Part shown: in pieces, positions 1 to 55,500 of the stretch
Layout: each line of letters opens with the position of its first letter
Position numbering within the stretch: position 1 is the first letter of the stretch
NCBI GenBank assembly: GCA_938023075.1
Contig: CALHDG010000048.1
Location: 1-55,500, forward strand
Direction of reading: 5' to 3'
Length of the DNA stretch: 55,500 bases
From: an uncultured Chitinophagales bacterium
Lineage (GTDB): Bacteria > Bacteroidota > Bacteroidia > Chitinophagales > JAHDHT01
Made by a program: the position numbers and the translations under genes
The notes under the pieces: model-generated
The model's input: only the letters and a program-made list of their open reading frames with translations
What the model was told of the DNA's origin: nothing
Database searches by the model: none

Positions 1-3000
1 TCAATACCAACGGGCTGCCGAACCGTTATATAATAATTTCTACTTTCTGTATCGTCACCGGCAGGGTTACTTACCTCCAAAGTAACACGGTAAGTGCCGG
101 GATTTTCATAGGTAACTACCGGATTTTGCTCTGTTGAGGAGGAAGGCTGCCCTCCTTCAAAAGTCCAACGCCATTGGTTGGGTAAATTCTCAGAGCGATC
201 AGTAAAGTTAATGGTCAAGCTGGCAGGTCCTTCGGTTACATTGGCTGTAAAGTCCGCATTGGGGATTACCCAATTCCGTTCGCCTTGCCTAAACCAAACT
301 GGCCAAGCCGCTTCCATAAAAAACACATCAGGTGAACCATTTCTTGTAATTTTATCTGCTTGTAAAGCCACTACCTCAACGGTATAATTATTATCTGAAT
401 TTCTGAAATCGGAATAGGCTATGGCATCATCGTCAGGTGAAAAGGTCGGGTAACCTATAATGCCATTCGTTTCTTCAATTTCCTTTACCGCTCCGGTGCT
501 TAAGTTCGCAGCCATTACTGAAAGCGTATTGGCATTCTCATCTAATCGATCAAAAGCGATAATATTATTGCTATTTTTGGCAAAGGTTGGATTACCAATA
601 CTAATGTGGCTCGGCTGTGGAGGAAACAGTTTTAATATCTTACCATCATCATAATCATCCGAATTGTTATCCCACACTTTAATAATTCCAATATCCCAAC
701 TACCTACTTCGGTGCCACCCGTTCTACTTATTATATTATAGGCATCATACATTAAATATTCACCATTTGGTTCAAATTCAATCGCATCTGCATATTCTGG
801 TGCACCGGCATTAGAGCCATCATTCGCGGTTGACGGATTGTATAGATCGAATTCTCGTCCATAGCCATCTGTTCCAAAAATCCAGATGCTACTGGTTAAG
901 GATTTAGTTAAAGCCGCTATTATGCGCCCGTCTCTGCTTACAGCAACTTTTCGCCAATCGTTATCGCTGGTTAATTGTCGAATGGTACTTACCGGATTTC
1001 CGGCAGTCATATCAACCGAGTATACATTATTATCCTCACCAACGTAAAAAGCAAAAGATCCATCATCAGTCACACTGCCTTTCGGGAAAGCACTTTGATC
1101 GGTCAATTGCGTTATCGCATCAGTATCAAAATTATAGTCATAGGCAATAGCAGCATCCACATTGCTATTTACATCGCAAACCCAAAAATGTTCAATACCG
1201 CTACCGGTTGGCAAATTGTTTCCGGTTGTGTTGCCTCCTCCGGTGTTTCCACCAACTACACCTTCTCCTCTAATGCCTACACCATCAAATGCTTTGGCTG
1301 CTTCCGCCGCTACATTATTATCAAATAAATCTTTTGATGATTGAATGACAGACGCCCGGCAATCTACAAATTGCGAACGTTGGGTTAAATAATTATCCAA
1401 AGCATGGTAATATACTTTTTCCGCCCGGTCTTTTCCAACTGCTGTAGCAAACAAATAAAAAGCCCGGTTTGGAATACCACTATTAATGTGCACCCCGCCA
1501 TTATCTTGATTAGTATTCACATACTCGTTCATATGTTTAGGTTGCCAACCTTTATTAACATCACCACTACGAGCCCCGTTGTTTGGATTTTGAACATCGC
1601 GCATGGCACCGGATGGAAAAGCCGATCTCGAAACAACATCTTCTCCAATTTTCCAATCTTCCCGGTCTACCATCACTCCAAATACATCTGCAAAAGATTC
1701 ATTTAAAGCACCCGGCTGAAATTCGTAAATTAAATTAGCGGTATTTTGAATTACGCCATGCGACATTTCGTGGGCTGCCGCATCAATGGCTTTCGGCAAG
1801 TCTTGAAAAGCATCTTTACCATTACCATAAAACATAGCTGAACCATTCCAAAAAGCATTATCAAAGGCTCTGCCATTATCATCACTCACGTTTATTACCG
1901 ACCAAATGGTGCCACCTTTACCATCAATAGAATTTCTACCAAACGTATTCTTAAAATATTCATACGATTTACCGGCATTGTAATGTGCAGATACAGCAGT
2001 TGCATTATTCCAACGGTTGTTAGATGATTCAACGTGTTGCAACTTATCTACCCAATTCCCAAATTGGTCAACCGGATTATTTCTTAAATCAATAGTTACA
2101 ATTGCGCCCACCGGATCATCAGGCAAATCAGAAGAAGCTAATTTGAAATTGTCTCTTGAAGCATCTATTAAATAATAATCGCTGCCTAATGAATAAGTAT
2201 TGATCGTTCTTTCTACACCATACAAATCATCCGCTCTGGCAGTTTCCGGTCCAAAACTACAAACGTCATTATACTTTTTTTCTATTGTACCATTATGTGC
2301 GTTAATCATATAATGCCAATGTTCTTTTATATTCGGAGAATACGTAATTTTCCAAACCAATACATGGTTGTTTTCTTGTGGTAAGATATTTAATTCGCTC
2401 ACCGGTTGAAAATGCGGCACCAACTTTTGCAATAAACTGGAGGCTGTGTTTTCCATTACTGTGGTGTGTTTTTTTAAATCTTCTATAACTATTTCAAGTG
2501 CATTTTCTTCAGTAATAGTTGGTTTGGTTTCAAGGTCTTTTGGACTAACTTCATATCTTCCATTTAAGGCATAAACACCATTGTTATTTACGTGCGCCGC
2601 TATGGTAGATGCCCAAATATCGATCCCTTTATATTGCTGGCTAAATTTAAAATGGCTATTGTCATTTACATCCGTATAACTTTTTATTAGCTTAAATTCG
2701 CTTAGTGGGCTTTCTACCTTCAAAGTCTTTTTTTCGTTGTTTAAAAACTGATAAGTTGCTTCAATTCTTTCACTTTCTGTTAGTATTTTCTTTTGGTAAG
2801 ATGCTTGTTTATTGCTTATAAAAAAAGGCGTTTGTCCAACTGTAGGCAATTGATCTTGATCATATTGAACATTTAAATTATTTTTATGAAAAGATGCCTT
2901 GGTTACTTGTAAAGGAGTAATATCAGCTGCATTGAATGAACTATATGATTTAATTTGATTATCCGGTTTTATAGTGGTTGCTCTTAAATTTTGAAGAGCA

Positions 3001-3161
3001 GTTGAAAATTCTTCGATATTAGCCTGGTTGCTTTGGCTATTATTTTGTGGAGGCTTTTTGGCATCAAAAGCATTTTGCGCGAAAGCATATGGCATCATCA
3101 AAACGGCAAAACAAAACACCCATACGGTTAATAATTGAGGCTTCAAATATGCAAATTTCAT
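1..3161 (-). CDS. Secreted M4 (thermolysin-family) metallopeptidase with PKD domain, C-terminus outside window
   Basis: An open frame runs from an ATG at 3161 to the left edge, giving about 1053 residues without a stop. Residues 1-28 are a signal peptide ending in AFAQ. Residues ~30-320 look like an FTP/PepSY-type propeptide. The catalytic domain has the zinc motif HEMSH at residue 464 (bases 1758-1772), the downstream glutamate in GALNESFADVFG, and the M4 histidine in GGVHINSG. The next ~330 residues are rich in Asp, Gly and Trp with TolB/WD-like strand patterns, probably a beta-propeller. A PKD domain (WRWTFEGG, NPGTYRVTLEVSNPAG) sits at the left edge. Family knowledge says such enzymes are exported zymogens that cleave extracellular proteins. 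A T9SS sorting domain is expected off the edge but not seen. The lipoprotein gene lies 38 bp upstream on the same strand. Confidence 0.93.
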   Translation of the reverse strand, partial: MKFAYLKPQLLTVWVFCFAVLMMPYAFAQNAFDAKKPPQNNSQSNQANIEEFSTALQNLRATTIKPDNQIKSYSSFNAADITPLQVTKASFHKNNLNVQYDQDQLPTVGQTPFFISNKQASYQKKILTESERIEATYQFLNNEKKTLKVESPLSEFKLIKSYTDVNDNSHFKFSQQYKGIDIWASTIAAHVNNNGVYALNGRYEVSPKDLETKPTITEENALEIVIEDLKKHTTVMENTASSLLQKLVPHFQPVSELNILPQENNHVLVWKITYSPNIKEHWHYMINAHNGTIEKKYNDVCSFGPETARADDLYGVERTINTYSLGSDYYLIDASRDNFKLASSDLPDDPVGAIVTIDLRNNPVDQFGNWVDKLQHVESSNNRWNNATAVSAHYNAGKSYEYFKNTFGRNSIDGKGGTIWSVINVSDDNGRAFDNAFWNGSAMFYGNGKDAFQDLPKAIDAAAHEMSHGVIQNTANLIYEFQPGALNESFADVFGVMVDREDWKIGEDVVSRSAFPSGAMRDVQNPNNGARSGDVNKGWQPKHMNEYVNTNQDNGGVHINSGIPNRAFYLFATAVGKDRAEKVYYHALDNYLTQRSQFVDCRASVIQSSKDLFDNNVAAEAAKAFDGVGIRGEGVVGGNTGGGNTTGNNLPTGSGIEHFWVCDVNSNVDAAIAYDYNFDTDAITQLTDQSAFPKGSVTDDGSFAFYVGEDNNVYSVDMTAGNPVSTIRQLTSDNDWRKVAVSRDGRIIAALTKSLTSSIWIFGTDGYGREFDLYNPSTANDGSNAGAPEYADAIEFEPNGEYLMYDAYNIISRTGGTEVGSWDIGIIKVWDNNSDDYDDGKILKLFPPQPSHISIGNPTFAKNSNNIIAFDRLDENANTLSVMAANLSTGAVKEIEETNGIIGYPTFSPDDDAIAYSDFRNSDNNYTVEVVALQADKITRNGSPDVFFMEAAWPVWFRQGERNWVIPNADFTANVTEGPASLTINFTDRSENLPNQWRWTFEGGQPSSSTEQNPVVTYENPGTYRVTLEVSNPAGDDTESRNYYITVRQPVGI

Positions 3162-3199
3162 TTATCTATTTTTATTATTTTTTGGAAATGATCGAGTAG

Positions 3200-3970
3200 T
3201 TAATTAGACAGTTCATTCATCATAAAATCGTAGTAAGCTTTTACTTTTTGAGGCACTTCATCATTGGCACCTCCCCAAGTAATTTGATGTCTTTTCCCAT
3301 TTATTTCATAACCTATAAAGTAATATAAATTACCGGGATTGTTGTACTTCATCTGATCAAAGTCTAAGGCATTGAACATATCGTTGATTTGTTGAATCTG
3401 ATTGGTTTTTAATCCTTTTTTTCTGCTTGCCGTTTCTCCCAATGATTTTTTTTCATACATTGAGCCATCCACATCAATAGTATATTCATTAACAGCACCG
3501 GTTACGCCGCCACCGGAGCCTACAAACAGAATACGTTTACTGGTATTGTTCTTCCGGTCTTTAATAGCACCTGTTGCCTTAATACCACTCCCCTCTCCTG
3601 TTTTGGGTTTATTAATATTGTCTTTTAAAGATAAGGTTTCTGTTAGTGTACCTTCAGTTTCTTTAATAGCAGGTGCTGTCGAAATTTCTTCTACGTCGTC
3701 AGTAATTAATTTTTCACCAGGAATCACTTTGTTTGCTTTTGAAGCTGCCAAGGTATCGACTTGAATGGAATCCGTTTGTGCCATATCAGCTTGTAAGGTG
3801 TCCATTTTATCTGAAACGGTATCTGCATTTACCGTTGACACATTGGTCGTATCTTTCAGTTCATTTTTATTATTAATTTCTGATTTGGAGTTGTTTCTAT
3901 TACAGCTGTATAATGATATAATAATAAACACTGCCATTAAAAACAGTACCCCGAACATTGTATTTGTCAT
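3200..3970 (-). CDS. Putative lipoprotein, conserved C-terminal domain of unknown function
   Basis: I do not recognise this family. The protein starts with a hydrophobic segment (MFGVLFLMAVFIIISLYSC) ending in a lipobox-like cysteine, so it is probably an envelope lipoprotein. The next ~110 residues are Thr/Asp/Ser-rich and look disordered. The C-terminal ~110 residues form a compact domain beginning RILFVGSGGGVTGAVNEYTI and containing YYFIGYEINGKRHQITWGG. I chose the ATG at 3970. A TTG at 3991 would add seven residues including two lysines, giving a more typical positively charged signal N-region, and remains possible. It lies 38 bp upstream of the M4 peptidase gene on the same strand, so the two may share a transcript; an accessory role for the peptidase is only inference. 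Confidence 0.75.
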   Translation of the reverse strand: MTNTMFGVLFLMAVFIIISLYSCNRNNSKSEINNKNELKDTTNVSTVNADTVSDKMDTLQADMAQTDSIQVDTLAASKANKVIPGEKLITDDVEEISTAPAIKETEGTLTETLSLKDNINKPKTGEGSGIKATGAIKDRKNNTSKRILFVGSGGGVTGAVNEYTIDVDGSMYEKKSLGETASRKKGLKTNQIQQINDMFNALDFDQMKYNNPGNLYYFIGYEINGKRHQITWGGANDEVPQKVKAYYDFMMNELSN

Positions 3971-4263
3971 GTAAGATAATTTATACTTCAATAATTATTA
4001 GATCGTTTCTTAGTTTACGCGTTTAAAGGTAACACAATTTCTATTTTTTGTGAAGTTTCTCTTTTTTAAGCTTGCTTCCACAAAGTAAATCTATGGCTCC
4101 TGTCCTGTATGTTTTCTAATTGATATTAATAGTTATAAACCAACTGCAAATGCTAAGCAAAGAATTCCAGTACGCTCTCTAGGTATTCTTAGAAAAAAGA
4201 GGTGATTAACTCAAGTTTCGGTAGTATTTATTATAGGCTAGCCGTGTATAGCCGTACAATATC

Positions 4264-4350
4264 CGTCAATCTGAGAAGATGCTGAACGAAGTGAAGTAGC
4301 TTGCTCTGTATCTGTTAGATTGAAAAAGAGTATTAGTTATACTAACCTTT
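4264..4350. repeat. Dispersed repeat family R1, partial copy
   Basis: These ~87 bases match one end of the full-length copies at 5985-6140 (opposite orientation) and 29390-29545. Shared blocks include GTAGCTTGCTCTGTATCTGT and AGATTGAAAA. The remaining gene-free stretch between the lipoprotein start and the TPR gene at 4487 shows nothing else recognisable apart from a promoter-like box at 4455-4462. Confidence 0.75.
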
Positions 4351-4454
4351 TAAGTAACATAACTATGCTCACAGTGCTTAGTATTACCGCAACCTTTTTA
4401 TGAGAATGCCATGTCATGCCAATATCATTATTTTATTTTTACAATCTATTTATA

Positions 4455-4462
4455 TACTTTCG
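4455..4462 (+). promoter_or_regulatory. Candidate -7 box of the TPR lipoprotein gene
   Basis: TACTTTCG matches the Bacteroidota -7 consensus TAnnTTTG at all but one fixed position and lies 24 bases before the ATG. No clear -33 TTG is visible, so this is weak. Confidence 0.3.
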
Positions 4463-4486
4463 CATCAAAACTAAAGTTTTAGTTAA

Positions 4487-5944
4487 ATGAAGTTCAAAAA
4501 CATTTTATTCAAGTTAATTACCTACACTTTAGTGGTGTTATTTATTGCATCCTGCGGGTCTACACAGCAAATTGAGCAAACCGGTATAACAGATGAGGAA
4601 GACGCGATTAGTAAAAATTTTGTACCCGGTAAAACCAGCACGGGTAAATGTGCGCTCCCAACTAATCCTAAAGAACAAAAAAAGGCTTTAGAAGCGTATT
4701 CGTTATACCGGGAAGATTTTAAACAAAACAATTATAAAGCCGCTTTAAAAAACTGGACATGGATAATAGAAAAAGCACCGGGTTTTAGAAAAACACCTTT
4801 CGTAGATGGCGAAGTGATGTACAAATACTTTATAAAACATGCAAAAGATTTAATTGAACAACAACAGTATATTGACTCTTTATATCAATTATACGATAAG
4901 CGTATCCGCTGTCACGGAGAAGAAGGTCCGGTTTTGGAATTGAAGGGATTGTTTATCTATTCCATCTTAAACGATCAACAAAGTGCCTACCCAATTTTAG
5001 AAAAAGCTATGGAAATTGAAGGCAATAAAACCAGTCCTTTTATATTACGCACTTTAGTAAACAAATATAGAGTTGATATTAAAGATGGTATCAAAACTAA
5101 AGAAGAAGTAGTCTTGATTGTAGATAAAATGAAAAAAATTGCCCAATATAATATTGATAACAACAATAATATTGAAAAATATGAAGCAGCTTTAGAGGCT
5201 TTAAACAAACCGTTAGTAGCTATGGTTAAAGAAGCCGTTATCGAAAAAATAAAAGCTCCAGACATGAAAAATTGTGAAGAAGTATTTGATTATTATGGTG
5301 TGAAATATGCTGAAAATCCCGATGAGATTCGTATTCTAAAAAACTATTATGCTAAGGTTACCTCCATGAAATGTTACAAAGAAAATACTGAGTACGAAAA
5401 AATACACCGCACCTTAATTGAAGATTTAAACCGCAAAGCACCCACTAAAGCTACTTGGATGCAAGCTGCTATTTATGCTGCTAAAGATAAAGATTACCCA
5501 CAAGCCATTATTTATTATCAACACGCCATTGATGTTGAAAGTGACCCTATAAAACAAGCCGACATTTATAACTATATGGCAGCCACTTATCGTGGTACTA
5601 AAGAGTATCAAAAATCAGCAGAAACGGCGCAAAAAGCAATCGCTCTTAATCCAGATTTGGGTGTTGCTTATACTTCTCTTGGTTGGGCATATTTGGGTTA
5701 TTTTAATAAATGTGGCAGTGCTAAAAAAGATAGAGCTGCCGTTGCCTACGTAGCTGCCGATATGTTCAGCAAAGCCAAGCGCGCTCCCCTACCCGACCCC
5801 AAAGCACAAGATGCGTACAACAAAGCGTATGTACATTTTTACAGTACCCAAGAGTTGTTTTTTGATCCTGATTTAAAAGAAGGTGATGCCATTAGAGCGG
5901 GTTGTTGGATACAGAAAAGCTCTACTATTCGGGCTAAGAAATGA
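4487..5944 (+). CDS. TPR-repeat lipoprotein
   Basis: This 485-residue protein begins with a lipoprotein signal (LFIASCGST, cysteine at residue 23). The mature part is helical with tetratricopeptide-like repeats. The clearest are near residues 320-410 (ATWMQAAIYAAKDKDYPQAI, then QADIYNYMAATYRGTKEYQ and LGVAYTSLGWAYLGYF). A short motif CHGEEGPVLELKG lies near residue 145. It resembles envelope TPR proteins common in Bacteroidota, which act as protein-protein scaffolds, but no specific function can be assigned. It is transcribed alone; the next gene, groEL, is convergent. The ATG start is supported by the signal peptide and the absence of upstream in-frame alternatives that would preserve it. 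Confidence 0.88.
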   Translation: MKFKNILFKLITYTLVVLFIASCGSTQQIEQTGITDEEDAISKNFVPGKTSTGKCALPTNPKEQKKALEAYSLYREDFKQNNYKAALKNWTWIIEKAPGFRKTPFVDGEVMYKYFIKHAKDLIEQQQYIDSLYQLYDKRIRCHGEEGPVLELKGLFIYSILNDQQSAYPILEKAMEIEGNKTSPFILRTLVNKYRVDIKDGIKTKEEVVLIVDKMKKIAQYNIDNNNNIEKYEAALEALNKPLVAMVKEAVIEKIKAPDMKNCEEVFDYYGVKYAENPDEIRILKNYYAKVTSMKCYKENTEYEKIHRTLIEDLNRKAPTKATWMQAAIYAAKDKDYPQAIIYYQHAIDVESDPIKQADIYNYMAATYRGTKEYQKSAETAQKAIALNPDLGVAYTSLGWAYLGYFNKCGSAKKDRAAVAYVAADMFSKAKRAPLPDPKAQDAYNKAYVHFYSTQELFFDPDLKEGDAIRAGCWIQKSSTIRAKK

Positions 5945-5984
5945 TGGAATTACAAATTTGTCTACATCTCTAAGTGCGGACACC

Positions 5985-6140
5985 TACGTCATATTGAGAA
6001 TTATGGAGCGAAGCGGAAAAAATGCTCAGTATCTCCCAACTATTTCAACTACCGTTAGTTTAACCAATACTCTTTTCAATCTGACAGATACAGAGCAAGC
6101 TACCTTACTTCGTTCTTCTCAGAATGACGATTTTTGTCCG
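5985..6140. repeat. Dispersed repeat family R1, full copy
   Basis: About 155 bases directly after the TPR gene, flanked by imperfect terminal inverted repeats (CGTCATATTGAGAA at the left, CGTCATTCTGAGAA on the opposite strand at the right). It aligns along its whole length with 29390-29545 in inverse orientation and in part with 4264-4350. An open frame through it is a by-product of the repeat. The size and inverted ends suggest a non-autonomous MITE- or REP-like element. Confidence 0.8.
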
Positions 6141-6254
6141 GTGTTAAACTGGAAGCCATAAATTTTTTATATAAACTTTTTGACTAATTTAGAATTTAAA
6201 TTTAATACATACTAATTTTACTATCATATATTTGGAATGTATTTAAAAAGTGAT

Positions 6255-6385
6255 GCCCTTGGAAGTTTAGCCCCGATAGCAGTGGTTATGCTGCTTGAGG
6301 CGTTGGCAACTGTAGCAAAGCCGCAGCATTTGAACGGATAGCGGGGAGCCCGTGTCTAAATGGTTTCCACCGTTTCGCTTCTAAA
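6255..6385 (+). ncRNA. Candidate structured RNA element, copy 1
   Basis: This segment shares a conserved frame with 20290-20425: CTTGGAAGTTTAGCCCCGATAG on the left and CGGATAGCGGGGAGCCC on the right, where GCCCCG can pair with CGGGG. Between them sits a stem formed by ATGCTGC (6288-6294) and GCAGCAT (6323-6329). In the other copy both stem strands differ but still pair, which indicates selection for RNA structure. It might belong to a Bacteroidota intergenic RNA class such as Flavo-1, but I could not compare it. It lies between the convergent TPR and groEL genes; orientation is given as the strand on which I read the motif. Confidence 0.6.
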
Positions 6386-6454
6386 AAAATATAATTATTT
6401 ATATGCCAAGTAAATAACAGGGTTTTCTAATGATATTCTCCTGCATATCCATCA

Positions 6455-6490
6455 ATAAAAAAAAGGAGCTACAATTAATTGCAACTCCTT
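6455..6490 (-). terminator. Rho-independent terminator of groES-groEL
   Basis: Read on the minus strand, AAGGAGTTGCAATT pairs with AATTGTAGCTCCTT and is followed by a run of eight T. It lies about 30 bases beyond the groEL stop codon. Confidence 0.85.
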
Positions 6491-6518
6491 GTTATTTATT
6501 TTTTTAAGAAAATTAATC

Positions 6519-8171
<1,653 letters not shown>

Positions 8172-8230
8172 TTAAATTTTTTGTATTAATAATTTTATTT
8201 GTTTTTGGTTAGCTGTTTTTTTAAGATGGT

Positions 8231-8515
8231 TTAGATGATTGCGAAGATGTCGCTTTCTCTCATAATTAAATAATCATTACCTTCAATAGTAATTTCAGTA
8301 CCGCTGTACTTACCATATAAAACTGTATCGCCAGCTTTTACCGTCATCGGTTCATCTTTTTTACCATTACCAACTGCAACAATTTTACCTTTTTGAGGTT
8401 TTTCTTTTGCGGTATCAGGAATAATAATGCCAGAAGCGGTTTTACTTTCTGCTGCTGCCGGCTGAACCAGCACTCTGTCTGCTAATGGAGTAATATTTAC
8501 CTTACTTTTTGCCAT
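8231..8515 (-). CDS. groES: Co-chaperonin GroES (10 kDa)
   Basis: The 94-residue protein starts [14 protein letters not shown] and contains [22 protein letters not shown], both hallmark GroES segments, plus a normal C-terminal half ([14 protein letters not shown]). The segment between residues ~17 and 35 corresponds to the mobile loop that docks onto GroEL. It is the first gene of the groES-groEL operon. The ATG at 8515 gives the canonical N-terminus, with no better alternative. Confidence 0.98.
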
Positions 8516-8603
8516 CGTTTTGTTTAAAATTTATTGTTTTTAAAATTGATTTTTATCTGATCTAAAACCAAACTATATCCAAATCCGTACCATTCCGGTT
8601 TTG

Positions 8604-8690
8604 CTGACATTATAGCAGTTTTGTCTGTCAGTTACTCCATTAATATAGAACATTTTGACAGTATTGCATTGAATGCTGTTCAATCTGTCA
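8604..8690 (-). promoter_or_regulatory. Candidate operator region upstream of groES with TGACA/TGTCA half-sites
   Basis: Four half-sites lie 90-175 bases upstream of the groES start: TGACA at 8605, TGTCA at 8626, TGACA at 8656 and TGTCA at 8686, forming two inverted pairs. The first pair has six-base arms (CTGACA and TGTCAG). There is no CIRCE-like sequence. I infer that this could be a binding region for a heat-shock regulator. The spacing of the two pairs differs (16 and 25 bases), which weakens the case. Confidence 0.4.
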
Positions 8691-8827
8691 TATCTAAATT
8701 ACAAATCGAATATTCCAAATCTGAAAATCTTTTAGACTTCTTTACATGTTGTATAAGGAATTTTACCAAAATAAATTTACGAGTTGTACAGATTTTTTTT
8801 CTCCTTGACTTTGTTGAAAAGCCTCTT

Positions 8828-8996
8828 CTTAGGAATAATTCGAAAATAACTGTTCATTTTTACCTTTAAGATTTTCCGATCTACTTCATTAAAAATACTC
8901 GTCTTAGCACCACTAAGCCTGCGTTTTTTAACTTGTATTTCAAAAAATCTCTTTGCTAAAATTTGAACATTTATTTTTTCATCATTCCTAAGGAAT
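8828..8996. repeat. Palindromic repeat family R2, copy 2
   Basis: This copy abuts the one at 8983-9149 and shares its plan: ends resembling TTAGGAATGATGAAAAAATAAA inverted at both sides, a variable inner arm pair (AAGATTTT and GAGATTTT on the minus strand), and a central hairpin CTTAG-TGGTG-CTAAG flanked by AAAAA and TTTTT. A degraded third fragment extends to about 8757 (TAAATTTACGAG). ORFs across it (8621-8869, 8777-9118) come from the repeat and are not called as genes. Confidence 0.75.
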
Positions 8997-9149
8997 GAGA
9001 AAAAAATAAATTTACATGCTGACTTTGCAATTTTTCGATATACTTCGTTGAAAAGCCTCGTCTTAGCCCTACTAAGACTGCGTTTTTCGCCTCGTCTATC
9101 AAAAAATTGCTTTATCATAGATGGTAAATTTATTTTTTCATCATTCCTA
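8983..9149. repeat. Palindromic repeat family R2, copy 1
   Basis: On the minus strand this ~160-base element begins TAGGAATGATGAAAAAATAA and ends with the inverse. The inner arms are AAAGCAATTTTT and, on the opposite strand, TTTGCAATTTTT. The centre is the hairpin GTCTTAG-TAGGG-CTAAGAC flanked by GAAAA and TTTTC. A diverged copy with different but still complementary inner arms lies at 26838-27001. Confidence 0.8.
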
Positions 9150-9196
9150 AACTTATATAAAACCTACATTACACTAAGAAAAAAAACTATCTCAAA

Positions 9197-10243
9197 TTAT
9201 AATATAAATAATCCCTCTGCAGTAACTGAGGTTTGTAAACATGCCTTAATTTGCAGAATATGTGTGTACACACTTTCTATACGATGCATATCAGCAGACA
9301 TTTCGTTGATCTGCATGTTTGACGGATGTATTTTTTTTGCCAAAGCATATTGAAACTGATGTTCAATTGGGTTGTAATACATAATTTCAATATTTTTTTT
9401 GCGTCGCTTTTTCAATTCAATAAATTTGCAAGTATTTAGAAACTGTGCATCATTAGGTTTTAAAAAATAAAGGTCCATATAATCTAAGGAATACATTGGG
9501 TAAGCATAGGTTTGAAAGTTTATATTTTTCTGTTTAAGCACTAATTCAATTTCGTTATTTTTGGTATTGATCAAATTAGCAAGATGGGTAATTTTGTTCT
9601 TATCGTCTAATTTTCTCCAACGGTTGGTATGTGCTAAATAAGAGAACTTACCTAAGTTTAATTTGTAATCAAAATCATTTGCCTGAACCATAATAAAACC
9701 CGGATAATAATACTTGAAACCATATTGCTTCGCAAATTCTATTTCTTTTAACATGGTATAAATACCCAAACTTAGTTTTGGATATTTCCAATTGCTTAAG
9801 CCCAAAATACTGGCAATACTTTTTTCACCCATATCAAAGTAGCTTAGTGCCATTAATTCGGTTTTAGCATAAACGGCAATTTCATAAGTGTTAAAAATAG
9901 AGTCTTGATATTCAAAGGTTAAAAACTCTTTAAGATTTTTGGTTAAAAAGCCATTAAATCTAAATTTGTTTGATTGAAAGAGTTGTTCTTTCTGTTTATT
10001 GATACTTGCTTTTTGAATTTTAATAGTAAATTTTTTATCGTTTCTTCGAAGTAGTTTTCGTTGGCTTTTTGAGAATTGATGCTTTTCTATATCTAAACGA
10101 ATATTTAAAACATCGCAAACAATATCATTTACACAAATTACTTGCGGCTTTTGAAAACATTGCCCATACCTAAACCAACCTTGTGCTAGCATCTGATCTA
10201 ACTTACCGAGGCTTAACTGTTCTGGAAAATTTATGGCAAACAA
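9197..10243 (-). CDS. ATE/Bpt-like aminoacyl-tRNA-protein transferase
   Basis: The N-terminus fits the ATE_N pattern: GWFRYGQ at residues 22-28, a cysteine cluster and SKSQRKLLRRN at 58-68. Residues ~85-210 fit ATE_C, with LSYFDMGEKSIASILGLSN, KLSLGIYTMLKEIEFAKQYG and KYYYPGFI. This family transfers an amino acid from tRNA to N-terminal acidic residues of proteins (arginyl- or, in bacterial Bpt, leucyl-transfer), marking them for ClpS-ClpAP. The usual CxxCxxC cluster reads CVNDIVC (37-43), with Asp in place of the middle cysteine. A C-terminal extension of ~130 residues is unrecognised. The start is TTG (10243); only ATT lies between it and an upstream stop. It lies 47 bp downstream of aat and follows clpS, strong context for an N-degron role. 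Confidence 0.82.
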   Translation of the reverse strand: MFAINFPEQLSLGKLDQMLAQGWFRYGQCFQKPQVICVNDIVCDVLNIRLDIEKHQFSKSQRKLLRRNDKKFTIKIQKASINKQKEQLFQSNKFRFNGFLTKNLKEFLTFEYQDSIFNTYEIAVYAKTELMALSYFDMGEKSIASILGLSNWKYPKLSLGIYTMLKEIEFAKQYGFKYYYPGFIMVQANDFDYKLNLGKFSYLAHTNRWRKLDDKNKITHLANLINTKNNEIELVLKQKNINFQTYAYPMYSLDYMDLYFLKPNDAQFLNTCKFIELKKRRKKNIEIMYYNPIEHQFQYALAKKIHPSNMQINEMSADMHRIESVYTHILQIKACLQTSVTAEGLFIL

Positions 10244-10290
10244 TGAAATCTAATTTTTAGTATTATAAATAAATACTTTAATATACGTAT

Positions 10291-11004
10291 TTAAAAATGG
10301 TTTTGCTGAAAATATTGATTAAAAGATGCGGACCAATTGCTTAAAGGACAATCGGTGACACTATTTCGTGTAGTATATTGTAAAAACAAAGAACGATTAA
10401 TTGGTTTTGCACCAAAACTGCTAAGATGAGGTGTTTCCATTTGACAGTCAATTAATTCAAACTTATGGGCTTTTAAAAATTTCACAAAGTATATAAAAGC
10501 AATTTTAGAAGCATTGCTGACTTTGGCAAACATCGATTCTCCACAAAACAATTTACCAAAGCCAATTCCATACAAGCCTCCGTTTAGGTTGCCTTCTAAA
10601 TCCCATAATTCTACCGAGTGTGCGCAACCCATTTGATGTAATTTAATATAGGCTTGTTTCATTTCAGGCGTAATCCAAGTGCCATTTTGATAATGCCGGC
10701 TAATGGTTTTGCATTGATCTATTACCGATTCAAAACTTTGATTCATCGTTACCCGGTAGTTGTCTTTTCGTAAAACAGGGCGCATGCTTTTGGCTATCTT
10801 TAGCTCATTAGGATATAATACAAATCTTGGATCAGGCGACCACCACAATATCGGTTCATCATCACTAAACCAGGGAAATATACCCCTTTGATAGGCTTTC
10901 AAAATTCTATTGGGGTGCAAGTCGCCACCAACTGCCAATAAACCACTCTCCATTGATAAAGATGGGTTAGGGAAAATATGTTCTTCCGGTAATCTATAAA
11001 TCAA
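10291..11004 (-). CDS. aat: Leucyl/phenylalanyl-tRNA-protein transferase
   Basis: The 237-residue protein is a full-length Aat. It starts with RLPEEHIFPNP, then GLLAVGGDL, AYQRGIFPWF, WWSPDPRFVL, SRHYQNGTWIT, HSVELWD, GGLYGIGFGKLFCGESMF and IDCQMETPHLSSFGA, all family signatures. It attaches Leu or Phe from tRNA to N-terminal Arg/Lys of target proteins, creating primary N-degrons recognised by ClpS. The start must be TTG at 11004 (or a weaker ATT/CTT), because an in-frame stop lies seven codons upstream and no ATG precedes the conserved N-terminus. It follows clpS by 96 bp and precedes the ATE/Bpt-like gene by 47 bp on the same strand. Confidence 0.97.
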   Translation of the reverse strand: MIYRLPEEHIFPNPSLSMESGLLAVGGDLHPNRILKAYQRGIFPWFSDDEPILWWSPDPRFVLYPNELKIAKSMRPVLRKDNYRVTMNQSFESVIDQCKTISRHYQNGTWITPEMKQAYIKLHQMGCAHSVELWDLEGNLNGGLYGIGFGKLFCGESMFAKVSNASKIAFIYFVKFLKAHKFELIDCQMETPHLSSFGAKPINRSLFLQYTTRNSVTDCPLSNWSASFNQYFQQNHF

Positions 11005-11100
11005 AAAACTATTTACAATAAGTTATGAAAATAAGGCACGGCAAAATTTTTAGAGAATAAAAACTTGAAGAAAAGGATTATTTGATGTTTGATAGCTTAT

Positions 11101-11391
11101 TTACTCAATAGTAGCTCCAATACCTCTGTCAATAAAAGCATCTTTTAAAGGTCTTAAAACCTTCAAACTTCCACTTTTAACACCATATTTACCTCTGTAA
11201 TGTATAATTAAAGTACATTGTTCTGCTTGTTCAATATCCATATCACAAATGTCCATTAAAGAAGCAATAACGTAATCAAATGTATTAATCTCATCATTAT
11301 GTACCACTAGGTTACTAGTTTCTACTACTTGCTCTAACACTTCATTGGCAACGAGTACTTCTGTAGATGGTTTAGTTGAAAATTGAGACAT
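11101..11391 (-). CDS. clpS: ATP-dependent Clp protease adaptor ClpS
   Basis: The 96-residue protein has a disordered N-terminus followed by the ClpS fold: LVVHNDEINTFDYVI (N-degron pocket region with the N-D-x-x-T motif), LMDICDMDIEQAEQCTLIIH and a basic GKYGVKSGS segment. ClpS binds proteins bearing N-terminal Leu/Phe/Trp/Tyr and hands them to the Clp ATPase. Its position as first gene of a clpS-aat-ATE/Bpt-like row places substrate tagging and recognition together. The ATG start gives a normal family length. Confidence 0.96.
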   Translation of the reverse strand: MSQFSTKPSTEVLVANEVLEQVVETSNLVVHNDEINTFDYVIASLMDICDMDIEQAEQCTLIIHYRGKYGVKSGSLKVLRPLKDAFIDRGIGATIE

Positions 11392-11510
11392 AACGATTGC
11401 AGTTTTATTCTATTAATCAAAACAAAAGTACAGTAATTTTTGAAAAAATGCCTGTATTAGTGAATAATTTTTAATAGATAAAATATTTTTACTCAATAGA
11501 ATGATGCATT

Positions 11511-12677
11511 CTACACTTTCGCCTTGTACTCCTTCTTATCAATAATCATCTTAGCAATTACTTCTTTTAAGATTTCTGAGGTGCCGCCACCAATAGGTCC
11601 TAAGCGGCTATCGCGTGATAAACGTGCCAATGGATATTCTTCCATATAGCCGTAACCACCCAAAAATTGAAGGCAATTGTAAATAACCTGATCGGCAACT
11701 TTGGTACTTTGCAATTTTGACATACAAGCTTGTTTCACAACATAAGTGCCTTGTTCTAGCTGTTGAGCAACCTGATAATTAAATGTTTTAATCATTTCTA
11801 CCTCGGTTGCCATTTCTGCTATACGGTGGCGAAGTGCCTGAAAACGGTCAATTGTTTTACCGAAAGCCGTTCGCTCCGACATATATTGTAAGGTATACTC
11901 AATAGCATATTCTGACCGGGCGTGTGCATTAATACCCATAATCAACCGTTCTAATGCAAAGTGTTGCATTACATAATAAAAGCCTTTGTTTTCTTCACCC
12001 ATTAGGTGGCTTTTCGGAATTCTAACATTGTCAAAAGCAATTTCGCCAGTATCGGAAGCGCGCCAGCCTAACTTATCTAACTTGGTCGCACTTACACCGG
12101 CAGTTTCTCTATCAATTAAAAAAACACCCATATTTTTTGGGTTAGAGGCTGTATTCATTTTAGCAATAACTACCAAATAATCGGAATAAACACCATTGGT
12201 GATAAATGTTTTAGAACCATTAATAACGTATTCATCTCCATCCAATACAGCAGTTGTTCTCATCGCACCTACATCAGAGCCACCAAAAGGTTCTGAAATA
12301 CAAAGACAGCCAATCATTTCTCCGGTAATACTTTTAGATAAATATTTTTGTTTGATGGCTTCGCTACCTTCGGCGTTTAAGTGAGTCATTGCCAAATAAA
12401 CGTGTGCCCAAATGGCTGCAGCAAAACCTCCAGAGTTAACTTTTTGAAGTTCTTCTAATAAAATAACGGTATAAAAAATATCTAATTCTAAGCCTCCATA
12501 AGCTTCCGGATATTTTATTCCGAAATAGCCCATCTCACCAAACTTCATCCAAATATCACGCGGTATTGTTCCTACTCTTTCCCATTCATCAATATGAGGA
12601 ACTACTTCTTTTTGTAAAAAGCTTTTTAATCCATCTCTAAAAATCAAATGTTCTTCACTAAAATATTGTTGATGCAT
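11511..12677 (-). CDS. Acyl-CoA dehydrogenase (FAD-dependent)
   Basis: The 388-residue protein has the complete acyl-CoA dehydrogenase architecture: helical N-domain, beta middle domain with CLCISEPFGGSDVGAMRTTA (FAD/substrate binding) and YVINGSKTFITNG, and the C-terminal helical domain with AFGKTIDRFQALRHRIAEMA and FLGGYGYMEEYPLARLSRDS followed by PIGGGTSEI. A catalytic glutamate is not obvious to me at the position used by medium-chain enzymes; the GGYGYMEEYP segment supplies one used in other subfamilies. It oxidises acyl-CoA to enoyl-CoA in fatty or branched-chain acid breakdown; substrate is unknown. It follows a TetR regulator gene by 21 bp and is probably co-transcribed and controlled by it. 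Confidence 0.94.
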   Translation of the reverse strand: MHQQYFSEEHLIFRDGLKSFLQKEVVPHIDEWERVGTIPRDIWMKFGEMGYFGIKYPEAYGGLELDIFYTVILLEELQKVNSGGFAAAIWAHVYLAMTHLNAEGSEAIKQKYLSKSITGEMIGCLCISEPFGGSDVGAMRTTAVLDGDEYVINGSKTFITNGVYSDYLVVIAKMNTASNPKNMGVFLIDRETAGVSATKLDKLGWRASDTGEIAFDNVRIPKSHLMGEENKGFYYVMQHFALERLIMGINAHARSEYAIEYTLQYMSERTAFGKTIDRFQALRHRIAEMATEVEMIKTFNYQVAQQLEQGTYVVKQACMSKLQSTKVADQVIYNCLQFLGGYGYMEEYPLARLSRDSRLGPIGGGTSEILKEVIAKMIIDKKEYKAKV

Positions 12678-12698
12678 ATTATTATATATTTTTATTAT

Positions 12699-13364
12699 TT
12701 AAAATAAGAGTGTTCGATGCCTTTTGTGTATATAGTTTTCAGATGGAACACCTATATTATTCAGGTACTCTTCCCCATAAAATGCTTCAAATGCCGTAAT
12801 GCCTTTTGCAGTAAAATGAGGTAAAATAGTACTCCATATCATTTTTTCTGCTTCTTCTATTTTAGCAACCTTCCTCACCACTTTTTGAGCTACCCAATAA
12901 TAGGTAATTAACCAGGCATTAACCGCAAGCTGATAATACAAGCCCTCAAATTGTTCTTCCTTCATATTGCCTATTTCTACAGCAAAAGCAAAAGCTTCAA
13001 TATTATTGTTAATGGTTTTTGCCGTCCAATCTTTCATTACCTTTTTAATAGTAGCGTGTTCTAAAACCGACATATCTCTAAATACAAAGGGATATTTTTT
13101 TTGGAGCACTCCACAAGTATGCACATCTAAGCTTAAGTTAGAAAATGCCGGATAGTTTTTTCGATCCTTTTGAATTTCGGCAATATCCTGAAGCATGCAG
13201 TTAGCTACCTCTTCTAAAATTTTATATTTATTTTTAAAATGATAGGCAAGATTACCTCTGCTCATATCACATTGTAAGGCAATATCAGAAAGGGTATAGG
13301 CATAAAAACCTTTTTGATTAAAGAGTCGAATTGCCTTGTTAAGAATTCTAAGTTTAGTTTGCAT
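12699..13364 (-). CDS. TetR-family transcriptional regulator
   Basis: The 221-residue protein has a TetR N-terminal helix-turn-helix: KAIRLFNQKGFYAYTLSDIALQCDMSRGNLAYHFKNKYKIL, with GNLAYHF in the usual recognition-helix position. The helical C-terminal ligand domain is unassigned. It is the first gene of a two-gene operon with the acyl-CoA dehydrogenase, so it is probably a fatty acid or acyl-CoA responsive repressor controlling itself and the dehydrogenase. The upstream promoter overlaps a 26-base perfect palindrome, fitting autorepression. The ATG at 13364 gives the standard TetR N-terminus and lies only ~12 bases after the -7 box, implying a very short leader. Confidence 0.94.
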   Translation of the reverse strand: MQTKLRILNKAIRLFNQKGFYAYTLSDIALQCDMSRGNLAYHFKNKYKILEEVANCMLQDIAEIQKDRKNYPAFSNLSLDVHTCGVLQKKYPFVFRDMSVLEHATIKKVMKDWTAKTINNNIEAFAFAVEIGNMKEEQFEGLYYQLAVNAWLITYYWVAQKVVRKVAKIEEAEKMIWSTILPHFTAKGITAFEAFYGEEYLNNIGVPSENYIHKRHRTLLF

Positions 13365-13376
13365 TGCTTAATAAGA

Positions 13377-13416
13377 CAAAAGTACAACAAAAATTTAGTC
13401 TTTTAAGACTAAATTT
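13377..13416 (-). promoter_or_regulatory. tetR promoter with palindromic operator
   Basis: The minus-strand sequence TACTTTTG (13384-13377) is a perfect TAnnTTTG -7 box. Just upstream at 13391-13416 is a palindrome with 12-base arms AAATTTAGTCTT and AAGACTAAATTT separated by two bases. It covers the -10 to -35 spacer, where a repressor would block polymerase. The leader to the tetR ATG would be about 7 bases. Confidence 0.78.
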
Positions 13417-13446
13417 CATTTTAACTTTTCAATAAGATGAAGGCAT

Positions 13447-13475
13447 AAAAAAAGGCTACTTGAATAAGTAACCTT
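13447..13475 (-). terminator. Rho-independent terminator after the coiled-coil-HhH gene
   Basis: On the minus strand GGTTACTT pairs with AAGTAGCC around a four-base loop and is followed by seven T. It closes the OmpA/coiled-coil operon that ends at 13503. Confidence 0.82.
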
Positions 13476-13502
13476 AATTAATAAAATTATGAAAATTAAA
13501 AT

Positions 13503-16500
13503 TTATGCTTTTCTTCCACCTTTAAGACTATCCTGCAATTTCGCTAACTCATCCCACTTATCATCTCTTGCAAGCGCAGATTGCTTCGCCCAAGTTGAAG
13601 GATCATGCATTTGATATCTCGGTCCAGCATCATTTAAAATCTTTTTTAAAGTACTCACCTTAGCTTTTGCTAAGTCTTTAAATGTAATAATATCAGCCTT
13701 GTTCAATAAACCGGCAATTTTCGGTCCAATACCTTCAATCTTTTTTAAATCATCTTTTTTCGCCTTTTTTACTGCTTTCTTCGCTGCCGGTTTTGTTTTT
13801 GCAATTGACTTTTTAGCGGCAGGTTTCGATTTTGTAGTGGCTTTTTGCTTCACCGTTTTAGCCTTACCAACTACCCGCTTCTCCCCAACTACAGTTTTAG
13901 AAACTTCTACCGTTCCAGCCTGCATCATCATCTGTTGAAGTGTCTCCATATCAAATGATTTAACTACTTCAACTTCTTTAATAATTTCAACCGGAACTTC
14001 TTTAATTACTTCAATTTCTTTAACTATCTCTTTAATTACTTCAACTTCTTTCGGCTTTTTCTTTAATTCCGCTTCTAAGTATTTATTGTTCTTTTGAAGT
14101 GCATCAAATTTTGCCTTTAAGGCATTTAATGCTTTTTCATCGGTAACCGTTTTTACTACTTCAACCTCTTTCGGTTTTTTCTTCAGTTCTACTTCTAAGT
14201 AGTTATTGTTTTTTTGAAGTGCATCAAATTTTGCTTGCAGTGCATTTAATGCTTTTTCATCGGTAACCGTTTTTACTACTTCAACTTCTTTAATCACTTC
14301 CTTCGGTTTCTTATCCAATTCTATTTGAAGTTGCTTCGCTTTGTTCTCCCAACTACCTATGTTAGATTTTAAGATGTTGATCTCTTTATCTTTACCAGCA
14401 AAATTAGTTTCTAGCACCCGGTATTTATTTTTCAAATCTAAAATTGCCGAATCTTTTTCTTTTACTGTATTTTGATGGCTAGGAATCAATTGATTATACT
14501 TAGCTTCAAGAGATTTTAGCTTTTGAGCTAAATCATTTAACTCCTCTTGTTTATCTTTTTCAAGTTTAATCTTCGTAGTATTTAAGGTATTGTATTTATT
14601 ACTCCAATCATTTACTTTATTTTGTAAAGTACCTAATTTTTCATCCTTATCATCTATACTCTTTTCTAAGGCATTGTATTTGTTGGTCAATACAACTATT
14701 TCATTATTTTTTTCGGTTCCTGCCTTGTTGATGCTGGTCTCCAACTTAGTTACTTCACCTTCAAGTATAGTAATTTTTTGAGTTAAGTTTTTGATTTGAT
14801 TATCCTTTTCTATACTCTTCGCTTCTAACTGTGTATACCTACCTTTTAACTCACCAATTTGCTTATCCTTTTCTTCTAAAAGCTCATTTTTCTTCTTCGC
14901 CGCTGCGTTATAGTTGGTTTCAATATCTTTTAATTTATTTTGGAAACCAATTATTTGATTGTCTTTATCAGACCCAGTTGACTCTAACTGCTTAAATTTG
15001 TTATTCCAATTAAGAATAATGGTATCTTTTTCCTTAATTTTTTCTTCTTGTTGTCTAAGTAAAGCATCGTGTTTGGCTTTCCAATCAACAGCACTTTGTC
15101 TGTGGTTATTAATTTCTGCATCTTTTTCCTGAAGGCTTTTTTCTAAAGCGTTAAACTTCACCGTCCAGTTGTTGATAACATTATTTTTCTCTTGAAGTTG
15201 CGTTTCAAAGCCTTTTAATCTGGCAAGTAAATCTTCGTATTTAGTTTTCCAATCATTTACATCGGTATTGTATTTACCTTGTAAATTTGTAAACTGAAGA
15301 TTGGCTCCTTCATAATCTTTATGCTTGTTATCGTACTTAACTTTCCAGTTATTTACATCTGTATTGTATTTACCTTGTAAATCAGTGAACTGAAGGTTGG
15401 CTCCTTCATAATCCTTATGCTTGTTATCGTACTTAACTTTCCAGTCATTCACGTCTGTATTATATCGACCTTCTAAATCAGCGTATTTCTGATTGATTCC
15501 TTCATATTCTTTATGCTTGTTATCGTACTTAACTTTCCAGTTATTGATATCTGTATTATATCGCCCCTCTAAATCAGCGTATTTCTGATTGATTCCTTCA
15601 TATTCTTTATGCTTGTTATCGTACTTAACTTTCCAGTTATTTACATCTGTATTGTATTTACCTTGTAAATCAGTGAACTGAAGGTTGATTCCTTCATATT
15701 CTTTATGCTTGTTATCGTACTTAACTTTCCAGTTATTTACATCTGTATTGTATTTACCTTGTAAATCAGTGAACTGAAGGTTGATTCCTTCATAATCTTT
15801 GTGCTTGTTATCGTACTTAACTTTCCAATCATTCACATCGGTATTGTATCTGCCTTCTAAATCAACATATTTCTGATTGATGCCCTCATATTCTTTATGC
15901 TTGTTCTCGTACTTAACTTTCCAATCATTCACATCGGTATTGTACCTGCCTTCTAAATCAACATATTTCTGATTGATGCCTTCATATTCTTTGTGCTTGT
16001 TATCATACTTAACTTTCCAATCATTCACATCTTTATTGTACCTGCCGTCTAAGTCTTTAAACTTTACTTGAAGACCGTCATAATCTTTATTTTTGGCATC
16101 ATACTTTACTTTCCAATCCTTCACATCTTTATTGTACTTTCCATCTAAGTCTTTAAACTTCAATTGAAGTCCGTCATAATCTTTATTCCTTGTTTCAAAC
16201 TTTCCTTTCCAATCCTTTACATCGGTATCATACTTGGTTTTGAAGGCTAAAAATTCTTTATCGCGGTTATCATATTTTAATTTCCAATCGTTCAAATTGT
16301 TGTTTAAATCGTTCCGCTCTCTTTCTATAACCCCATAATTATTAAAAAGGGCATTGTATTCATTGGCTTTTCCATCATAATCTGTTTGTAAACTGGTAAA
16401 TCTATTTCGCTCGTTTTCTAATTCACCTTCTAAAGCAAACAAACCCGATCTGCCTAAAATGCGCCCTAATAACCAAGCCAAACCTGCAGCACCCAAGGCA

Positions 16501-16556
16501 AAAAGCAAGGGAAACAACCAACAAAGCCAATTAACTATAAATCCAAAAACTATCAT
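13503..16556 (-). CDS. Membrane-anchored giant coiled coil with 32-residue repeats and C-terminal helix-hairpin-helix domain (paralogue 1)
   Basis: This 1017-residue protein has one hydrophobic segment (residues ~1-32) and then almost continuous coiled coil. Residues ~85-450 hold about 12 tandem 32-residue repeats with an invariant Trp (DWKVKYDNKHKEYEGINQKY and variants). Residues ~780-880 contain two copies of a TDEKALNAL/KFDALQKNN module and KEVEVVK runs. A Lys/Ala-rich, histone H1-like basic stretch (KSKPAAKKSIAKTKPAAKKA) precedes a helix-hairpin-helix domain at ~930-1010 (LKKIEGIGPKIAGLLN), resembling H3TH domains of flap-endonuclease-like proteins. Topology suggests an inner-membrane anchor. 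The HhH and basic stretch could bind DNA, which is inference. It follows an OmpA-like gene by 20 bp and has a paralogous pair at 33467-36368. Confidence 0.85.
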   Translation of the reverse strand: MIVFGFIVNWLCWLFPLLFALGAAGLAWLLGRILGRSGLFALEGELENERNRFTSLQTDYDGKANEYNALFNNYGVIERERNDLNNNLNDWKLKYDNRDKEFLAFKTKYDTDVKDWKGKFETRNKDYDGLQLKFKDLDGKYNKDVKDWKVKYDAKNKDYDGLQVKFKDLDGRYNKDVNDWKVKYDNKHKEYEGINQKYVDLEGRYNTDVNDWKVKYENKHKEYEGINQKYVDLEGRYNTDVNDWKVKYDNKHKDYEGINLQFTDLQGKYNTDVNNWKVKYDNKHKEYEGINLQFTDLQGKYNTDVNNWKVKYDNKHKEYEGINQKYADLEGRYNTDINNWKVKYDNKHKEYEGINQKYADLEGRYNTDVNDWKVKYDNKHKDYEGANLQFTDLQGKYNTDVNNWKVKYDNKHKDYEGANLQFTNLQGKYNTDVNDWKTKYEDLLARLKGFETQLQEKNNVINNWTVKFNALEKSLQEKDAEINNHRQSAVDWKAKHDALLRQQEEKIKEKDTIILNWNNKFKQLESTGSDKDNQIIGFQNKLKDIETNYNAAAKKKNELLEEKDKQIGELKGRYTQLEAKSIEKDNQIKNLTQKITILEGEVTKLETSINKAGTEKNNEIVVLTNKYNALEKSIDDKDEKLGTLQNKVNDWSNKYNTLNTTKIKLEKDKQEELNDLAQKLKSLEAKYNQLIPSHQNTVKEKDSAILDLKNKYRVLETNFAGKDKEINILKSNIGSWENKAKQLQIELDKKPKEVIKEVEVVKTVTDEKALNALQAKFDALQKNNNYLEVELKKKPKEVEVVKTVTDEKALNALKAKFDALQKNNKYLEAELKKKPKEVEVIKEIVKEIEVIKEVPVEIIKEVEVVKSFDMETLQQMMMQAGTVEVSKTVVGEKRVVGKAKTVKQKATTKSKPAAKKSIAKTKPAAKKAVKKAKKDDLKKIEGIGPKIAGLLNKADIITFKDLAKAKVSTLKKILNDAGPRYQMHDPSTWAKQSALARDDKWDELAKLQDSLKGGRKA
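15206..16304. repeat. Tandem 96-base coding repeats inside the coiled-coil gene
   Basis: About 12 in-frame copies of a 96-base unit encode the 32-residue repeats. Copies around 15620-15820 are nearly identical at DNA level (for example TCGTACTTAACTTTCCAGTT recurs), while outer copies have diverged. Copy number may vary between strains. Confidence 0.85.
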
Positions 16557-16576
16557 TATTTATCTTTATTTATTTA

Positions 16577-17515
16577 TTATTTTAAAATTACTTCAACTCG
16601 TCTATTTTTTTGTCTACCTTCTGGTGTGTCATTTGATCCTGCCGGTTTATCGGGTCCATAACCTTGAGAAACCATTCGGTTTTTAGCTATACCACCTTTA
16701 CTGGTTAGGTAGTCTGCAGCAAATTCAGCCCTTTCTTTTGATAAGTTGACATTATATGCCCGATCTCCCCTATTATCTGTATGCCCACCAATTTCTAATT
16801 TTGCATTTGAAACTCGATCTAAATAGTAACTTAAATCTGCAAAATCTTGCCTCAACTGAGCATTTAAGTTTGGGCTTTCGGCGTTGGTAGCAAAATAAAG
16901 GATAACTGGTTTGCCAAAAAGTCTGTTTTTAATGGCTGCAACACGAGGATCGTTTTTCTTAACTTCAGAAAAACCGAATTCAATCCCTTTATCGATAACA
17001 TTATTTTTATACCACCTTGCATCGGGCAATTTTACACCTGCTGTACTAATTTGAGCGGCAGAAACCCCTAAGCCCGTCATCAAATTTTTTACTCTATCCG
17101 CTCTGGCTAAACCCAAATTGGGTAAGGAAGAATTGTTCTTTTCCGGTTCACGATAATAGCCCGTTATATCTAAATTTCGATTAGGGTTTTTCTTTAGATA
17201 GTCCGCCGTATTTTTTACAGATTTATTTAACCCTACTGTAGGTGTTAAATACTGTGTTTTCGAATCGTTATACTTAAAGTGATCGGGAGAGGTTTCTTTA
17301 AATCGCCCATCGGCAATATTCCAAGCTCCTAATTTATAGGGTTCGGTTTTTGTTACTGGTGGCGTGGCAACTGGAGCCTTAACAGGTGCGGCAGGAATTA
17401 CTTTTTCAACCACTGCTGGCGCACTAATACCACATATGTACTTTTTGCAGATAAATGCACCAGTAATTAACCAGCCTATAAAAAGGATTATCAATATTAA
17501 AGATTCTTTTCTCAT
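16577..17515 (-). CDS. OmpA-family protein with N-terminal membrane anchor (paralogue 1)
   Basis: The 312-residue protein begins with an uncleaved-looking transmembrane segment (LILIILFIGWLITGAFICKK) followed by two cysteines (CKKYIC), then an Ala/Pro/Val linker. Residues ~100-165 are a degenerate OmpA-like fold (LDITGYYREP, LGLARADRVKNLM) lacking the peptidoglycan-contact residues. Residues ~205-312 are a canonical OmpA C-domain with GHTDNRGD, NVNLSKERAEF and GRQKNRRVEVIL, whose Asp and Arg bind diaminopimelate of peptidoglycan. It therefore probably links membrane and cell wall. The coiled-coil-HhH gene follows by 20 bp, and the same gene pair recurs at 34989-36368. Confidence 0.9.
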   Translation of the reverse strand: MRKESLILIILFIGWLITGAFICKKYICGISAPAVVEKVIPAAPVKAPVATPPVTKTEPYKLGAWNIADGRFKETSPDHFKYNDSKTQYLTPTVGLNKSVKNTADYLKKNPNRNLDITGYYREPEKNNSSLPNLGLARADRVKNLMTGLGVSAAQISTAGVKLPDARWYKNNVIDKGIEFGFSEVKKNDPRVAAIKNRLFGKPVILYFATNAESPNLNAQLRQDFADLSYYLDRVSNAKLEIGGHTDNRGDRAYNVNLSKERAEFAADYLTSKGGIAKNRMVSQGYGPDKPAGSNDTPEGRQKNRRVEVILK

Positions 17516-17555
17516 AATTTCTATTTATATAAATATATTTTATTCTATTAATCGA

Positions 17556-17595
17556 TATAAAGTTTGGGCACACCATTAGTCGCAAATATATGTAA
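17556..17595 (-). promoter_or_regulatory. Promoter/leader of the OmpA-coiled-coil operon 1
   Basis: The minus strand contains TATATTTG (17590-17583), a perfect TAnnTTTG box, followed by GTGTGCCCAAACTTTATA. The latter resembles the sequence before the paralogous operon at 36453-36490, suggesting conserved control. Confidence 0.55.
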
Positions 17596-17812
17596 AACGG
17601 CTGCCTTTAAGTAACTTAAAAAAAATTAAGTATTGGTAGTGAAAAAGAAAGGGAACTATAACAAACTGGTTAAATAATCTGCAACAGTAGTTTAACGCTA
17701 TTTTGACTAATTCGAGCAAATTTGTCACCATATTCAATTTACATAAAACAAAGCCCAAAAAATTATTTATTATATCTGCATAAAATATTCCCTTCATACC
17801 CATTTTAACGCT

Positions 17813-17820
17813 TATTTTTG
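17813..17820 (+). promoter_or_regulatory. -7 box of the TonB receptor gene
   Basis: TATTTTTG is a perfect match to TAnnTTTG, 28 bases before the GTG start. No TTG is visible at -33. Confidence 0.45.
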
Positions 17821-17848
17821 CATCTGGACAATTCCGTAAAATAGTTTA

Positions 17849-20203
17849 GTGAAGATAAAAATATTTCTGTTAATAGTATGCTTGTTTTGTCATAAAACGT
17901 GGTTAAAGGGGCAAAATTTAGTTCAAAACCTTGAAGGATTTGTTTTTGACCAAGTCAATAACCAGCCATTAGAAGGCATAAGTGTTTACATCATCAACTC
18001 AACCATTCCTTTAGATAGTACCATAACCAACAGTTCGGGCTACTTTGTTTTTAGCAATATTGAAGTGGGTAGATATGACCTCTCCTTTGTGAGCGCAAGG
18101 TTCGAACCATATATTAAACCGGCAGTTTTAGTCAATAGTAGCAAATCCACTTTTTTAGAAATCTACTTAAAAAAGCGTTTTACAGTTTTAAATGAAGTAA
18201 CCATTATCCCTGAAAAAAACAAGGGGCAAAGTGCCAATAGTATGAGCACTTTAAGCACTATTAATTTGCAAGTGGAAGATGCCCGGAAATTTGCCGGTGG
18301 TTTAGATGATCCTTTAAGGGCTGCTGCTAATCTCGCCGGGGTGCACAGTAACGGTTCTTTTTCTGATAATTTTATTTCGATAAGAGGAAACTCACCACGG
18401 GCTTTAAAATATTATTTTGATGGAATTGAATTACCCAACCCTACCCATTTTGCCAGAATTGGAAGTGCGGGCGGCACCTTCACCATTTTTAGCCTTCAGT
18501 TATTGGCAAATAGTGATTTGTTTACCGGAGCATTTCCAGCAGAATACAGTAACTCAACCGCCGGTATTTTTGATGTAAAGTTTAGAAAAGGGAATAATCA
18601 TCAACACGAGTTTGGCTTTCAGGTAGGCACTTTGGGTTTAGATGCCTGGGCAGAAGGTCCGATTCAACAAGGCAAAAAAGCATCTTACCTGGCTAATTTT
18701 AGATATGCTACGGTTGGTTTAGCCCGCTTAATTGGCTACCCTACTCAGCCCACTTATACCGACTTTTCGGTTAACCTGAACTTCCCGTTATCTGAAACAG
18801 AAAACTTGAAAGTATATAGTATTGCCGGTGCTAGCGACCGCATTAGAACCGCCAAAAGAGATACTGCTTTATGGGAAGAAGGATTAGACCGGTACGAATT
18901 GATTTTAAATTCAAAAATGATGGGTATTGGATCGACCTACAGCAAATTGTTAAAAAGCAATAGTTTGTTTAAAGCCTCTATATTAGGTGCTTTTACGCAA
19001 CAGCAAGACAATAAAATTTTTCTGTTATATAATTTGAATGAGGTTGACCGGTCAATTAATGAGTATCAAAGTTTTCCACTTTCGATGGCTTTATCGGTTA
19101 AACATCCTTTTTCATCGCGCTTAACTGTTCAATCTGGTGCCTCAGCAAATTATACACATCATCAGTATACTTTTTTTCAAACTAATGATACTATTTTTAA
19201 CGAAAACGATACCTTAATCAATAACCAAAACATTAAAGGAAACACGGTTAGAAGCAAATTATATGCTCAAACCAATTATAGCTTAACCGAGCATTTAACG
19301 CTAAATGCAGGTTTACATTTTTTATATCAGTCTATTGGTCAGCAGTTTTTAATGGAACCACGTTTGGGTATTCGCTACCAATTAACTGCTAAACATAGCA
19401 TTGCTATTGCCTATGGAAAACATAGTCAGGCAGAAGAATATGCCGTCTATCAATACCAAACGATTAATGGAGAAACACTGAACCAAAATTTACTGGCTAC
19501 CAAATCGCATCATATAGGGTTGGCTTATCAAGGTGCTATTCATCGTAATCATTTGATAGGTATAGAGGCTTATTATCAACATTTGTACGATGTGCCGGTT
19601 GAAGCTAATGGTACCTTTTCTACCCTTAATTTAAGTGAATTGAACGATATTAGACCGGTTAATAATGCAGGCAAAGGAAGAAACTATGGCATAGATGCGA
19701 GTTTCAAGCGATTTACCGACTTGGGTTTATATTATCAGATTAATGCTTCGTGGCTCAACTCAACATACCTTGGTGGTGATGGTACTTGGCGGAGTACCGA
19801 ATTTGATTATGGATACAACATAAAATTATTGTTGGGTAAAGAAATAGGTATTGGTAAAAAGAAAGGTAAACGAAATTTATTGAGTTTTAATGGTAGCCTT
19901 TCTGCTATTGGTGGCAGACCTTACACGCCCTTGAATTTAAGTGAGTCTGCCCGACTACAAAATAGTATTTATAATGAGTCCTTAGCTTTTTCGCAACGTG
20001 AAGAAGGGTTGATAGTTTTGGATTTAACGGCTATTTACCAAACCAACAAAGCCAACAGAAGTGGTGTATGGACTTTTCAAATCAAAAATTTATTTTCGAG
20101 TGCCGATGCCGTTTACCGGGAATATGATACTATTTTAGATGAAGAAGTTATAGTACCTTCCTCTAGCTTTTTTCCGGTAATTAGTTACGGATTGGAGTTT
20201 TGA
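17849..20203 (+). CDS. TonB-dependent outer-membrane receptor with N-terminal carboxypeptidase-regulatory-like domain
   Basis: The 784-residue protein has a signal peptide (FLLIVCLFCHKTWLKGQ) and a CarboxypepD_reg-like domain at ~28-115 (LEGFVFDQVNNQPLEGISVY). The plug domain has VEDARKFAGGLDDPLRAAANL and ISIRGNSPRALKYYFDGIELPNP. The rest is a long beta-barrel of alternating aromatic strands ending in a C-terminal Phe (SYGLEF). It should import a ligand across the outer membrane using TonB energy. No SusD partner is adjacent, so it is not a typical glycan-utilisation pair; the ligand is unknown. The start codon is GTG at 17849. It is transcribed alone, followed by a structured RNA element and rlmN. 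Confidence 0.93.
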   Translation: MKIKIFLLIVCLFCHKTWLKGQNLVQNLEGFVFDQVNNQPLEGISVYIINSTIPLDSTITNSSGYFVFSNIEVGRYDLSFVSARFEPYIKPAVLVNSSKSTFLEIYLKKRFTVLNEVTIIPEKNKGQSANSMSTLSTINLQVEDARKFAGGLDDPLRAAANLAGVHSNGSFSDNFISIRGNSPRALKYYFDGIELPNPTHFARIGSAGGTFTIFSLQLLANSDLFTGAFPAEYSNSTAGIFDVKFRKGNNHQHEFGFQVGTLGLDAWAEGPIQQGKKASYLANFRYATVGLARLIGYPTQPTYTDFSVNLNFPLSETENLKVYSIAGASDRIRTAKRDTALWEEGLDRYELILNSKMMGIGSTYSKLLKSNSLFKASILGAFTQQQDNKIFLLYNLNEVDRSINEYQSFPLSMALSVKHPFSSRLTVQSGASANYTHHQYTFFQTNDTIFNENDTLINNQNIKGNTVRSKLYAQTNYSLTEHLTLNAGLHFLYQSIGQQFLMEPRLGIRYQLTAKHSIAIAYGKHSQAEEYAVYQYQTINGETLNQNLLATKSHHIGLAYQGAIHRNHLIGIEAYYQHLYDVPVEANGTFSTLNLSELNDIRPVNNAGKGRNYGIDASFKRFTDLGLYYQINASWLNSTYLGGDGTWRSTEFDYGYNIKLLLGKEIGIGKKKGKRNLLSFNGSLSAIGGRPYTPLNLSESARLQNSIYNESLAFSQREEGLIVLDLTAIYQTNKANRSGVWTFQIKNLFSSADAVYREYDTILDEEVIVPSSSFFPVISYGLEF

Positions 20204-20289
20204 TTTAATAAATCCTTAAAATGAAAATTCAAATTTCAATTGGTTTTAGTTGGATGGTTTTATATTTGGCACCTTATTGAAGCCGGGTG

Positions 20290-20425
20290 AGCTTGGAAGT
20301 TTAGCCCCGATAGTAGCGGTTATGCCATTTTAGCGAGGCATTGAAGCGCAGGCAAAATGGTATTTGAGCGGATAGCGGGGAGCCCCTTACTAAACACTCT
20401 TGCTCTTTCGCTTCAAAAGAAAAAG
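20290..20425 (+). ncRNA. Candidate structured RNA element, copy 2
   Basis: The same conserved framework as 6255-6385 appears here: CTTGGAAGTTTAGCCCCGATAG and CGGATAGCGGGGAGCCCC, with GCCCCG facing CGGGG. The internal stem is ATGCCATTTT (20322-20331) with AAAATGGTAT (20354-20363). Copy 1 has ATGCTGC with GCAGCAT, so both strands changed together. It lies between the TonB receptor and rlmN, 45 bases before the rlmN start, so a leader or cis-regulatory role for rlmN is possible but unproven. Confidence 0.6.
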
Positions 20426-20468
20426 TATTTTTTAATAACAAATAATTGGTAATTAATCATTAAAAAAA

Positions 20469-21515
20469 GTGGCTGCAAAAAAAGATATACGACAGTTGAG
20501 TTTGGCAGATTTGCAATTGTTTTTTGAAGAAATTAATCAGCCGGCATTTCGGGCAAAACAAGTATATCAATGGCTGTGGCAAAAAAGTAGTTTGCAATTT
20601 GAAGCCATGACGAATTTGCCGATAGCCGTTAGAGCCAGCCTTGAAGCGCATTTTGATATACCGGCTTTATCTATTCATTACCGGCAAGATAGTAAAGATG
20701 GCACCGTAAAATTACGTTTTGAATTGTGTGATGGCAACAAAGTGGAAGGGGTTTTAATACCCGTGCCGGCAGATAAAAGAATGACGGCATGTATTTCTTC
20801 GCAAGTGGGTTGTAGTTTAAGTTGTGCGTTTTGTGCTACCGGTTTTTTAAAACGTGAACGCAATTTATTTGCTCACGAAATTTATGATCAGGTGGTACAG
20901 ATAAATACCATTGCTCAAGAAAAGTTTGCGATGCCTTTAACCAATATTGTTTTTATGGGCATGGGTGAGCCCTTGTTGAATTATAAGAATGTGTTACAAG
21001 GCATCAATAAAATTACGGATGAGATTGGCTTGGGCATGGCTTCGCGGCGCATTACGGTTTCTACGGCGGGCATTGCAAAAATGATCAATCAATTAGCTGA
21101 TGATGAAGTAAAATTTAATTTAGCCCTTTCGTTGCACGCTGCGAGCGATGTGAAACGTAATGAAATTATGCCGATTAATCAACACAACAGTTTGCAGGCT
21201 TTAACTAATGCTTTAAAGCATTTTAAAGAAAAAAATAAGCGTAGTAATTTAACCTATGAATATATTTTACTGAACGAGTTTAACGATACTGAACAAGATG
21301 CCTTAGATTTGGTGAAGTGGGTTAGAAAAGTGCCGGCTAAAATCAACATAATTGAATACAACAAAGTAGAAGGCACCATTTTTGAAAAAGCGGGTAATCA
21401 ACGGTTACACCATTTTATTAATACGCTTGTAAAAAATGATTTAACGGTAACGGTTAGAAAAAGCCGGGGAGAAGATATTGATGCGGCTTGCGGGCAGTTG
21501 GCTAACAAGGTGTAG
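20469..21515 (+). CDS. rlmN: Dual-specificity 23S rRNA/tRNA adenine-C2 methyltransferase
   Basis: The 348-residue radical-SAM enzyme has the RlmN N-domain (AFRAKQVYQWLWQK) and the iron-sulfur motif CSLSCAFC in GCSLSCAFCATG. It also has FMGMGEPLLNY, RRITVSTAG, LSLHAASDVKRNEIMPIN and the C-terminal catalytic cysteine segment DIDAACGQL. It methylates A2503 of 23S rRNA and A37 of some tRNAs using a Cys-linked methyl intermediate. The start codon is GTG (20469). It appears to be a single-gene transcript whose upstream region contains the structured element at 20290-20425. Confidence 0.97.
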   Translation: MAAKKDIRQLSLADLQLFFEEINQPAFRAKQVYQWLWQKSSLQFEAMTNLPIAVRASLEAHFDIPALSIHYRQDSKDGTVKLRFELCDGNKVEGVLIPVPADKRMTACISSQVGCSLSCAFCATGFLKRERNLFAHEIYDQVVQINTIAQEKFAMPLTNIVFMGMGEPLLNYKNVLQGINKITDEIGLGMASRRITVSTAGIAKMINQLADDEVKFNLALSLHAASDVKRNEIMPINQHNSLQALTNALKHFKEKNKRSNLTYEYILLNEFNDTEQDALDLVKWVRKVPAKINIIEYNKVEGTIFEKAGNQRLHHFINTLVKNDLTVTVRKSRGEDIDAACGQLANKV

Positions 21516-21529
21516 TCAATATGTAATAA

Positions 21530-21560
21530 AAAAGCCCTTCACTCTACAGCGAAGGGCTTT
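21530..21560 (-). terminator. Rho-independent terminator, minus strand
   Basis: AAAGCCCTTC and GAAGGGCTTT form a ten-base stem. On the minus strand it is followed by TTTTTTATT, a good terminator for the 40-residue ORF at 21593-21715. On the plus strand no T run follows, so it may serve rlmN only partly. Confidence 0.8.
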
Positions 21561-21592
21561 GGATATGAACCCAGTTATCCCCACAAATTTCT

Positions 21593-21715
21593 TTATAGAT
21601 CAGCCTTGATGGTGCTAAGTAATTTGTTTTTGAGAATGCTGCGAACATCGTTTTGATGTGTTTTTAATTTGTTCTCTATTAACGCATTTAACTTCATTTG
21701 TAGTTCCTCTTTCAT
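21593..21715 (-). CDS. Small ORF, 40-residue predicted helical peptide
   Basis: An ATG at 21715 opens a 40-codon frame beginning MKEELQMKLNALIENKLK and ending STIKADL before TAA. The product is charged, amphipathic and probably all-helical, without a signal or membrane segment. I do not recognise it. Support for a real gene is a strong terminator about 33 bases after the stop on the same strand and the absence of any other minus-strand gene that could use it. About 330 bases of AT-rich DNA separate it from the next element, with an inverted repeat TTTGG-N8-CCAAA near 21740-21760 that could regulate it. It could instead be a small non-coding RNA. Confidence 0.5.
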   Translation of the reverse strand: MKEELQMKLNALIENKLKTHQNDVRSILKNKLLSTIKADL

Positions 21716-21994
21716 TTTTATTAAAAAATATTAACATTTATTATTTGGTTATTATGCCAAAATTTGATTAGTAAAACGCTTATAAGTTTAATCATCTGTA
21801 TATTATTTTCAGGATAATCAAAGCATTATAAATTTAATTCTGTTACTATAAACGTTTATGTTTTTGATATTTATTGGTTCGTGTAATAAAAGTTTTTTTT
21901 AAAAATTTGTGAAGAAAAGCATAGTCGGTTGTAAATGTTAAGTTGTTTGTAGTATGTTTTATTGTTTAATCAAGTGATGTTTAAATTTCACATA

Positions 21995-22031
21995 CAAAAA
22001 AAGGCAGCCCAAAATAGATTGAACTGCCCTT
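21995..22031 (-). terminator. Rho-independent terminator of the CotH gene
   Basis: On the minus strand GGGCAG pairs with CTGCC across a ~20-base loop and is followed by seven T, about 20 bases after the CotH stop. Confidence 0.72.
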
Positions 22032-22049
22032 GGCTAATTTATATATGAA

Positions 22050-25000
22050 CTACAACTTTATAAATTTCTCTAAGTACACTTTCTCAGTTTTGGTTTGTAC
22101 TTGCAATAAATAGGGCTTGCTATTTGGCAAAGCCTGAATGTTAAGTTGAATGGTTTCTTGCCATTCTTTTTGTTGTTTCAAAACTAATTGTCCATCTAAT
22201 GTATACACTTCTAGATAAAGTGTACTGATTTGCCCCTTGTTTTCAATTTTACTGGTATTTATATGAATCAACTCGCTGGCTGGATTTGGATAAAGGCTTA
22301 TTCTGTTTTCCAACTGCCCGGCTAATTTGGGTAAACCTCCTCCAATAATAATTGTGTAGTCTTCCACTTCGCCAAATTGAAATGAACCGCAGGGAGAAGC
22401 AGCATTATTCCATTGCATGGCAACGCGCATACCGGTTGCTCCTTCACTGGCTAAATTCGGTATAGTTAAGTTACCTGATAAATTTCCCGAACTGGTATTG
22501 TTGTAAATATTTTCACCAGCATCCTGAAAATCTCCATCGCGGTTAAAGTCAATCCAAATTGACCATGCCTCGTTATATAAAGCACCTTGAAAACCCGGTG
22601 TTAAACTAAAAGCGACCGATTCTCCAACGGCAACTGTAGTAGATTGCGCGCTAAAGTCTCCATAACCATTATTATTACCTGAGGTGTTATCAATAGATTT
22701 AAAACTCACTTTTTGTATGTATTCGTAATTGGTATTGGTGCCTTGTGCGGCACAATAGGTTGGTAATCCACAAGCATTATTTGCCTCATTTGGGCAGGCA
22801 TCGCATGCATCAGGAATTCCATCATTGTCGCTGTCTAGTAAATCATTTCCTTCGCAAATATCAAAGTTATCGCAAACGGAATCGTTATCACTATCCATTA
22901 AATTTCCAATACATTGGCAGTTCGCATCTATAATATCATTACTAGTACAGGCATCTCCATCGTCGCAAGGGTTTCCGGTTGTAGTGCAATTGTCGCACGC
23001 ATCGGGCACACCATCATTATCGGTATCAACAGTATCATCACCATTTGGGCAAGTATCATTACTATCACAAACAGTATCATTGTCACTATCCAATTGTAAG
23101 CCCCCCGTACAATTACAATCTAAATCATAGGTTTCTCCAATAGTACATGCATCTCCGTCATCACAAATATCACCAACCGTGCAGTCTGGTAAAATAAAGA
23201 CCAAATAATCTTCTACTTCTCCATAAGTAAAATTGCCACAAGGAGAGGGAGAATTACTAAAATTCATTGATATTCTCATTTTGGTGACGCCTATAGTAGC
23301 GTTGCCGGGTATGGTTATTTGCCCGCTTATTGCATTGTTACTATTTTGAGCTAACAAGGTTTCGTTACCATCATTAAAGTCTCCATCCTGATTTAAGTCA
23401 ATCCAAATTTTCCAATATTCATTATAGCTCTGCCCTTGAAATTCGGGCACTAAATTTACGTTATAAGAATCACCTGGTGTTAGAGAAACACTCATTGGCG
23501 TAAAATCTGCATAGCCGTTATTTTCACCGGAGGTATTGGTTAGCTCCCCTACAGTAATGCTTCCAATAAACTCATAGTTGATGTTATTACCTCCTGTGGA
23601 ACAATAGCTTGGTAAATTACATATATCTAAGGCATCGTTTGGACAAGTGTCAGCGGCATCGCAAACACCATCATTATCAGAATCAGCAAAAGTACCTTCG
23701 CAATTACAGGCTGTATTATAAACATCGTTTAATGTACAGTTATTACCATCATCACAAGTTGTACCGATAAGCGTATCGTCTTTATTCGGGCATTGATCTA
23801 AATCATCACAAACTCCATCTCCGTCTGTATCTGTCGAAAAACAAAATATATTTTCTGCTTTAGGTGTAGTATTTAAACTTTGAATTGACCAGTTTGTGCC
23901 ATCATTATTATCAGTGTCTGCGTCAATTAATGCTAGTGAATATAAACCCTCATCTGCAACTACATCCCAAGGTTCATTATCGTCGTAGGCTACTTCATCT
24001 AAAACGTTTCCAAATGGATCGGTTAAAACAATGGTTTCCCCTTTATCAGATAATTTACCGGTATAAACTGCATCTGGGGTAAATCCATATTTTTGTTGAA
24101 AATTCTCAGTATTTTCGGCAATTACTGCAAAACCACCCGGAGCTATCATAATTACATTTTGAATATCTGTTTCGACTCCATCAGTAAAATTGACACCTGC
24201 TATATTAACTGCCGAGGCACCAGTATTTTTCAACTCAATAAATTCAAAGTTTGTTCCATCAATGGTATTATTATTAAAAATTTCATCTTGCGGATTGTAA
24301 TGAATTTCATTGATTACTAAGGTCGAATAATTTTGCTGAACATAAAAGCTATGGGTAACTAAAGCTCCCCAATTGTTGCCTTGTTTTACTCTGGCATTTA
24401 CAAAAGTTAAACCGGTTGTATTAATAGTAATGGGGTTATTGTATGTTATTGCCGAGGCTGATGTGCCACTACAATTTTGCTTAGGGTCTGTTCCATCTAA
24501 AGTATAATATATAGTACCTGAGTTGTTTGGATTACTTAAAGTAATTGTGCTTCCGATAGCAACCGGACCTGCAGTTGGATTTGAGGTTACTGGTTGAACT
24601 AACTGACTATCTATCCATTCACTTCTATTTTTCAACCATGTTTTTAAGGCATTGATCTCCCCTTGAAAATCACCATATCTTGAAGTATAGCCTTCACTGT
24701 TCCAACGGTTAAATTCTCTTTGATAAGATTCCATAAGCAAGGCTGCCATGCCATCAATTAAGGCATTCATTTGGGCAGTGTTTAAAATGTTATTGCTTCT
24801 CCAATCGTACCATTTATCATAAAATAAGGTTTTGTAACAAGGGTCATCAACCATTTCTTTCAAATAAGCACCTGTTTTATAATTACTTGCCCAATATTGA
24901 GCATTACCCGTGCTTGGCTGATTTAGAAAATCGGTATCCCATCCGAAATAGTTTCGCGAACGACTATCTACCGAATTTAAAGCTCTATCAAAATCCCAAA

Positions 25001-26636
25001 CGGGACCACCTTTTATTACATCATTTTTATCTTTGATAATATAATGACTTAAGAAAAAACCATCTGGTTCTTTAGCCAAAGCTCTTATAATATGAGGTCC
25101 AACCCAAGATTTGATATCTGTGTAATTTTTATAACCCAAATTTTCATCTAACCAATTTGAGCTAGTTAGAGCGTTTTCAAATTGTTCAATTTCATTTTGA
25201 ATATAGGCAAATTGTGTAGTTGATATATCATCAATATCCGGAGTTCTTATCCGGTAACCGGGTGGTGTGTTCCTGTTGTACATTTCATTAGTATAAGAAG
25301 TAGTAAAAGATGGCTGCCTATCTAATGAAAATAAATATCCACCGGTTAAGTCTTCACCGGCATTTTCATCAGGAGATAATTTTGCTATATCCACTCTATC
25401 ATCATTTACTTCAATTTTTTCCGTTAAAATATAGATGCCCCAATAATCGCTATCATTTAAAGCGCCTCCATTATCATTAAAATACACTTCAACAAATCTG
25501 GTTCGGGGTGCATAATAGCCTAATTGGTTGCTTACTTCATACATTAAGGCATTGTTGATTAGTGCTCTGTCAAATCTTCCTGGAGCGTACAATACCCAAT
25601 CTCCATCAGCAGGCATACCCAGCAAACCTTCTTTTCTGTCAGAATCGTCTTCGTTTCGCAGTTCAACCCGCCATTGCTTTTTAGGGAAATTTGCAGAAGA
25701 AGCACCTCTAATTTTCATAGCAGCTTTACCATTAAAACTAGCTTGGTCACTTCCGTAAGCTCTGCCTCCATTGTTTGGTTCAATTAAAGACATAAAGGTA
25801 GTTTTCATATTATCCTCATCTAAGGCTTGTCCGTAGGTATCAATTAAAACAAGGGGTAAATTTGAGTTGGCATTAGCCATACCGTTCGTCATTTTTACGT
25901 AGCGTTCAGTCTCTACACTGCTTATATCACCATTATCAAAAAAGAAAGCTGCTTTTAAAATAGTGTTATTGCTTATACTAATAGCTCCTGAATAATTTGG
26001 AGCATTGTTAGTAGGATCAGCACCATCAGTTGTAAATTTTAAGTTACCATTAATACCATCGCTGTTAAGAGCAACCGTTAACGTATTCGTAAATAATTTT
26101 GAAGCTACCGAAAATTCAATATCTACATCGTTTGAATTTGCATTAGTTTCTAAAGGTGTTGCTTGCGAGAATAATTTTCGATTAGCCATGCCATCCAACT
26201 CACTTCCGTACGACTCGTCTTTTACTATAGTTGTTGGAATGGTTAAGGAATCAACTATGGTATTACCATCAGGATTGGTCAGTAACACAGTTTCTCCCGC
26301 ACTTAATTTAATACCTATATGATTTGCACCTTGTTCTACATCTTTATCTGCCCACAATAGTAAATAGCCATTTGCCGGAACGGTGGTTTTATTAGCCTCT
26401 GTTGCTAAAATTTCATAGACGGTCAAATCAGTTTGATCATCAGATATAAAGTAGCCGGCTAAATCAATCGCTTCATTAGAGTTATTGTAAATTTCTATCC
26501 AATCTTCAAATTCTCCTGTTTCATCCGCAATAGTATTTCCATTAGAGGAGAGCACTTCGTTAATGGTTAATTGGCTATACATACTAAAATGAAGGCAAAC
26601 TACCGTCAACAATATAGTGGTTAACTTCTTTATCAT
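22050..26636 (-). CDS. Giant secreted CotH-kinase/lamin-tail/GEVED protein with T9SS sorting domain
   Basis: The 1528-residue protein has a signal peptide (1-21). A lamin-tail domain follows (LTINEVLSSNG, EDWIEIYNNS). Next is a chitobiase-type segment (LKFTTDGADPTNNAP), then a CotH kinase-like domain at ~280-600 (KAAMKIRGASSANFPKKQWR, WGIYILTEKIEVNDDRVDI and GGPVWDFDRALNS, which carries the catalytic-type DFDR). After it come a second chitobiase-like segment (IYYTLDGTDPKQN), a second lamin-tail domain, and five or so calcium-type thrombospondin-3 motifs (DTDGDGVCDDLDQCP). Two GEVED domains sit at ~1010-1130 and ~1300-1420. The C-terminal sorting domain (LYPNPASELIHI to VYLEKFIKL) predicts T9SS export to the cell surface. 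CotH domains phosphorylate proteins in spores and elsewhere; the substrate here is unknown. A sigma-54-like promoter lies upstream. Confidence 0.93.
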   Translation of the reverse strand: MIKKLTTILLTVVCLHFSMYSQLTINEVLSSNGNTIADETGEFEDWIEIYNNSNEAIDLAGYFISDDQTDLTVYEILATEANKTTVPANGYLLLWADKDVEQGANHIGIKLSAGETVLLTNPDGNTIVDSLTIPTTIVKDESYGSELDGMANRKLFSQATPLETNANSNDVDIEFSVASKLFTNTLTVALNSDGINGNLKFTTDGADPTNNAPNYSGAISISNNTILKAAFFFDNGDISSVETERYVKMTNGMANANSNLPLVLIDTYGQALDEDNMKTTFMSLIEPNNGGRAYGSDQASFNGKAAMKIRGASSANFPKKQWRVELRNEDDSDRKEGLLGMPADGDWVLYAPGRFDRALINNALMYEVSNQLGYYAPRTRFVEVYFNDNGGALNDSDYWGIYILTEKIEVNDDRVDIAKLSPDENAGEDLTGGYLFSLDRQPSFTTSYTNEMYNRNTPPGYRIRTPDIDDISTTQFAYIQNEIEQFENALTSSNWLDENLGYKNYTDIKSWVGPHIIRALAKEPDGFFLSHYIIKDKNDVIKGGPVWDFDRALNSVDSRSRNYFGWDTDFLNQPSTGNAQYWASNYKTGAYLKEMVDDPCYKTLFYDKWYDWRSNNILNTAQMNALIDGMAALLMESYQREFNRWNSEGYTSRYGDFQGEINALKTWLKNRSEWIDSQLVQPVTSNPTAGPVAIGSTITLSNPNNSGTIYYTLDGTDPKQNCSGTSASAITYNNPITINTTGLTFVNARVKQGNNWGALVTHSFYVQQNYSTLVINEIHYNPQDEIFNNNTIDGTNFEFIELKNTGASAVNIAGVNFTDGVETDIQNVIMIAPGGFAVIAENTENFQQKYGFTPDAVYTGKLSDKGETIVLTDPFGNVLDEVAYDDNEPWDVVADEGLYSLALIDADTDNNDGTNWSIQSLNTTPKAENIFCFSTDTDGDGVCDDLDQCPNKDDTLIGTTCDDGNNCTLNDVYNTACNCEGTFADSDNDGVCDAADTCPNDALDICNLPSYCSTGGNNINYEFIGSITVGELTNTSGENNGYADFTPMSVSLTPGDSYNVNLVPEFQGQSYNEYWKIWIDLNQDGDFNDGNETLLAQNSNNAISGQITIPGNATIGVTKMRISMNFSNSPSPCGNFTYGEVEDYLVFILPDCTVGDICDDGDACTIGETYDLDCNCTGGLQLDSDNDTVCDSNDTCPNGDDTVDTDNDGVPDACDNCTTTGNPCDDGDACTSNDIIDANCQCIGNLMDSDNDSVCDNFDICEGNDLLDSDNDGIPDACDACPNEANNACGLPTYCAAQGTNTNYEYIQKVSFKSIDNTSGNNNGYGDFSAQSTTVAVGESVAFSLTPGFQGALYNEAWSIWIDFNRDGDFQDAGENIYNNTSSGNLSGNLTIPNLASEGATGMRVAMQWNNAASPCGSFQFGEVEDYTIIIGGGLPKLAGQLENRISLYPNPASELIHINTSKIENKGQISTLYLEVYTLDGQLVLKQQKEWQETIQLNIQALPNSKPYLLQVQTKTEKVYLEKFIKL

Positions 26637-26712
26637 TAAATTTTAATTATTTAATTTGTAAATACTTTGTGCTGAATTGCTTTTAGTGCTGGGGGTGTTA
26701 TACCATATAAAT

Positions 26713-26728
26713 TGCTAAAATTGTGCCA
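26713..26728 (-). promoter_or_regulatory. Candidate sigma-54 promoter of the CotH gene
   Basis: The minus strand reads TGGCACAATTTTAGCA, matching TGGCACRNNNNTTGCW except for one base of the -12 element, with correct GG-GC spacing. Another TTTGGCA lies 21 bases upstream. The leader would be about 65 bases. Confidence 0.42.
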
Positions 26729-26837
26729 AATTATATTGAATTAATGCCAAATTGAGTACAGAATAGAACACTAATTTCGGTTTATATTGTGCGTTACTAT
26801 TTTATGATGCGCAAAACTTTTTGTTAAAAATACTCGC

Positions 26838-27001
26838 CTTAGGAACGATGAGAAAATAAATTTATCAACTCTGATAATGTCATTTTTTGATAGACGAGCT
26901 GAAAAACGTAGGCTTAGTGGGGCTAAGACGAGGCTTTTCAAGGAAGTATATCGGAAAATGACAAAGTCAGATGGTAAATTTATTTTTTTATCGTTTCTTA
27001 G
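26838..27001. repeat. Palindromic repeat family R2, copy 3
   Basis: A ~164-base element with long imperfect inverted ends (TTAGGAACGATGAGAAAATA against CTAAGAAACGATAAAAAAAT), inner arms TGTCATTTT on both strands, and the central hairpin CTTAG-TGGGG-CTAAG flanked by GAAAA and TTTTC. Copies at 8828-8996 and 8983-9149 have different but complementary inner arms. A solo end (TTAGGAATGAGAAAAAAATA, ~27211) touches the stop of the phosphatase gene. Apart from these the 600-base gap 26637-27236 holds only the sigma-54-like site. Confidence 0.8.
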
Positions 27002-27236
27002 CCTACAACTATGGCTCCACTAGAAGTTCACCAAATTCAATCCAAAAAGTTTTAGATTACCATTTAGGTTATCTGTATAATACCAATCATAAATTAATTT
27101 CACCAAGCTTATACTATGAATGATACGTTTAAAAGCAAGGCAGCAAATAGCAGCTTAACAATTTGTAGTACTACAACTCTGATGCTGCAAAACTTGTGTT
27201 GAACTTGATTTAGGAATGAGAAAAAAATAAATTTAG

Positions 27237-28544
27237 TTATTTACTGAACCTTAAGTCTTGAGCTTTAATTTCAAATTTACCTTTCAATTTGCCATTTTTA
27301 TTAAAGGTTTCAATAATACAAATTCGATTAGTTAAATCACCTACAAAACTTAGTTTACCAAAATTTCGCTGGTTAACCAATGAGCCTTTTATTCTTTGAC
27401 TTTTATTGAAGCGCAATGAATTTAATTTGGCATTAGGCCAACTTGTAACAGGTGAACTTGAATATTCCCACATGGTATATAATCCTTCTATCCTTCTTTT
27501 CAACATTTCGGTATGATGCCGGTCGCCCGTTAAAAAAAACACCCCCTCAATTTGATGGTCGATCAAAAAGTTAAATATCTCCTGACGTTCTTTTGGATAT
27601 AAGGCAAAGGTTTTATCGGATAAATAATCAGGAATAAATTGATTGCCCGAACAGATAATTTTAAAATTTGCTTTAGATTTTTTAAGCTCATTTTTCAACC
27701 ATGTTTTTTGCTGTATCCCTAAAATAGTCGGTTCTTCATCCGTGTGTTTATTGCTGTAAGAACGGTTATCTAACACAAAAAAATCAACATCATAACGGCT
27801 TACTTTAAAGTACATGCCATCGTCTTCAACAGAATTAGGATTGGGCCAAAACTGATTAAACACTTGCAAAGTAGAAGTTTTATGTTTGTACGATCCGTCC
27901 GCATTATTGGGTCCGAAATCGTGGTCATCCCACATCGCTATTTGCGGAGTCGATTCTAAAAAACGAATCAATTTTTCTCTTTGTCTGTACAAAATGTTTC
28001 GCCGTACTTTTCTGCCTTGATTGTCATCATTTATATAATATACCGTATCGCCTAACCACAACATAAAATCTGCCTTGGCTTGTTGCATAGGCGTATATAT
28101 TTTTAGGCTTAAAAAAGGAAACCATATTTTTCGCCAACCTAAGGGCGTAAAACTGCACGATCCGGTTATTATAGAGAAGTCTTTGATGGCTGCTACTTTA
28201 GGCTCTGTCGAAAATTCAACGGTTTTTCTCCGTTTTGAATCCTCCAATACTTGAAGACGATAAGTTGTATTGGCAGCTAATTGCTCAAATTCAAGTTGAA
28301 TAGCACACATCCCTTCATAACAAAAATTCTGGTCGGGCTTCACTACTTTAGAACTTATCAGTTGGTCTTTATTTTTTTGTAAGAGTGCTACTTCAACCAA
28401 AGCCGACTCCTTCATCATTACACAAAAATTTACCTGATGCTGCCCAACGTAGCCTTGAATAAGCCGGGTTTTAGTTTGCGCTTGTAATGACAAAGCGACT
28501 GAACTGCATAAACATATAATTGAAGTTAACCAAAAACGAAACAT
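27237..28544 (-). CDS. PhoD-like metallophosphatase, secreted
   Basis: From the ATG at 28544 the protein is 435 residues with a signal peptide (MFRFWLTSIICLCSSVALSLQAQ). A TTG at 28565 would add seven residues but spoil the signal N-region. An N-terminal Fn3-like domain (~30-125) precedes the PhoD catalytic region. Metal-ligand motifs are ITGSCS, LWLGDTVYY, MWDDHDFGPNNADG and FFVLDNRSYS, followed by a C-terminal TGDRHHTEM. PhoD enzymes hydrolyse phosphodiesters and monoesters in the periplasm, typically under phosphate limitation. It stands alone on its strand, with the racemase gene 58 bp upstream. Confidence 0.9.
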   Translation of the reverse strand: MFRFWLTSIICLCSSVALSLQAQTKTRLIQGYVGQHQVNFCVMMKESALVEVALLQKNKDQLISSKVVKPDQNFCYEGMCAIQLEFEQLAANTTYRLQVLEDSKRRKTVEFSTEPKVAAIKDFSIITGSCSFTPLGWRKIWFPFLSLKIYTPMQQAKADFMLWLGDTVYYINDDNQGRKVRRNILYRQREKLIRFLESTPQIAMWDDHDFGPNNADGSYKHKTSTLQVFNQFWPNPNSVEDDGMYFKVSRYDVDFFVLDNRSYSNKHTDEEPTILGIQQKTWLKNELKKSKANFKIICSGNQFIPDYLSDKTFALYPKERQEIFNFLIDHQIEGVFFLTGDRHHTEMLKRRIEGLYTMWEYSSSPVTSWPNAKLNSLRFNKSQRIKGSLVNQRNFGKLSFVGDLTNRICIIETFNKNGKLKGKFEIKAQDLRFSK

Positions 28545-28602
28545 GCCCAAAAGTATAAAAAGCAATCGATATGGTATAACTTAAGTATAGTTTAAAAACG
28601 GT

Positions 28603-29328
28603 TTACTGATAAGCCTCAATCATGGCTTTTGCCAATATGTCAACCGGATCTACAAAAATGTTTTCTTTGGGTAAATTATCAATTGGTATTAATGATAACT
28701 CTGTACATCCTAATAAAATTACTGCTGCACCTTGTTGGCTTAATTGCTTAATTTGTTCGTGTACAATTTGCAAACTTTCTGCTGTTATTATGCCGGTTGA
28801 TTTAATTCCAAAGCGGGCATCATAAACTGATTGATGAACCTTTATTTGATCGTTTTCATTAGGCATTACAAAATTAATTTGTCTTTCTGATAAGGCATCA
28901 CCATAAACATTATATTGATAAGTACCCATAGTGCCAAGAATGCCAACAATAGTTTCAGGATATACTTTTGCAATATATCCAACCGTTAGATTAATCATAT
29001 TTAATATTTTCAAATTATATTCTTTATGTGATTGAACCGTTTTTAACAACACCTCCCAAATAGGTTTGGCATGAAAAGTATTACAAGGAATTCCAATTAT
29101 CTCAACACCTACCGCTTGCATTTGTCGAGCAATTTCTGCTACCTGTACTGCTGGATTAATATCCGTTTTACCTAATAAAAATTCGCTACGGTCTGCAATT
29201 TTATGTGGGGTTGACCATAAAACTACCGGCAAATGGTCTTGATCTTTTGAAGCATTCGAATGATTTAAGATACAATCAAACAAATTTTTTCCGGCATGCG
29301 GTCCCATGCCACCAATTATTCCCAACAT
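28603..29328 (-). CDS. Aspartate/glutamate racemase family protein
   Basis: The 241-residue protein begins MLGIIGGMGPHAGKNLFDCI. It has the two catalytic cysteines of this family in IGIPCNTFHAKPIW and ILLGCTELSLIP, plus GILGTMGTYQYNVYGDAL in the middle. Such enzymes interconvert L- and D-aspartate or glutamate without cofactor; D-amino acids go into peptidoglycan or other polymers. The substrate cannot be read from sequence. Length is normal for aspartate racemases. The phosphatase gene follows by 58 bp on the same strand. Confidence 0.92.
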   Translation of the reverse strand: MLGIIGGMGPHAGKNLFDCILNHSNASKDQDHLPVVLWSTPHKIADRSEFLLGKTDINPAVQVAEIARQMQAVGVEIIGIPCNTFHAKPIWEVLLKTVQSHKEYNLKILNMINLTVGYIAKVYPETIVGILGTMGTYQYNVYGDALSERQINFVMPNENDQIKVHQSVYDARFGIKSTGIITAESLQIVHEQIKQLSQQGAAVILLGCTELSLIPIDNLPKENIFVDPVDILAKAMIEAYQ

Positions 29329-29389
29329 TTAAATTACTTTTATACCTCCAATGTAGTAAAATTCTGACTACCCGAATAACACTTGACAA

Positions 29390-29545
29390 AAATCGTTATT
29401 CTCAGGAGATGCTGAATTAAATGAAGTAATTTGCTCAAAATTTGTCAAATTGAAAAGACTATTGGTTAGGCTGACGTTTGTTGAAGGAGTTGGGAGATAC
29501 TGAGCATTTATTCCGCTTCACTCCATAAATCTCAGTATGACGTAT
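29390..29545. repeat. Dispersed repeat family R1, full copy
   Basis: About 155 bases nearly identical, in inverse orientation, to 5985-6140 (shared CATTTATTCCGCTTCACTCC-type and ATACTGAGCATT blocks) and partly to 4264-4350. The element ends at the stop codon of the following minus-strand gene, so it may have inserted right behind that gene. Confidence 0.8.
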
Positions 29546-30213
29546 TAAGTTCCACCATAAATTTCTTTCATATCCGGTAACTCAGTAAAATAATAATGTA
29601 CCCAAATGTAGCAATGGCTAAATAGAGCAGCTAATAAGGCGGCTTTCGACTGTAGCAAAATTCCTGGAATCCAAAGTAAAAAGAAACCGAATACATACAT
29701 GGCATTGTTGGTATATTTAAAGATGCCTTCATTTACAAAGGGTTTATTTTCATATATTTCCGGGTAAAAATGATCAATTCCAAAAGCACGATTAAAACCA
29801 AAATATTTACGTAAGGAATAGGCAAGATACACCACAGGAATAAACAAAGCCGCTGAGAAGCCATATGAAAAAAAAGGATTCAATTGGAAAGTAAAAGTAT
29901 TAGATACTGCTAATAAACTGATGGAAACCGGTCTTAAAAGAATTAATATTGTAAAAATCGCTTTGTATAATTTGAAGCCTTTTTCACCAAATAAGTTTGA
30001 TATGCTTTTGTAATATAATTGAGTTCGCCAACAAATTAATACATATATCTGATGGAGAATTGGAACTAAAATAGCGAGAAGAAACCAATTTTTAGTGTTG
30101 ATACTCCATAGATCACCTTTAAAGAAATCGCTTGTTTTACTAAGTATGGAAACACCAATTAGCAACAGTGTTAACCATACAATATGCCAAAACTGATCTC
30201 TCCATACTTTCAT
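29545..30213 (-). CDS. Polytopic membrane protein of the phospholipid/isoprenylcysteine methyltransferase type
   Basis: The 222-residue protein has five or six hydrophobic segments. The C-terminal third (NKPFVNEGIFKYTNNAMYVFGFFLLWIPG, then SHCYIWVHYYFTELPDMKEIYG) has the arrangement of the PEMT/ICMT/NnrU methyltransferase superfamily, where a re-entrant core binds S-adenosylmethionine. The substrate is unknown; phosphatidylethanolamine methylation is one possibility. It overlaps the thrC stop by four bases (ATGA) and is translationally coupled to it. Its stop is immediately followed by a full R1 repeat. Confidence 0.6.
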   Translation of the reverse strand: MKVWRDQFWHIVWLTLLLIGVSILSKTSDFFKGDLWSINTKNWFLLAILVPILHQIYVLICWRTQLYYKSISNLFGEKGFKLYKAIFTILILLRPVSISLLAVSNTFTFQLNPFFSYGFSAALFIPVVYLAYSLRKYFGFNRAFGIDHFYPEIYENKPFVNEGIFKYTNNAMYVFGFFLLWIPGILLQSKAALLAALFSHCYIWVHYYFTELPDMKEIYGGT

Positions 30214-31511
30214 ATTAATTGTTCTAAATACTTTTTAAAATCAGCATACTCAATGCTCATCGGTATAGCTCGTTTCTCCTTACCCATTAGTCTTTTCAAA
30301 TTTTTTGGTATAGCTACTTTCTGTTGGATTGCCGGTTCAACAATATCAATAAATTTTGAGGGATGTGCTGTCTCTTGAAAAATTCCAACCGCCGAAGGAT
30401 GTTGCTTAAGAAACGCTTTCAAACCCAAATAACCAACTGCACCGTGCGGGTCAGCTACATAATTAAACTTTTCATAAATTTCTTGCAGTGCCTTTTTGGT
30501 ATCGGCATTATTATAGGTAAATGAAGTGATATGATTTTTAATGGATTGAACATCAAAATTAAAAATTTCATTAATGCGCACTAAGTTACTCGGGTTACCA
30601 ACATCCATAGCGGTTGAAAGGGTTTGTACCGATGGTTTAGGAGTAAAACTGCCCTGTTGTAAATATCGATAAAATCCATCATTATCGTTTACTGCAGCTA
30701 TAAAACGGTGAATGGGTAAACCCATCTTTTGGGCAATAATACCGGCTGTTAAGTTTCCAAAATTTCCGCTTGGTACTGACATGACTACCGGTTTTTTTAA
30801 ATCTGCAACTTGTTTAATGGCTTCAAAGTAATAAAAGATTTGCGGTATTAAGCGACTGATGTTAATTGAATTAGCTGAAGAGATCAATAATTGTTCTCTC
30901 AGTTTGGTATCTAAAAAAGCTTGTTTTACCAAAGCCTGACAATCATCAAAAACGCCCTCTACTTCGAGTGCCGTAATATTTTCGCCTAAGGTGGTTAATT
31001 GTAATTCTTGCAGATGACTTACTTTTCCTTTAGGATATAAAATAGTGACCTTAATGCCTGGCACTTTATAAAAACCCATAGCAACAGCTCCGCCTGTATC
31101 ACCGGACGTAGCGACCAAAATGTGTAAGTCTCGTTCTTCATCTTTTACAAAATGGCTCATTAATCTTGCCATAAACCTGGCACCATAATCTTTAAACGCT
31201 AAAGACGGTCCGTGAAACAACTCTAAACTGTAGAAATTATCTCCCAAGTGTTTAACTGGTGCCGGGAAATTAATGGCTTCATCAGTAACTTGTTTTAATA
31301 ACTGATGATCAATTGAGTTTTGCAATAAGGTTCGGGCTACTTTAAAGGCTATTTTTTTAAAGGTATAAAAAGGAAAGTTATGTAAAAACTCATCTGACAA
31401 AGGCGTAATTTTTTCGGGCATGTATAATCCGTTATCAGCGGGTAAACCATTTAAAACGGCTTCTTTTAAAGTTGCCCTTGGTGCTTTCTGGTTGGTACTA
31501 TAAAATTTCAT
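30210..31511 (-). CDS. thrC: Threonine synthase
   Basis: The 433-residue protein starts MKFYSTNQKAPRATLKEAV. It has the pyridoxal-phosphate lysine motif GPSLAFKDYGARF, the phosphate-binding stretch ATSGDTGGAVAMGF and SVPSGNFGNLTAGIIA. It converts O-phosphohomoserine to threonine. The other thr genes are not in the window, so it is separated from them. It follows the trmH-type gene by 26 bp and overlaps the downstream methyltransferase-like gene by four bases, giving a three-gene transcript. Confidence 0.97.
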   Translation of the reverse strand: MKFYSTNQKAPRATLKEAVLNGLPADNGLYMPEKITPLSDEFLHNFPFYTFKKIAFKVARTLLQNSIDHQLLKQVTDEAINFPAPVKHLGDNFYSLELFHGPSLAFKDYGARFMARLMSHFVKDEERDLHILVATSGDTGGAVAMGFYKVPGIKVTILYPKGKVSHLQELQLTTLGENITALEVEGVFDDCQALVKQAFLDTKLREQLLISSANSINISRLIPQIFYYFEAIKQVADLKKPVVMSVPSGNFGNLTAGIIAQKMGLPIHRFIAAVNDNDGFYRYLQQGSFTPKPSVQTLSTAMDVGNPSNLVRINEIFNFDVQSIKNHITSFTYNNADTKKALQEIYEKFNYVADPHGAVGYLGLKAFLKQHPSAVGIFQETAHPSKFIDIVEPAIQQKVAIPKNLKRLMGKEKRAIPMSIEYADFKKYLEQLI

Positions 31512-31537
31512 ATTAGAATATCTTAAAAATATAATAT

Positions 31538-32158
31538 TTATTGATTACGTGCATATTTTGAAGCTGTCCATTTTTTTAGCAATGCCTCGTATTGTGACTT
31601 GCTTATATTTTGTTTTTCATAAAAACCGGCAGCTATTCGCTGGCGATAAGCTTCATAAACGGTTATTGCACAAGCTACCGAAATGTTTAAACTACTGATC
31701 ATCCCTACTTGCGGAATTACAAAATTACCATCACAATTATCTAACACTTCATTAGAGACTCCATCTTTTTCATTGCCAAAAACAACGGCTATTTTCTTTG
31801 TAAAATCTACTTCATATAAAGAAACCGCTTGAGTATTTAAGTGAGTAGAATAAATAACATCATAGGTTTTTCGGAGTGCTTCAAAACATGTTGAAACCTC
31901 ATTATAATGATGGATGCTCAACCATTTATTGGCACTAGATGAACTTTTGCTCCCCCACCCTTTGCTTGTTTTCATAGCGGTTTGAATAATATGGACATCT
32001 TGAATACCGACTGAATCGCAAGTACGCATACAAGCGAAAATGTTATGTGGGTCGTGAACATTTTCAGTTACTATACCCAAATGAGCTTGCCGTTTAAGCA
32101 AAACTTGTTCTATTTTATGTAAGCGTTGTTCCGTCAATGGTAAAATATAAACCTGCAA
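31538..32158 (-). CDS. trmH: tRNA (guanosine-2'-O-)-methyltransferase, TrmH type
   Basis: The 206-residue SPOUT-fold protein contains the three family motifs: ENVHDPHNIFACMRTCDSVG, IAVVFGNEKDGVSNEVLDNCDG and IPQVGMISSLNISVACAITVYEAYRQR (trefoil-knot AdoMet site). TrmH methylates the 2'-OH of G18 in tRNA. The C-terminal extension ~175-206 agrees with TrmH rather than with rRNA-specific paralogues, but exact target is inferred. The first possible start is TTG at 32158, directly after a stop; a second TTG at 32137 (LTEQRLHKIEQV) is equally plausible. It leads the trmH-thrC operon and is divergent from the glycosyltransferase. Confidence 0.9.
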   Translation of the reverse strand: MQVYILPLTEQRLHKIEQVLLKRQAHLGIVTENVHDPHNIFACMRTCDSVGIQDVHIIQTAMKTSKGWGSKSSSSANKWLSIHHYNEVSTCFEALRKTYDVIYSTHLNTQAVSLYEVDFTKKIAVVFGNEKDGVSNEVLDNCDGNFVIPQVGMISSLNISVACAITVYEAYRQRIAAGFYEKQNISKSQYEALLKKWTASKYARNQ

Positions 32159-32244
32159 TTAAGTATTAAAATCTTACATTCCAAAATTCAAATTAATTAA
32201 CCGAAATTATAAATCTCAAAATCCAGAATCTAAATCACAAATGG

Positions 32245-32252
32245 TATATTTG
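32245..32252 (+). promoter_or_regulatory. -7 box of the glycosyltransferase gene
   Basis: TATATTTG matches TAnnTTTG exactly and lies 19 bases before the ATG. A TTG-like -33 is not obvious. Confidence 0.45.
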
Positions 32253-32271
32253 AAGCGTTTCGATAGCTCCG

Positions 32272-33417
32272 ATGAAAATATTAATGGTTCAAAAGGCAAA
32301 AGGGTTTGCCGGTTCAGAAAATTATCTGTTAAAAATAATACCTAAACTAAAGGAAAAAGGCATAGAGGTGGAATTATTAATTATTTATGAAACGCGTTAT
32401 CAGAAAGAAATTAAAGACTTCGTAAAGCCTGTTGAAGAGCAAGGGATTCCCTTTCATCAGTTAGAAATTAAACGGAATTTAAGTTACCGGCTCTTAAAAG
32501 ACATACACGAAATTATCAAAAAAAATCAATACGATATAGTTCATAGTCATTTACCGCATGCAGATTTATGGTGTGGTTTAGTTAAATTCTTTTTCAACTC
32601 ATCTTTTAAATTAGTCAGTACCAAACACAGCTATGATGAATCTTATGCTAATGAGATTGGCTTTATCAATATCAAAAAGAGATACGATCGATTCTATTGG
32701 GTAAGTTGGTTGGCAGAAAAATTTATTGACCGTTCATTTTGTGTAAGTGAAGCCTTAAAGCGGCTTTTTGTTGAGCTCAATATCTGTAAAAAAGAAAAAT
32801 TAGATGTGATTTATCATGGCATTATTTCAAAAAATGATGGAGTGCCATCTATAAATAAAAAACATTTTGCCAAGCATCAACTAATTATGGTTGGCAGATT
32901 AATTGATTTAAAAGGACATCGTTTTATTTTAAAAATTATGCCGCGATTAATTGAACAATACGAAACAGACATTTGTTTATTAATTGCCGGTAATGGAACA
33001 ATTAAAACTAAGTTGGAGCAAATGGCAATTGACTTAAAAGTTGAGAAGCAAGTTCATTTTCTTGGTTTTCGGTCAGATGTGTTCGATTTAATTAGTCAGT
33101 CTGATGTATCATTATGTTTGTCTGCTTCGGAGGGATTTGGTTTAGTTATTCTCGAAAGTTTTGATGCACAAACGCCGGTTATTTCATTTGATGTGCCGGC
33201 GTGTAATGAAATTATTGAACATCAAAAAAATGGAATTTTGATTCCTCCTTATGATCTCAATATCTTATATCAAGAAATTGTAGCATTAATAGATCATAAA
33301 ACTAACGCTCAACAATTAATTCGAAAAGCAAGAAAAGATTTGCAAGAAAAATTTAGTTTTAACCATATGGTTGATCAAACCATTCAATTTTATCACAAGG
33401 TAATTTCGAATACATAA
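32272..33417 (+). CDS. Glycosyltransferase family 4 (GT-B fold)
   Basis: The 381-residue protein has the GT4 layout: an N-terminal Rossmann half with KGFAGSENYLLKIIPKL and DIVHSHLPHADLW, and a C-terminal half with LIMVGRLIDLKGHRFILKIM, FLGFRSDVFDLISQSDVSLC and the donor-binding ASEGFGLVILESFDAQTPVIS. It transfers a sugar from a nucleotide or lipid donor to an unknown acceptor, probably in surface polysaccharide or lipid A/LPS-core synthesis. It stands alone between the divergent trmH operon and a convergent coiled-coil gene, with a shared bidirectional terminator. Confidence 0.93.
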   Translation: MKILMVQKAKGFAGSENYLLKIIPKLKEKGIEVELLIIYETRYQKEIKDFVKPVEEQGIPFHQLEIKRNLSYRLLKDIHEIIKKNQYDIVHSHLPHADLWCGLVKFFFNSSFKLVSTKHSYDESYANEIGFINIKKRYDRFYWVSWLAEKFIDRSFCVSEALKRLFVELNICKKEKLDVIYHGIISKNDGVPSINKKHFAKHQLIMVGRLIDLKGHRFILKIMPRLIEQYETDICLLIAGNGTIKTKLEQMAIDLKVEKQVHFLGFRSDVFDLISQSDVSLCLSASEGFGLVILESFDAQTPVISFDVPACNEIIEHQKNGILIPPYDLNILYQEIVALIDHKTNAQQLIRKARKDLQEKFSFNHMVDQTIQFYHKVISNT

Positions 33418-33447
33418 AAAAACCGGAAGCAAGCTCCCGGTTTTAAT
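33418..33447. terminator. Bidirectional terminator
   Basis: AAACCGGAAGC and GCTCCCGGTTTT pair imperfectly around a short loop. T runs follow on both strands, serving the glycosyltransferase (plus) and the coiled-coil gene (minus). Confidence 0.85.
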
Positions 33448-33466
33448 AAAATATCTAATATGAATA

Positions 33467-34942
33467 TTATTTATTTTTCAACTCGCCAGCTTGCCCCTTC
33501 CAATCATCTCTTCTTACTCTGCCGGGAAAAAACTCAATGGCATCATTCACTTTGTCAATATCTTCATCGTTAAAACGAGATATCTGCTCAAAACGATAAA
33601 TTCCCAAAGCGTTTAGCTTCTTTTCAATATAAGGTCCAATACCTTTAATCTCTTTCAAATCATCTTTTTCTGCTCTCGAAGCCACACCTAATCTACCAAA
33701 ATCAATGTTTTTGGCTTTCTCTCTAATTCGCACCAAGGTTTCATCTTTTGCATCTTCTTCATCTAATTCCGGTTCAACGTGAGTTGGTGCTGGCGGAGGT
33801 GGAGGAGCTGCTGCCGCTTTGGCTTTCAAGGCTTCTAACTCGGCTTTCAAGCTTTGATTATCCGCTTGTAAACGAGCTAACTCATCGCCTGACGGAGCAC
33901 TAGCAACTTTAGCGGTTACGGATGCTAATTCTTGCGCTAATCTACCTTTTTCTGCTTGTAAACCAGCCAATTGATCGGACGAAGGAGCATTGGCAACACT
34001 TGCTTTTGCCGATTCTAATTCGCTACGTAAGGTATTACTTTGGTTGTTACATTGATTTAAATCATCGGTCAACTTTTGTTTAGCTGCTCTAAGCTGCTCT
34101 AACTCTTGCGTAATTGCACCATTGCTAGAATTCGCTTTTGCCTTCGCTTCTTCTAATTGTTTTAACAAGTCTCCATTAGTACTTTCAAGGTTGCTAGTCT
34201 TATTTTTTAACTCCGCCATCTGCGTTTCTAACTCGCCTGCTTTGGTTTTATACTGATCTCTTTCTGGTTGTATAGCATTGAAGTTAGCTTGTAATGCATT
34301 AAACTGATTTTGCAAATCGGCATTAGCGGTACTTGCTTCATTGGCAGCATTTACTTTGGCTTTCAACTCTTCTATATAAGAATCTTTACTAACCATTTTA
34401 ATTTTCAATTCTCCAGCTTCATCTTTCGCAGATTTTAAATCAGGTGTTACATTATCATATTTCTTGCGCCATTCTTCCAATTGATTTTTTAAATCTTGTA
34501 TAGAAGCCACAGAAGTATCATTCTTCTTTTTGAGTTGTGCAATTTCGTTGTTTAATGGATCGATATTGGCACGCAATTTTACCAATTCATCGGCTCTTTT
34601 ATCCGCATCAAACTTCACTGAGTTGTAGCGGGTTTCCCAATCTTGTTCTTTAAAATTGGCAATTATTTCATCGCGATTGTTTACATCACTTTTTAATGCT
34701 GAAATCTCATCGTTTAAAGGCGCAATTTTAGCATTGTACGATCGTACATCTTGCTCTAAGCCTTTTACTTTTTTGTTGGTTGTATGATAATCAGCATCTA
34801 AAGTATTATAATCCATTTCTTTTTGTTCAAATAAGCCTTGCCAATACTCTATTTTATCTCCTCTTGACCACCAAGCCAATAACCATCCTAAAAAAGTTGC
34901 TAAAGCGAGTCCAAAAAATGCGGTTAAATATGTTATCATCAT
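33467..34942 (-). CDS. Membrane-anchored coiled coil with C-terminal helix-hairpin-helix domain (paralogue 2)
   Basis: The 491-residue protein has an N-terminal membrane segment (ITYLTAFFGLALATFLGWLLAWW), about 330 residues of coiled coil and a proline run (AAPPPPPAP). The C-terminal helix-hairpin-helix domain (~430-491) reads LKEIKGIGPYIEKKLNALGIYRFEQIS and ends FPGRVRRDDWKGQAGEL. It matches the HhH end of the 1017-residue protein at 13503-16556 (KKIEGIGPKIAGLLNK) but lacks the tandem Trp repeats and the basic stretch. The coiled coil is Ala/Glu/Lys-rich and irregular. Role unknown; membrane anchoring, with the HhH end possibly binding nucleic acid, is inference. It follows an OmpA-like gene by 46 bp, as in the other locus. 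Confidence 0.85.
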   Translation of the reverse strand: MMITYLTAFFGLALATFLGWLLAWWSRGDKIEYWQGLFEQKEMDYNTLDADYHTTNKKVKGLEQDVRSYNAKIAPLNDEISALKSDVNNRDEIIANFKEQDWETRYNSVKFDADKRADELVKLRANIDPLNNEIAQLKKKNDTSVASIQDLKNQLEEWRKKYDNVTPDLKSAKDEAGELKIKMVSKDSYIEELKAKVNAANEASTANADLQNQFNALQANFNAIQPERDQYKTKAGELETQMAELKNKTSNLESTNGDLLKQLEEAKAKANSSNGAITQELEQLRAAKQKLTDDLNQCNNQSNTLRSELESAKASVANAPSSDQLAGLQAEKGRLAQELASVTAKVASAPSGDELARLQADNQSLKAELEALKAKAAAAPPPPPAPTHVEPELDEEDAKDETLVRIREKAKNIDFGRLGVASRAEKDDLKEIKGIGPYIEKKLNALGIYRFEQISRFNDEDIDKVNDAIEFFPGRVRRDDWKGQAGELKNK

Positions 34943-34988
34943 TATACTATATCTATTTTATTTATTATTTAATTGGTTTGTATTAATA

Positions 34989-36368
34989 TTAATTCACCGT
35001 TACCTCTACCCTTCTGTTGGCTTGCCTGCCGGCAATTGAAGTGTTAGGCGCAACCGGTTTTGCAGGTCCGTAACCTTTAGAAGTCAAGCGATTTTTAGCA
35101 ATACCTTTTCCTGTTAAATAAGTTACTACACTGGTTGCTCTTTGTTGCGATAGCTTGTTGTTTAAAGCCAAATCACCAACATTGTCTGTGTGTCCACCAA
35201 CTTCAATTTTAATGTTTTTGTTTTTGTTTAAGATGTTAATTAGCTTATTCAGATCAGCAAAAGAGGTATTTTTCAAATTGGCAGAACCCGAAGCAAATTG
35301 CACATTTTTCAACTCAATGCGTTGTCCTTTCTTGAAATTATCTGCCGTAGCTTTCGAAAAGTCTAAGGCTTTTTCTTGTACGCCCGGCTTTTTAGGTGCG
35401 GCCGCCTTAGGTTTATTGCTTACTACAAAAGTGGCTCCGCCAATTACTTTATTATCAATTACTTGTAAATTATTTCTTAATAAAGCTTTTGTTGCAATTT
35501 GATCTGCCTTAATACCTTTTTTGGTTAAGGTTTGTTTTAGTTGTTCTGCTCTTTCTAAACCCAAATTGGCAAATCTTTTATTTGCTGGTTTTGGGTCAGT
35601 TCTTTCATATAAACCGGTAACAGTTACTTGCTTATCTGTATTTTTCTTTAAAAACTGACTTAACTGATTAAAAGTTTGATTGACTTTAGGCGGTATTTGC
35701 GGTTGAGATTTCTTAACCGGAAACCTCAAATTCTGTTCGTTTCTTAAATTTAAACCAGCCCCTGAAATTACTAAAGGCGTTTCTTTTACAGCCGGTTTGG
35801 TTGGTGCTGCAGGTTTAGTTGGAACAGTAGGTTTGGTTGTAACTGCAGGTTTTGGCTTGGCAGCAACTGCCTTGTTGCCAATTGCAAAATTAACTCCGCC
35901 AATCACCTTATCGGCATCAACAATTAAATTGTTTCTTACTGCCGCTTTGGTTACAATTCTGTTGGCGTTAATGCCTTTTCTGATTAAAACTTCTTTAACT
36001 TTAGATGCTCTGCCCAATCCTAAATTGGCAAAACTGGCTGGCTTCAAATCGGCATTGGTATATAAACCGGTTAAGGTTAACTCTTTATTCGGATTTCGAT
36101 CTAAATAAGATTTTAACTCGCCAAAACGGTTGTCTACCACACTGGGTACTTCGGGACTGATACCACCTGTATTAAATCGAAGATTATCATTACTTCTTAA
36201 GTTTAAACCTTCCGCTGTAATTACTAATGGATTTTCAATTTTCTTTTCTACTGCCGGTTGAACGGTTTCTGTCTTACGTTCACATAAGCCTTTCTCAATG
36301 CAAGTCCAATACCACGCTCCAAAAATCCACCATAAAATTATGATAGGGATTAGAAAATATCTTTTCAT
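34989..36368 (-). CDS. OmpA-family protein with three OmpA-like domains (paralogue 2)
   Basis: The 459-residue protein begins with a membrane segment (FLIPIIILWWIFGAWYWTCI) and a paired-cysteine motif (CIEKGLC), as in the 312-residue paralogue. Two tandem copies of a ~120-residue unit follow (residues ~45-165 and ~190-320): each has LTLTGLYT or VTVTGLYE and LGLGRASKVKE or LGLERAEQLKQ, a degenerate OmpA fold without the peptidoglycan-binding Asp/Arg. They are joined by an Ala/Pro/Lys/Thr linker. The last domain is canonical (GGHTDNVGD, NNKLSQQRATSV, GRQANRRVEVTV). It should anchor the envelope to peptidoglycan. The coiled-coil-HhH gene follows on the same strand. Confidence 0.9.
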   Translation of the reverse strand: MKRYFLIPIIILWWIFGAWYWTCIEKGLCERKTETVQPAVEKKIENPLVITAEGLNLRSNDNLRFNTGGISPEVPSVVDNRFGELKSYLDRNPNKELTLTGLYTNADLKPASFANLGLGRASKVKEVLIRKGINANRIVTKAAVRNNLIVDADKVIGGVNFAIGNKAVAAKPKPAVTTKPTVPTKPAAPTKPAVKETPLVISGAGLNLRNEQNLRFPVKKSQPQIPPKVNQTFNQLSQFLKKNTDKQVTVTGLYERTDPKPANKRFANLGLERAEQLKQTLTKKGIKADQIATKALLRNNLQVIDNKVIGGATFVVSNKPKAAAPKKPGVQEKALDFSKATADNFKKGQRIELKNVQFASGSANLKNTSFADLNKLINILNKNKNIKIEVGGHTDNVGDLALNNKLSQQRATSVVTYLTGKGIAKNRLTSKGYGPAKPVAPNTSIAGRQANRRVEVTVN

Positions 36369-36452
36369 ATTTTGTATATATTTATTTGTTTTGACAATAG
36401 CATATATAAATTCAGCTATCTATTTGTTGATGAAATACTAATTTTTTAAACT

Positions 36453-36490
36453 TATAGTTTGGGAAGGCACAATTTACGAATACTTGCTGA
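36453..36490 (-). promoter_or_regulatory. Leader of the OmpA-coiled-coil operon 2, conserved with operon 1
   Basis: On the minus strand GTGCCTTCCCAAACTATAAG resembles GTGTGCCCAAACTTTATA before the paralogous operon (17556-17595). Both lie ~40-90 bases before their start codons. The -7 box here is degenerate. Confidence 0.4.
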
Positions 36491-36502
36491 AAAAATAGCA
36501 TA

Positions 36503-37477
36503 TTACCAGTAAGCATTCAAATTTAAATAATTAGTAACATAGTCATAAATACCATCTTCTAATGTATTTAGATGGAAATTATAACCCGAAGTAACTAATT
36601 TTTTAGTTTTTGCTTCGGTAAAATATTGGTAAAAGTTTCTGATGTCTTCCGGTATTTCAATGTATTCTATTTGTGGTACCCGGTTCATTGCATTAAAAGT
36701 GTTGGTAGCCAAGTCTTTAAAACTTCTTGCAATACCAGTACCCACATTATATAATCCATTACTTGGTTGGGCATTTAGCATATACCAACAAATGTCCACT
36801 ACATCTTTTACATAAATGAAATCTCTCAATTGGTCGCCATCGGCATACTCAGGTTTGTACGATTTAAATAGCCTCATTTTACCCTCAGCTTTTACTTTAT
36901 TAAAAGTATGAAAAACTACCGAAGCCATCCTACCTTTATGATATTCGTTGGGTCCATACACATTAAAAAACTTCAAGCCTGCCCAAAAAGGAGGTTGTTT
37001 ACTGTTGGCGGCTTCTTGTAAAGCCCATTTATCAAAGTCATTTTTTGATTTTCCGTAAGGATTTAAGGGTTTTAATTGACCTACAATTTCATGACTATCA
37101 ACAAAGCCGAACTTTCCATCACCATAAGTTGCCGCCGAAGAAGCATAAATGAAGGGTAATTGGTGTTGAGTACAAAAATTCCACAATGCTTTTGAATAAT
37201 CAATATTGAGTTCTTCAAAAATTTGCCAATTTTGTTCGGTGGTGTCGGTACGCGCTCCCAAATGAATAATTCCGCTTACCGATTTTGCATTATCTGGCAA
37301 CCAATTGAACAGCTTATCTCTTTCTAACCTGCCTCTATATTTTTTGTTTAGTAGATTTTTGTTTTTTTCTTTTCTACTGAAATCGTCTACGGCAAGAATA
37401 TCATCAAACTGTTCATTATTGAGCTTTTTGATCATACAACTTCCAATAAAGCCCGCAGCACCTGTAACTATTAGCAT
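36503..37477 (-). CDS. hldD: ADP-L-glycero-D-manno-heptose-6-epimerase
   Basis: The 324-residue NAD(P)-dependent sugar epimerase has the Rossmann start MLIVTGAAGFIGSCMIKKLN, the catalytic YxxxK in NPYGKSKNDFDKW, and the HldD-typical KFFNVYGPNEYHKGRMASV and GDQLRDFIYVKDVV. It makes the heptose donor of LPS inner core. A related NAD-dependent epimerase cannot be fully excluded, but the KFFNVYGPNEYHKGRM stretch is characteristic. It follows the Rpn-type nuclease by 14 bp. Other heptose genes are not adjacent. Confidence 0.92.
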   Translation of the reverse strand: MLIVTGAAGFIGSCMIKKLNNEQFDDILAVDDFSRKEKNKNLLNKKYRGRLERDKLFNWLPDNAKSVSGIIHLGARTDTTEQNWQIFEELNIDYSKALWNFCTQHQLPFIYASSAATYGDGKFGFVDSHEIVGQLKPLNPYGKSKNDFDKWALQEAANSKQPPFWAGLKFFNVYGPNEYHKGRMASVVFHTFNKVKAEGKMRLFKSYKPEYADGDQLRDFIYVKDVVDICWYMLNAQPSNGLYNVGTGIARSFKDLATNTFNAMNRVPQIEYIEIPEDIRNFYQYFTEAKTKKLVTSGYNFHLNTLEDGIYDYVTNYLNLNAYW

Positions 37478-37491
37478 AATTAGTGAAGAAA

Positions 37492-38328
37492 TTATTTCTC
37501 TTTATCTTTTATTTTATTTATGATTTGTTGTACTTCATCTAAAGAAAGGTCCACTCTTTCAGCAATTAACTCTACCGACATACCTTTAGTTAGGCAACGT
37601 TTAACAACTTTACGTATACTTTCATTAATCGCAAATGCCAATCTGCCTCTTGCATCTTGTTCTGCCATTAAAAACTTATCGTAGGAGCGTAGTTCATCTC
37701 TCGTCCAATTATGAGCAGCGGCATCTTTGTAGGCTTGGTGTAAACCTTCATCATCTACGTGTTCGGGTATTACTTCTAATTCATCGGCATGTTTTATAAA
37801 GAAAATCCACTTTTCTACTAAGGTTTTTAATGCTTCTTTGGTAAGATGAAATTTTTTCAACTCAATAAAAGCAAAACTGATGTCTTTTAATGCATGCTCA
37901 TACGTTTTACCATTTAAAATAATATGATTGGATAAATATTCTGGACTATCGAAATAAGGGAAGTCTAAAATACCCACAAAATAAGTAGGTTTTAGTATTT
38001 CGTAATCATCGCCCGTTTCAATTTGGGTTGAATATTCTTTACAAGTATAATATTGTACCCGTTTATCAAAACCTTCCATGCTGGTCATTTGCATTTCTAC
38101 TACAAACTGCCTGCCTCTTTCATCTTTTGCCAACACATCAATTATAGAGGCTTTTTCACCGGCAATACGAGGAAACTGATAGGGATTCACAAAACTGACC
38201 GATTCAATTTTTCGTTCGCCTTCCAACTTTAAAATGGCGTTTAAAAAAGAGATAATAATTACCGTCTTCTTTTCATTTCCGAATATTTTACGGAAAGCTA
38301 CATCATTTTTTACATCAACAAATACCAT
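37492..38328 (-). CDS. Rpn-family recombination-promoting nuclease / PD-(D/E)XK transposase-like protein
   Basis: The 278-residue protein has the family N-terminus (DVKNDVAFRKIFGNEKK, then INPYQFPRI-type VNPYQFPRIAGEK). Its PD-(D/E)XK core is IIDVLAKDERGRQFVVEMQM, with Asp and the ExQ pair, followed by KRVQYYTCKEYSTQIETGDDY. A C-terminal helical segment (SVELIAERVDLSLDEVQQIINK) looks like a small helix-turn-helix. Rpn proteins cut DNA and promote recombination; most copies in bacteria are mobile or host-maintained. It sits 76 bp downstream of the HerA-like ATPase and 14 bp before hldD, so co-transcription with either is possible. Confidence 0.85.
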   Translation of the reverse strand: MVFVDVKNDVAFRKIFGNEKKTVIIISFLNAILKLEGERKIESVSFVNPYQFPRIAGEKASIIDVLAKDERGRQFVVEMQMTSMEGFDKRVQYYTCKEYSTQIETGDDYEILKPTYFVGILDFPYFDSPEYLSNHIILNGKTYEHALKDISFAFIELKKFHLTKEALKTLVEKWIFFIKHADELEVIPEHVDDEGLHQAYKDAAAHNWTRDELRSYDKFLMAEQDARGRLAFAINESIRKVVKRCLTKGMSVELIAERVDLSLDEVQQIINKIKDKEK

Positions 38329-38404
38329 AAAAATTTGGCTTAGCTCTTTTCAAACTAAACCAAATTTACAATTTTTATCTTAAAAATATTAGAATTAATA
38401 AGCA

Positions 38405-39994
38405 TTAAAACATACGTCTTCTGCGACGAGGCGTTCTTACACCCAAAGCTCCCAACAAACCTCTTGAAACTTCTCTTAACAAGGTTCTACCCATTTGACG
38501 AACCATCGTGTTTTTTGAAAGTTCTTCTACAAAAGAGCCTTCTTCGGCTTCAGCCGGTTTTCTTTTTTCACGGCTTTCTTTAGTTTCTTCTTCTCCTTTT
38601 TCTTTTTGAGATTTTAAGGTTTGCTGATGCTCCTCAGATTGAGCTTCTTCAATTTTAGCTGTCAGCATTTCAAAGGCACTTTCTCTATCAATCTCTTCAT
38701 TATACTTTTCTACAATTTTTGAATTATCTACCAAATCCATAATCTCCCCTTTCGATAATACATCCATTCGCGATTGAGGTGCCCGCATATAGGTTACTGC
38801 TAAAGGCGTAGGAATTCCTTTTTCGCTTAATGCCGTTACCAAAGCCTCTCCAATACCCAAAGTGGTGAGTACTTCATCCGTTTTGTAAAAGTCTGATATC
38901 GGATAGTTTTCCGCCGTTAGTTTGATGGCTTTTCTATCTTTTGCAGTGAAGGCTCTTAAAGCATGTTGAACTTTTAAACCCAACTGACCTAAAATGGCAT
39001 CGGGCACATCCATAGGGTTTTGAGTTACGAAAAACAACCCGACTCCTTTTGAACGAATCAACTTTACAATGGCTTCAATTTGGTCTAATAAAGCATCGGA
39101 TGCTTTATCGAAAATTAGATGCGCTTCATCAATAAAAATTGCCAATTTTGGTTTTTCGGCATCGCCTTCTTCTGGAAAAGTAGCGTAAATTTCTGCCAAC
39201 AAACTCAACATAAAAGTACTAAACAACTTCGGCTTATCTTGAATATCTACTAAACGCAAAACCGAAACTTGTGCTTGTCCTTCCTCATTTATATGCAATA
39301 AATCTTGCGGGTCAAAAGACAGTTCTCCAAAAAATTTCTCGGCTCCTTGGCTTTCTAACTCAATTATTTTTCTTAAAATAGAACCGGTAGAAGCAGTAGA
39401 TACTTTTCCATATAATTCTTCAATTTTATCTGCCCCTTCATTGGTGATATAGTTGAGCATCTTTTTAAAATCTTTCAAATCAATTAACGGCAGTTTGTTA
39501 TCATCACAATACTTAAATATGATGGCAACTACCCCTTGCTGGGCATCTGATAAATCTAATATTTTAGAAAACAACACCGGACCAAACTCGGTAACCGTTG
39601 CTCTTAACTTGGCTCCACTTTCTTCTGATAAAGTCAACAACTCGACCGGAAAACCTTTGGCTTCATATGGCAAACCAATTTTATCGTGCCGCTCATTTAA
39701 CTTTTCATTTGGTTTGGCAGCTTTAGCTAAACCACTTAAATCACCCTTTATGTCCATTAATAAAACGGGTACACCTGCATTAGATAACTGCTCACTAATT
39801 ACCTGTAAAGTTTTGGTTTTACCTGTACCCGTAGCACCGGCAATTAAGCCGTGGCGGTTCATCGTTTTTAAAGGAATTTTAACATGTAAACCCGTAACTG
39901 GTTCACCATCAAACATAGCCGCGCCCATCTCAAAAAATTGACCTTCGCTTTGATAGCCTTGTTCTATTGTTGCTTTAAATTGTTCTATTGACAT
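38405..39994 (-). CDS. HerA/YjgR-like P-loop ATPase (DUF853 type)
   Basis: The 529-residue protein has an N-terminal region leading into Walker A (GATGTGKTKTLQ, residues ~36-47) and DIKGDLSGLAKAAKPNE. It then has Walker B in KLAIFIDEAHLIF and FFVTQNPMDVPDAILGQLGLKVQHALRAFTAKD, all typical of the YjgR/DUF853 branch of the HerA-FtsK superfamily. The C-terminus is acidic (SEEHQQTLKSQKEKGEEE) and ends in an Arg-rich tail (RRRRRMF). These are hexameric DNA-translocase-like ATPases whose bacterial function is not settled. A TATTTTTG box (minus strand, 40114-40107) may be its promoter, giving a ~110-base leader. Confidence 0.9.
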   Translation of the reverse strand: MSIEQFKATIEQGYQSEGQFFEMGAAMFDGEPVTGLHVKIPLKTMNRHGLIAGATGTGKTKTLQVISEQLSNAGVPVLLMDIKGDLSGLAKAAKPNEKLNERHDKIGLPYEAKGFPVELLTLSEESGAKLRATVTEFGPVLFSKILDLSDAQQGVVAIIFKYCDDNKLPLIDLKDFKKMLNYITNEGADKIEELYGKVSTASTGSILRKIIELESQGAEKFFGELSFDPQDLLHINEEGQAQVSVLRLVDIQDKPKLFSTFMLSLLAEIYATFPEEGDAEKPKLAIFIDEAHLIFDKASDALLDQIEAIVKLIRSKGVGLFFVTQNPMDVPDAILGQLGLKVQHALRAFTAKDRKAIKLTAENYPISDFYKTDEVLTTLGIGEALVTALSEKGIPTPLAVTYMRAPQSRMDVLSKGEIMDLVDNSKIVEKYNEEIDRESAFEMLTAKIEEAQSEEHQQTLKSQKEKGEEETKESREKRKPAEAEEGSFVEELSKNTMVRQMGRTLLREVSRGLLGALGVRTPRRRRRMF

Positions 39995-40185
39995 TTTTAT
40001 ATTTCTATTAGTTATTGTATTATTTTTTATAAGACGATTGATTGTTTTGAAAGATACAATTGATAATTAATTAGAAATTCAAACAGATGCTTTTTTTGCT
40101 ACATCACAAAAATACAAAAAATATTCCGTGAAGGCTATCTGAAAGCTATACTTGCAAATTCACCTAAAATTGCCGATATTTGAAA

Positions 40186-40803
40186 ATGATGACAGCAATT
40201 CAATCGAACCAACCGGTAATTTCTAATATCAAGCAACTTGATTTTGATAAGTTGTATACTTATGATGAATATTATACTTGGCAATTTGATGACCGGGTAG
40301 AATTGATTGATGGAAAGGTGTATCATTTATTTCCAGCTCCTAATAGAAAACATCAAGAAGTAAGTATGACTTTATCTGGGTTATGGTATAATTTTCTAAA
40401 TGGAAAAAAATGCAAAATATTTGCCGCACCTTTTGATGTGCGTTTTCCAAAAAAAGATGGTAGTAAAACCAATACTGTGGTGCAACCGGATTTATGTATT
40501 ATTTGTGATTTATCTAAAATTGAAAACAGAGGTGTAAATGGCGCACCCGATTTGATTATTGAAATCCTATCGCCTAACAACCCCAACCGGGATAAAAAAG
40601 ATAAGTACAATTTATACGAACGGGAAGGTGTTAAGGAATATTGGTTAGTCCACCCTACCGAAGAATGGTTATTGATATATTGCTTAAATGATGCTGGCAA
40701 ATACGTGGGCAGTAAAACATTTACCCCAGAAGATAAAACGGTTCATTCAGTATTGTTTCCAGATTTTAAGTTGGATTTGGTTGCTTTGTTTGATTTGGAT
40801 TAA
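40186..40803 (+). CDS. Uma2-family PD-(D/E)XK endonuclease-fold protein, copy 1
   Basis: From the ATG at 40186 the protein is 205 residues. Uma2 hallmarks are VELIDGKVYHLFP, the acidic pair VVQPDLCIICD and APDLIIEILSP (PD-(D/E)XK core), followed by YNLYEREGVKEYWLVHP and a C-terminal FPDFKLDL. The family is abundant in cyanobacteria and Bacteroidota; nuclease fold is clear, biological role is not. A TTG at 40180 is an alternative start, but GATATTTG ending at 40182 resembles a -7 box, so translation may begin nearly leaderless at ATG 40186 or 40189. Copy 2 follows 44 bases downstream and is very similar. Confidence 0.88.
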   Translation: MMTAIQSNQPVISNIKQLDFDKLYTYDEYYTWQFDDRVELIDGKVYHLFPAPNRKHQEVSMTLSGLWYNFLNGKKCKIFAAPFDVRFPKKDGSKTNTVVQPDLCIICDLSKIENRGVNGAPDLIIEILSPNNPNRDKKDKYNLYEREGVKEYWLVHPTEEWLLIYCLNDAGKYVGSKTFTPEDKTVHSVLFPDFKLDLVALFDLD

Positions 40804-40847
40804 AGCCAATCACTTGCAAATCCAACTAAAATTGCCGATATTTGAAA

Positions 40848-41465
40848 ATGATGACAGCAATTCAATCGAACCAACCGGTAATTTCTAATATCAATCAGCT
40901 TGATTTTGACAAGTTGTATACCTATGATGAATATTATACATGGCAATTTGCTGATCGGGTAGAATTGATTGATGGAAAGGTGTATCATTTATTTCCGGGT
41001 CCGAATACAAAGCATCAAGAAGTGAGTGCCAACTTAACTTATAATTGGTACGGATTTTTTAGAAATAAAAAATGCAAGGTATTTGCCGCCCCTTTTGATG
41101 TGCGTTTTCCAAAAAAAGATGGCAGTAAAACCAATACTGTGGTGCAACCGGATTTATGTATTATTTGTGATTTATCTAAAATTGAAAACAGAGGCGTAAA
41201 TGGCGCACCGGATTTAATTATTGAAATCTTATCGCCCAACAACCCAAACCGGGATAAAAAAGTTAAGTATAATTTATACGAACGGGAAGGCGTTAAGGAA
41301 TATTGGTTAGTCCACCCTACCGAAGAATGGTTATTGATATATTGCTTAAATGATGATGGTAAATATGTGGGCAGTAAAACATTTACTCCTGAAGATAAAA
41401 CGGTTTGTTCCGTATTATTTCCAGATTTTAAGTTGGATTTGGTGGCGTTGTTTGATTTGGATTGA
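40848..41465 (+). CDS. Uma2-family PD-(D/E)XK endonuclease-fold protein, copy 2
   Basis: This second copy differs from copy 1 mainly near residues 60-80 (SMTLSGLWYNFLNGK in copy 1, SANLTYNWYGFFRNK here) and a few scattered residues. The catalytic-type residues (VELIDGKV, VQPDLCII, PDLIIEILSP) are kept. Copies are intact, so duplication did not inactivate either. Start codon is ATG 40848 with the same upstream GATATTTG context. After it, 41466-41678 holds no gene; I see only short hairpins there. Confidence 0.88.
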   Translation: MMTAIQSNQPVISNINQLDFDKLYTYDEYYTWQFADRVELIDGKVYHLFPGPNTKHQEVSANLTYNWYGFFRNKKCKVFAAPFDVRFPKKDGSKTNTVVQPDLCIICDLSKIENRGVNGAPDLIIEILSPNNPNRDKKVKYNLYEREGVKEYWLVHPTEEWLLIYCLNDDGKYVGSKTFTPEDKTVCSVLFPDFKLDLVALFDLD

Positions 41466-41678
41466 ACAGAATTCAAACATTGCTGGTTTTACTACAAATC
41501 TATTGAGGAGGCTTTTATCAGTTTTTAAACTACCCCGACCTTTTTCTTTCGAAAAAGCATACCTACCGATGTATCGGCACAGGCTCTTCAACATTTGAAG
41601 GGGAATTAGTCCAGCTTACCTTATATTGTAACATAAAATTGTTCCCATTAAAATGGTAGTTGAACCACATTGCTCATT

Positions 41679-42611
41679 TTACCCACCTTTAGTAAACAAC
41701 CATCCAATAAAAATTAAATAACCTAATACCAAAACAATGCCTTCTTTAAAAGTAATTTTACTATCTATAATAAAAAATAAAAAGAGCATAGTGGCAACTA
41801 CCATAACGGGTATGCTAAAATGGGTAATATTTTCAGTTATAGTAAGCGGTTGTATTAAAGCTGGAATCCCCACAATCATTAATGAATTAAAAATGTTAGA
41901 GCCTACTATATTACCCACCGCAACGGATTGTTTACCTTTTTTGGCTGCATTGACCGTTACTGCTAACTCGGGCAATGAAGTACCAAGTGCCAAAGCACTT
42001 AAGGCGATAATGTCTCCTCCAATTTTTAAGATAATAGAAATTTCTTCTAAAGATTTAATTAAATAGGTTGCTGATAAGCTAATACCAACAATACTTATAA
42101 AAAAAATAAGCCATTGTTTTGATATATTGATATTCGCATCAACCTCGCCTTCCATATCATCAATCATACCTGAACGAACGCAATATCCTAAAAAAACGAC
42201 CATTAAAACAAGGGCAATACAAGCATCAATTCGACCAAATGAGCCATCAAAACATCCAATAATTATCCAAATAGTAGATAAAATTAAAAAGGGTAAAACA
42301 CCTTTTAGCTCGCTTATGGTTATATCTATTTTACGCACAAAAACTGCCGTTAAACCCAATACTAAAAAAATATTTGATGTATTAGAACCCACCACTGTTG
42401 CCATAACTAACTCACTTTTATCAGTTAATACCGATACTACCGATGAGGCTAATTCAGGCATTGAGGTACCCAAGGCAACCAAAGTAATACCAACAATATG
42501 TTGGGGTATCCCTAAAGATTTACCTATTATTAAGCTGGAATCAACAAAAAAATCGGAGCATTTAATTAGTAATACCAAACAAGCGACAAAAACAATCGTC
42601 CAAAAAATCAT
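41679..42611 (-). CDS. Calcium/sodium antiporter (CaCA superfamily, YrbG-like)
   Basis: The 310-residue membrane protein has ten hydrophobic segments and the two alpha-repeat ion-binding motifs ALGTSMPELASSVVS (near residue 55) and ALGTSLPELAVTVNA (near 210), followed by VGSNTSNIFLVLG and VGSNIFNSLMIVG. These fit K-dependent or independent Na+/Ca2+ exchangers of the YrbG type. It should extrude calcium using the sodium gradient. It is a stand-alone gene on the minus strand, divergent from recO. Confidence 0.95.
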   Translation of the reverse strand: MIFWTIVFVACLVLLIKCSDFFVDSSLIIGKSLGIPQHIVGITLVALGTSMPELASSVVSVLTDKSELVMATVVGSNTSNIFLVLGLTAVFVRKIDITISELKGVLPFLILSTIWIIIGCFDGSFGRIDACIALVLMVVFLGYCVRSGMIDDMEGEVDANINISKQWLIFFISIVGISLSATYLIKSLEEISIILKIGGDIIALSALALGTSLPELAVTVNAAKKGKQSVAVGNIVGSNIFNSLMIVGIPALIQPLTITENITHFSIPVMVVATMLFLFFIIDSKITFKEGIVLVLGYLIFIGWLFTKGG

Positions 42612-42771
42612 GAATTTATTTAGTTATAATTCAATTTTAAAATAACTTTAGTAAAGAGTGGGGGTTTTGTAAAGGTCGCAAAAGAGATATAACGCTATTA
42701 TGGCAGATTAAATTCATTAAACTTTCTATTAATTTATTTTTGGGTATGATTTAATTGATAATTCTTATTGA

Positions 42772-42801
42772 TTGACAATTCATAATTACTTAGTAGCTTT
42801 G
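42772..42801 (+). promoter_or_regulatory. recO promoter
   Basis: TTGACA at 42772-42777 and TAGCTTTG at 42794-42801 form a -33/-7 pair with 19 bases between TTG and TA, close to the Bacteroidota consensus. The GTG start at 42810 is eight bases after the box, implying an almost leaderless mRNA. Confidence 0.7.
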
Positions 42802-42809
42802 CTTGCAAA

Positions 42810-43532
42810 GTGCTGCATCAAACCAAAGGTATCGTTTTAAAAACAACTCGCTTTAGAGAAACTAGTGCCATTGTGGTGATATATACCGAAAAATTGGGCT
42901 TACAAACTTATATTGTCAATTCCATTTTTGCTAAAAAAGCCAAAAATAAAGCAGCTTATTTACAAGCCTTGAGTTTATTGCAATTGGTAGTTTATTTTAG
43001 AGAAAATCAAAACATTAAACGGATTAAAGAGATGCAATGGGCTTTTTTATACCGGCAAATTCCCTTTCACCCAATAAAAAGAGCGATGGCATTGTTTATT
43101 AATGAAATTTTAAATAAAACCATACGAGAGGAAGAAAGCAATCCCGCAAAATTTCAATTTTTGTATGAAAGTTTAGTGGAGTTAGATGCCACCAAGATTC
43201 GGCTAAGCAATTATTTGTGTTTGTTTTTGCTTGCATTTAGTCAGCAATTAGGCTTTGCCCCATTAAATAATTGGAGCGAGAAAAAAGCGTATTTTAGTAT
43301 ACAACAAGGGCAGTTTGTAGAAGGACATATTTTAAATATCCATCAACTTAATCTAGTGGATTCTGCTTTATTGCATCAATTTTTATCCACAAAAGTTGAG
43401 GATAGGTTGGAATTACCCCTAAGCAAAATTCAACGCAAAGATTTGCTCCACCTGTTAATTCAATATTATACAGTGCATATTGAAAACTTTGGGCAGTTAA
43501 AGTCTTTGGCGGTTTTGGAGCGGTTGTTTTAG
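42810..43532 (+). CDS. recO: DNA repair protein RecO
   Basis: The 240-residue protein begins with the RecO OB-fold (TKGIVLKTTRFRETSAIVVIYTEKLGLQTYIVNSIF). It then has the helical domain with NIKRIKEMQWAFLYRQIPFHPIKRAMALFINEILNKTIREEE and a C-terminal segment RKDLLHLLIQYYTVHIENFGQLKSLAVLERLF typical of Bacteroidota RecO. It loads RecA onto SSB-coated single-stranded DNA with RecR. No cysteine-based zinc motif is present, as is common in this phylum. The start is GTG 42810. Confidence 0.95.
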   Translation: MLHQTKGIVLKTTRFRETSAIVVIYTEKLGLQTYIVNSIFAKKAKNKAAYLQALSLLQLVVYFRENQNIKRIKEMQWAFLYRQIPFHPIKRAMALFINEILNKTIREEESNPAKFQFLYESLVELDATKIRLSNYLCLFLLAFSQQLGFAPLNNWSEKKAYFSIQQGQFVEGHILNIHQLNLVDSALLHQFLSTKVEDRLELPLSKIQRKDLLHLLIQYYTVHIENFGQLKSLAVLERLF

Positions 43533-43555
43533 TTTATTGGACATTGAATTTATTC

Positions 43556-43954
43556 CTATAAACTTTTATCAATAGGATAAAAAGAATTTTCTATTTCGTG
43601 TCCGTATTTAGTAATTAACGTATCTACAATTTCTATTGAATTGCCTTCCACTATGGTTTCATCATTTACATCATTTAAAAAATACACATCGTATTCAACA
43701 TAGTATTTTATATTTTCTACTTCCTCTATTGTTTTTACATCTTTAACAATGTCAAACAATTTATCAAAACTTAAATTTTCATAAATCCATCCATCATATT
43801 CCATTATGTTTCTACTATCTTTTTGTGGATTGTAGGTTATGAAAGAGCTGTAGCCCCAATGGATTTTTTCATTAAAAAAAGAATATATTTTATTTTCTTT
43901 ATTCCATAAGTCAAATCTATCTCCAATATAAGGAAAAAAGAAAATTCTTTCCAT
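43556..43954 (-). CDS. Conserved-looking hypothetical protein, 132 residues
   Basis: I do not recognise it. It is rich in aromatic and acidic residues (RIFFFPYIGDRFDLWNKE, NIMEYDGWIYENLSFDKLFDIV), lacks a signal peptide and looks like a small cytoplasmic alpha/beta protein. It lies 23 bases from the convergent recO stop. Upstream are a truncated gene and a capA fragment, so this small region looks disturbed by duplication, and the gene may belong to an accessory island remnant. Confidence 0.65.
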   Translation of the reverse strand: MERIFFFPYIGDRFDLWNKENKIYSFFNEKIHWGYSSFITYNPQKDSRNIMEYDGWIYENLSFDKLFDIVKDVKTIEEVENIKYYVEYDVYFLNDVNDETIVEGNSIEIVDTLITKYGHEIENSFYPIDKSL

Positions 43955-44083
43955 AGAACGAGCAGGTCTAAGTTTTGTTAACTCATATTCTTCATTAATT
44001 AATTGCTGTGTTCAAGTAACAAGTTCAAAACTTTTAAAAGCAGTTAGAATAAATTATTGTTCTGTGCTTTGCTTATTTAACAG

Positions 44084-44331
44084 TTAATCTAATTCCATAT
44101 TAAAGTAATAGCCAAATTTGTCTTTGCCGATTGTTAACTCCTTTTCTAAATAAGGCGTTTTTTCAACTAGGGTCAATTTTATTAAGTCCATTTCTTTTTT
44201 TGATACGAAATGAGGCTGATAGTTGGTTGTTTTGTTGTTGCTCAATATTGGATAAATTTTTGATTCCAATTGTATAGCTGAGTTTGTCTCAATAATATTT
44301 AACTTTAGGATCATGCTGTATGGCAAGGCAT
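44084..44331 (-). pseudogene. Duplicated C-terminal fragment of the capA-like gene
   Basis: This frame encodes ~80 residues nearly identical to the last 80 of the CapA-like protein at 46866-48062 (both contain NNKTTNYQPHFVSKKEMDL and end FGYYFNMxLD). The DNA duplication spans 44023-44331 versus 46805-47112, including ~60 bases of downstream flank. The N-terminal ~320 residues and catalytic part are absent, so this is a dead fragment. Its upstream end joins an unrelated ORF at 44456. Confidence 0.9.
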
Positions 44332-44456
44332 ACGGTGTCTTTCGTTTTGACTACTATGCTTAAATCTTTAACTGTAAATTTAATACTACCTGTTTCGCCT
44401 ATTAATTTATAATCTTCAACAAATTTTTTATAAAGTTCTTCTGCTGTTAATTTCAT
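44289..44456 (-). pseudogene. Truncated gene start fused out of frame to the capA fragment
   Basis: An ATG at 44456 starts MKLTAEELYKKFVEDYKLIG and continues GSIKFTVKDLSIVVKTKDT before running into the duplicated capA DNA at 44331 in the wrong frame and stopping at 44289 (55 codons). The first ~41 residues look like a real protein start. The pattern, KFTVKDLSIVVKTKD following a helix, weakly recalls N-termini of some type II restriction endonucleases; I would not rely on it. The duplication of capA sequence probably truncated it. Confidence 0.5.
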
Positions 44457-44591
44457 TCAATTTTAATGTAATTTGTAACTTCTCAAAGATAACAAAATTT
44501 GTGTCTTTGTTATTCTGCACTATTTGCAATTGAGTTGATTTTAACAAGCAATCTACAACATTGTTTTTCTTACAAAAAAATCACTGCTTCA

Positions 44592-44694
44592 AATCTGAAA
44601 TAAAAAAATGTTGCACAAACTTAGTTTTAATGTTCCCTAATTAAAATCCTAAATTATAGTGCAACATTATGCATTCATTTGAAAGTATCAGATT
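44592..44694. repeat. Nested inverted repeats downstream of the endonuclease gene
   Basis: Outer arms AATCTGA (44592) and TCAGATT (44688) enclose inner arms ATGTTGCAC (44608) and GTGCAACAT (44659), with further symmetry inside (TTAGTTTTAA and TTAAAATCCTAA). It could be an IS or MITE remnant, or a large hairpin 3' of the secreted endonuclease gene. Confidence 0.5.
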
Positions 44695-44712
44695 GATTTT
44701 AAACTTGTCACT

Positions 44713-46725
44713 TTATTGCTTTATAAATTTTTGCGAAGCACTTCCAGTTTGGTTATATACCTGAACCAAGTACATCCCTTTAGGTAAATTGCTTACGTTT
44801 AGCTTTTGAGGAACTTGTGTAAGCGCTTCAGTTAAATAAACTTTTCCGTTAATGTCGGTTATGAAAAGTGTAGCCAATTCAAAAGCACTGCTTTGGTAAG
44901 ATACTTGAATAGACTCCTTAGCGATGCCTGGACTTACAGTTAGAATTGGATTGGTTTTAAGCGGTGCTAACTTTGGAGCAAGCCCATTATTAATACAAAA
45001 GTTCTGACTTTGCGAAGCACCAAAAGCACCCCCACCAGAAACTAAAACTGTTCCATTGGCATCGGTTAAATTGTAATTACCACATAAACCCGGTGTGGCC
45101 ACCAAACTTAAAGTACCCACAATGGAGCCCGGTGAAATTAAAGTACCCGGTGTAATAAAGGTAGATACACCAACCGCACTACTTTGAAATGGACACATCC
45201 CATTATTTAAGGCATCATTCATTTGCAACGTATAGCAGCCATCGGGCAAACAAGTACTTTCTGTTAGGTTTGAATACGTAGGTTGTCCGCTATAAGAATT
45301 ACTGGAAGCCACTACCATATTATTTGCATCAACAATTGACCAACTGGTTTGAGCAGGAAAACCATCAAAACTAATATTCAGATCTACGCCGGCACAACAA
45401 TTATCAGTTTCTAGACTTATATTTGATAAAATAAACGAATGCGTACCACCTGATGCACCTGTTGCTGTATATCTGATACCAATATAAACAGAAGCGTTGC
45501 CCGTTGCGGCTGCGTAGTTAATGTTCAAACCAAAAACATCCGAATTGCCAGCAGTGGTTACTAAATTCCAATTAGGATCGGCCGGATTATTAGAAGTGGC
45601 GTTCCATAAAAATTCTAAATCAGGGCCTGTATAGTTTTCATCAATATCTAAAACCAAATTGGCTAAAGTAGCGTTGCTTAAATTAACCGGACCATAAATT
45701 AACCATTGTTCACTGGCATTATTTCCGGCAGTATAAGCATTAATGGTGTACGAGCCATCGGCATTGCAAAGCCAGGTTGGTTGTGTGCCGTTATTTGTAA
45801 TAACCGGTACCGAAGTAAAATCACAAGCATTCAATTGTTCAATAGCACAAGCTGTGGTGGTTGCGCAAGGGCTTTCCCAAATAAGGGATGCATATTCCGG
45901 ATGGTCGATAAATGGATTTCGATTACCTTGGTGAGTTGATAAAGCAATGGCATTGTTTCGGGCAATTTCTAAAGCGCTTGGCGCATCTTGATTATGCCAT
46001 TGCAATAGCATACTTAACAAGCAGGGTTCATAAATAGTTAAAATATCATTACTGAAAACACTAGCTGTTTGTGAGTTTACATTTTTCCAGTTTTGATTTA
46101 TGATTTCATCTTGATAACGCACCGCCATATATAAAAATACTCGAGCAAAATCGCCTTTGTAGCCATTGTCCGGTTCAAAAACAAAATCATCAAAAGTAGT
46201 TCCGTTATTGATGTTGGTGCATGGTTGTCCATCTAAACCAATATTGGTCATAGGAAAAGTGGCATAAGGATAATTTCCATTTATAGATGTACTCACCAAA
46301 CCAAGCGGATAAGCACTTTTATCAGAATTGGTTACCGCATCGGATGGAAAGAGGTTGTGAAAATCGGAATATTGGGTTACCGAAGTGCTTCCGCCCCACC
46401 ACGATTTGGGTAAAACATGTTCTCTATTTATAGCACTTGGCAAGCTGTTACCCGAGCAAGAATATGAAGTGCCTTTATAGCGATCAATAATAGTTCCATT
46501 GGCATTTACATCATAGGTGCAAATAAAAGGAGTGAGATCTGCAAAATAGTCACGCACTGTATGCCCATCAATTAAATCGTGCAAGGCTTGTTTTAAAGGC
46601 ATGCAATCTAAACCGTTTGCTACCTGACTTTCTACTGTATTGTAGTAGCTGCCCTGTGCCCAAACATTAGTTTTTGTAAAAATGATAAGGATGATAAAAG
46701 TAAGTAATAATTTACTGATTTTCAT
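44713..46725 (-). CDS. Secreted endonuclease I family nuclease with T9SS sorting domain
   Basis: The 670-residue protein has a signal peptide (ISKLLLTFIILIIFTKTNVWAQ). The endonuclease I domain (residues ~25-300) has the metal/catalytic motif SAINREHVLPKSWWGG, YSDFHNLFPSD and GYKGDFARVFLYMAVRY. Then come an acidic linker of cysteine pairs, two probable beta-sandwich regions (~310-450 and ~460-560), and a C-terminal sorting domain ending LPKGMYLVQVYNQTGSASQK. Family members are extracellular DNases/RNases that cut nonspecifically. T9SS would carry it to the surface or medium, for nucleic-acid scavenging or matrix turnover. It stands alone; the capA-like gene lies 140 bp upstream. Confidence 0.93.
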   Translation of the reverse strand: MKISKLLLTFIILIIFTKTNVWAQGSYYNTVESQVANGLDCMPLKQALHDLIDGHTVRDYFADLTPFICTYDVNANGTIIDRYKGTSYSCSGNSLPSAINREHVLPKSWWGGSTSVTQYSDFHNLFPSDAVTNSDKSAYPLGLVSTSINGNYPYATFPMTNIGLDGQPCTNINNGTTFDDFVFEPDNGYKGDFARVFLYMAVRYQDEIINQNWKNVNSQTASVFSNDILTIYEPCLLSMLLQWHNQDAPSALEIARNNAIALSTHQGNRNPFIDHPEYASLIWESPCATTTACAIEQLNACDFTSVPVITNNGTQPTWLCNADGSYTINAYTAGNNASEQWLIYGPVNLSNATLANLVLDIDENYTGPDLEFLWNATSNNPADPNWNLVTTAGNSDVFGLNINYAAATGNASVYIGIRYTATGASGGTHSFILSNISLETDNCCAGVDLNISFDGFPAQTSWSIVDANNMVVASSNSYSGQPTYSNLTESTCLPDGCYTLQMNDALNNGMCPFQSSAVGVSTFITPGTLISPGSIVGTLSLVATPGLCGNYNLTDANGTVLVSGGGAFGASQSQNFCINNGLAPKLAPLKTNPILTVSPGIAKESIQVSYQSSAFELATLFITDINGKVYLTEALTQVPQKLNVSNLPKGMYLVQVYNQTGSASQKFIKQ

Positions 46726-46865
46726 TTGTATATAAATTTAATTATGTTCACTGCAAAGTTATAAAAAAAGCAAATGTAATCTATTTATAAATGTTAAAAT
46801 GTATGTTCAAAACTTTTAAAAGCAGTTAGAATAAATTGTTCTTTTATGCTTTGCTTATTTACCAG

Positions 46866-48062
46866 TTAATCTAATTTCATATTAAAATAATAGCCAAATT
46901 TATCTTTGCTGATTGTTAACTCCTTTTCTAAATAGGGTGTTTTTTCAACTAGGGTCAATTTTATTAAGTCCATTTCTTTTTTTGATACGAAATGAGGCTG
47001 ATAGTTGGTTGTTTTGTTGTTGCTCAATATTGGATAGATTTTTGATTGCAATTGTATACCTGAGTTTGTCTCAATAATATTTAACTTTAGGATCATGCTG
47101 TATGGCAAGGCATTTTGTTTTTTATACCTGCCTGTTGAATTCATGACTAAATTCCCTAAATTATAAAATATCCATCGTCCGCTTTTCTTTTCTATCTCTT
47201 GAAATTTATGTGCCCCATGGCCAACTATCAAATCAGCACCAGCCTCAATTAATTGTTCAGCCAATAGTTCTTGGTCTTTATGCTTCCATTTATAATTGGC
47301 TCCCCAATGTGGAAAAGCTATTATTATGGCTGTTGAATCCAATTTTTTTATTCCACGAATTTGAAGTTTCGCGTTTTCAACAGTCCATTCATTAACTCCT
47401 GCCTTTTTTTCTTCTGCATAAAAACGATAGGTTGTTTTATACTTTTCTCTATATTCAAAACCGCCTGTCAAATAAATATTTCTTAACAATTTATTTTTGA
47501 TTACTATGGGTTTTGAAGCTTCTAATTCGTTTTTCCCGGCTCCAAAATATTCAATGTTTACTGTTGAAAGAAGTTTAAAAGTTGTTTCCATTCCTTCTAC
47601 TCCCTGATCTAATGAATGATTGTTGCCAAGACTCAGATAATCAAAATCAAGGTCAGCTAATACGGCAATAGCTTCTTCTGCTTTACACCAATGCAAATAG
47701 TTCTTCAAATTTTGGAGCCGGTTATTTTTTATTTGACCTGATATGGGTGTTTCTAAATTGGCGACAAGTAATTCTGCTGATTTTAGCAAAGGCTTTACTA
47801 TCGCAAAGCTATTAGCATAGCCTTTTTCTTGTAAAACACAATTAGATACTATATTGTTCTTATGTAAGTGATACCGGTCTCCAAAATCAATATCTCCACC
47901 AAAAACAATTTCGACTTGATTGGTTTGACTGTTCGGTATAGGCAACTTTGGAGTTTTGCATGAAAATACGATTAACAAAAGAGATAAAAATAGAAAAAAT
48001 AGATTTCGTTTGTTATGATCATTTTTCAAATGAAACGGTCTGCTATTAAATATAAATCGCAT
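46866..48062 (-). CDS. CapA-family (poly-gamma-glutamate synthesis-type) metallophosphatase-fold protein
   Basis: The 398-residue protein has an N-terminal hydrophobic segment (LFFLFLSLLLIVFSCKT) with a lipobox cysteine. The CapA fold has VEIVFGGDIDFGDRY (metal-site aspartates), LLVANLETPISG, YLSLGNNHSLDQGVEGMETT, IAFPHWGANYKWK and LIVGHGAHKFQEIEK, ending IFYNLGNLV. These motifs match PGA_cap proteins, thought to act in capsule polymer assembly or, in other lineages, as phosphatases. It lies 30 bp downstream of the ABC gene, making it the last gene of a P-loop-ABC-CapA operon. Its final 309 bases are duplicated at 44023-44331. Confidence 0.9.
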   Translation of the reverse strand: MRFIFNSRPFHLKNDHNKRNLFFLFLSLLLIVFSCKTPKLPIPNSQTNQVEIVFGGDIDFGDRYHLHKNNIVSNCVLQEKGYANSFAIVKPLLKSAELLVANLETPISGQIKNNRLQNLKNYLHWCKAEEAIAVLADLDFDYLSLGNNHSLDQGVEGMETTFKLLSTVNIEYFGAGKNELEASKPIVIKNKLLRNIYLTGGFEYREKYKTTYRFYAEEKKAGVNEWTVENAKLQIRGIKKLDSTAIIIAFPHWGANYKWKHKDQELLAEQLIEAGADLIVGHGAHKFQEIEKKSGRWIFYNLGNLVMNSTGRYKKQNALPYSMILKLNIIETNSGIQLQSKIYPILSNNKTTNYQPHFVSKKEMDLIKLTLVEKTPYLEKELTISKDKFGYYFNMKLD

Positions 48063-48092
48063 GATTTTATGGACTAAATCACATTTTAAAAA

Positions 48093-49832
48093 TTACATTT
48101 CAAGTGCAAGCCTGATGAGTTTATTGGATAACAGTGATTTATTGTTTATCATATTAAAAGCGTCCATTTGATGCAAACGGATGGAATACTGCACATTTAG
48201 CAGCCTGCAATCTTTCAATTTACTGAAAATTACAATCGTTCGCTTTTTGCTTAGTTGGTTAAGTTGTTTGCATAGTTGAAGTTTAGTTAATTCATCAATT
48301 GCTTCAAAGGGTTCATCCAGTAGCAATATTGGCTTATTGGTTAATAAAGCTCTGGCAATAATCAATAGTTTCTTTTCTCCTTTTGAAAGGCAGCAACCTA
48401 AATCTCCAATCCGGTCATCTAATAATAATTGCTGTTTATGATGTTTTTGCAGTTCATTTAAAATTTTGCCTGCCTTTGGTTTTTTAAGTTTGTTTCTACT
48501 GTAAGATATGGCTTCGAATACGGTTTTACCCAACAAAGGCATTTCATCCGAAACAACGGCTATCTTTTTCATCAATGATTTGGCATTTACCTGATCGCTG
48601 CATTGACCATCAATTAAAACACTACCAACTTGAGGTTTGTACATGCCACACATCAATTTTAACAAAGTAGTTTTGCCACTACCCGCTTTGCCACTAATTA
48701 AAGTAAGGTTATTATTTTTTATAAGCAAGTTTAGGTTTTCAAAAAGCGACGGTTTGTTTTGGTAGTGATAGCTTAAATTTTCAATTGAAAGGATGCCATG
48801 CTGAAATACAAAAGGAGTAGGTTTTGAGTTTCGCATGGCATCACCTTCATTAATAATACTTAGCAATTTTTCAAATGAAATACTGCCTAATTCCCAAACA
48901 ATATTTACTCGTAGTAACCTGTTAAAAACAGGCAACAACGTAACTAAAAGAAGCACCATAACCAACAAACTACCTGCATCGGTTTCTATAGCATTTTCTT
49001 TTAAATAATAAACGGTAAACAAAACCACAGCCAGCATCAAATACATCATCGCGGGGATTATTGTACGAATGCCGGCTGTAATTTTTTGGTATGAAATACC
49101 ATATATATGCAGAAAACGAGATTTGTTTAGAAATTTTAGATTTTCGGGTTGATACCTGTTTAGGAGTTTAATTGAGCTTATGGTTCGTAAACGCGTGTTT
49201 ACAAAAGACAGTAAACCCGATTTTGCATTTCTCTTTTTTCGAGTGGCTTTAGATAGCCTGGTATTCAATAAAATTAATATAAAAATAGCCCCAACAAATA
49301 CTATAGAAATAGCCAATCCTATTCGCCAATTCATTACATAAAAAACTGCAAAAATTATCAGCACCAATACTGCATCAATACTAAACCGGATAAGCCCTTT
49401 AGTTAAATAACTTTGTATACTAACTAAGTCTCCACTAAAGCGCAATAAATATTTGCCAATACCCTTTTGCTCGTAAGTAGTTAAAGGCAAATGGAGTTGA
49501 GCAAAGAAAAGCCGGTTTCGCAAATCGAACGCCAGCCTTTCTTTAATAACTCCAATATAAATTTTATCCCCCAACAAGCAGCCAGTTTTGAGGATTACCA
49601 ATACTAAAAAGAAGTATAAAAAACTAAGCACATCTTTTGTTGCATGAAAGGGAAGAAAATCAAAAATTTTTGAGCGATAGCTATTGAAATCAAAAACAAG
49701 CTCATAATATTTACCAATTGAAACCGGAATTAAAACCGTTAGTATGCTGGAAAAGAAGCCCAGAAGAACAGCTTTGCCAAGCAACCAACGGTTTTTTTGT
49801 ATAAAATCAATTAGAAAATGATATTTACTCAT
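48093..49832 (-). CDS. ABC half-transporter (membrane plus ATPase domain) with degenerate Q- and H-loops
   Basis: The 579-residue protein has six hydrophobic segments (residues ~15-310, exporter-type ABC_membrane fold) and an NBD. The NBD has Walker A GKAGSGKT (381-388), signature LSKGE (482-486, where LSGGQ is usual) and Walker B ILLLDEP (502-508). The Q-loop reads VVSDEM, with Asp429 where Gln is normal, and the H-loop region is VIFSKLK, with Ser/Lys instead of His. Walker residues and the catalytic Glu are kept, so some ATP binding is likely but the cycle may be slowed. It lies 12 bp behind the P-loop gene and 30 bp before the CapA-like gene, so it may export the operon's product; that is inference. 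Confidence 0.93.
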   Translation of the reverse strand: MSKYHFLIDFIQKNRWLLGKAVLLGFFSSILTVLIPVSIGKYYELVFDFNSYRSKIFDFLPFHATKDVLSFLYFFLVLVILKTGCLLGDKIYIGVIKERLAFDLRNRLFFAQLHLPLTTYEQKGIGKYLLRFSGDLVSIQSYLTKGLIRFSIDAVLVLIIFAVFYVMNWRIGLAISIVFVGAIFILILLNTRLSKATRKKRNAKSGLLSFVNTRLRTISSIKLLNRYQPENLKFLNKSRFLHIYGISYQKITAGIRTIIPAMMYLMLAVVLFTVYYLKENAIETDAGSLLVMVLLLVTLLPVFNRLLRVNIVWELGSISFEKLLSIINEGDAMRNSKPTPFVFQHGILSIENLSYHYQNKPSLFENLNLLIKNNNLTLISGKAGSGKTTLLKLMCGMYKPQVGSVLIDGQCSDQVNAKSLMKKIAVVSDEMPLLGKTVFEAISYSRNKLKKPKAGKILNELQKHHKQQLLLDDRIGDLGCCLSKGEKKLLIIARALLTNKPILLLDEPFEAIDELTKLQLCKQLNQLSKKRTIVIFSKLKDCRLLNVQYSIRLHQMDAFNMINNKSLLSNKLIRLALEM

Positions 49833-49844
49833 TTAACTATTTAA

Positions 49845-50906
49845 TTAAACTGCCATAGAAATTCTTTTTGCCTCAATTATTGGATTATTTTCATGCATCC
49901 ATTCCTTAGTTTCAATTAAATCTTCTAGGGTAACTACAGGTATGTTGGTCATTGAATTCACTTCATCAATCAACATAGGCGATGCAGTAAAACTGCCACA
50001 CAAGGCAAATGGTTTCAGGTCAAAATCTTTTAATATTTGCAACCCATGCAAAATACCGGTACTACTGCTATCCGAATAAATAATGCGGTTAATGGTACGC
50101 ATAAATTTTTCAGATTTTAACAACATAGCCGTTTCTCTTTGTAGTAAACCATCCGCAATTTCTATTACAATTTTATGGGGTCTGCAATTTTTGTGAACTT
50201 CTGCTAATAAGCCTTGATATAAATTTAGCAATTCAGGCAAATCGCATAAATAGGTAGATGGAAAACCCATGCTCGAAAAATCAGTAGAATAATGCGCTCC
50301 GCAATCGGCTGCAAAATCGGTATCTTTTGTATATACAGTACCGGTTAATTTTATAAAAGCAACTTTTTTACCAGCAAGTGCATAGCCCCTGCAAACATAA
50401 CCGGCTGTAGTGGTTTTTCCGCTATCCATAGAACCACCTATTGATAAAGTAATTTCTACATTATTTTGAGTAATGCCTGTAAATTCAATTGTTGGTTTGC
50501 CATAATATTTGGTGTTAATTACCTCTCCATTTTGGTTGGTAGCATATGCAATTAAGCGAACCCGGGTAGGTCCCTTGTGTTCATAACGCCGGTGAATTGA
50601 GTTCATAATACCAACCACGCCGCCTTGTCCTAATATATGATATTCATCACAAATTTTTTCTGGAATTTTACCTTCTAATTGAGCAGTTGCATAGCGGTTG
50701 CCAAAAGTTGCCATAAATACATCGCCCGGTAAAATGCGGTGGTTTTTCCCATCCGTCATTTGTAGCCGTGTATGTTTGCCTAATTCTATTACTTCAAAAA
50801 ATGCCACATCACCAGCTTGAGGGAGATAAGCATTTATTTTTGAAGGGTTTAAGTTAAATTCAGTAACTGACTTGCAGATAACGGTTTGTTTTACTTGATC
50901 TATCAT
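49845..50906 (-). CDS. P-loop NTPase of unknown function (DUF1611-like architecture)
   Basis: The 353-residue protein has an N-terminal ~150-residue domain with conserved-looking GDVFMATFGNRYATAQLEG (61-79) and LGQGGVVGIMNS. A P-loop domain follows with Walker A GGSMDSGKTTTAGY (157-170) and KVAFIKLTGT, DTDFAADCGAHYSTDFSSMG and IVIEIADGLLQRETAML. The C-terminal part (ALCGSFTASPMLIDEV) is Rossmann-like. I recall DUF1611-type proteins with this P-loop but did not compare them. It lies 12 bp before the ABC gene and overlaps by four bases (ATGA) with the small frame behind it. A link to polymer or peptide modification and export is speculative. Confidence 0.75.
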   Translation of the reverse strand: MIDQVKQTVICKSVTEFNLNPSKINAYLPQAGDVAFFEVIELGKHTRLQMTDGKNHRILPGDVFMATFGNRYATAQLEGKIPEKICDEYHILGQGGVVGIMNSIHRRYEHKGPTRVRLIAYATNQNGEVINTKYYGKPTIEFTGITQNNVEITLSIGGSMDSGKTTTAGYVCRGYALAGKKVAFIKLTGTVYTKDTDFAADCGAHYSTDFSSMGFPSTYLCDLPELLNLYQGLLAEVHKNCRPHKIVIEIADGLLQRETAMLLKSEKFMRTINRIIYSDSSSTGILHGLQILKDFDLKPFALCGSFTASPMLIDEVNSMTNIPVVTLEDLIETKEWMHENNPIIEAKRISMAV

Positions 50907-51083
50907 GCTAAAATTTTTTGTTGTGAATTACGTTTTATTACCTGCAATATTTTTTGAACTATAAGTGGAGACTTATCCAACTTCTTTTCGTTAAATAATA
51001 GATTGCCATCAGCAGTGCACAATGATGAATTGGTTATCTTTCCAGTCTCGTCTAGTAGAACTATTTTGATATATCCATTCATT
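50903..51083 (-). pseudogene. Frameshifted small ORF at the head of the P-loop-ABC-CapA operon
   Basis: An ATG at 51083 starts MNGYIKIV, then the frame is lost. Shifting by one base at the run GTTTCTACTAG (about 51058-51065) restores a coherent ~60-residue protein (LLDETGKITNSSLCTADGNL, then FNEKKLDKSPLIVQKILQVI and a basic tail). Its stop overlaps the P-loop gene start as ATGA. Coding-like content plus ATGA coupling suggest a real gene; alternatives are a sequencing error, programmed frameshifting, or chance. Upstream, CATATTTG (~51110) may be a -7 box. Confidence 0.45.
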
Positions 51084-51152
51084 TGATTAACAATTTTAAT
51101 TACTGCAAATATGGATCGTTTTTGTTCTATTATTTTTTAAAGATCAATCATT

Positions 51153-51166
51153 TCTTATGCGTTCAA
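51153..51166 (+). repeat. 14-base motif TCTTATGCGTTCAA, site 1
   Basis: The same 14 bases recur at 52273-52286 and 54978-54991, all in plus orientation. This copy lies directly behind the stop of the acidic-protein gene. Confidence 0.6.
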
Positions 51167-51167
51167 A

Positions 51168-52169
51168 CTATTTTAGTATGATACTTTTTGTAAAGGTGTT
51201 TACTTTATTTGGTGAAGATTTCAACCGGTAATTCACCACACTTATTACAGGCAAGAGGTCCATTTTTTGCCGGATCAAATATTCATACGCTTTACCTGTA
51301 AACAATAAATGCCCATTGAAGGTGTACAAACTGAAATTTAAGACTTCCATATCCTGATTATTGATGTTTATTTTTAGCTGTCTATTTTGTTGAATGATAT
51401 CAATTTCTGCTGAGTTCAAGTCAGCCAATATGCGATTGTTTTTCCCTGCTTTTTGAGGCTGTATTTCTATTATATTTTTATCTTTTATTACCTCAAGGTT
51501 ATTTCTATTATTTTTTTCATCGTCTTCTTCTTCTTCTTCTTCATTTTCATCATCGTTGTCTTCTTCATTTTCATCCTCCTCACCGTCTCTTTCCAACTCT
51601 TCTTCTTCCTCATCTTCTTCTTCTTCTTCTTCTTCATCCTCTTCTTCCTCATCATCCTCTTCTTCCTCATCATCATCCTCTTCTTCCTCATCGCTTAAGT
51701 TTATTGGCGCATCTTTAACAAATACTTGCTTTACACCGTAGTTATTGGCGGTGTTAGAATCTATAATACGATTTGTTTCAGGCCAAATAATAACCACACC
51801 CTGCGTGTTAGAGATAAATCTTGCGGAATTGATTAGTATACTTCTGCTAAAAGCAATACTTTCTCCAGGATATAGTTGTACATTTTCTAATAATTCTTCT
51901 TCATCCACTTCATCGTCTTCATCGTAATCTTCCGGCTCGGTATCTTCAATATCATAATTGAGTAAAATATTACTTTCAAAAACTATGTCGCTTTCATTTT
52001 TTATAAAGCCCTCTAAAACCACTGTTTCTCCAATTTGGACTGTATCGGGAAAAATAATATTATTGATAGATAAATCTATTTGTTCCTCTGACGCAATTTG
52101 AGCATAAGAGACAACATTTAGCAAAACGCCAATAAAAGAAAGGCAAGTAAGTATTTTTGTTAATTTCAT
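51168..52169 (-). CDS. Secreted protein with CARDB-like domain, Asp/Glu-only tract and T9SS-like C-terminus
   Basis: From the ATG at 52169 (a TTG at 52175 is the alternative) the protein has a signal peptide (LTKILTCLSFIGVLLNVVSYAQ). A CARDB-like beta domain follows at ~30-150 (IDLSINNIIFPDTVQIGETV, LYPGESIAFSRSI, SNTANNYGVKQVFV). A ~75-residue stretch of almost only Asp and Glu (EEEDDDEEEEDDEEEEDEEE and similar, bases ~51480-51700) is next. The last ~85 residues (LKININNQDMEVLNFSLYTF to TKSIILK) look like a T9SS sorting domain. The acidic tract is coded by TTC/TCA-type simple repeats and could be length-variable. Acidic runs of this kind bind Ca2+ or basic partners; function is unknown. Confidence 0.82.
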   Translation of the reverse strand: MKLTKILTCLSFIGVLLNVVSYAQIASEEQIDLSINNIIFPDTVQIGETVVLEGFIKNESDIVFESNILLNYDIEDTEPEDYDEDDEVDEEELLENVQLYPGESIAFSRSILINSARFISNTQGVVIIWPETNRIIDSNTANNYGVKQVFVKDAPINLSDEEEEDDDEEEEDDEEEEDEEEEEEEDEEEEELERDGEEDENEEDNDDENEEEEEEDDEKNNRNNLEVIKDKNIIEIQPQKAGKNNRILADLNSAEIDIIQQNRQLKININNQDMEVLNFSLYTFNGHLLFTGKAYEYLIRQKMDLLPVISVVNYRLKSSPNKVNTFTKSIILK

Positions 52170-52272
52170 GTTCAATTTTATTTAGTTATTAATTTTATAC
52201 ACTTATTAGTACTTCTATATGCATTCAAAGTTGCCTCATAATTAAATTTTATAGTAAGTTAAAAATTTATTA

Positions 52273-52286
52273 TCTTATGCGTTCAA
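52273..52286 (+). repeat. 14-base motif TCTTATGCGTTCAA, site 2
   Basis: Copy of the 51153 motif, ending ten bases before the ATG at 52296. A weaker relative (TTCTATATGCATTCAA, from about 52213) lies 60 bases upstream in the same intergenic region. Confidence 0.6.
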
Positions 52287-52295
52287 AATCGCAGA

Positions 52296-53786
52296 ATGGA
52301 GTTAGTAGAAGCTTTAAATAAGGAAGAGCTAAGAAGTTTTAAACTTTTTTTAAAACAATATCAAGTAAAGAGTTCCGGCTTACTTATAGGTAAATTATTG
52401 GATAGCTATAAACTTGGGAATAAATCAGATAATGATATACGTGCCAATGTTTTCCCAATGCTTAAAAAGAATGCCTTTTATCAATTAAAAAGCAGAATGA
52501 TTGAAAGTATTTACAAAAGCTTGATTTTATTAAACTATAATAAAGATGAAAATATATTAATTAAAAACTACCTAACCTTAGCTCAGATATTTACTTATAA
52601 AGCGGAATATAGTTTAGCTTATAAAATACTAAAAAAAGCGGAAAAAAAAGCGATTGGTAACGACTTTTTGTTTTTATCATACATAATTTACAGTGAAATT
52701 ATAGATTTAAGTATTGCATTCAATGAAATTGAATTACCTAGATACTTGAATTTAAAAAAAGAAACTTTAGTAAAGATACAAGAAAATGAAAAAATAGAAT
52801 ATTTAACTACTGAAATTGGTTGGCGCTTACAACAAACTAATTTTGAAGGAACAGGAATTTCTATTATAGATGAATTAGAAAAAATCAAGAGTAAATTGGA
52901 AAATGTGCATCTAATAAAAAACAACCACAACATTCAACTTCAATTACAAAAAACTGTAAGAAATATTTTATTACAAAAAGGAGATTTCAATTCATTAGAA
53001 ATATACCTGGAAAATAAACTTGCTGAATTTGAGAAACTGAAAATATTTAAAAAAACCAATCATAACCACAAAATTGTTATGCAAGTTTGGTTAATCAACT
53101 CTCTTTTAAAATTGAAAAAATTTCAAAAAGTAGAGATAGTAACGGAAACACTAATGAAAGACCTAATAGCTTTTAACAAACTACATTATAATAAATTTAT
53201 CTGGACATATTTTCAAAGCAAATTTATTTCAACTTATTTTTTAGGGGATTTAAAAAAATCTTTAGAAGTACTAGTTTTTATTGAAAGTCAACCCAAAACG
53301 GTTAATCTTGACTATTACAATTTATTTCTAAATCAAAATTTCTTTATTATTTACTATTCACTAAATAACTATAAAAAAGCCAATCAGCATTTAAATGAAT
53401 TACTAAAGCCAAAATTGTATAAAACACTTTCACCTGAATTAAAAATGTCGGTAAACGTAGTAGATTTAATTATGTATTATGAAAACAACGATTACAATTA
53501 TTTGATTTACCGGATAAAAGAAATTAAACGAAAATTCAGAACCTCATTAAGTAAACCCAATTTTGAACGAGTGAAATCTTTTCTAAACTTGTTGGATGTG
53601 CTTTCCAAATATCCCAATCCATTTGAAAACAAAAAAGTATTACCTAAACTTCAACAATTTATCGCCAATTCTCCACCCTTTGAACCGGGTAATAATGAAA
53701 ATATCAACTATAAAGTGTGGCTACTTTCTAAACTAAATAAGCGCAGCTATTTTGATGAATTGCTACTTGAAGTAAAGACCGATTAA
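52296..53786 (+). CDS. Helical-repeat (TPR-like) cytoplasmic protein, unknown function
   Basis: The 496-residue protein is almost wholly helical, Lys/Leu/Ile-rich, without signal peptide or membrane segment. The N-terminal ~100 residues (NKEELRSFKLFLKQYQVKSS, LKKNAFYQLKSRMIESIYKS) form a helical bundle. From ~110 on, pairs such as AQIFTYKAEYSLAYKILKKAEKK and YSLNNYKKANQHLNELLKPK are TPR-like. This layout occurs widely in Bacteroidota proteins of unknown role. It overlaps the convergent barrel gene by four bases at the stops. The 14-base motif ends ten bases before its ATG. Confidence 0.78.
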   Translation: MELVEALNKEELRSFKLFLKQYQVKSSGLLIGKLLDSYKLGNKSDNDIRANVFPMLKKNAFYQLKSRMIESIYKSLILLNYNKDENILIKNYLTLAQIFTYKAEYSLAYKILKKAEKKAIGNDFLFLSYIIYSEIIDLSIAFNEIELPRYLNLKKETLVKIQENEKIEYLTTEIGWRLQQTNFEGTGISIIDELEKIKSKLENVHLIKNNHNIQLQLQKTVRNILLQKGDFNSLEIYLENKLAEFEKLKIFKKTNHNHKIVMQVWLINSLLKLKKFQKVEIVTETLMKDLIAFNKLHYNKFIWTYFQSKFISTYFLGDLKKSLEVLVFIESQPKTVNLDYYNLFLNQNFFIIYYSLNNYKKANQHLNELLKPKLYKTLSPELKMSVNVVDLIMYYENNDYNYLIYRIKEIKRKFRTSLSKPNFERVKSFLNLLDVLSKYPNPFENKKVLPKLQQFIANSPPFEPGNNENINYKVWLLSKLNKRSYFDELLLEVKTD

Positions 53787-54913
53787 TTTTTTTTAGTGAA
53801 ATTATAACTGATCTGAGCTTCTATAAACAAGTTATTGTAATTGCTTCTGCTTAAAGTTTGAAAATCTTCAATATTCACTTGTCGACCAAGCCTTTGCAGT
53901 GTTGTTGTAAACGACAATTTTTTCTTTATGATGCGGCTGTATTGTAAACTTACCTCCGGATAGAAATAACGTAAATTCCGCTCATTAGATAAAATGCGAT
54001 GTTCAAATTTTCTTAAGCCAATATCTGCGGTAAAAGTTAAAGCATTCGAATCATTAAAATCATAGCTATAATCAAATAATAGATTATGCTGCAAGTAGTT
54101 ATAATAGCCTTCAAAGTTGTCCTTTTTCCATGTGATATGATAGGTCAGTTGCATAGTTCGCTGATGGTCTATCTCTTCAAAAAAGTCAACAGAAGCCGAG
54201 TAATAGGTCCAATTCCAAAAGGGAGATTCATCCAACCGTTTTCCTAAACGGTTTTTACTAATTTTATATAGATATTTTCGATTGTCTATATCAACTGAAA
54301 ACTTTAGCTTCTTTTTAGTGTATCCCAAATGTTTTAGCTGTACATCAATTGCTGCATTTATTTTATTTTTATGATAATTATAATCTGTATTATCCATAAA
54401 GTAAAAATAGGGAACATACGTATAGGTGAATTTAACTTTGTTTTGTTTGTTGAAAGTATAATATAATTGAGGACTAACACTAAAAGTTTGATAGTGATTA
54501 GCAAGTCTTAAGCGTTCACCTAAAATATTGGTTCGGTAGGCTTTATTTTTAAAATATATGACTTTTAGGTGTGCTTTTAGTTTTTTATGGAAACGCCTTT
54601 TTAACGTATATTGTAATTTAACCTTATTGTTGTTAAGTACCTTGTAATTACTGTAAGCGTACCATGTTGTTTGCAAGTTTAGGTGATGTTTGCTCGCTTT
54701 TATTTTTTTTGAAAATTCAAAATCATTTTTAATAAACTGAAAATAATCAATTCGTATTAAGTCAGCTTTAAAAATATCATCTTTAGGGCTATCGAAAATA
54801 TTATTGGCATAACCCAAGCCAACAGATATTTCATTTTTCTCCACAACTTGCGCCTGCAGTGCCAAAAGCACAGCAACATTAAAAATCCAGCAAAAAAACC
54901 ATTTAACTGACAT
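53783..54913 (-). CDS. Predicted outer-membrane beta-barrel protein
   Basis: The 376-residue protein has a signal peptide (MSVKWFFCWIFNVAVLLALQAQ). After it run alternating hydrophobic/polar beta-strands rich in Tyr, Phe and Lys (HHLNLQTTWYAYSNYK, VKFTYTYVPYFYFMDN, MQLTYHITWKKDN) to the end, ending FIEAQISYNFTKKN. No plug or OmpA domain is visible, so it is a porin-like or ornamental barrel of about 16 strands. Function is unknown. It converges on the helical-repeat gene, overlapping it by four bases. A CATATTTG box upstream (~54935) may be its promoter. Confidence 0.8.
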   Translation of the reverse strand: MSVKWFFCWIFNVAVLLALQAQVVEKNEISVGLGYANNIFDSPKDDIFKADLIRIDYFQFIKNDFEFSKKIKASKHHLNLQTTWYAYSNYKVLNNNKVKLQYTLKRRFHKKLKAHLKVIYFKNKAYRTNILGERLRLANHYQTFSVSPQLYYTFNKQNKVKFTYTYVPYFYFMDNTDYNYHKNKINAAIDVQLKHLGYTKKKLKFSVDIDNRKYLYKISKNRLGKRLDESPFWNWTYYSASVDFFEEIDHQRTMQLTYHITWKKDNFEGYYNYLQHNLLFDYSYDFNDSNALTFTADIGLRKFEHRILSNERNLRYFYPEVSLQYSRIIKKKLSFTTTLQRLGRQVNIEDFQTLSRSNYNNLFIEAQISYNFTKKN

Positions 54914-54977
54914 TCAAACTAATTGAATGCAAATATGATGTCAAATTTACGATTAGCTGAAAACAAAAATCGATATT

Positions 54978-54991
54978 CTTATGCGTTCAAT
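54978..54991 (+). repeat. 14-base motif TCTTATGCGTTCAA, site 3
   Basis: Third exact copy, 65 bases upstream of the barrel gene start on the opposite strand. The rest of 54914-55288 contains a candidate sRNA unit and nothing else recognisable. Confidence 0.6.
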
Positions 54992-55135
54992 TATGTCAAT
55001 TGAAATTGATTTTCCGAATTGTTGATTGATGTTCAAATTCGAATTAAGTTATATTTTCTCGTTTCCAATCCTCAGAATGCACCTTTTTTACTTTTTGATG
55101 CTGTTTCGGTTCATTTGATTTCATCTAAATCTACA

Positions 55136-55166
55136 TTTTTGAAATAAGTTATCAACTATACTTTTG
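55136..55166 (+). promoter_or_regulatory. Promoter of the candidate sRNA
   Basis: TTTTTG at 55136-55141 and TACTTTTG at 55159-55166 form a -33/-7 pair, the latter a perfect TAnnTTTG. Confidence 0.5.
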
Positions 55167-55171
55167 TTAAC

Positions 55172-55268
55172 GTATTTTTTGAGAATTCAAATGCTATTGG
55201 AGTCTCGTCTGTTGGTAACATTTTTATCTAACAATCAGGCTATAACGCCCAAGCCTGATTGTTTTCTT
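55172..55268 (+). ncRNA. Candidate ~95-nt small RNA
   Basis: A promoter pair at 55136-55166 is followed about 60 bases later by a strong hairpin (ACAATCAGGC and GCCTGATTGT, 55230-55263) and a T-rich tail GTTTTCTT. No convincing gene lies between; a short ORF starting ATG 55191 reads through the hairpin and is not favoured. The hairpin also follows the partial gene at 55289 on the opposite strand and may partly serve it. Confidence 0.4.
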
Positions 55269-55288
55269 CAAAACCACTTTATTAACAT

Positions 55289-55500
55289 TCAAAACACCCA
55301 GCCCATCGTCCGTTCAACTGCCTCTCTGCCAAAAACAATGCTACTATCGTAAGCATTAAAATAATGTTGCTTTAAAAATTCAATCGCTCCATTTATCCAA
55401 ACCGTACTGGTTTCATCTTTATAAAAATGTAATAAAGCAACTTGATATAAATGGGTAAGTTCTTTAAAAAAAACTTTAGCATTTACCTCCATAGCATCTG
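55289..55500 (-). CDS. C-terminal part of a helical protein, N-terminus outside window
   Basis: The frame is open to the right edge; an ATG at 55492 is internal to it, with no in-frame stop upstream in the last bases. The visible ~70 residues (NAKVFFKELTHLYQVALLHF, then WINGAIEFLKQHYF and GREAVERTMGWVF) look like soluble alpha helices. I cannot assign a family. The hairpin at 55230-55263 may terminate it on this strand, though its T run there is weak. Confidence 0.6.
   Translation of the reverse strand, partial: DAMEVNAKVFFKELTHLYQVALLHFYKDETSTVWINGAIEFLKQHYFNAYDSSIVFGREAVERTMGWVF

Follow-up and report, generated by a model that had tools for sequence, protein, structure and literature searches.

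A P-loop enzyme paired with a degenerate ABC half-transporter in Bacteroidota and Alphaproteobacteria, and the acidic-tract secreted proteins encoded beside it

Dethiobiotin synthetase (DTBS) and CTP synthase (CTPS) use ATP, and for both the ATP-driven activation of a carboxylate or carbamate is established. ABC half-exporters of the MsbA/CydCD type combine an ABC_membrane with an ABC_tran domain, and the PgsBCA capsule system includes a protein with a CapA domain. To our knowledge, no role has been assigned to the long poly-aspartate/glutamate tracts that ribosomes build into some secreted proteins of bacteria. The locus described here, found in a window of 55,500 nucleotides (the whole stretch of DNA analysed) from an uncultured Chitinophagales bacterium, brings relatives of these enzymes, transporters and capsule proteins together with a tract of this kind. 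The open-access literature consulted yielded nothing on the function of DUF1611, a family structurally related to DTBS, nothing usable on HTTM/DUF393 and poly-Asp, and no description of the P-loop/ABC gene pair of this locus, although absence there is no proof. For DUF2490, the outer-membrane barrel that often accompanies the pair, function is reported as not established (PMC4827864).

Gene content of the locus

The genes concerned are the following, in the order of reading.

51168-52169, minus strand: secreted protein with an acidic tract, about 333 aa (signal peptide and tract)
50903-51082, minus strand: small ORF, 59 aa (ORF list and comparison with a paralogue)
49845-50906, minus strand: P-loop NTPase, 353 aa (conserved motifs and predicted-structure match)
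48093-49832, minus strand: ABC half-transporter-like membrane protein, 579 aa (Pfam and reading of the NBD motifs)
46866-48062, minus strand: CapA/PGA_cap-domain protein, 398 aa (PF09587)

The original prediction had placed the last four genes in one operon, and the ORF coordinates bear out the arrangement: a 4-base ATGA overlap joins the small ORF to the P-loop gene, and 12 and 30 bases follow between the P-loop and ABC genes and between the ABC and CapA genes. The acidic-tract gene has the same orientation and precedes the small ORF by 85 bases; judged from spacing and orientation only, it is probably co-transcribed, so that the transcription unit would start one gene earlier and span 52169 to 46866. 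The single operon thus stands, but the four genes as a unit do not, as the small ORF and CapA are absent beside P-loop/ABC genes in relatives and the four-gene order, sought in other genomes, was found nowhere else. Beyond the operon, an endonuclease gene with a T9SS C-terminal sorting domain (44713-46725, minus strand; Endonuclease I PF04231, 4.9e-43; PF18962, 6e-11) sits between capA and a capA fragment. The fragment belongs to a recent direct duplication (44023-44322 and 46805-47104, 95% over 300 nt) comprising the capA 3' end and a downstream stretch, its second copy being a stop-containing remnant beyond the endonuclease gene.

The 59-aa protein has no Pfam match. An intact paralogue, 69% identical over 51 aa, stands alone on another contig of the same genome (C278, about 6992-7171 of locus L122). 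Of the codons compared between the two copies, 12 are unchanged, 23 carry silent differences and 16 encode another residue; the differences fall 15/8/33 on codon positions 1/2/3, and dN (NG86) is 0.25 with dS saturated. The intact paralogue and the purifying selection acting between both copies indicate that the small ORF is coding, a real gene. It nevertheless appears private or lineage-restricted: its own genome has it in two copies, the loci of relatives showed no homologue next to their P-loop genes, and beyond this genome a search of 298 genomes of the order gave just two matches, both marginal (E about 0.008). A weak similarity to the C-terminus of the acidic-tract protein was also seen (36% over 44 aa; E 9e-4 for a single comparison).

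Two functions had been suggested for the operon, the first being that the P-loop enzyme modifies a small protein, which the ABC protein then exports. In its fullest form this would be a RiPP pathway, with the 59-aa protein as a precursor on which both the P-loop enzyme and an MslH-like CapA act. The ATGA overlap between small ORF and P-loop gene, the selection on the 59-aa protein and the match of CapA to the MslH epimerase profile (NF038314, 4.5e-15) are in its favour, but the match reaches 55 bits against a cut-off of 700, the ABC protein has no C39 domain and a degenerate NBD, and the distribution of the small gene described above tells against a precursor. The RiPP pathway is therefore very improbable. 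Modification of the small protein by the P-loop enzyme and its export by the ABC protein are likewise unlikely: the small gene was not found beside other P-loop genes, its lone close relative stands by itself, and the ABC family has degenerate ATPase motifs.

The second suggestion was a capsule-like polymer system. CapA carries a clear PGA_cap domain (PF09587, 5.3e-53), is a probable lipoprotein by its LIVFSC lipobox, and has metal-site motifs (GGDID, NLETPIS, GNNH, HWG and GHGAH, read by eye). The PGA_cap domain speaks for a capsule operon centred on CapA, whether for poly-gamma-glutamate or another polymer; however, no PgsB was detected in the genome, which is 97% complete (TIGR04012 best 20.5 bits, cut-off 222.7), so a poly-gamma-glutamate capsule is not expected, and no cyanophycin synthetase rises above cut-off (NF010623 best 81.3 bits against 877). 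Moreover, among the related loci scanned, CapA adjoins the P-loop/ABC genes in this genome only. A capsule operon, and with it the suggestion in its PgsBCA sense, has next to no probability. CapA was likewise rejected as a conserved partner of the pair, since none of 18 further CapA loci has an adjoining P-loop or ABC gene. Cyanophycin had also been considered on account of recurrent genes for proteins of about 850 and 300 aa near the pair, which resembled CphA/CphB by size; the idea was dropped because, by sequence, these genes encode a TonB-dependent receptor and FecR.

The P-loop/ABC pair and its relatives

Of 99 genomes, 13 contain the P-loop protein, and almost all of these are from the same order. 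In the genome collection, 257 stretches carrying it were confirmed by tblastn; the best 80 of the 257 were read, and the anchor gene was recovered in 79. These 80 stretches are mostly from Bacteroidota, with a few under other MAG labels. Among the 79 loci from the same best 80, an ABC half-transporter-like gene follows the P-loop gene in 74, at a median gap of about 4 bp and often with an overlap. A DUF2490 outer-membrane barrel is encoded directly upstream of the P-loop gene in 33 of 48 loci scanned, and Asparaginase_2 recurs downstream (15 among 58 locus-derived proteins scanned). The pair occurs also in Alphaproteobacteria. Culturable hosts of the module include Flagellimonas and Aquimarina, the latter with an acidic tract as well. 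The conserved object is thus a module of a P-loop protein and a pseudo-ABC protein, usually with a barrel, and not a four-gene system. Its components belong to known superfamilies, while the pair at its core matches no described family, as the original prediction had held for the operon.

Two further relatives of the P-loop protein were noted. On a Priestia megaterium plasmid (L128, 7899-8960), a distant one lies without an ABC partner in a cluster with two ATP-grasp genes, a gene of the PEP mutase family and TPP enzymes, a content that suggests phosphonate-type biosynthesis. In Microvirga ossetica (L129, 7896-9659), another is annotated as 'transposase', and within 8 kb of it the opposite strand carries HlyD, ABC genes and a gene of the CapA family.

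A Pfam scan of the window P-loop protein gave nothing above cut-off. Its AlphaFold2 model (mean pLDDT 94) comprises an N-terminal all-beta domain (about residues 1-145) and a C-terminal domain (about 147-340). Residues 147-340 match structures of DTBS, CTPS and DUF1611 proteins (Z 14.5-15.3, 176-188 residues aligned, rmsd 2.8-3.4), including the DUF1611 structure 2obn_B (Z 14.7, 183 aligned, rmsd 3.2). The N-terminal domain, confidently predicted on its own, has no counterpart in the PDB at E<0.6 (Z<3). In 53 sequences of the family, the MDSGKTT P-loop, K186, TGT, E249 and ADG are invariant. By fold and order of motifs, the modelled protein appears closest to ATP-using enzymes that activate a carboxylate or carbamate. 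Regarding DUF1611 at the sequence level, the window protein has no match to PF07755 at E<=1; nine of 13 family members do match it, below the Pfam cut-off (best E 1.1e-4), and some proteobacterial relatives carry a DUF1611 annotation in public records.

The ABC protein has both the membrane and the nucleotide-binding domain (ABC_membrane PF00664, 4.6e-29; ABC_tran PF00005, 5e-27), but not the full set of catalytic motifs expected of an exporter: Walker A and B are kept, Ser replaces the Q-loop Gln and the H-loop His is lost. Across 70 members of the family, the Walker A Lys-Ser/Thr is present in 48 and the Walker B Glu in 37, whereas 17 have the signature SxG and seven a Gln close to the Q-loop. 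Eleven have a His anywhere near the H-loop, in a convincing position in about three of them. In the alphaproteobacterial members of loci L125 and L127 essentially all NBD motifs are lost, whereas a C39-type ABC protein in L127, aligned in the same way, shows canonical motifs. The degeneration of Q-loop, signature and H-loop across the family makes an ordinary exporter unlikely.

These data bear on a model of small-molecule biosynthesis and export, in which the P-loop protein would make a diffusible metabolite (a signal, metallophore or peptide-like compound) for the ABC protein to move and the barrel to release, and the acidic-tract proteins would be neighbours by shared regulation. The DTBS/CTPS-like fold agrees with such a model, as do the distant relative in the Priestia phosphonate/ATP-grasp cluster and the many loci lying beside FecI/FecR/TonB-receptor or sigma/anti-sigma genes. 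However, most members of the ABC family have lost the NBD motifs required for ATP-driven export, no further biosynthetic enzyme is conserved with the pair, and the linkage to acidic tracts is left unexplained. We regard the model as possible, although on the unlikely side.

Acidic tracts beside the module

The protein encoded at 51168-52169 has a signal peptide, MKLTKILTCLSFIGVLLNVVSYAQ, and an acidic tract, DEEEEDDDEEEEDDEEEEDEEEEEEEDEEEEE, of 32 residues (24 E, 8 D), within a stretch of about 64 residues that is 83% D/E. The ORF list gives its start as a TTG at 52175, but an ATG at 52169 is likelier. This tract contains the only run of at least 16 consecutive acidic residues in the 6.12-Mb genome (51598-51692). 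Elsewhere, the scanned neighbours of the module included proteins with acidic runs, for example D17 and D28, and whole-genome scans for GAY x8 gave 0-2 merged sites per genome of 3-9 Mb. In 39 genomes (181 Mb), a scan for [DE] runs of 16 or longer gave 12 merged runs, nine of which fall within module loci that make up 0.75 Mb, or 0.41% of the scanned DNA (binomial P 7.5e-20, ignoring relatedness); over all loci, the density outside them predicts 0.02 runs against nine observed. The 39 genomes were chosen partly with prior knowledge of tract carriers, but the enrichment is too large to come from genome choice alone. Since the module loci are phylogenetically related, P values for the tract linkage are inflated, and the independent lineages number about four: the S8 peptidases of Flavobacteriaceae and Saprospiraceae, the lipoproteins of about 300 aa in Cytophagales-type loci, the window protein, and the S8 peptidases of Rhodobacterales.

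Within Bacteroidota, S8 proteins with an Asp-rich tract were found in L070, L097, L099, L105 and L107. In Alphaproteobacteria, all three loci with an S8 peptidase beside the pair have the tract just after the signal peptide, directly in L127 and L150, and in L125 upon reading upstream of the annotated start. The start of the L125 peptidase (10546-11343) appears to be annotated too late, and a signal-like stretch and the Asp-rich tract precede it in frame. In a Sulfitobacter locus (L126, 1372-1917), a gene 6 kb from the P-loop/ABC pair encodes a PepSY protein in which NDESNDSSS is repeated about a dozen times.

About 67 of the 79 module loci have no acidic tract in the retrieved flanks, and the tract may be limited to some sub-branches. 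Other neighbours vary with it. Among 45 well-flanked loci, HTTM-DCC is present in seven of nine with a tract and in none of the 36 others (Fisher P 8e-7), whereas asparaginase is absent from the nine and present in 17 of the 36 (P 0.009). Asparaginase and tracts being mutually exclusive, the finishing gene seems to vary by sub-branch; the window, where a Glu-rich tract is paired with CapA, is a single case and suggestive only. HTTM-DCC belongs to a two-gene unit. One gene encodes a 152-aa protein that matches nothing in Pfam, the other a fusion of an HTTM-like protein with a DCC1-like thiol-disulfide oxidoreductase. The unit was seen in L064 (7173-8968), L075, L078, L097, L099, L105 and L107, always with a poly-Asp protein nearby.

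Neighbouring regulators raise another explanation, an envelope-stress or signalling unit with the P-loop protein as switch and the degenerate ABC protein as sensor, which would act with ECF sigma and anti-sigma factors to control acidic lipoproteins or secreted S8 proteases. Genes for such factors occur near the pair in both phyla, and the SIMIBI-class fold includes switches and adaptors (MobB, HypB and SRP GTPases). On the other hand, no sigma gene was found next to the module of the window or in the majority of loci, and the active site looks DTBS-like, which would be typical of substrate-converting enzymes. Such a unit seems to us improbable.

Proposed function and comparison with known systems

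That the pair lies unusually often beside secreted proteins with long acidic runs points to an undescribed cell-envelope system, and of the clues to the function of the module this link, seen in two phyla, is the most informative. Our tentative proposal, in which we have limited confidence, is that the module services secreted envelope proteins with long Asp/Glu tracts; it would do so by ATP-dependent carboxylate chemistry, the exact form of which is less certain still. Gene content, pairing, motif states and tract linkage are observed, and from there we infer every chemical step. At its core, a DTBS-like enzyme that uses ATP in the cytosol would work with a degenerate ABC half-transporter, in most cases alongside a DUF2490 outer-membrane barrel. 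The P-loop enzyme would make, or activate by phosphorylation, a carboxylate- or amine-bearing group, following the chemistry of the DTBS/CTPS superfamily. The ABC protein, probably a membrane platform for this enzyme or a conduit unpowered by its own ATPase, would present or pass the group, and outside the cell the acidic tract would receive it, by attachment or in a complex. A lineage-specific third enzyme might then act on the product: CapA here, and elsewhere the Ntn-hydrolase Asparaginase_2 or the gamma-carboxylase-like HTTM-DCC.

Several points weigh against servicing. Linkage alone does not show direct action on the tract proteins, which are secreted, whereas the P-loop enzyme is cytosolic; most module loci are tract-free within the flanks retrieved, with asparaginase instead in 17 of the 45 well-flanked ones; and the Priestia relative fits small-molecule chemistry better. 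A stronger version, a cross-phylum system in which the DTBS-like enzyme and the pseudo-ABC protein covalently modify or load the poly-Asp/Glu tracts of S8 proteases and lipoproteins, with interchangeable finishing enzymes, is doubtful. If true, it would represent a new kind of side-chain carboxylate modification. A closely paired enzyme and membrane gene that track such tracts across Bacteroidota and Alphaproteobacteria offer a direct genetic handle.

Compared with known systems, the locus shares with PgsBCA the CapA domain, but PgsB is missing from this genome and CapA lies beside the module here only. The ABC protein has the domain architecture of MsbA/CydCD-type half-exporters; unlike these, most members of its family are without the Q-loop Gln, the LSGGQ signature and the H-loop His, a case of lost ATPase motifs while the adjoining separate P-loop enzyme retains its own. 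With DTBS, the CTP synthase amidoligase domain and DUF1611 (2obn, 2g0t), the P-loop protein has in common the C-terminal fold, the position of the P-loop and, read by eye, the conserved Lys and acidic-Gly motifs, and it is set apart from them by its all-beta N-terminal domain, which has no significant PDB match. HTTM is absent from the window, the one HTTM gene of this genome lying on another contig, but the vitamin K-dependent carboxylase-like HTTM with a DCC1-like oxidoreductase is present in relatives of the module that also bear poly-Asp tracts.
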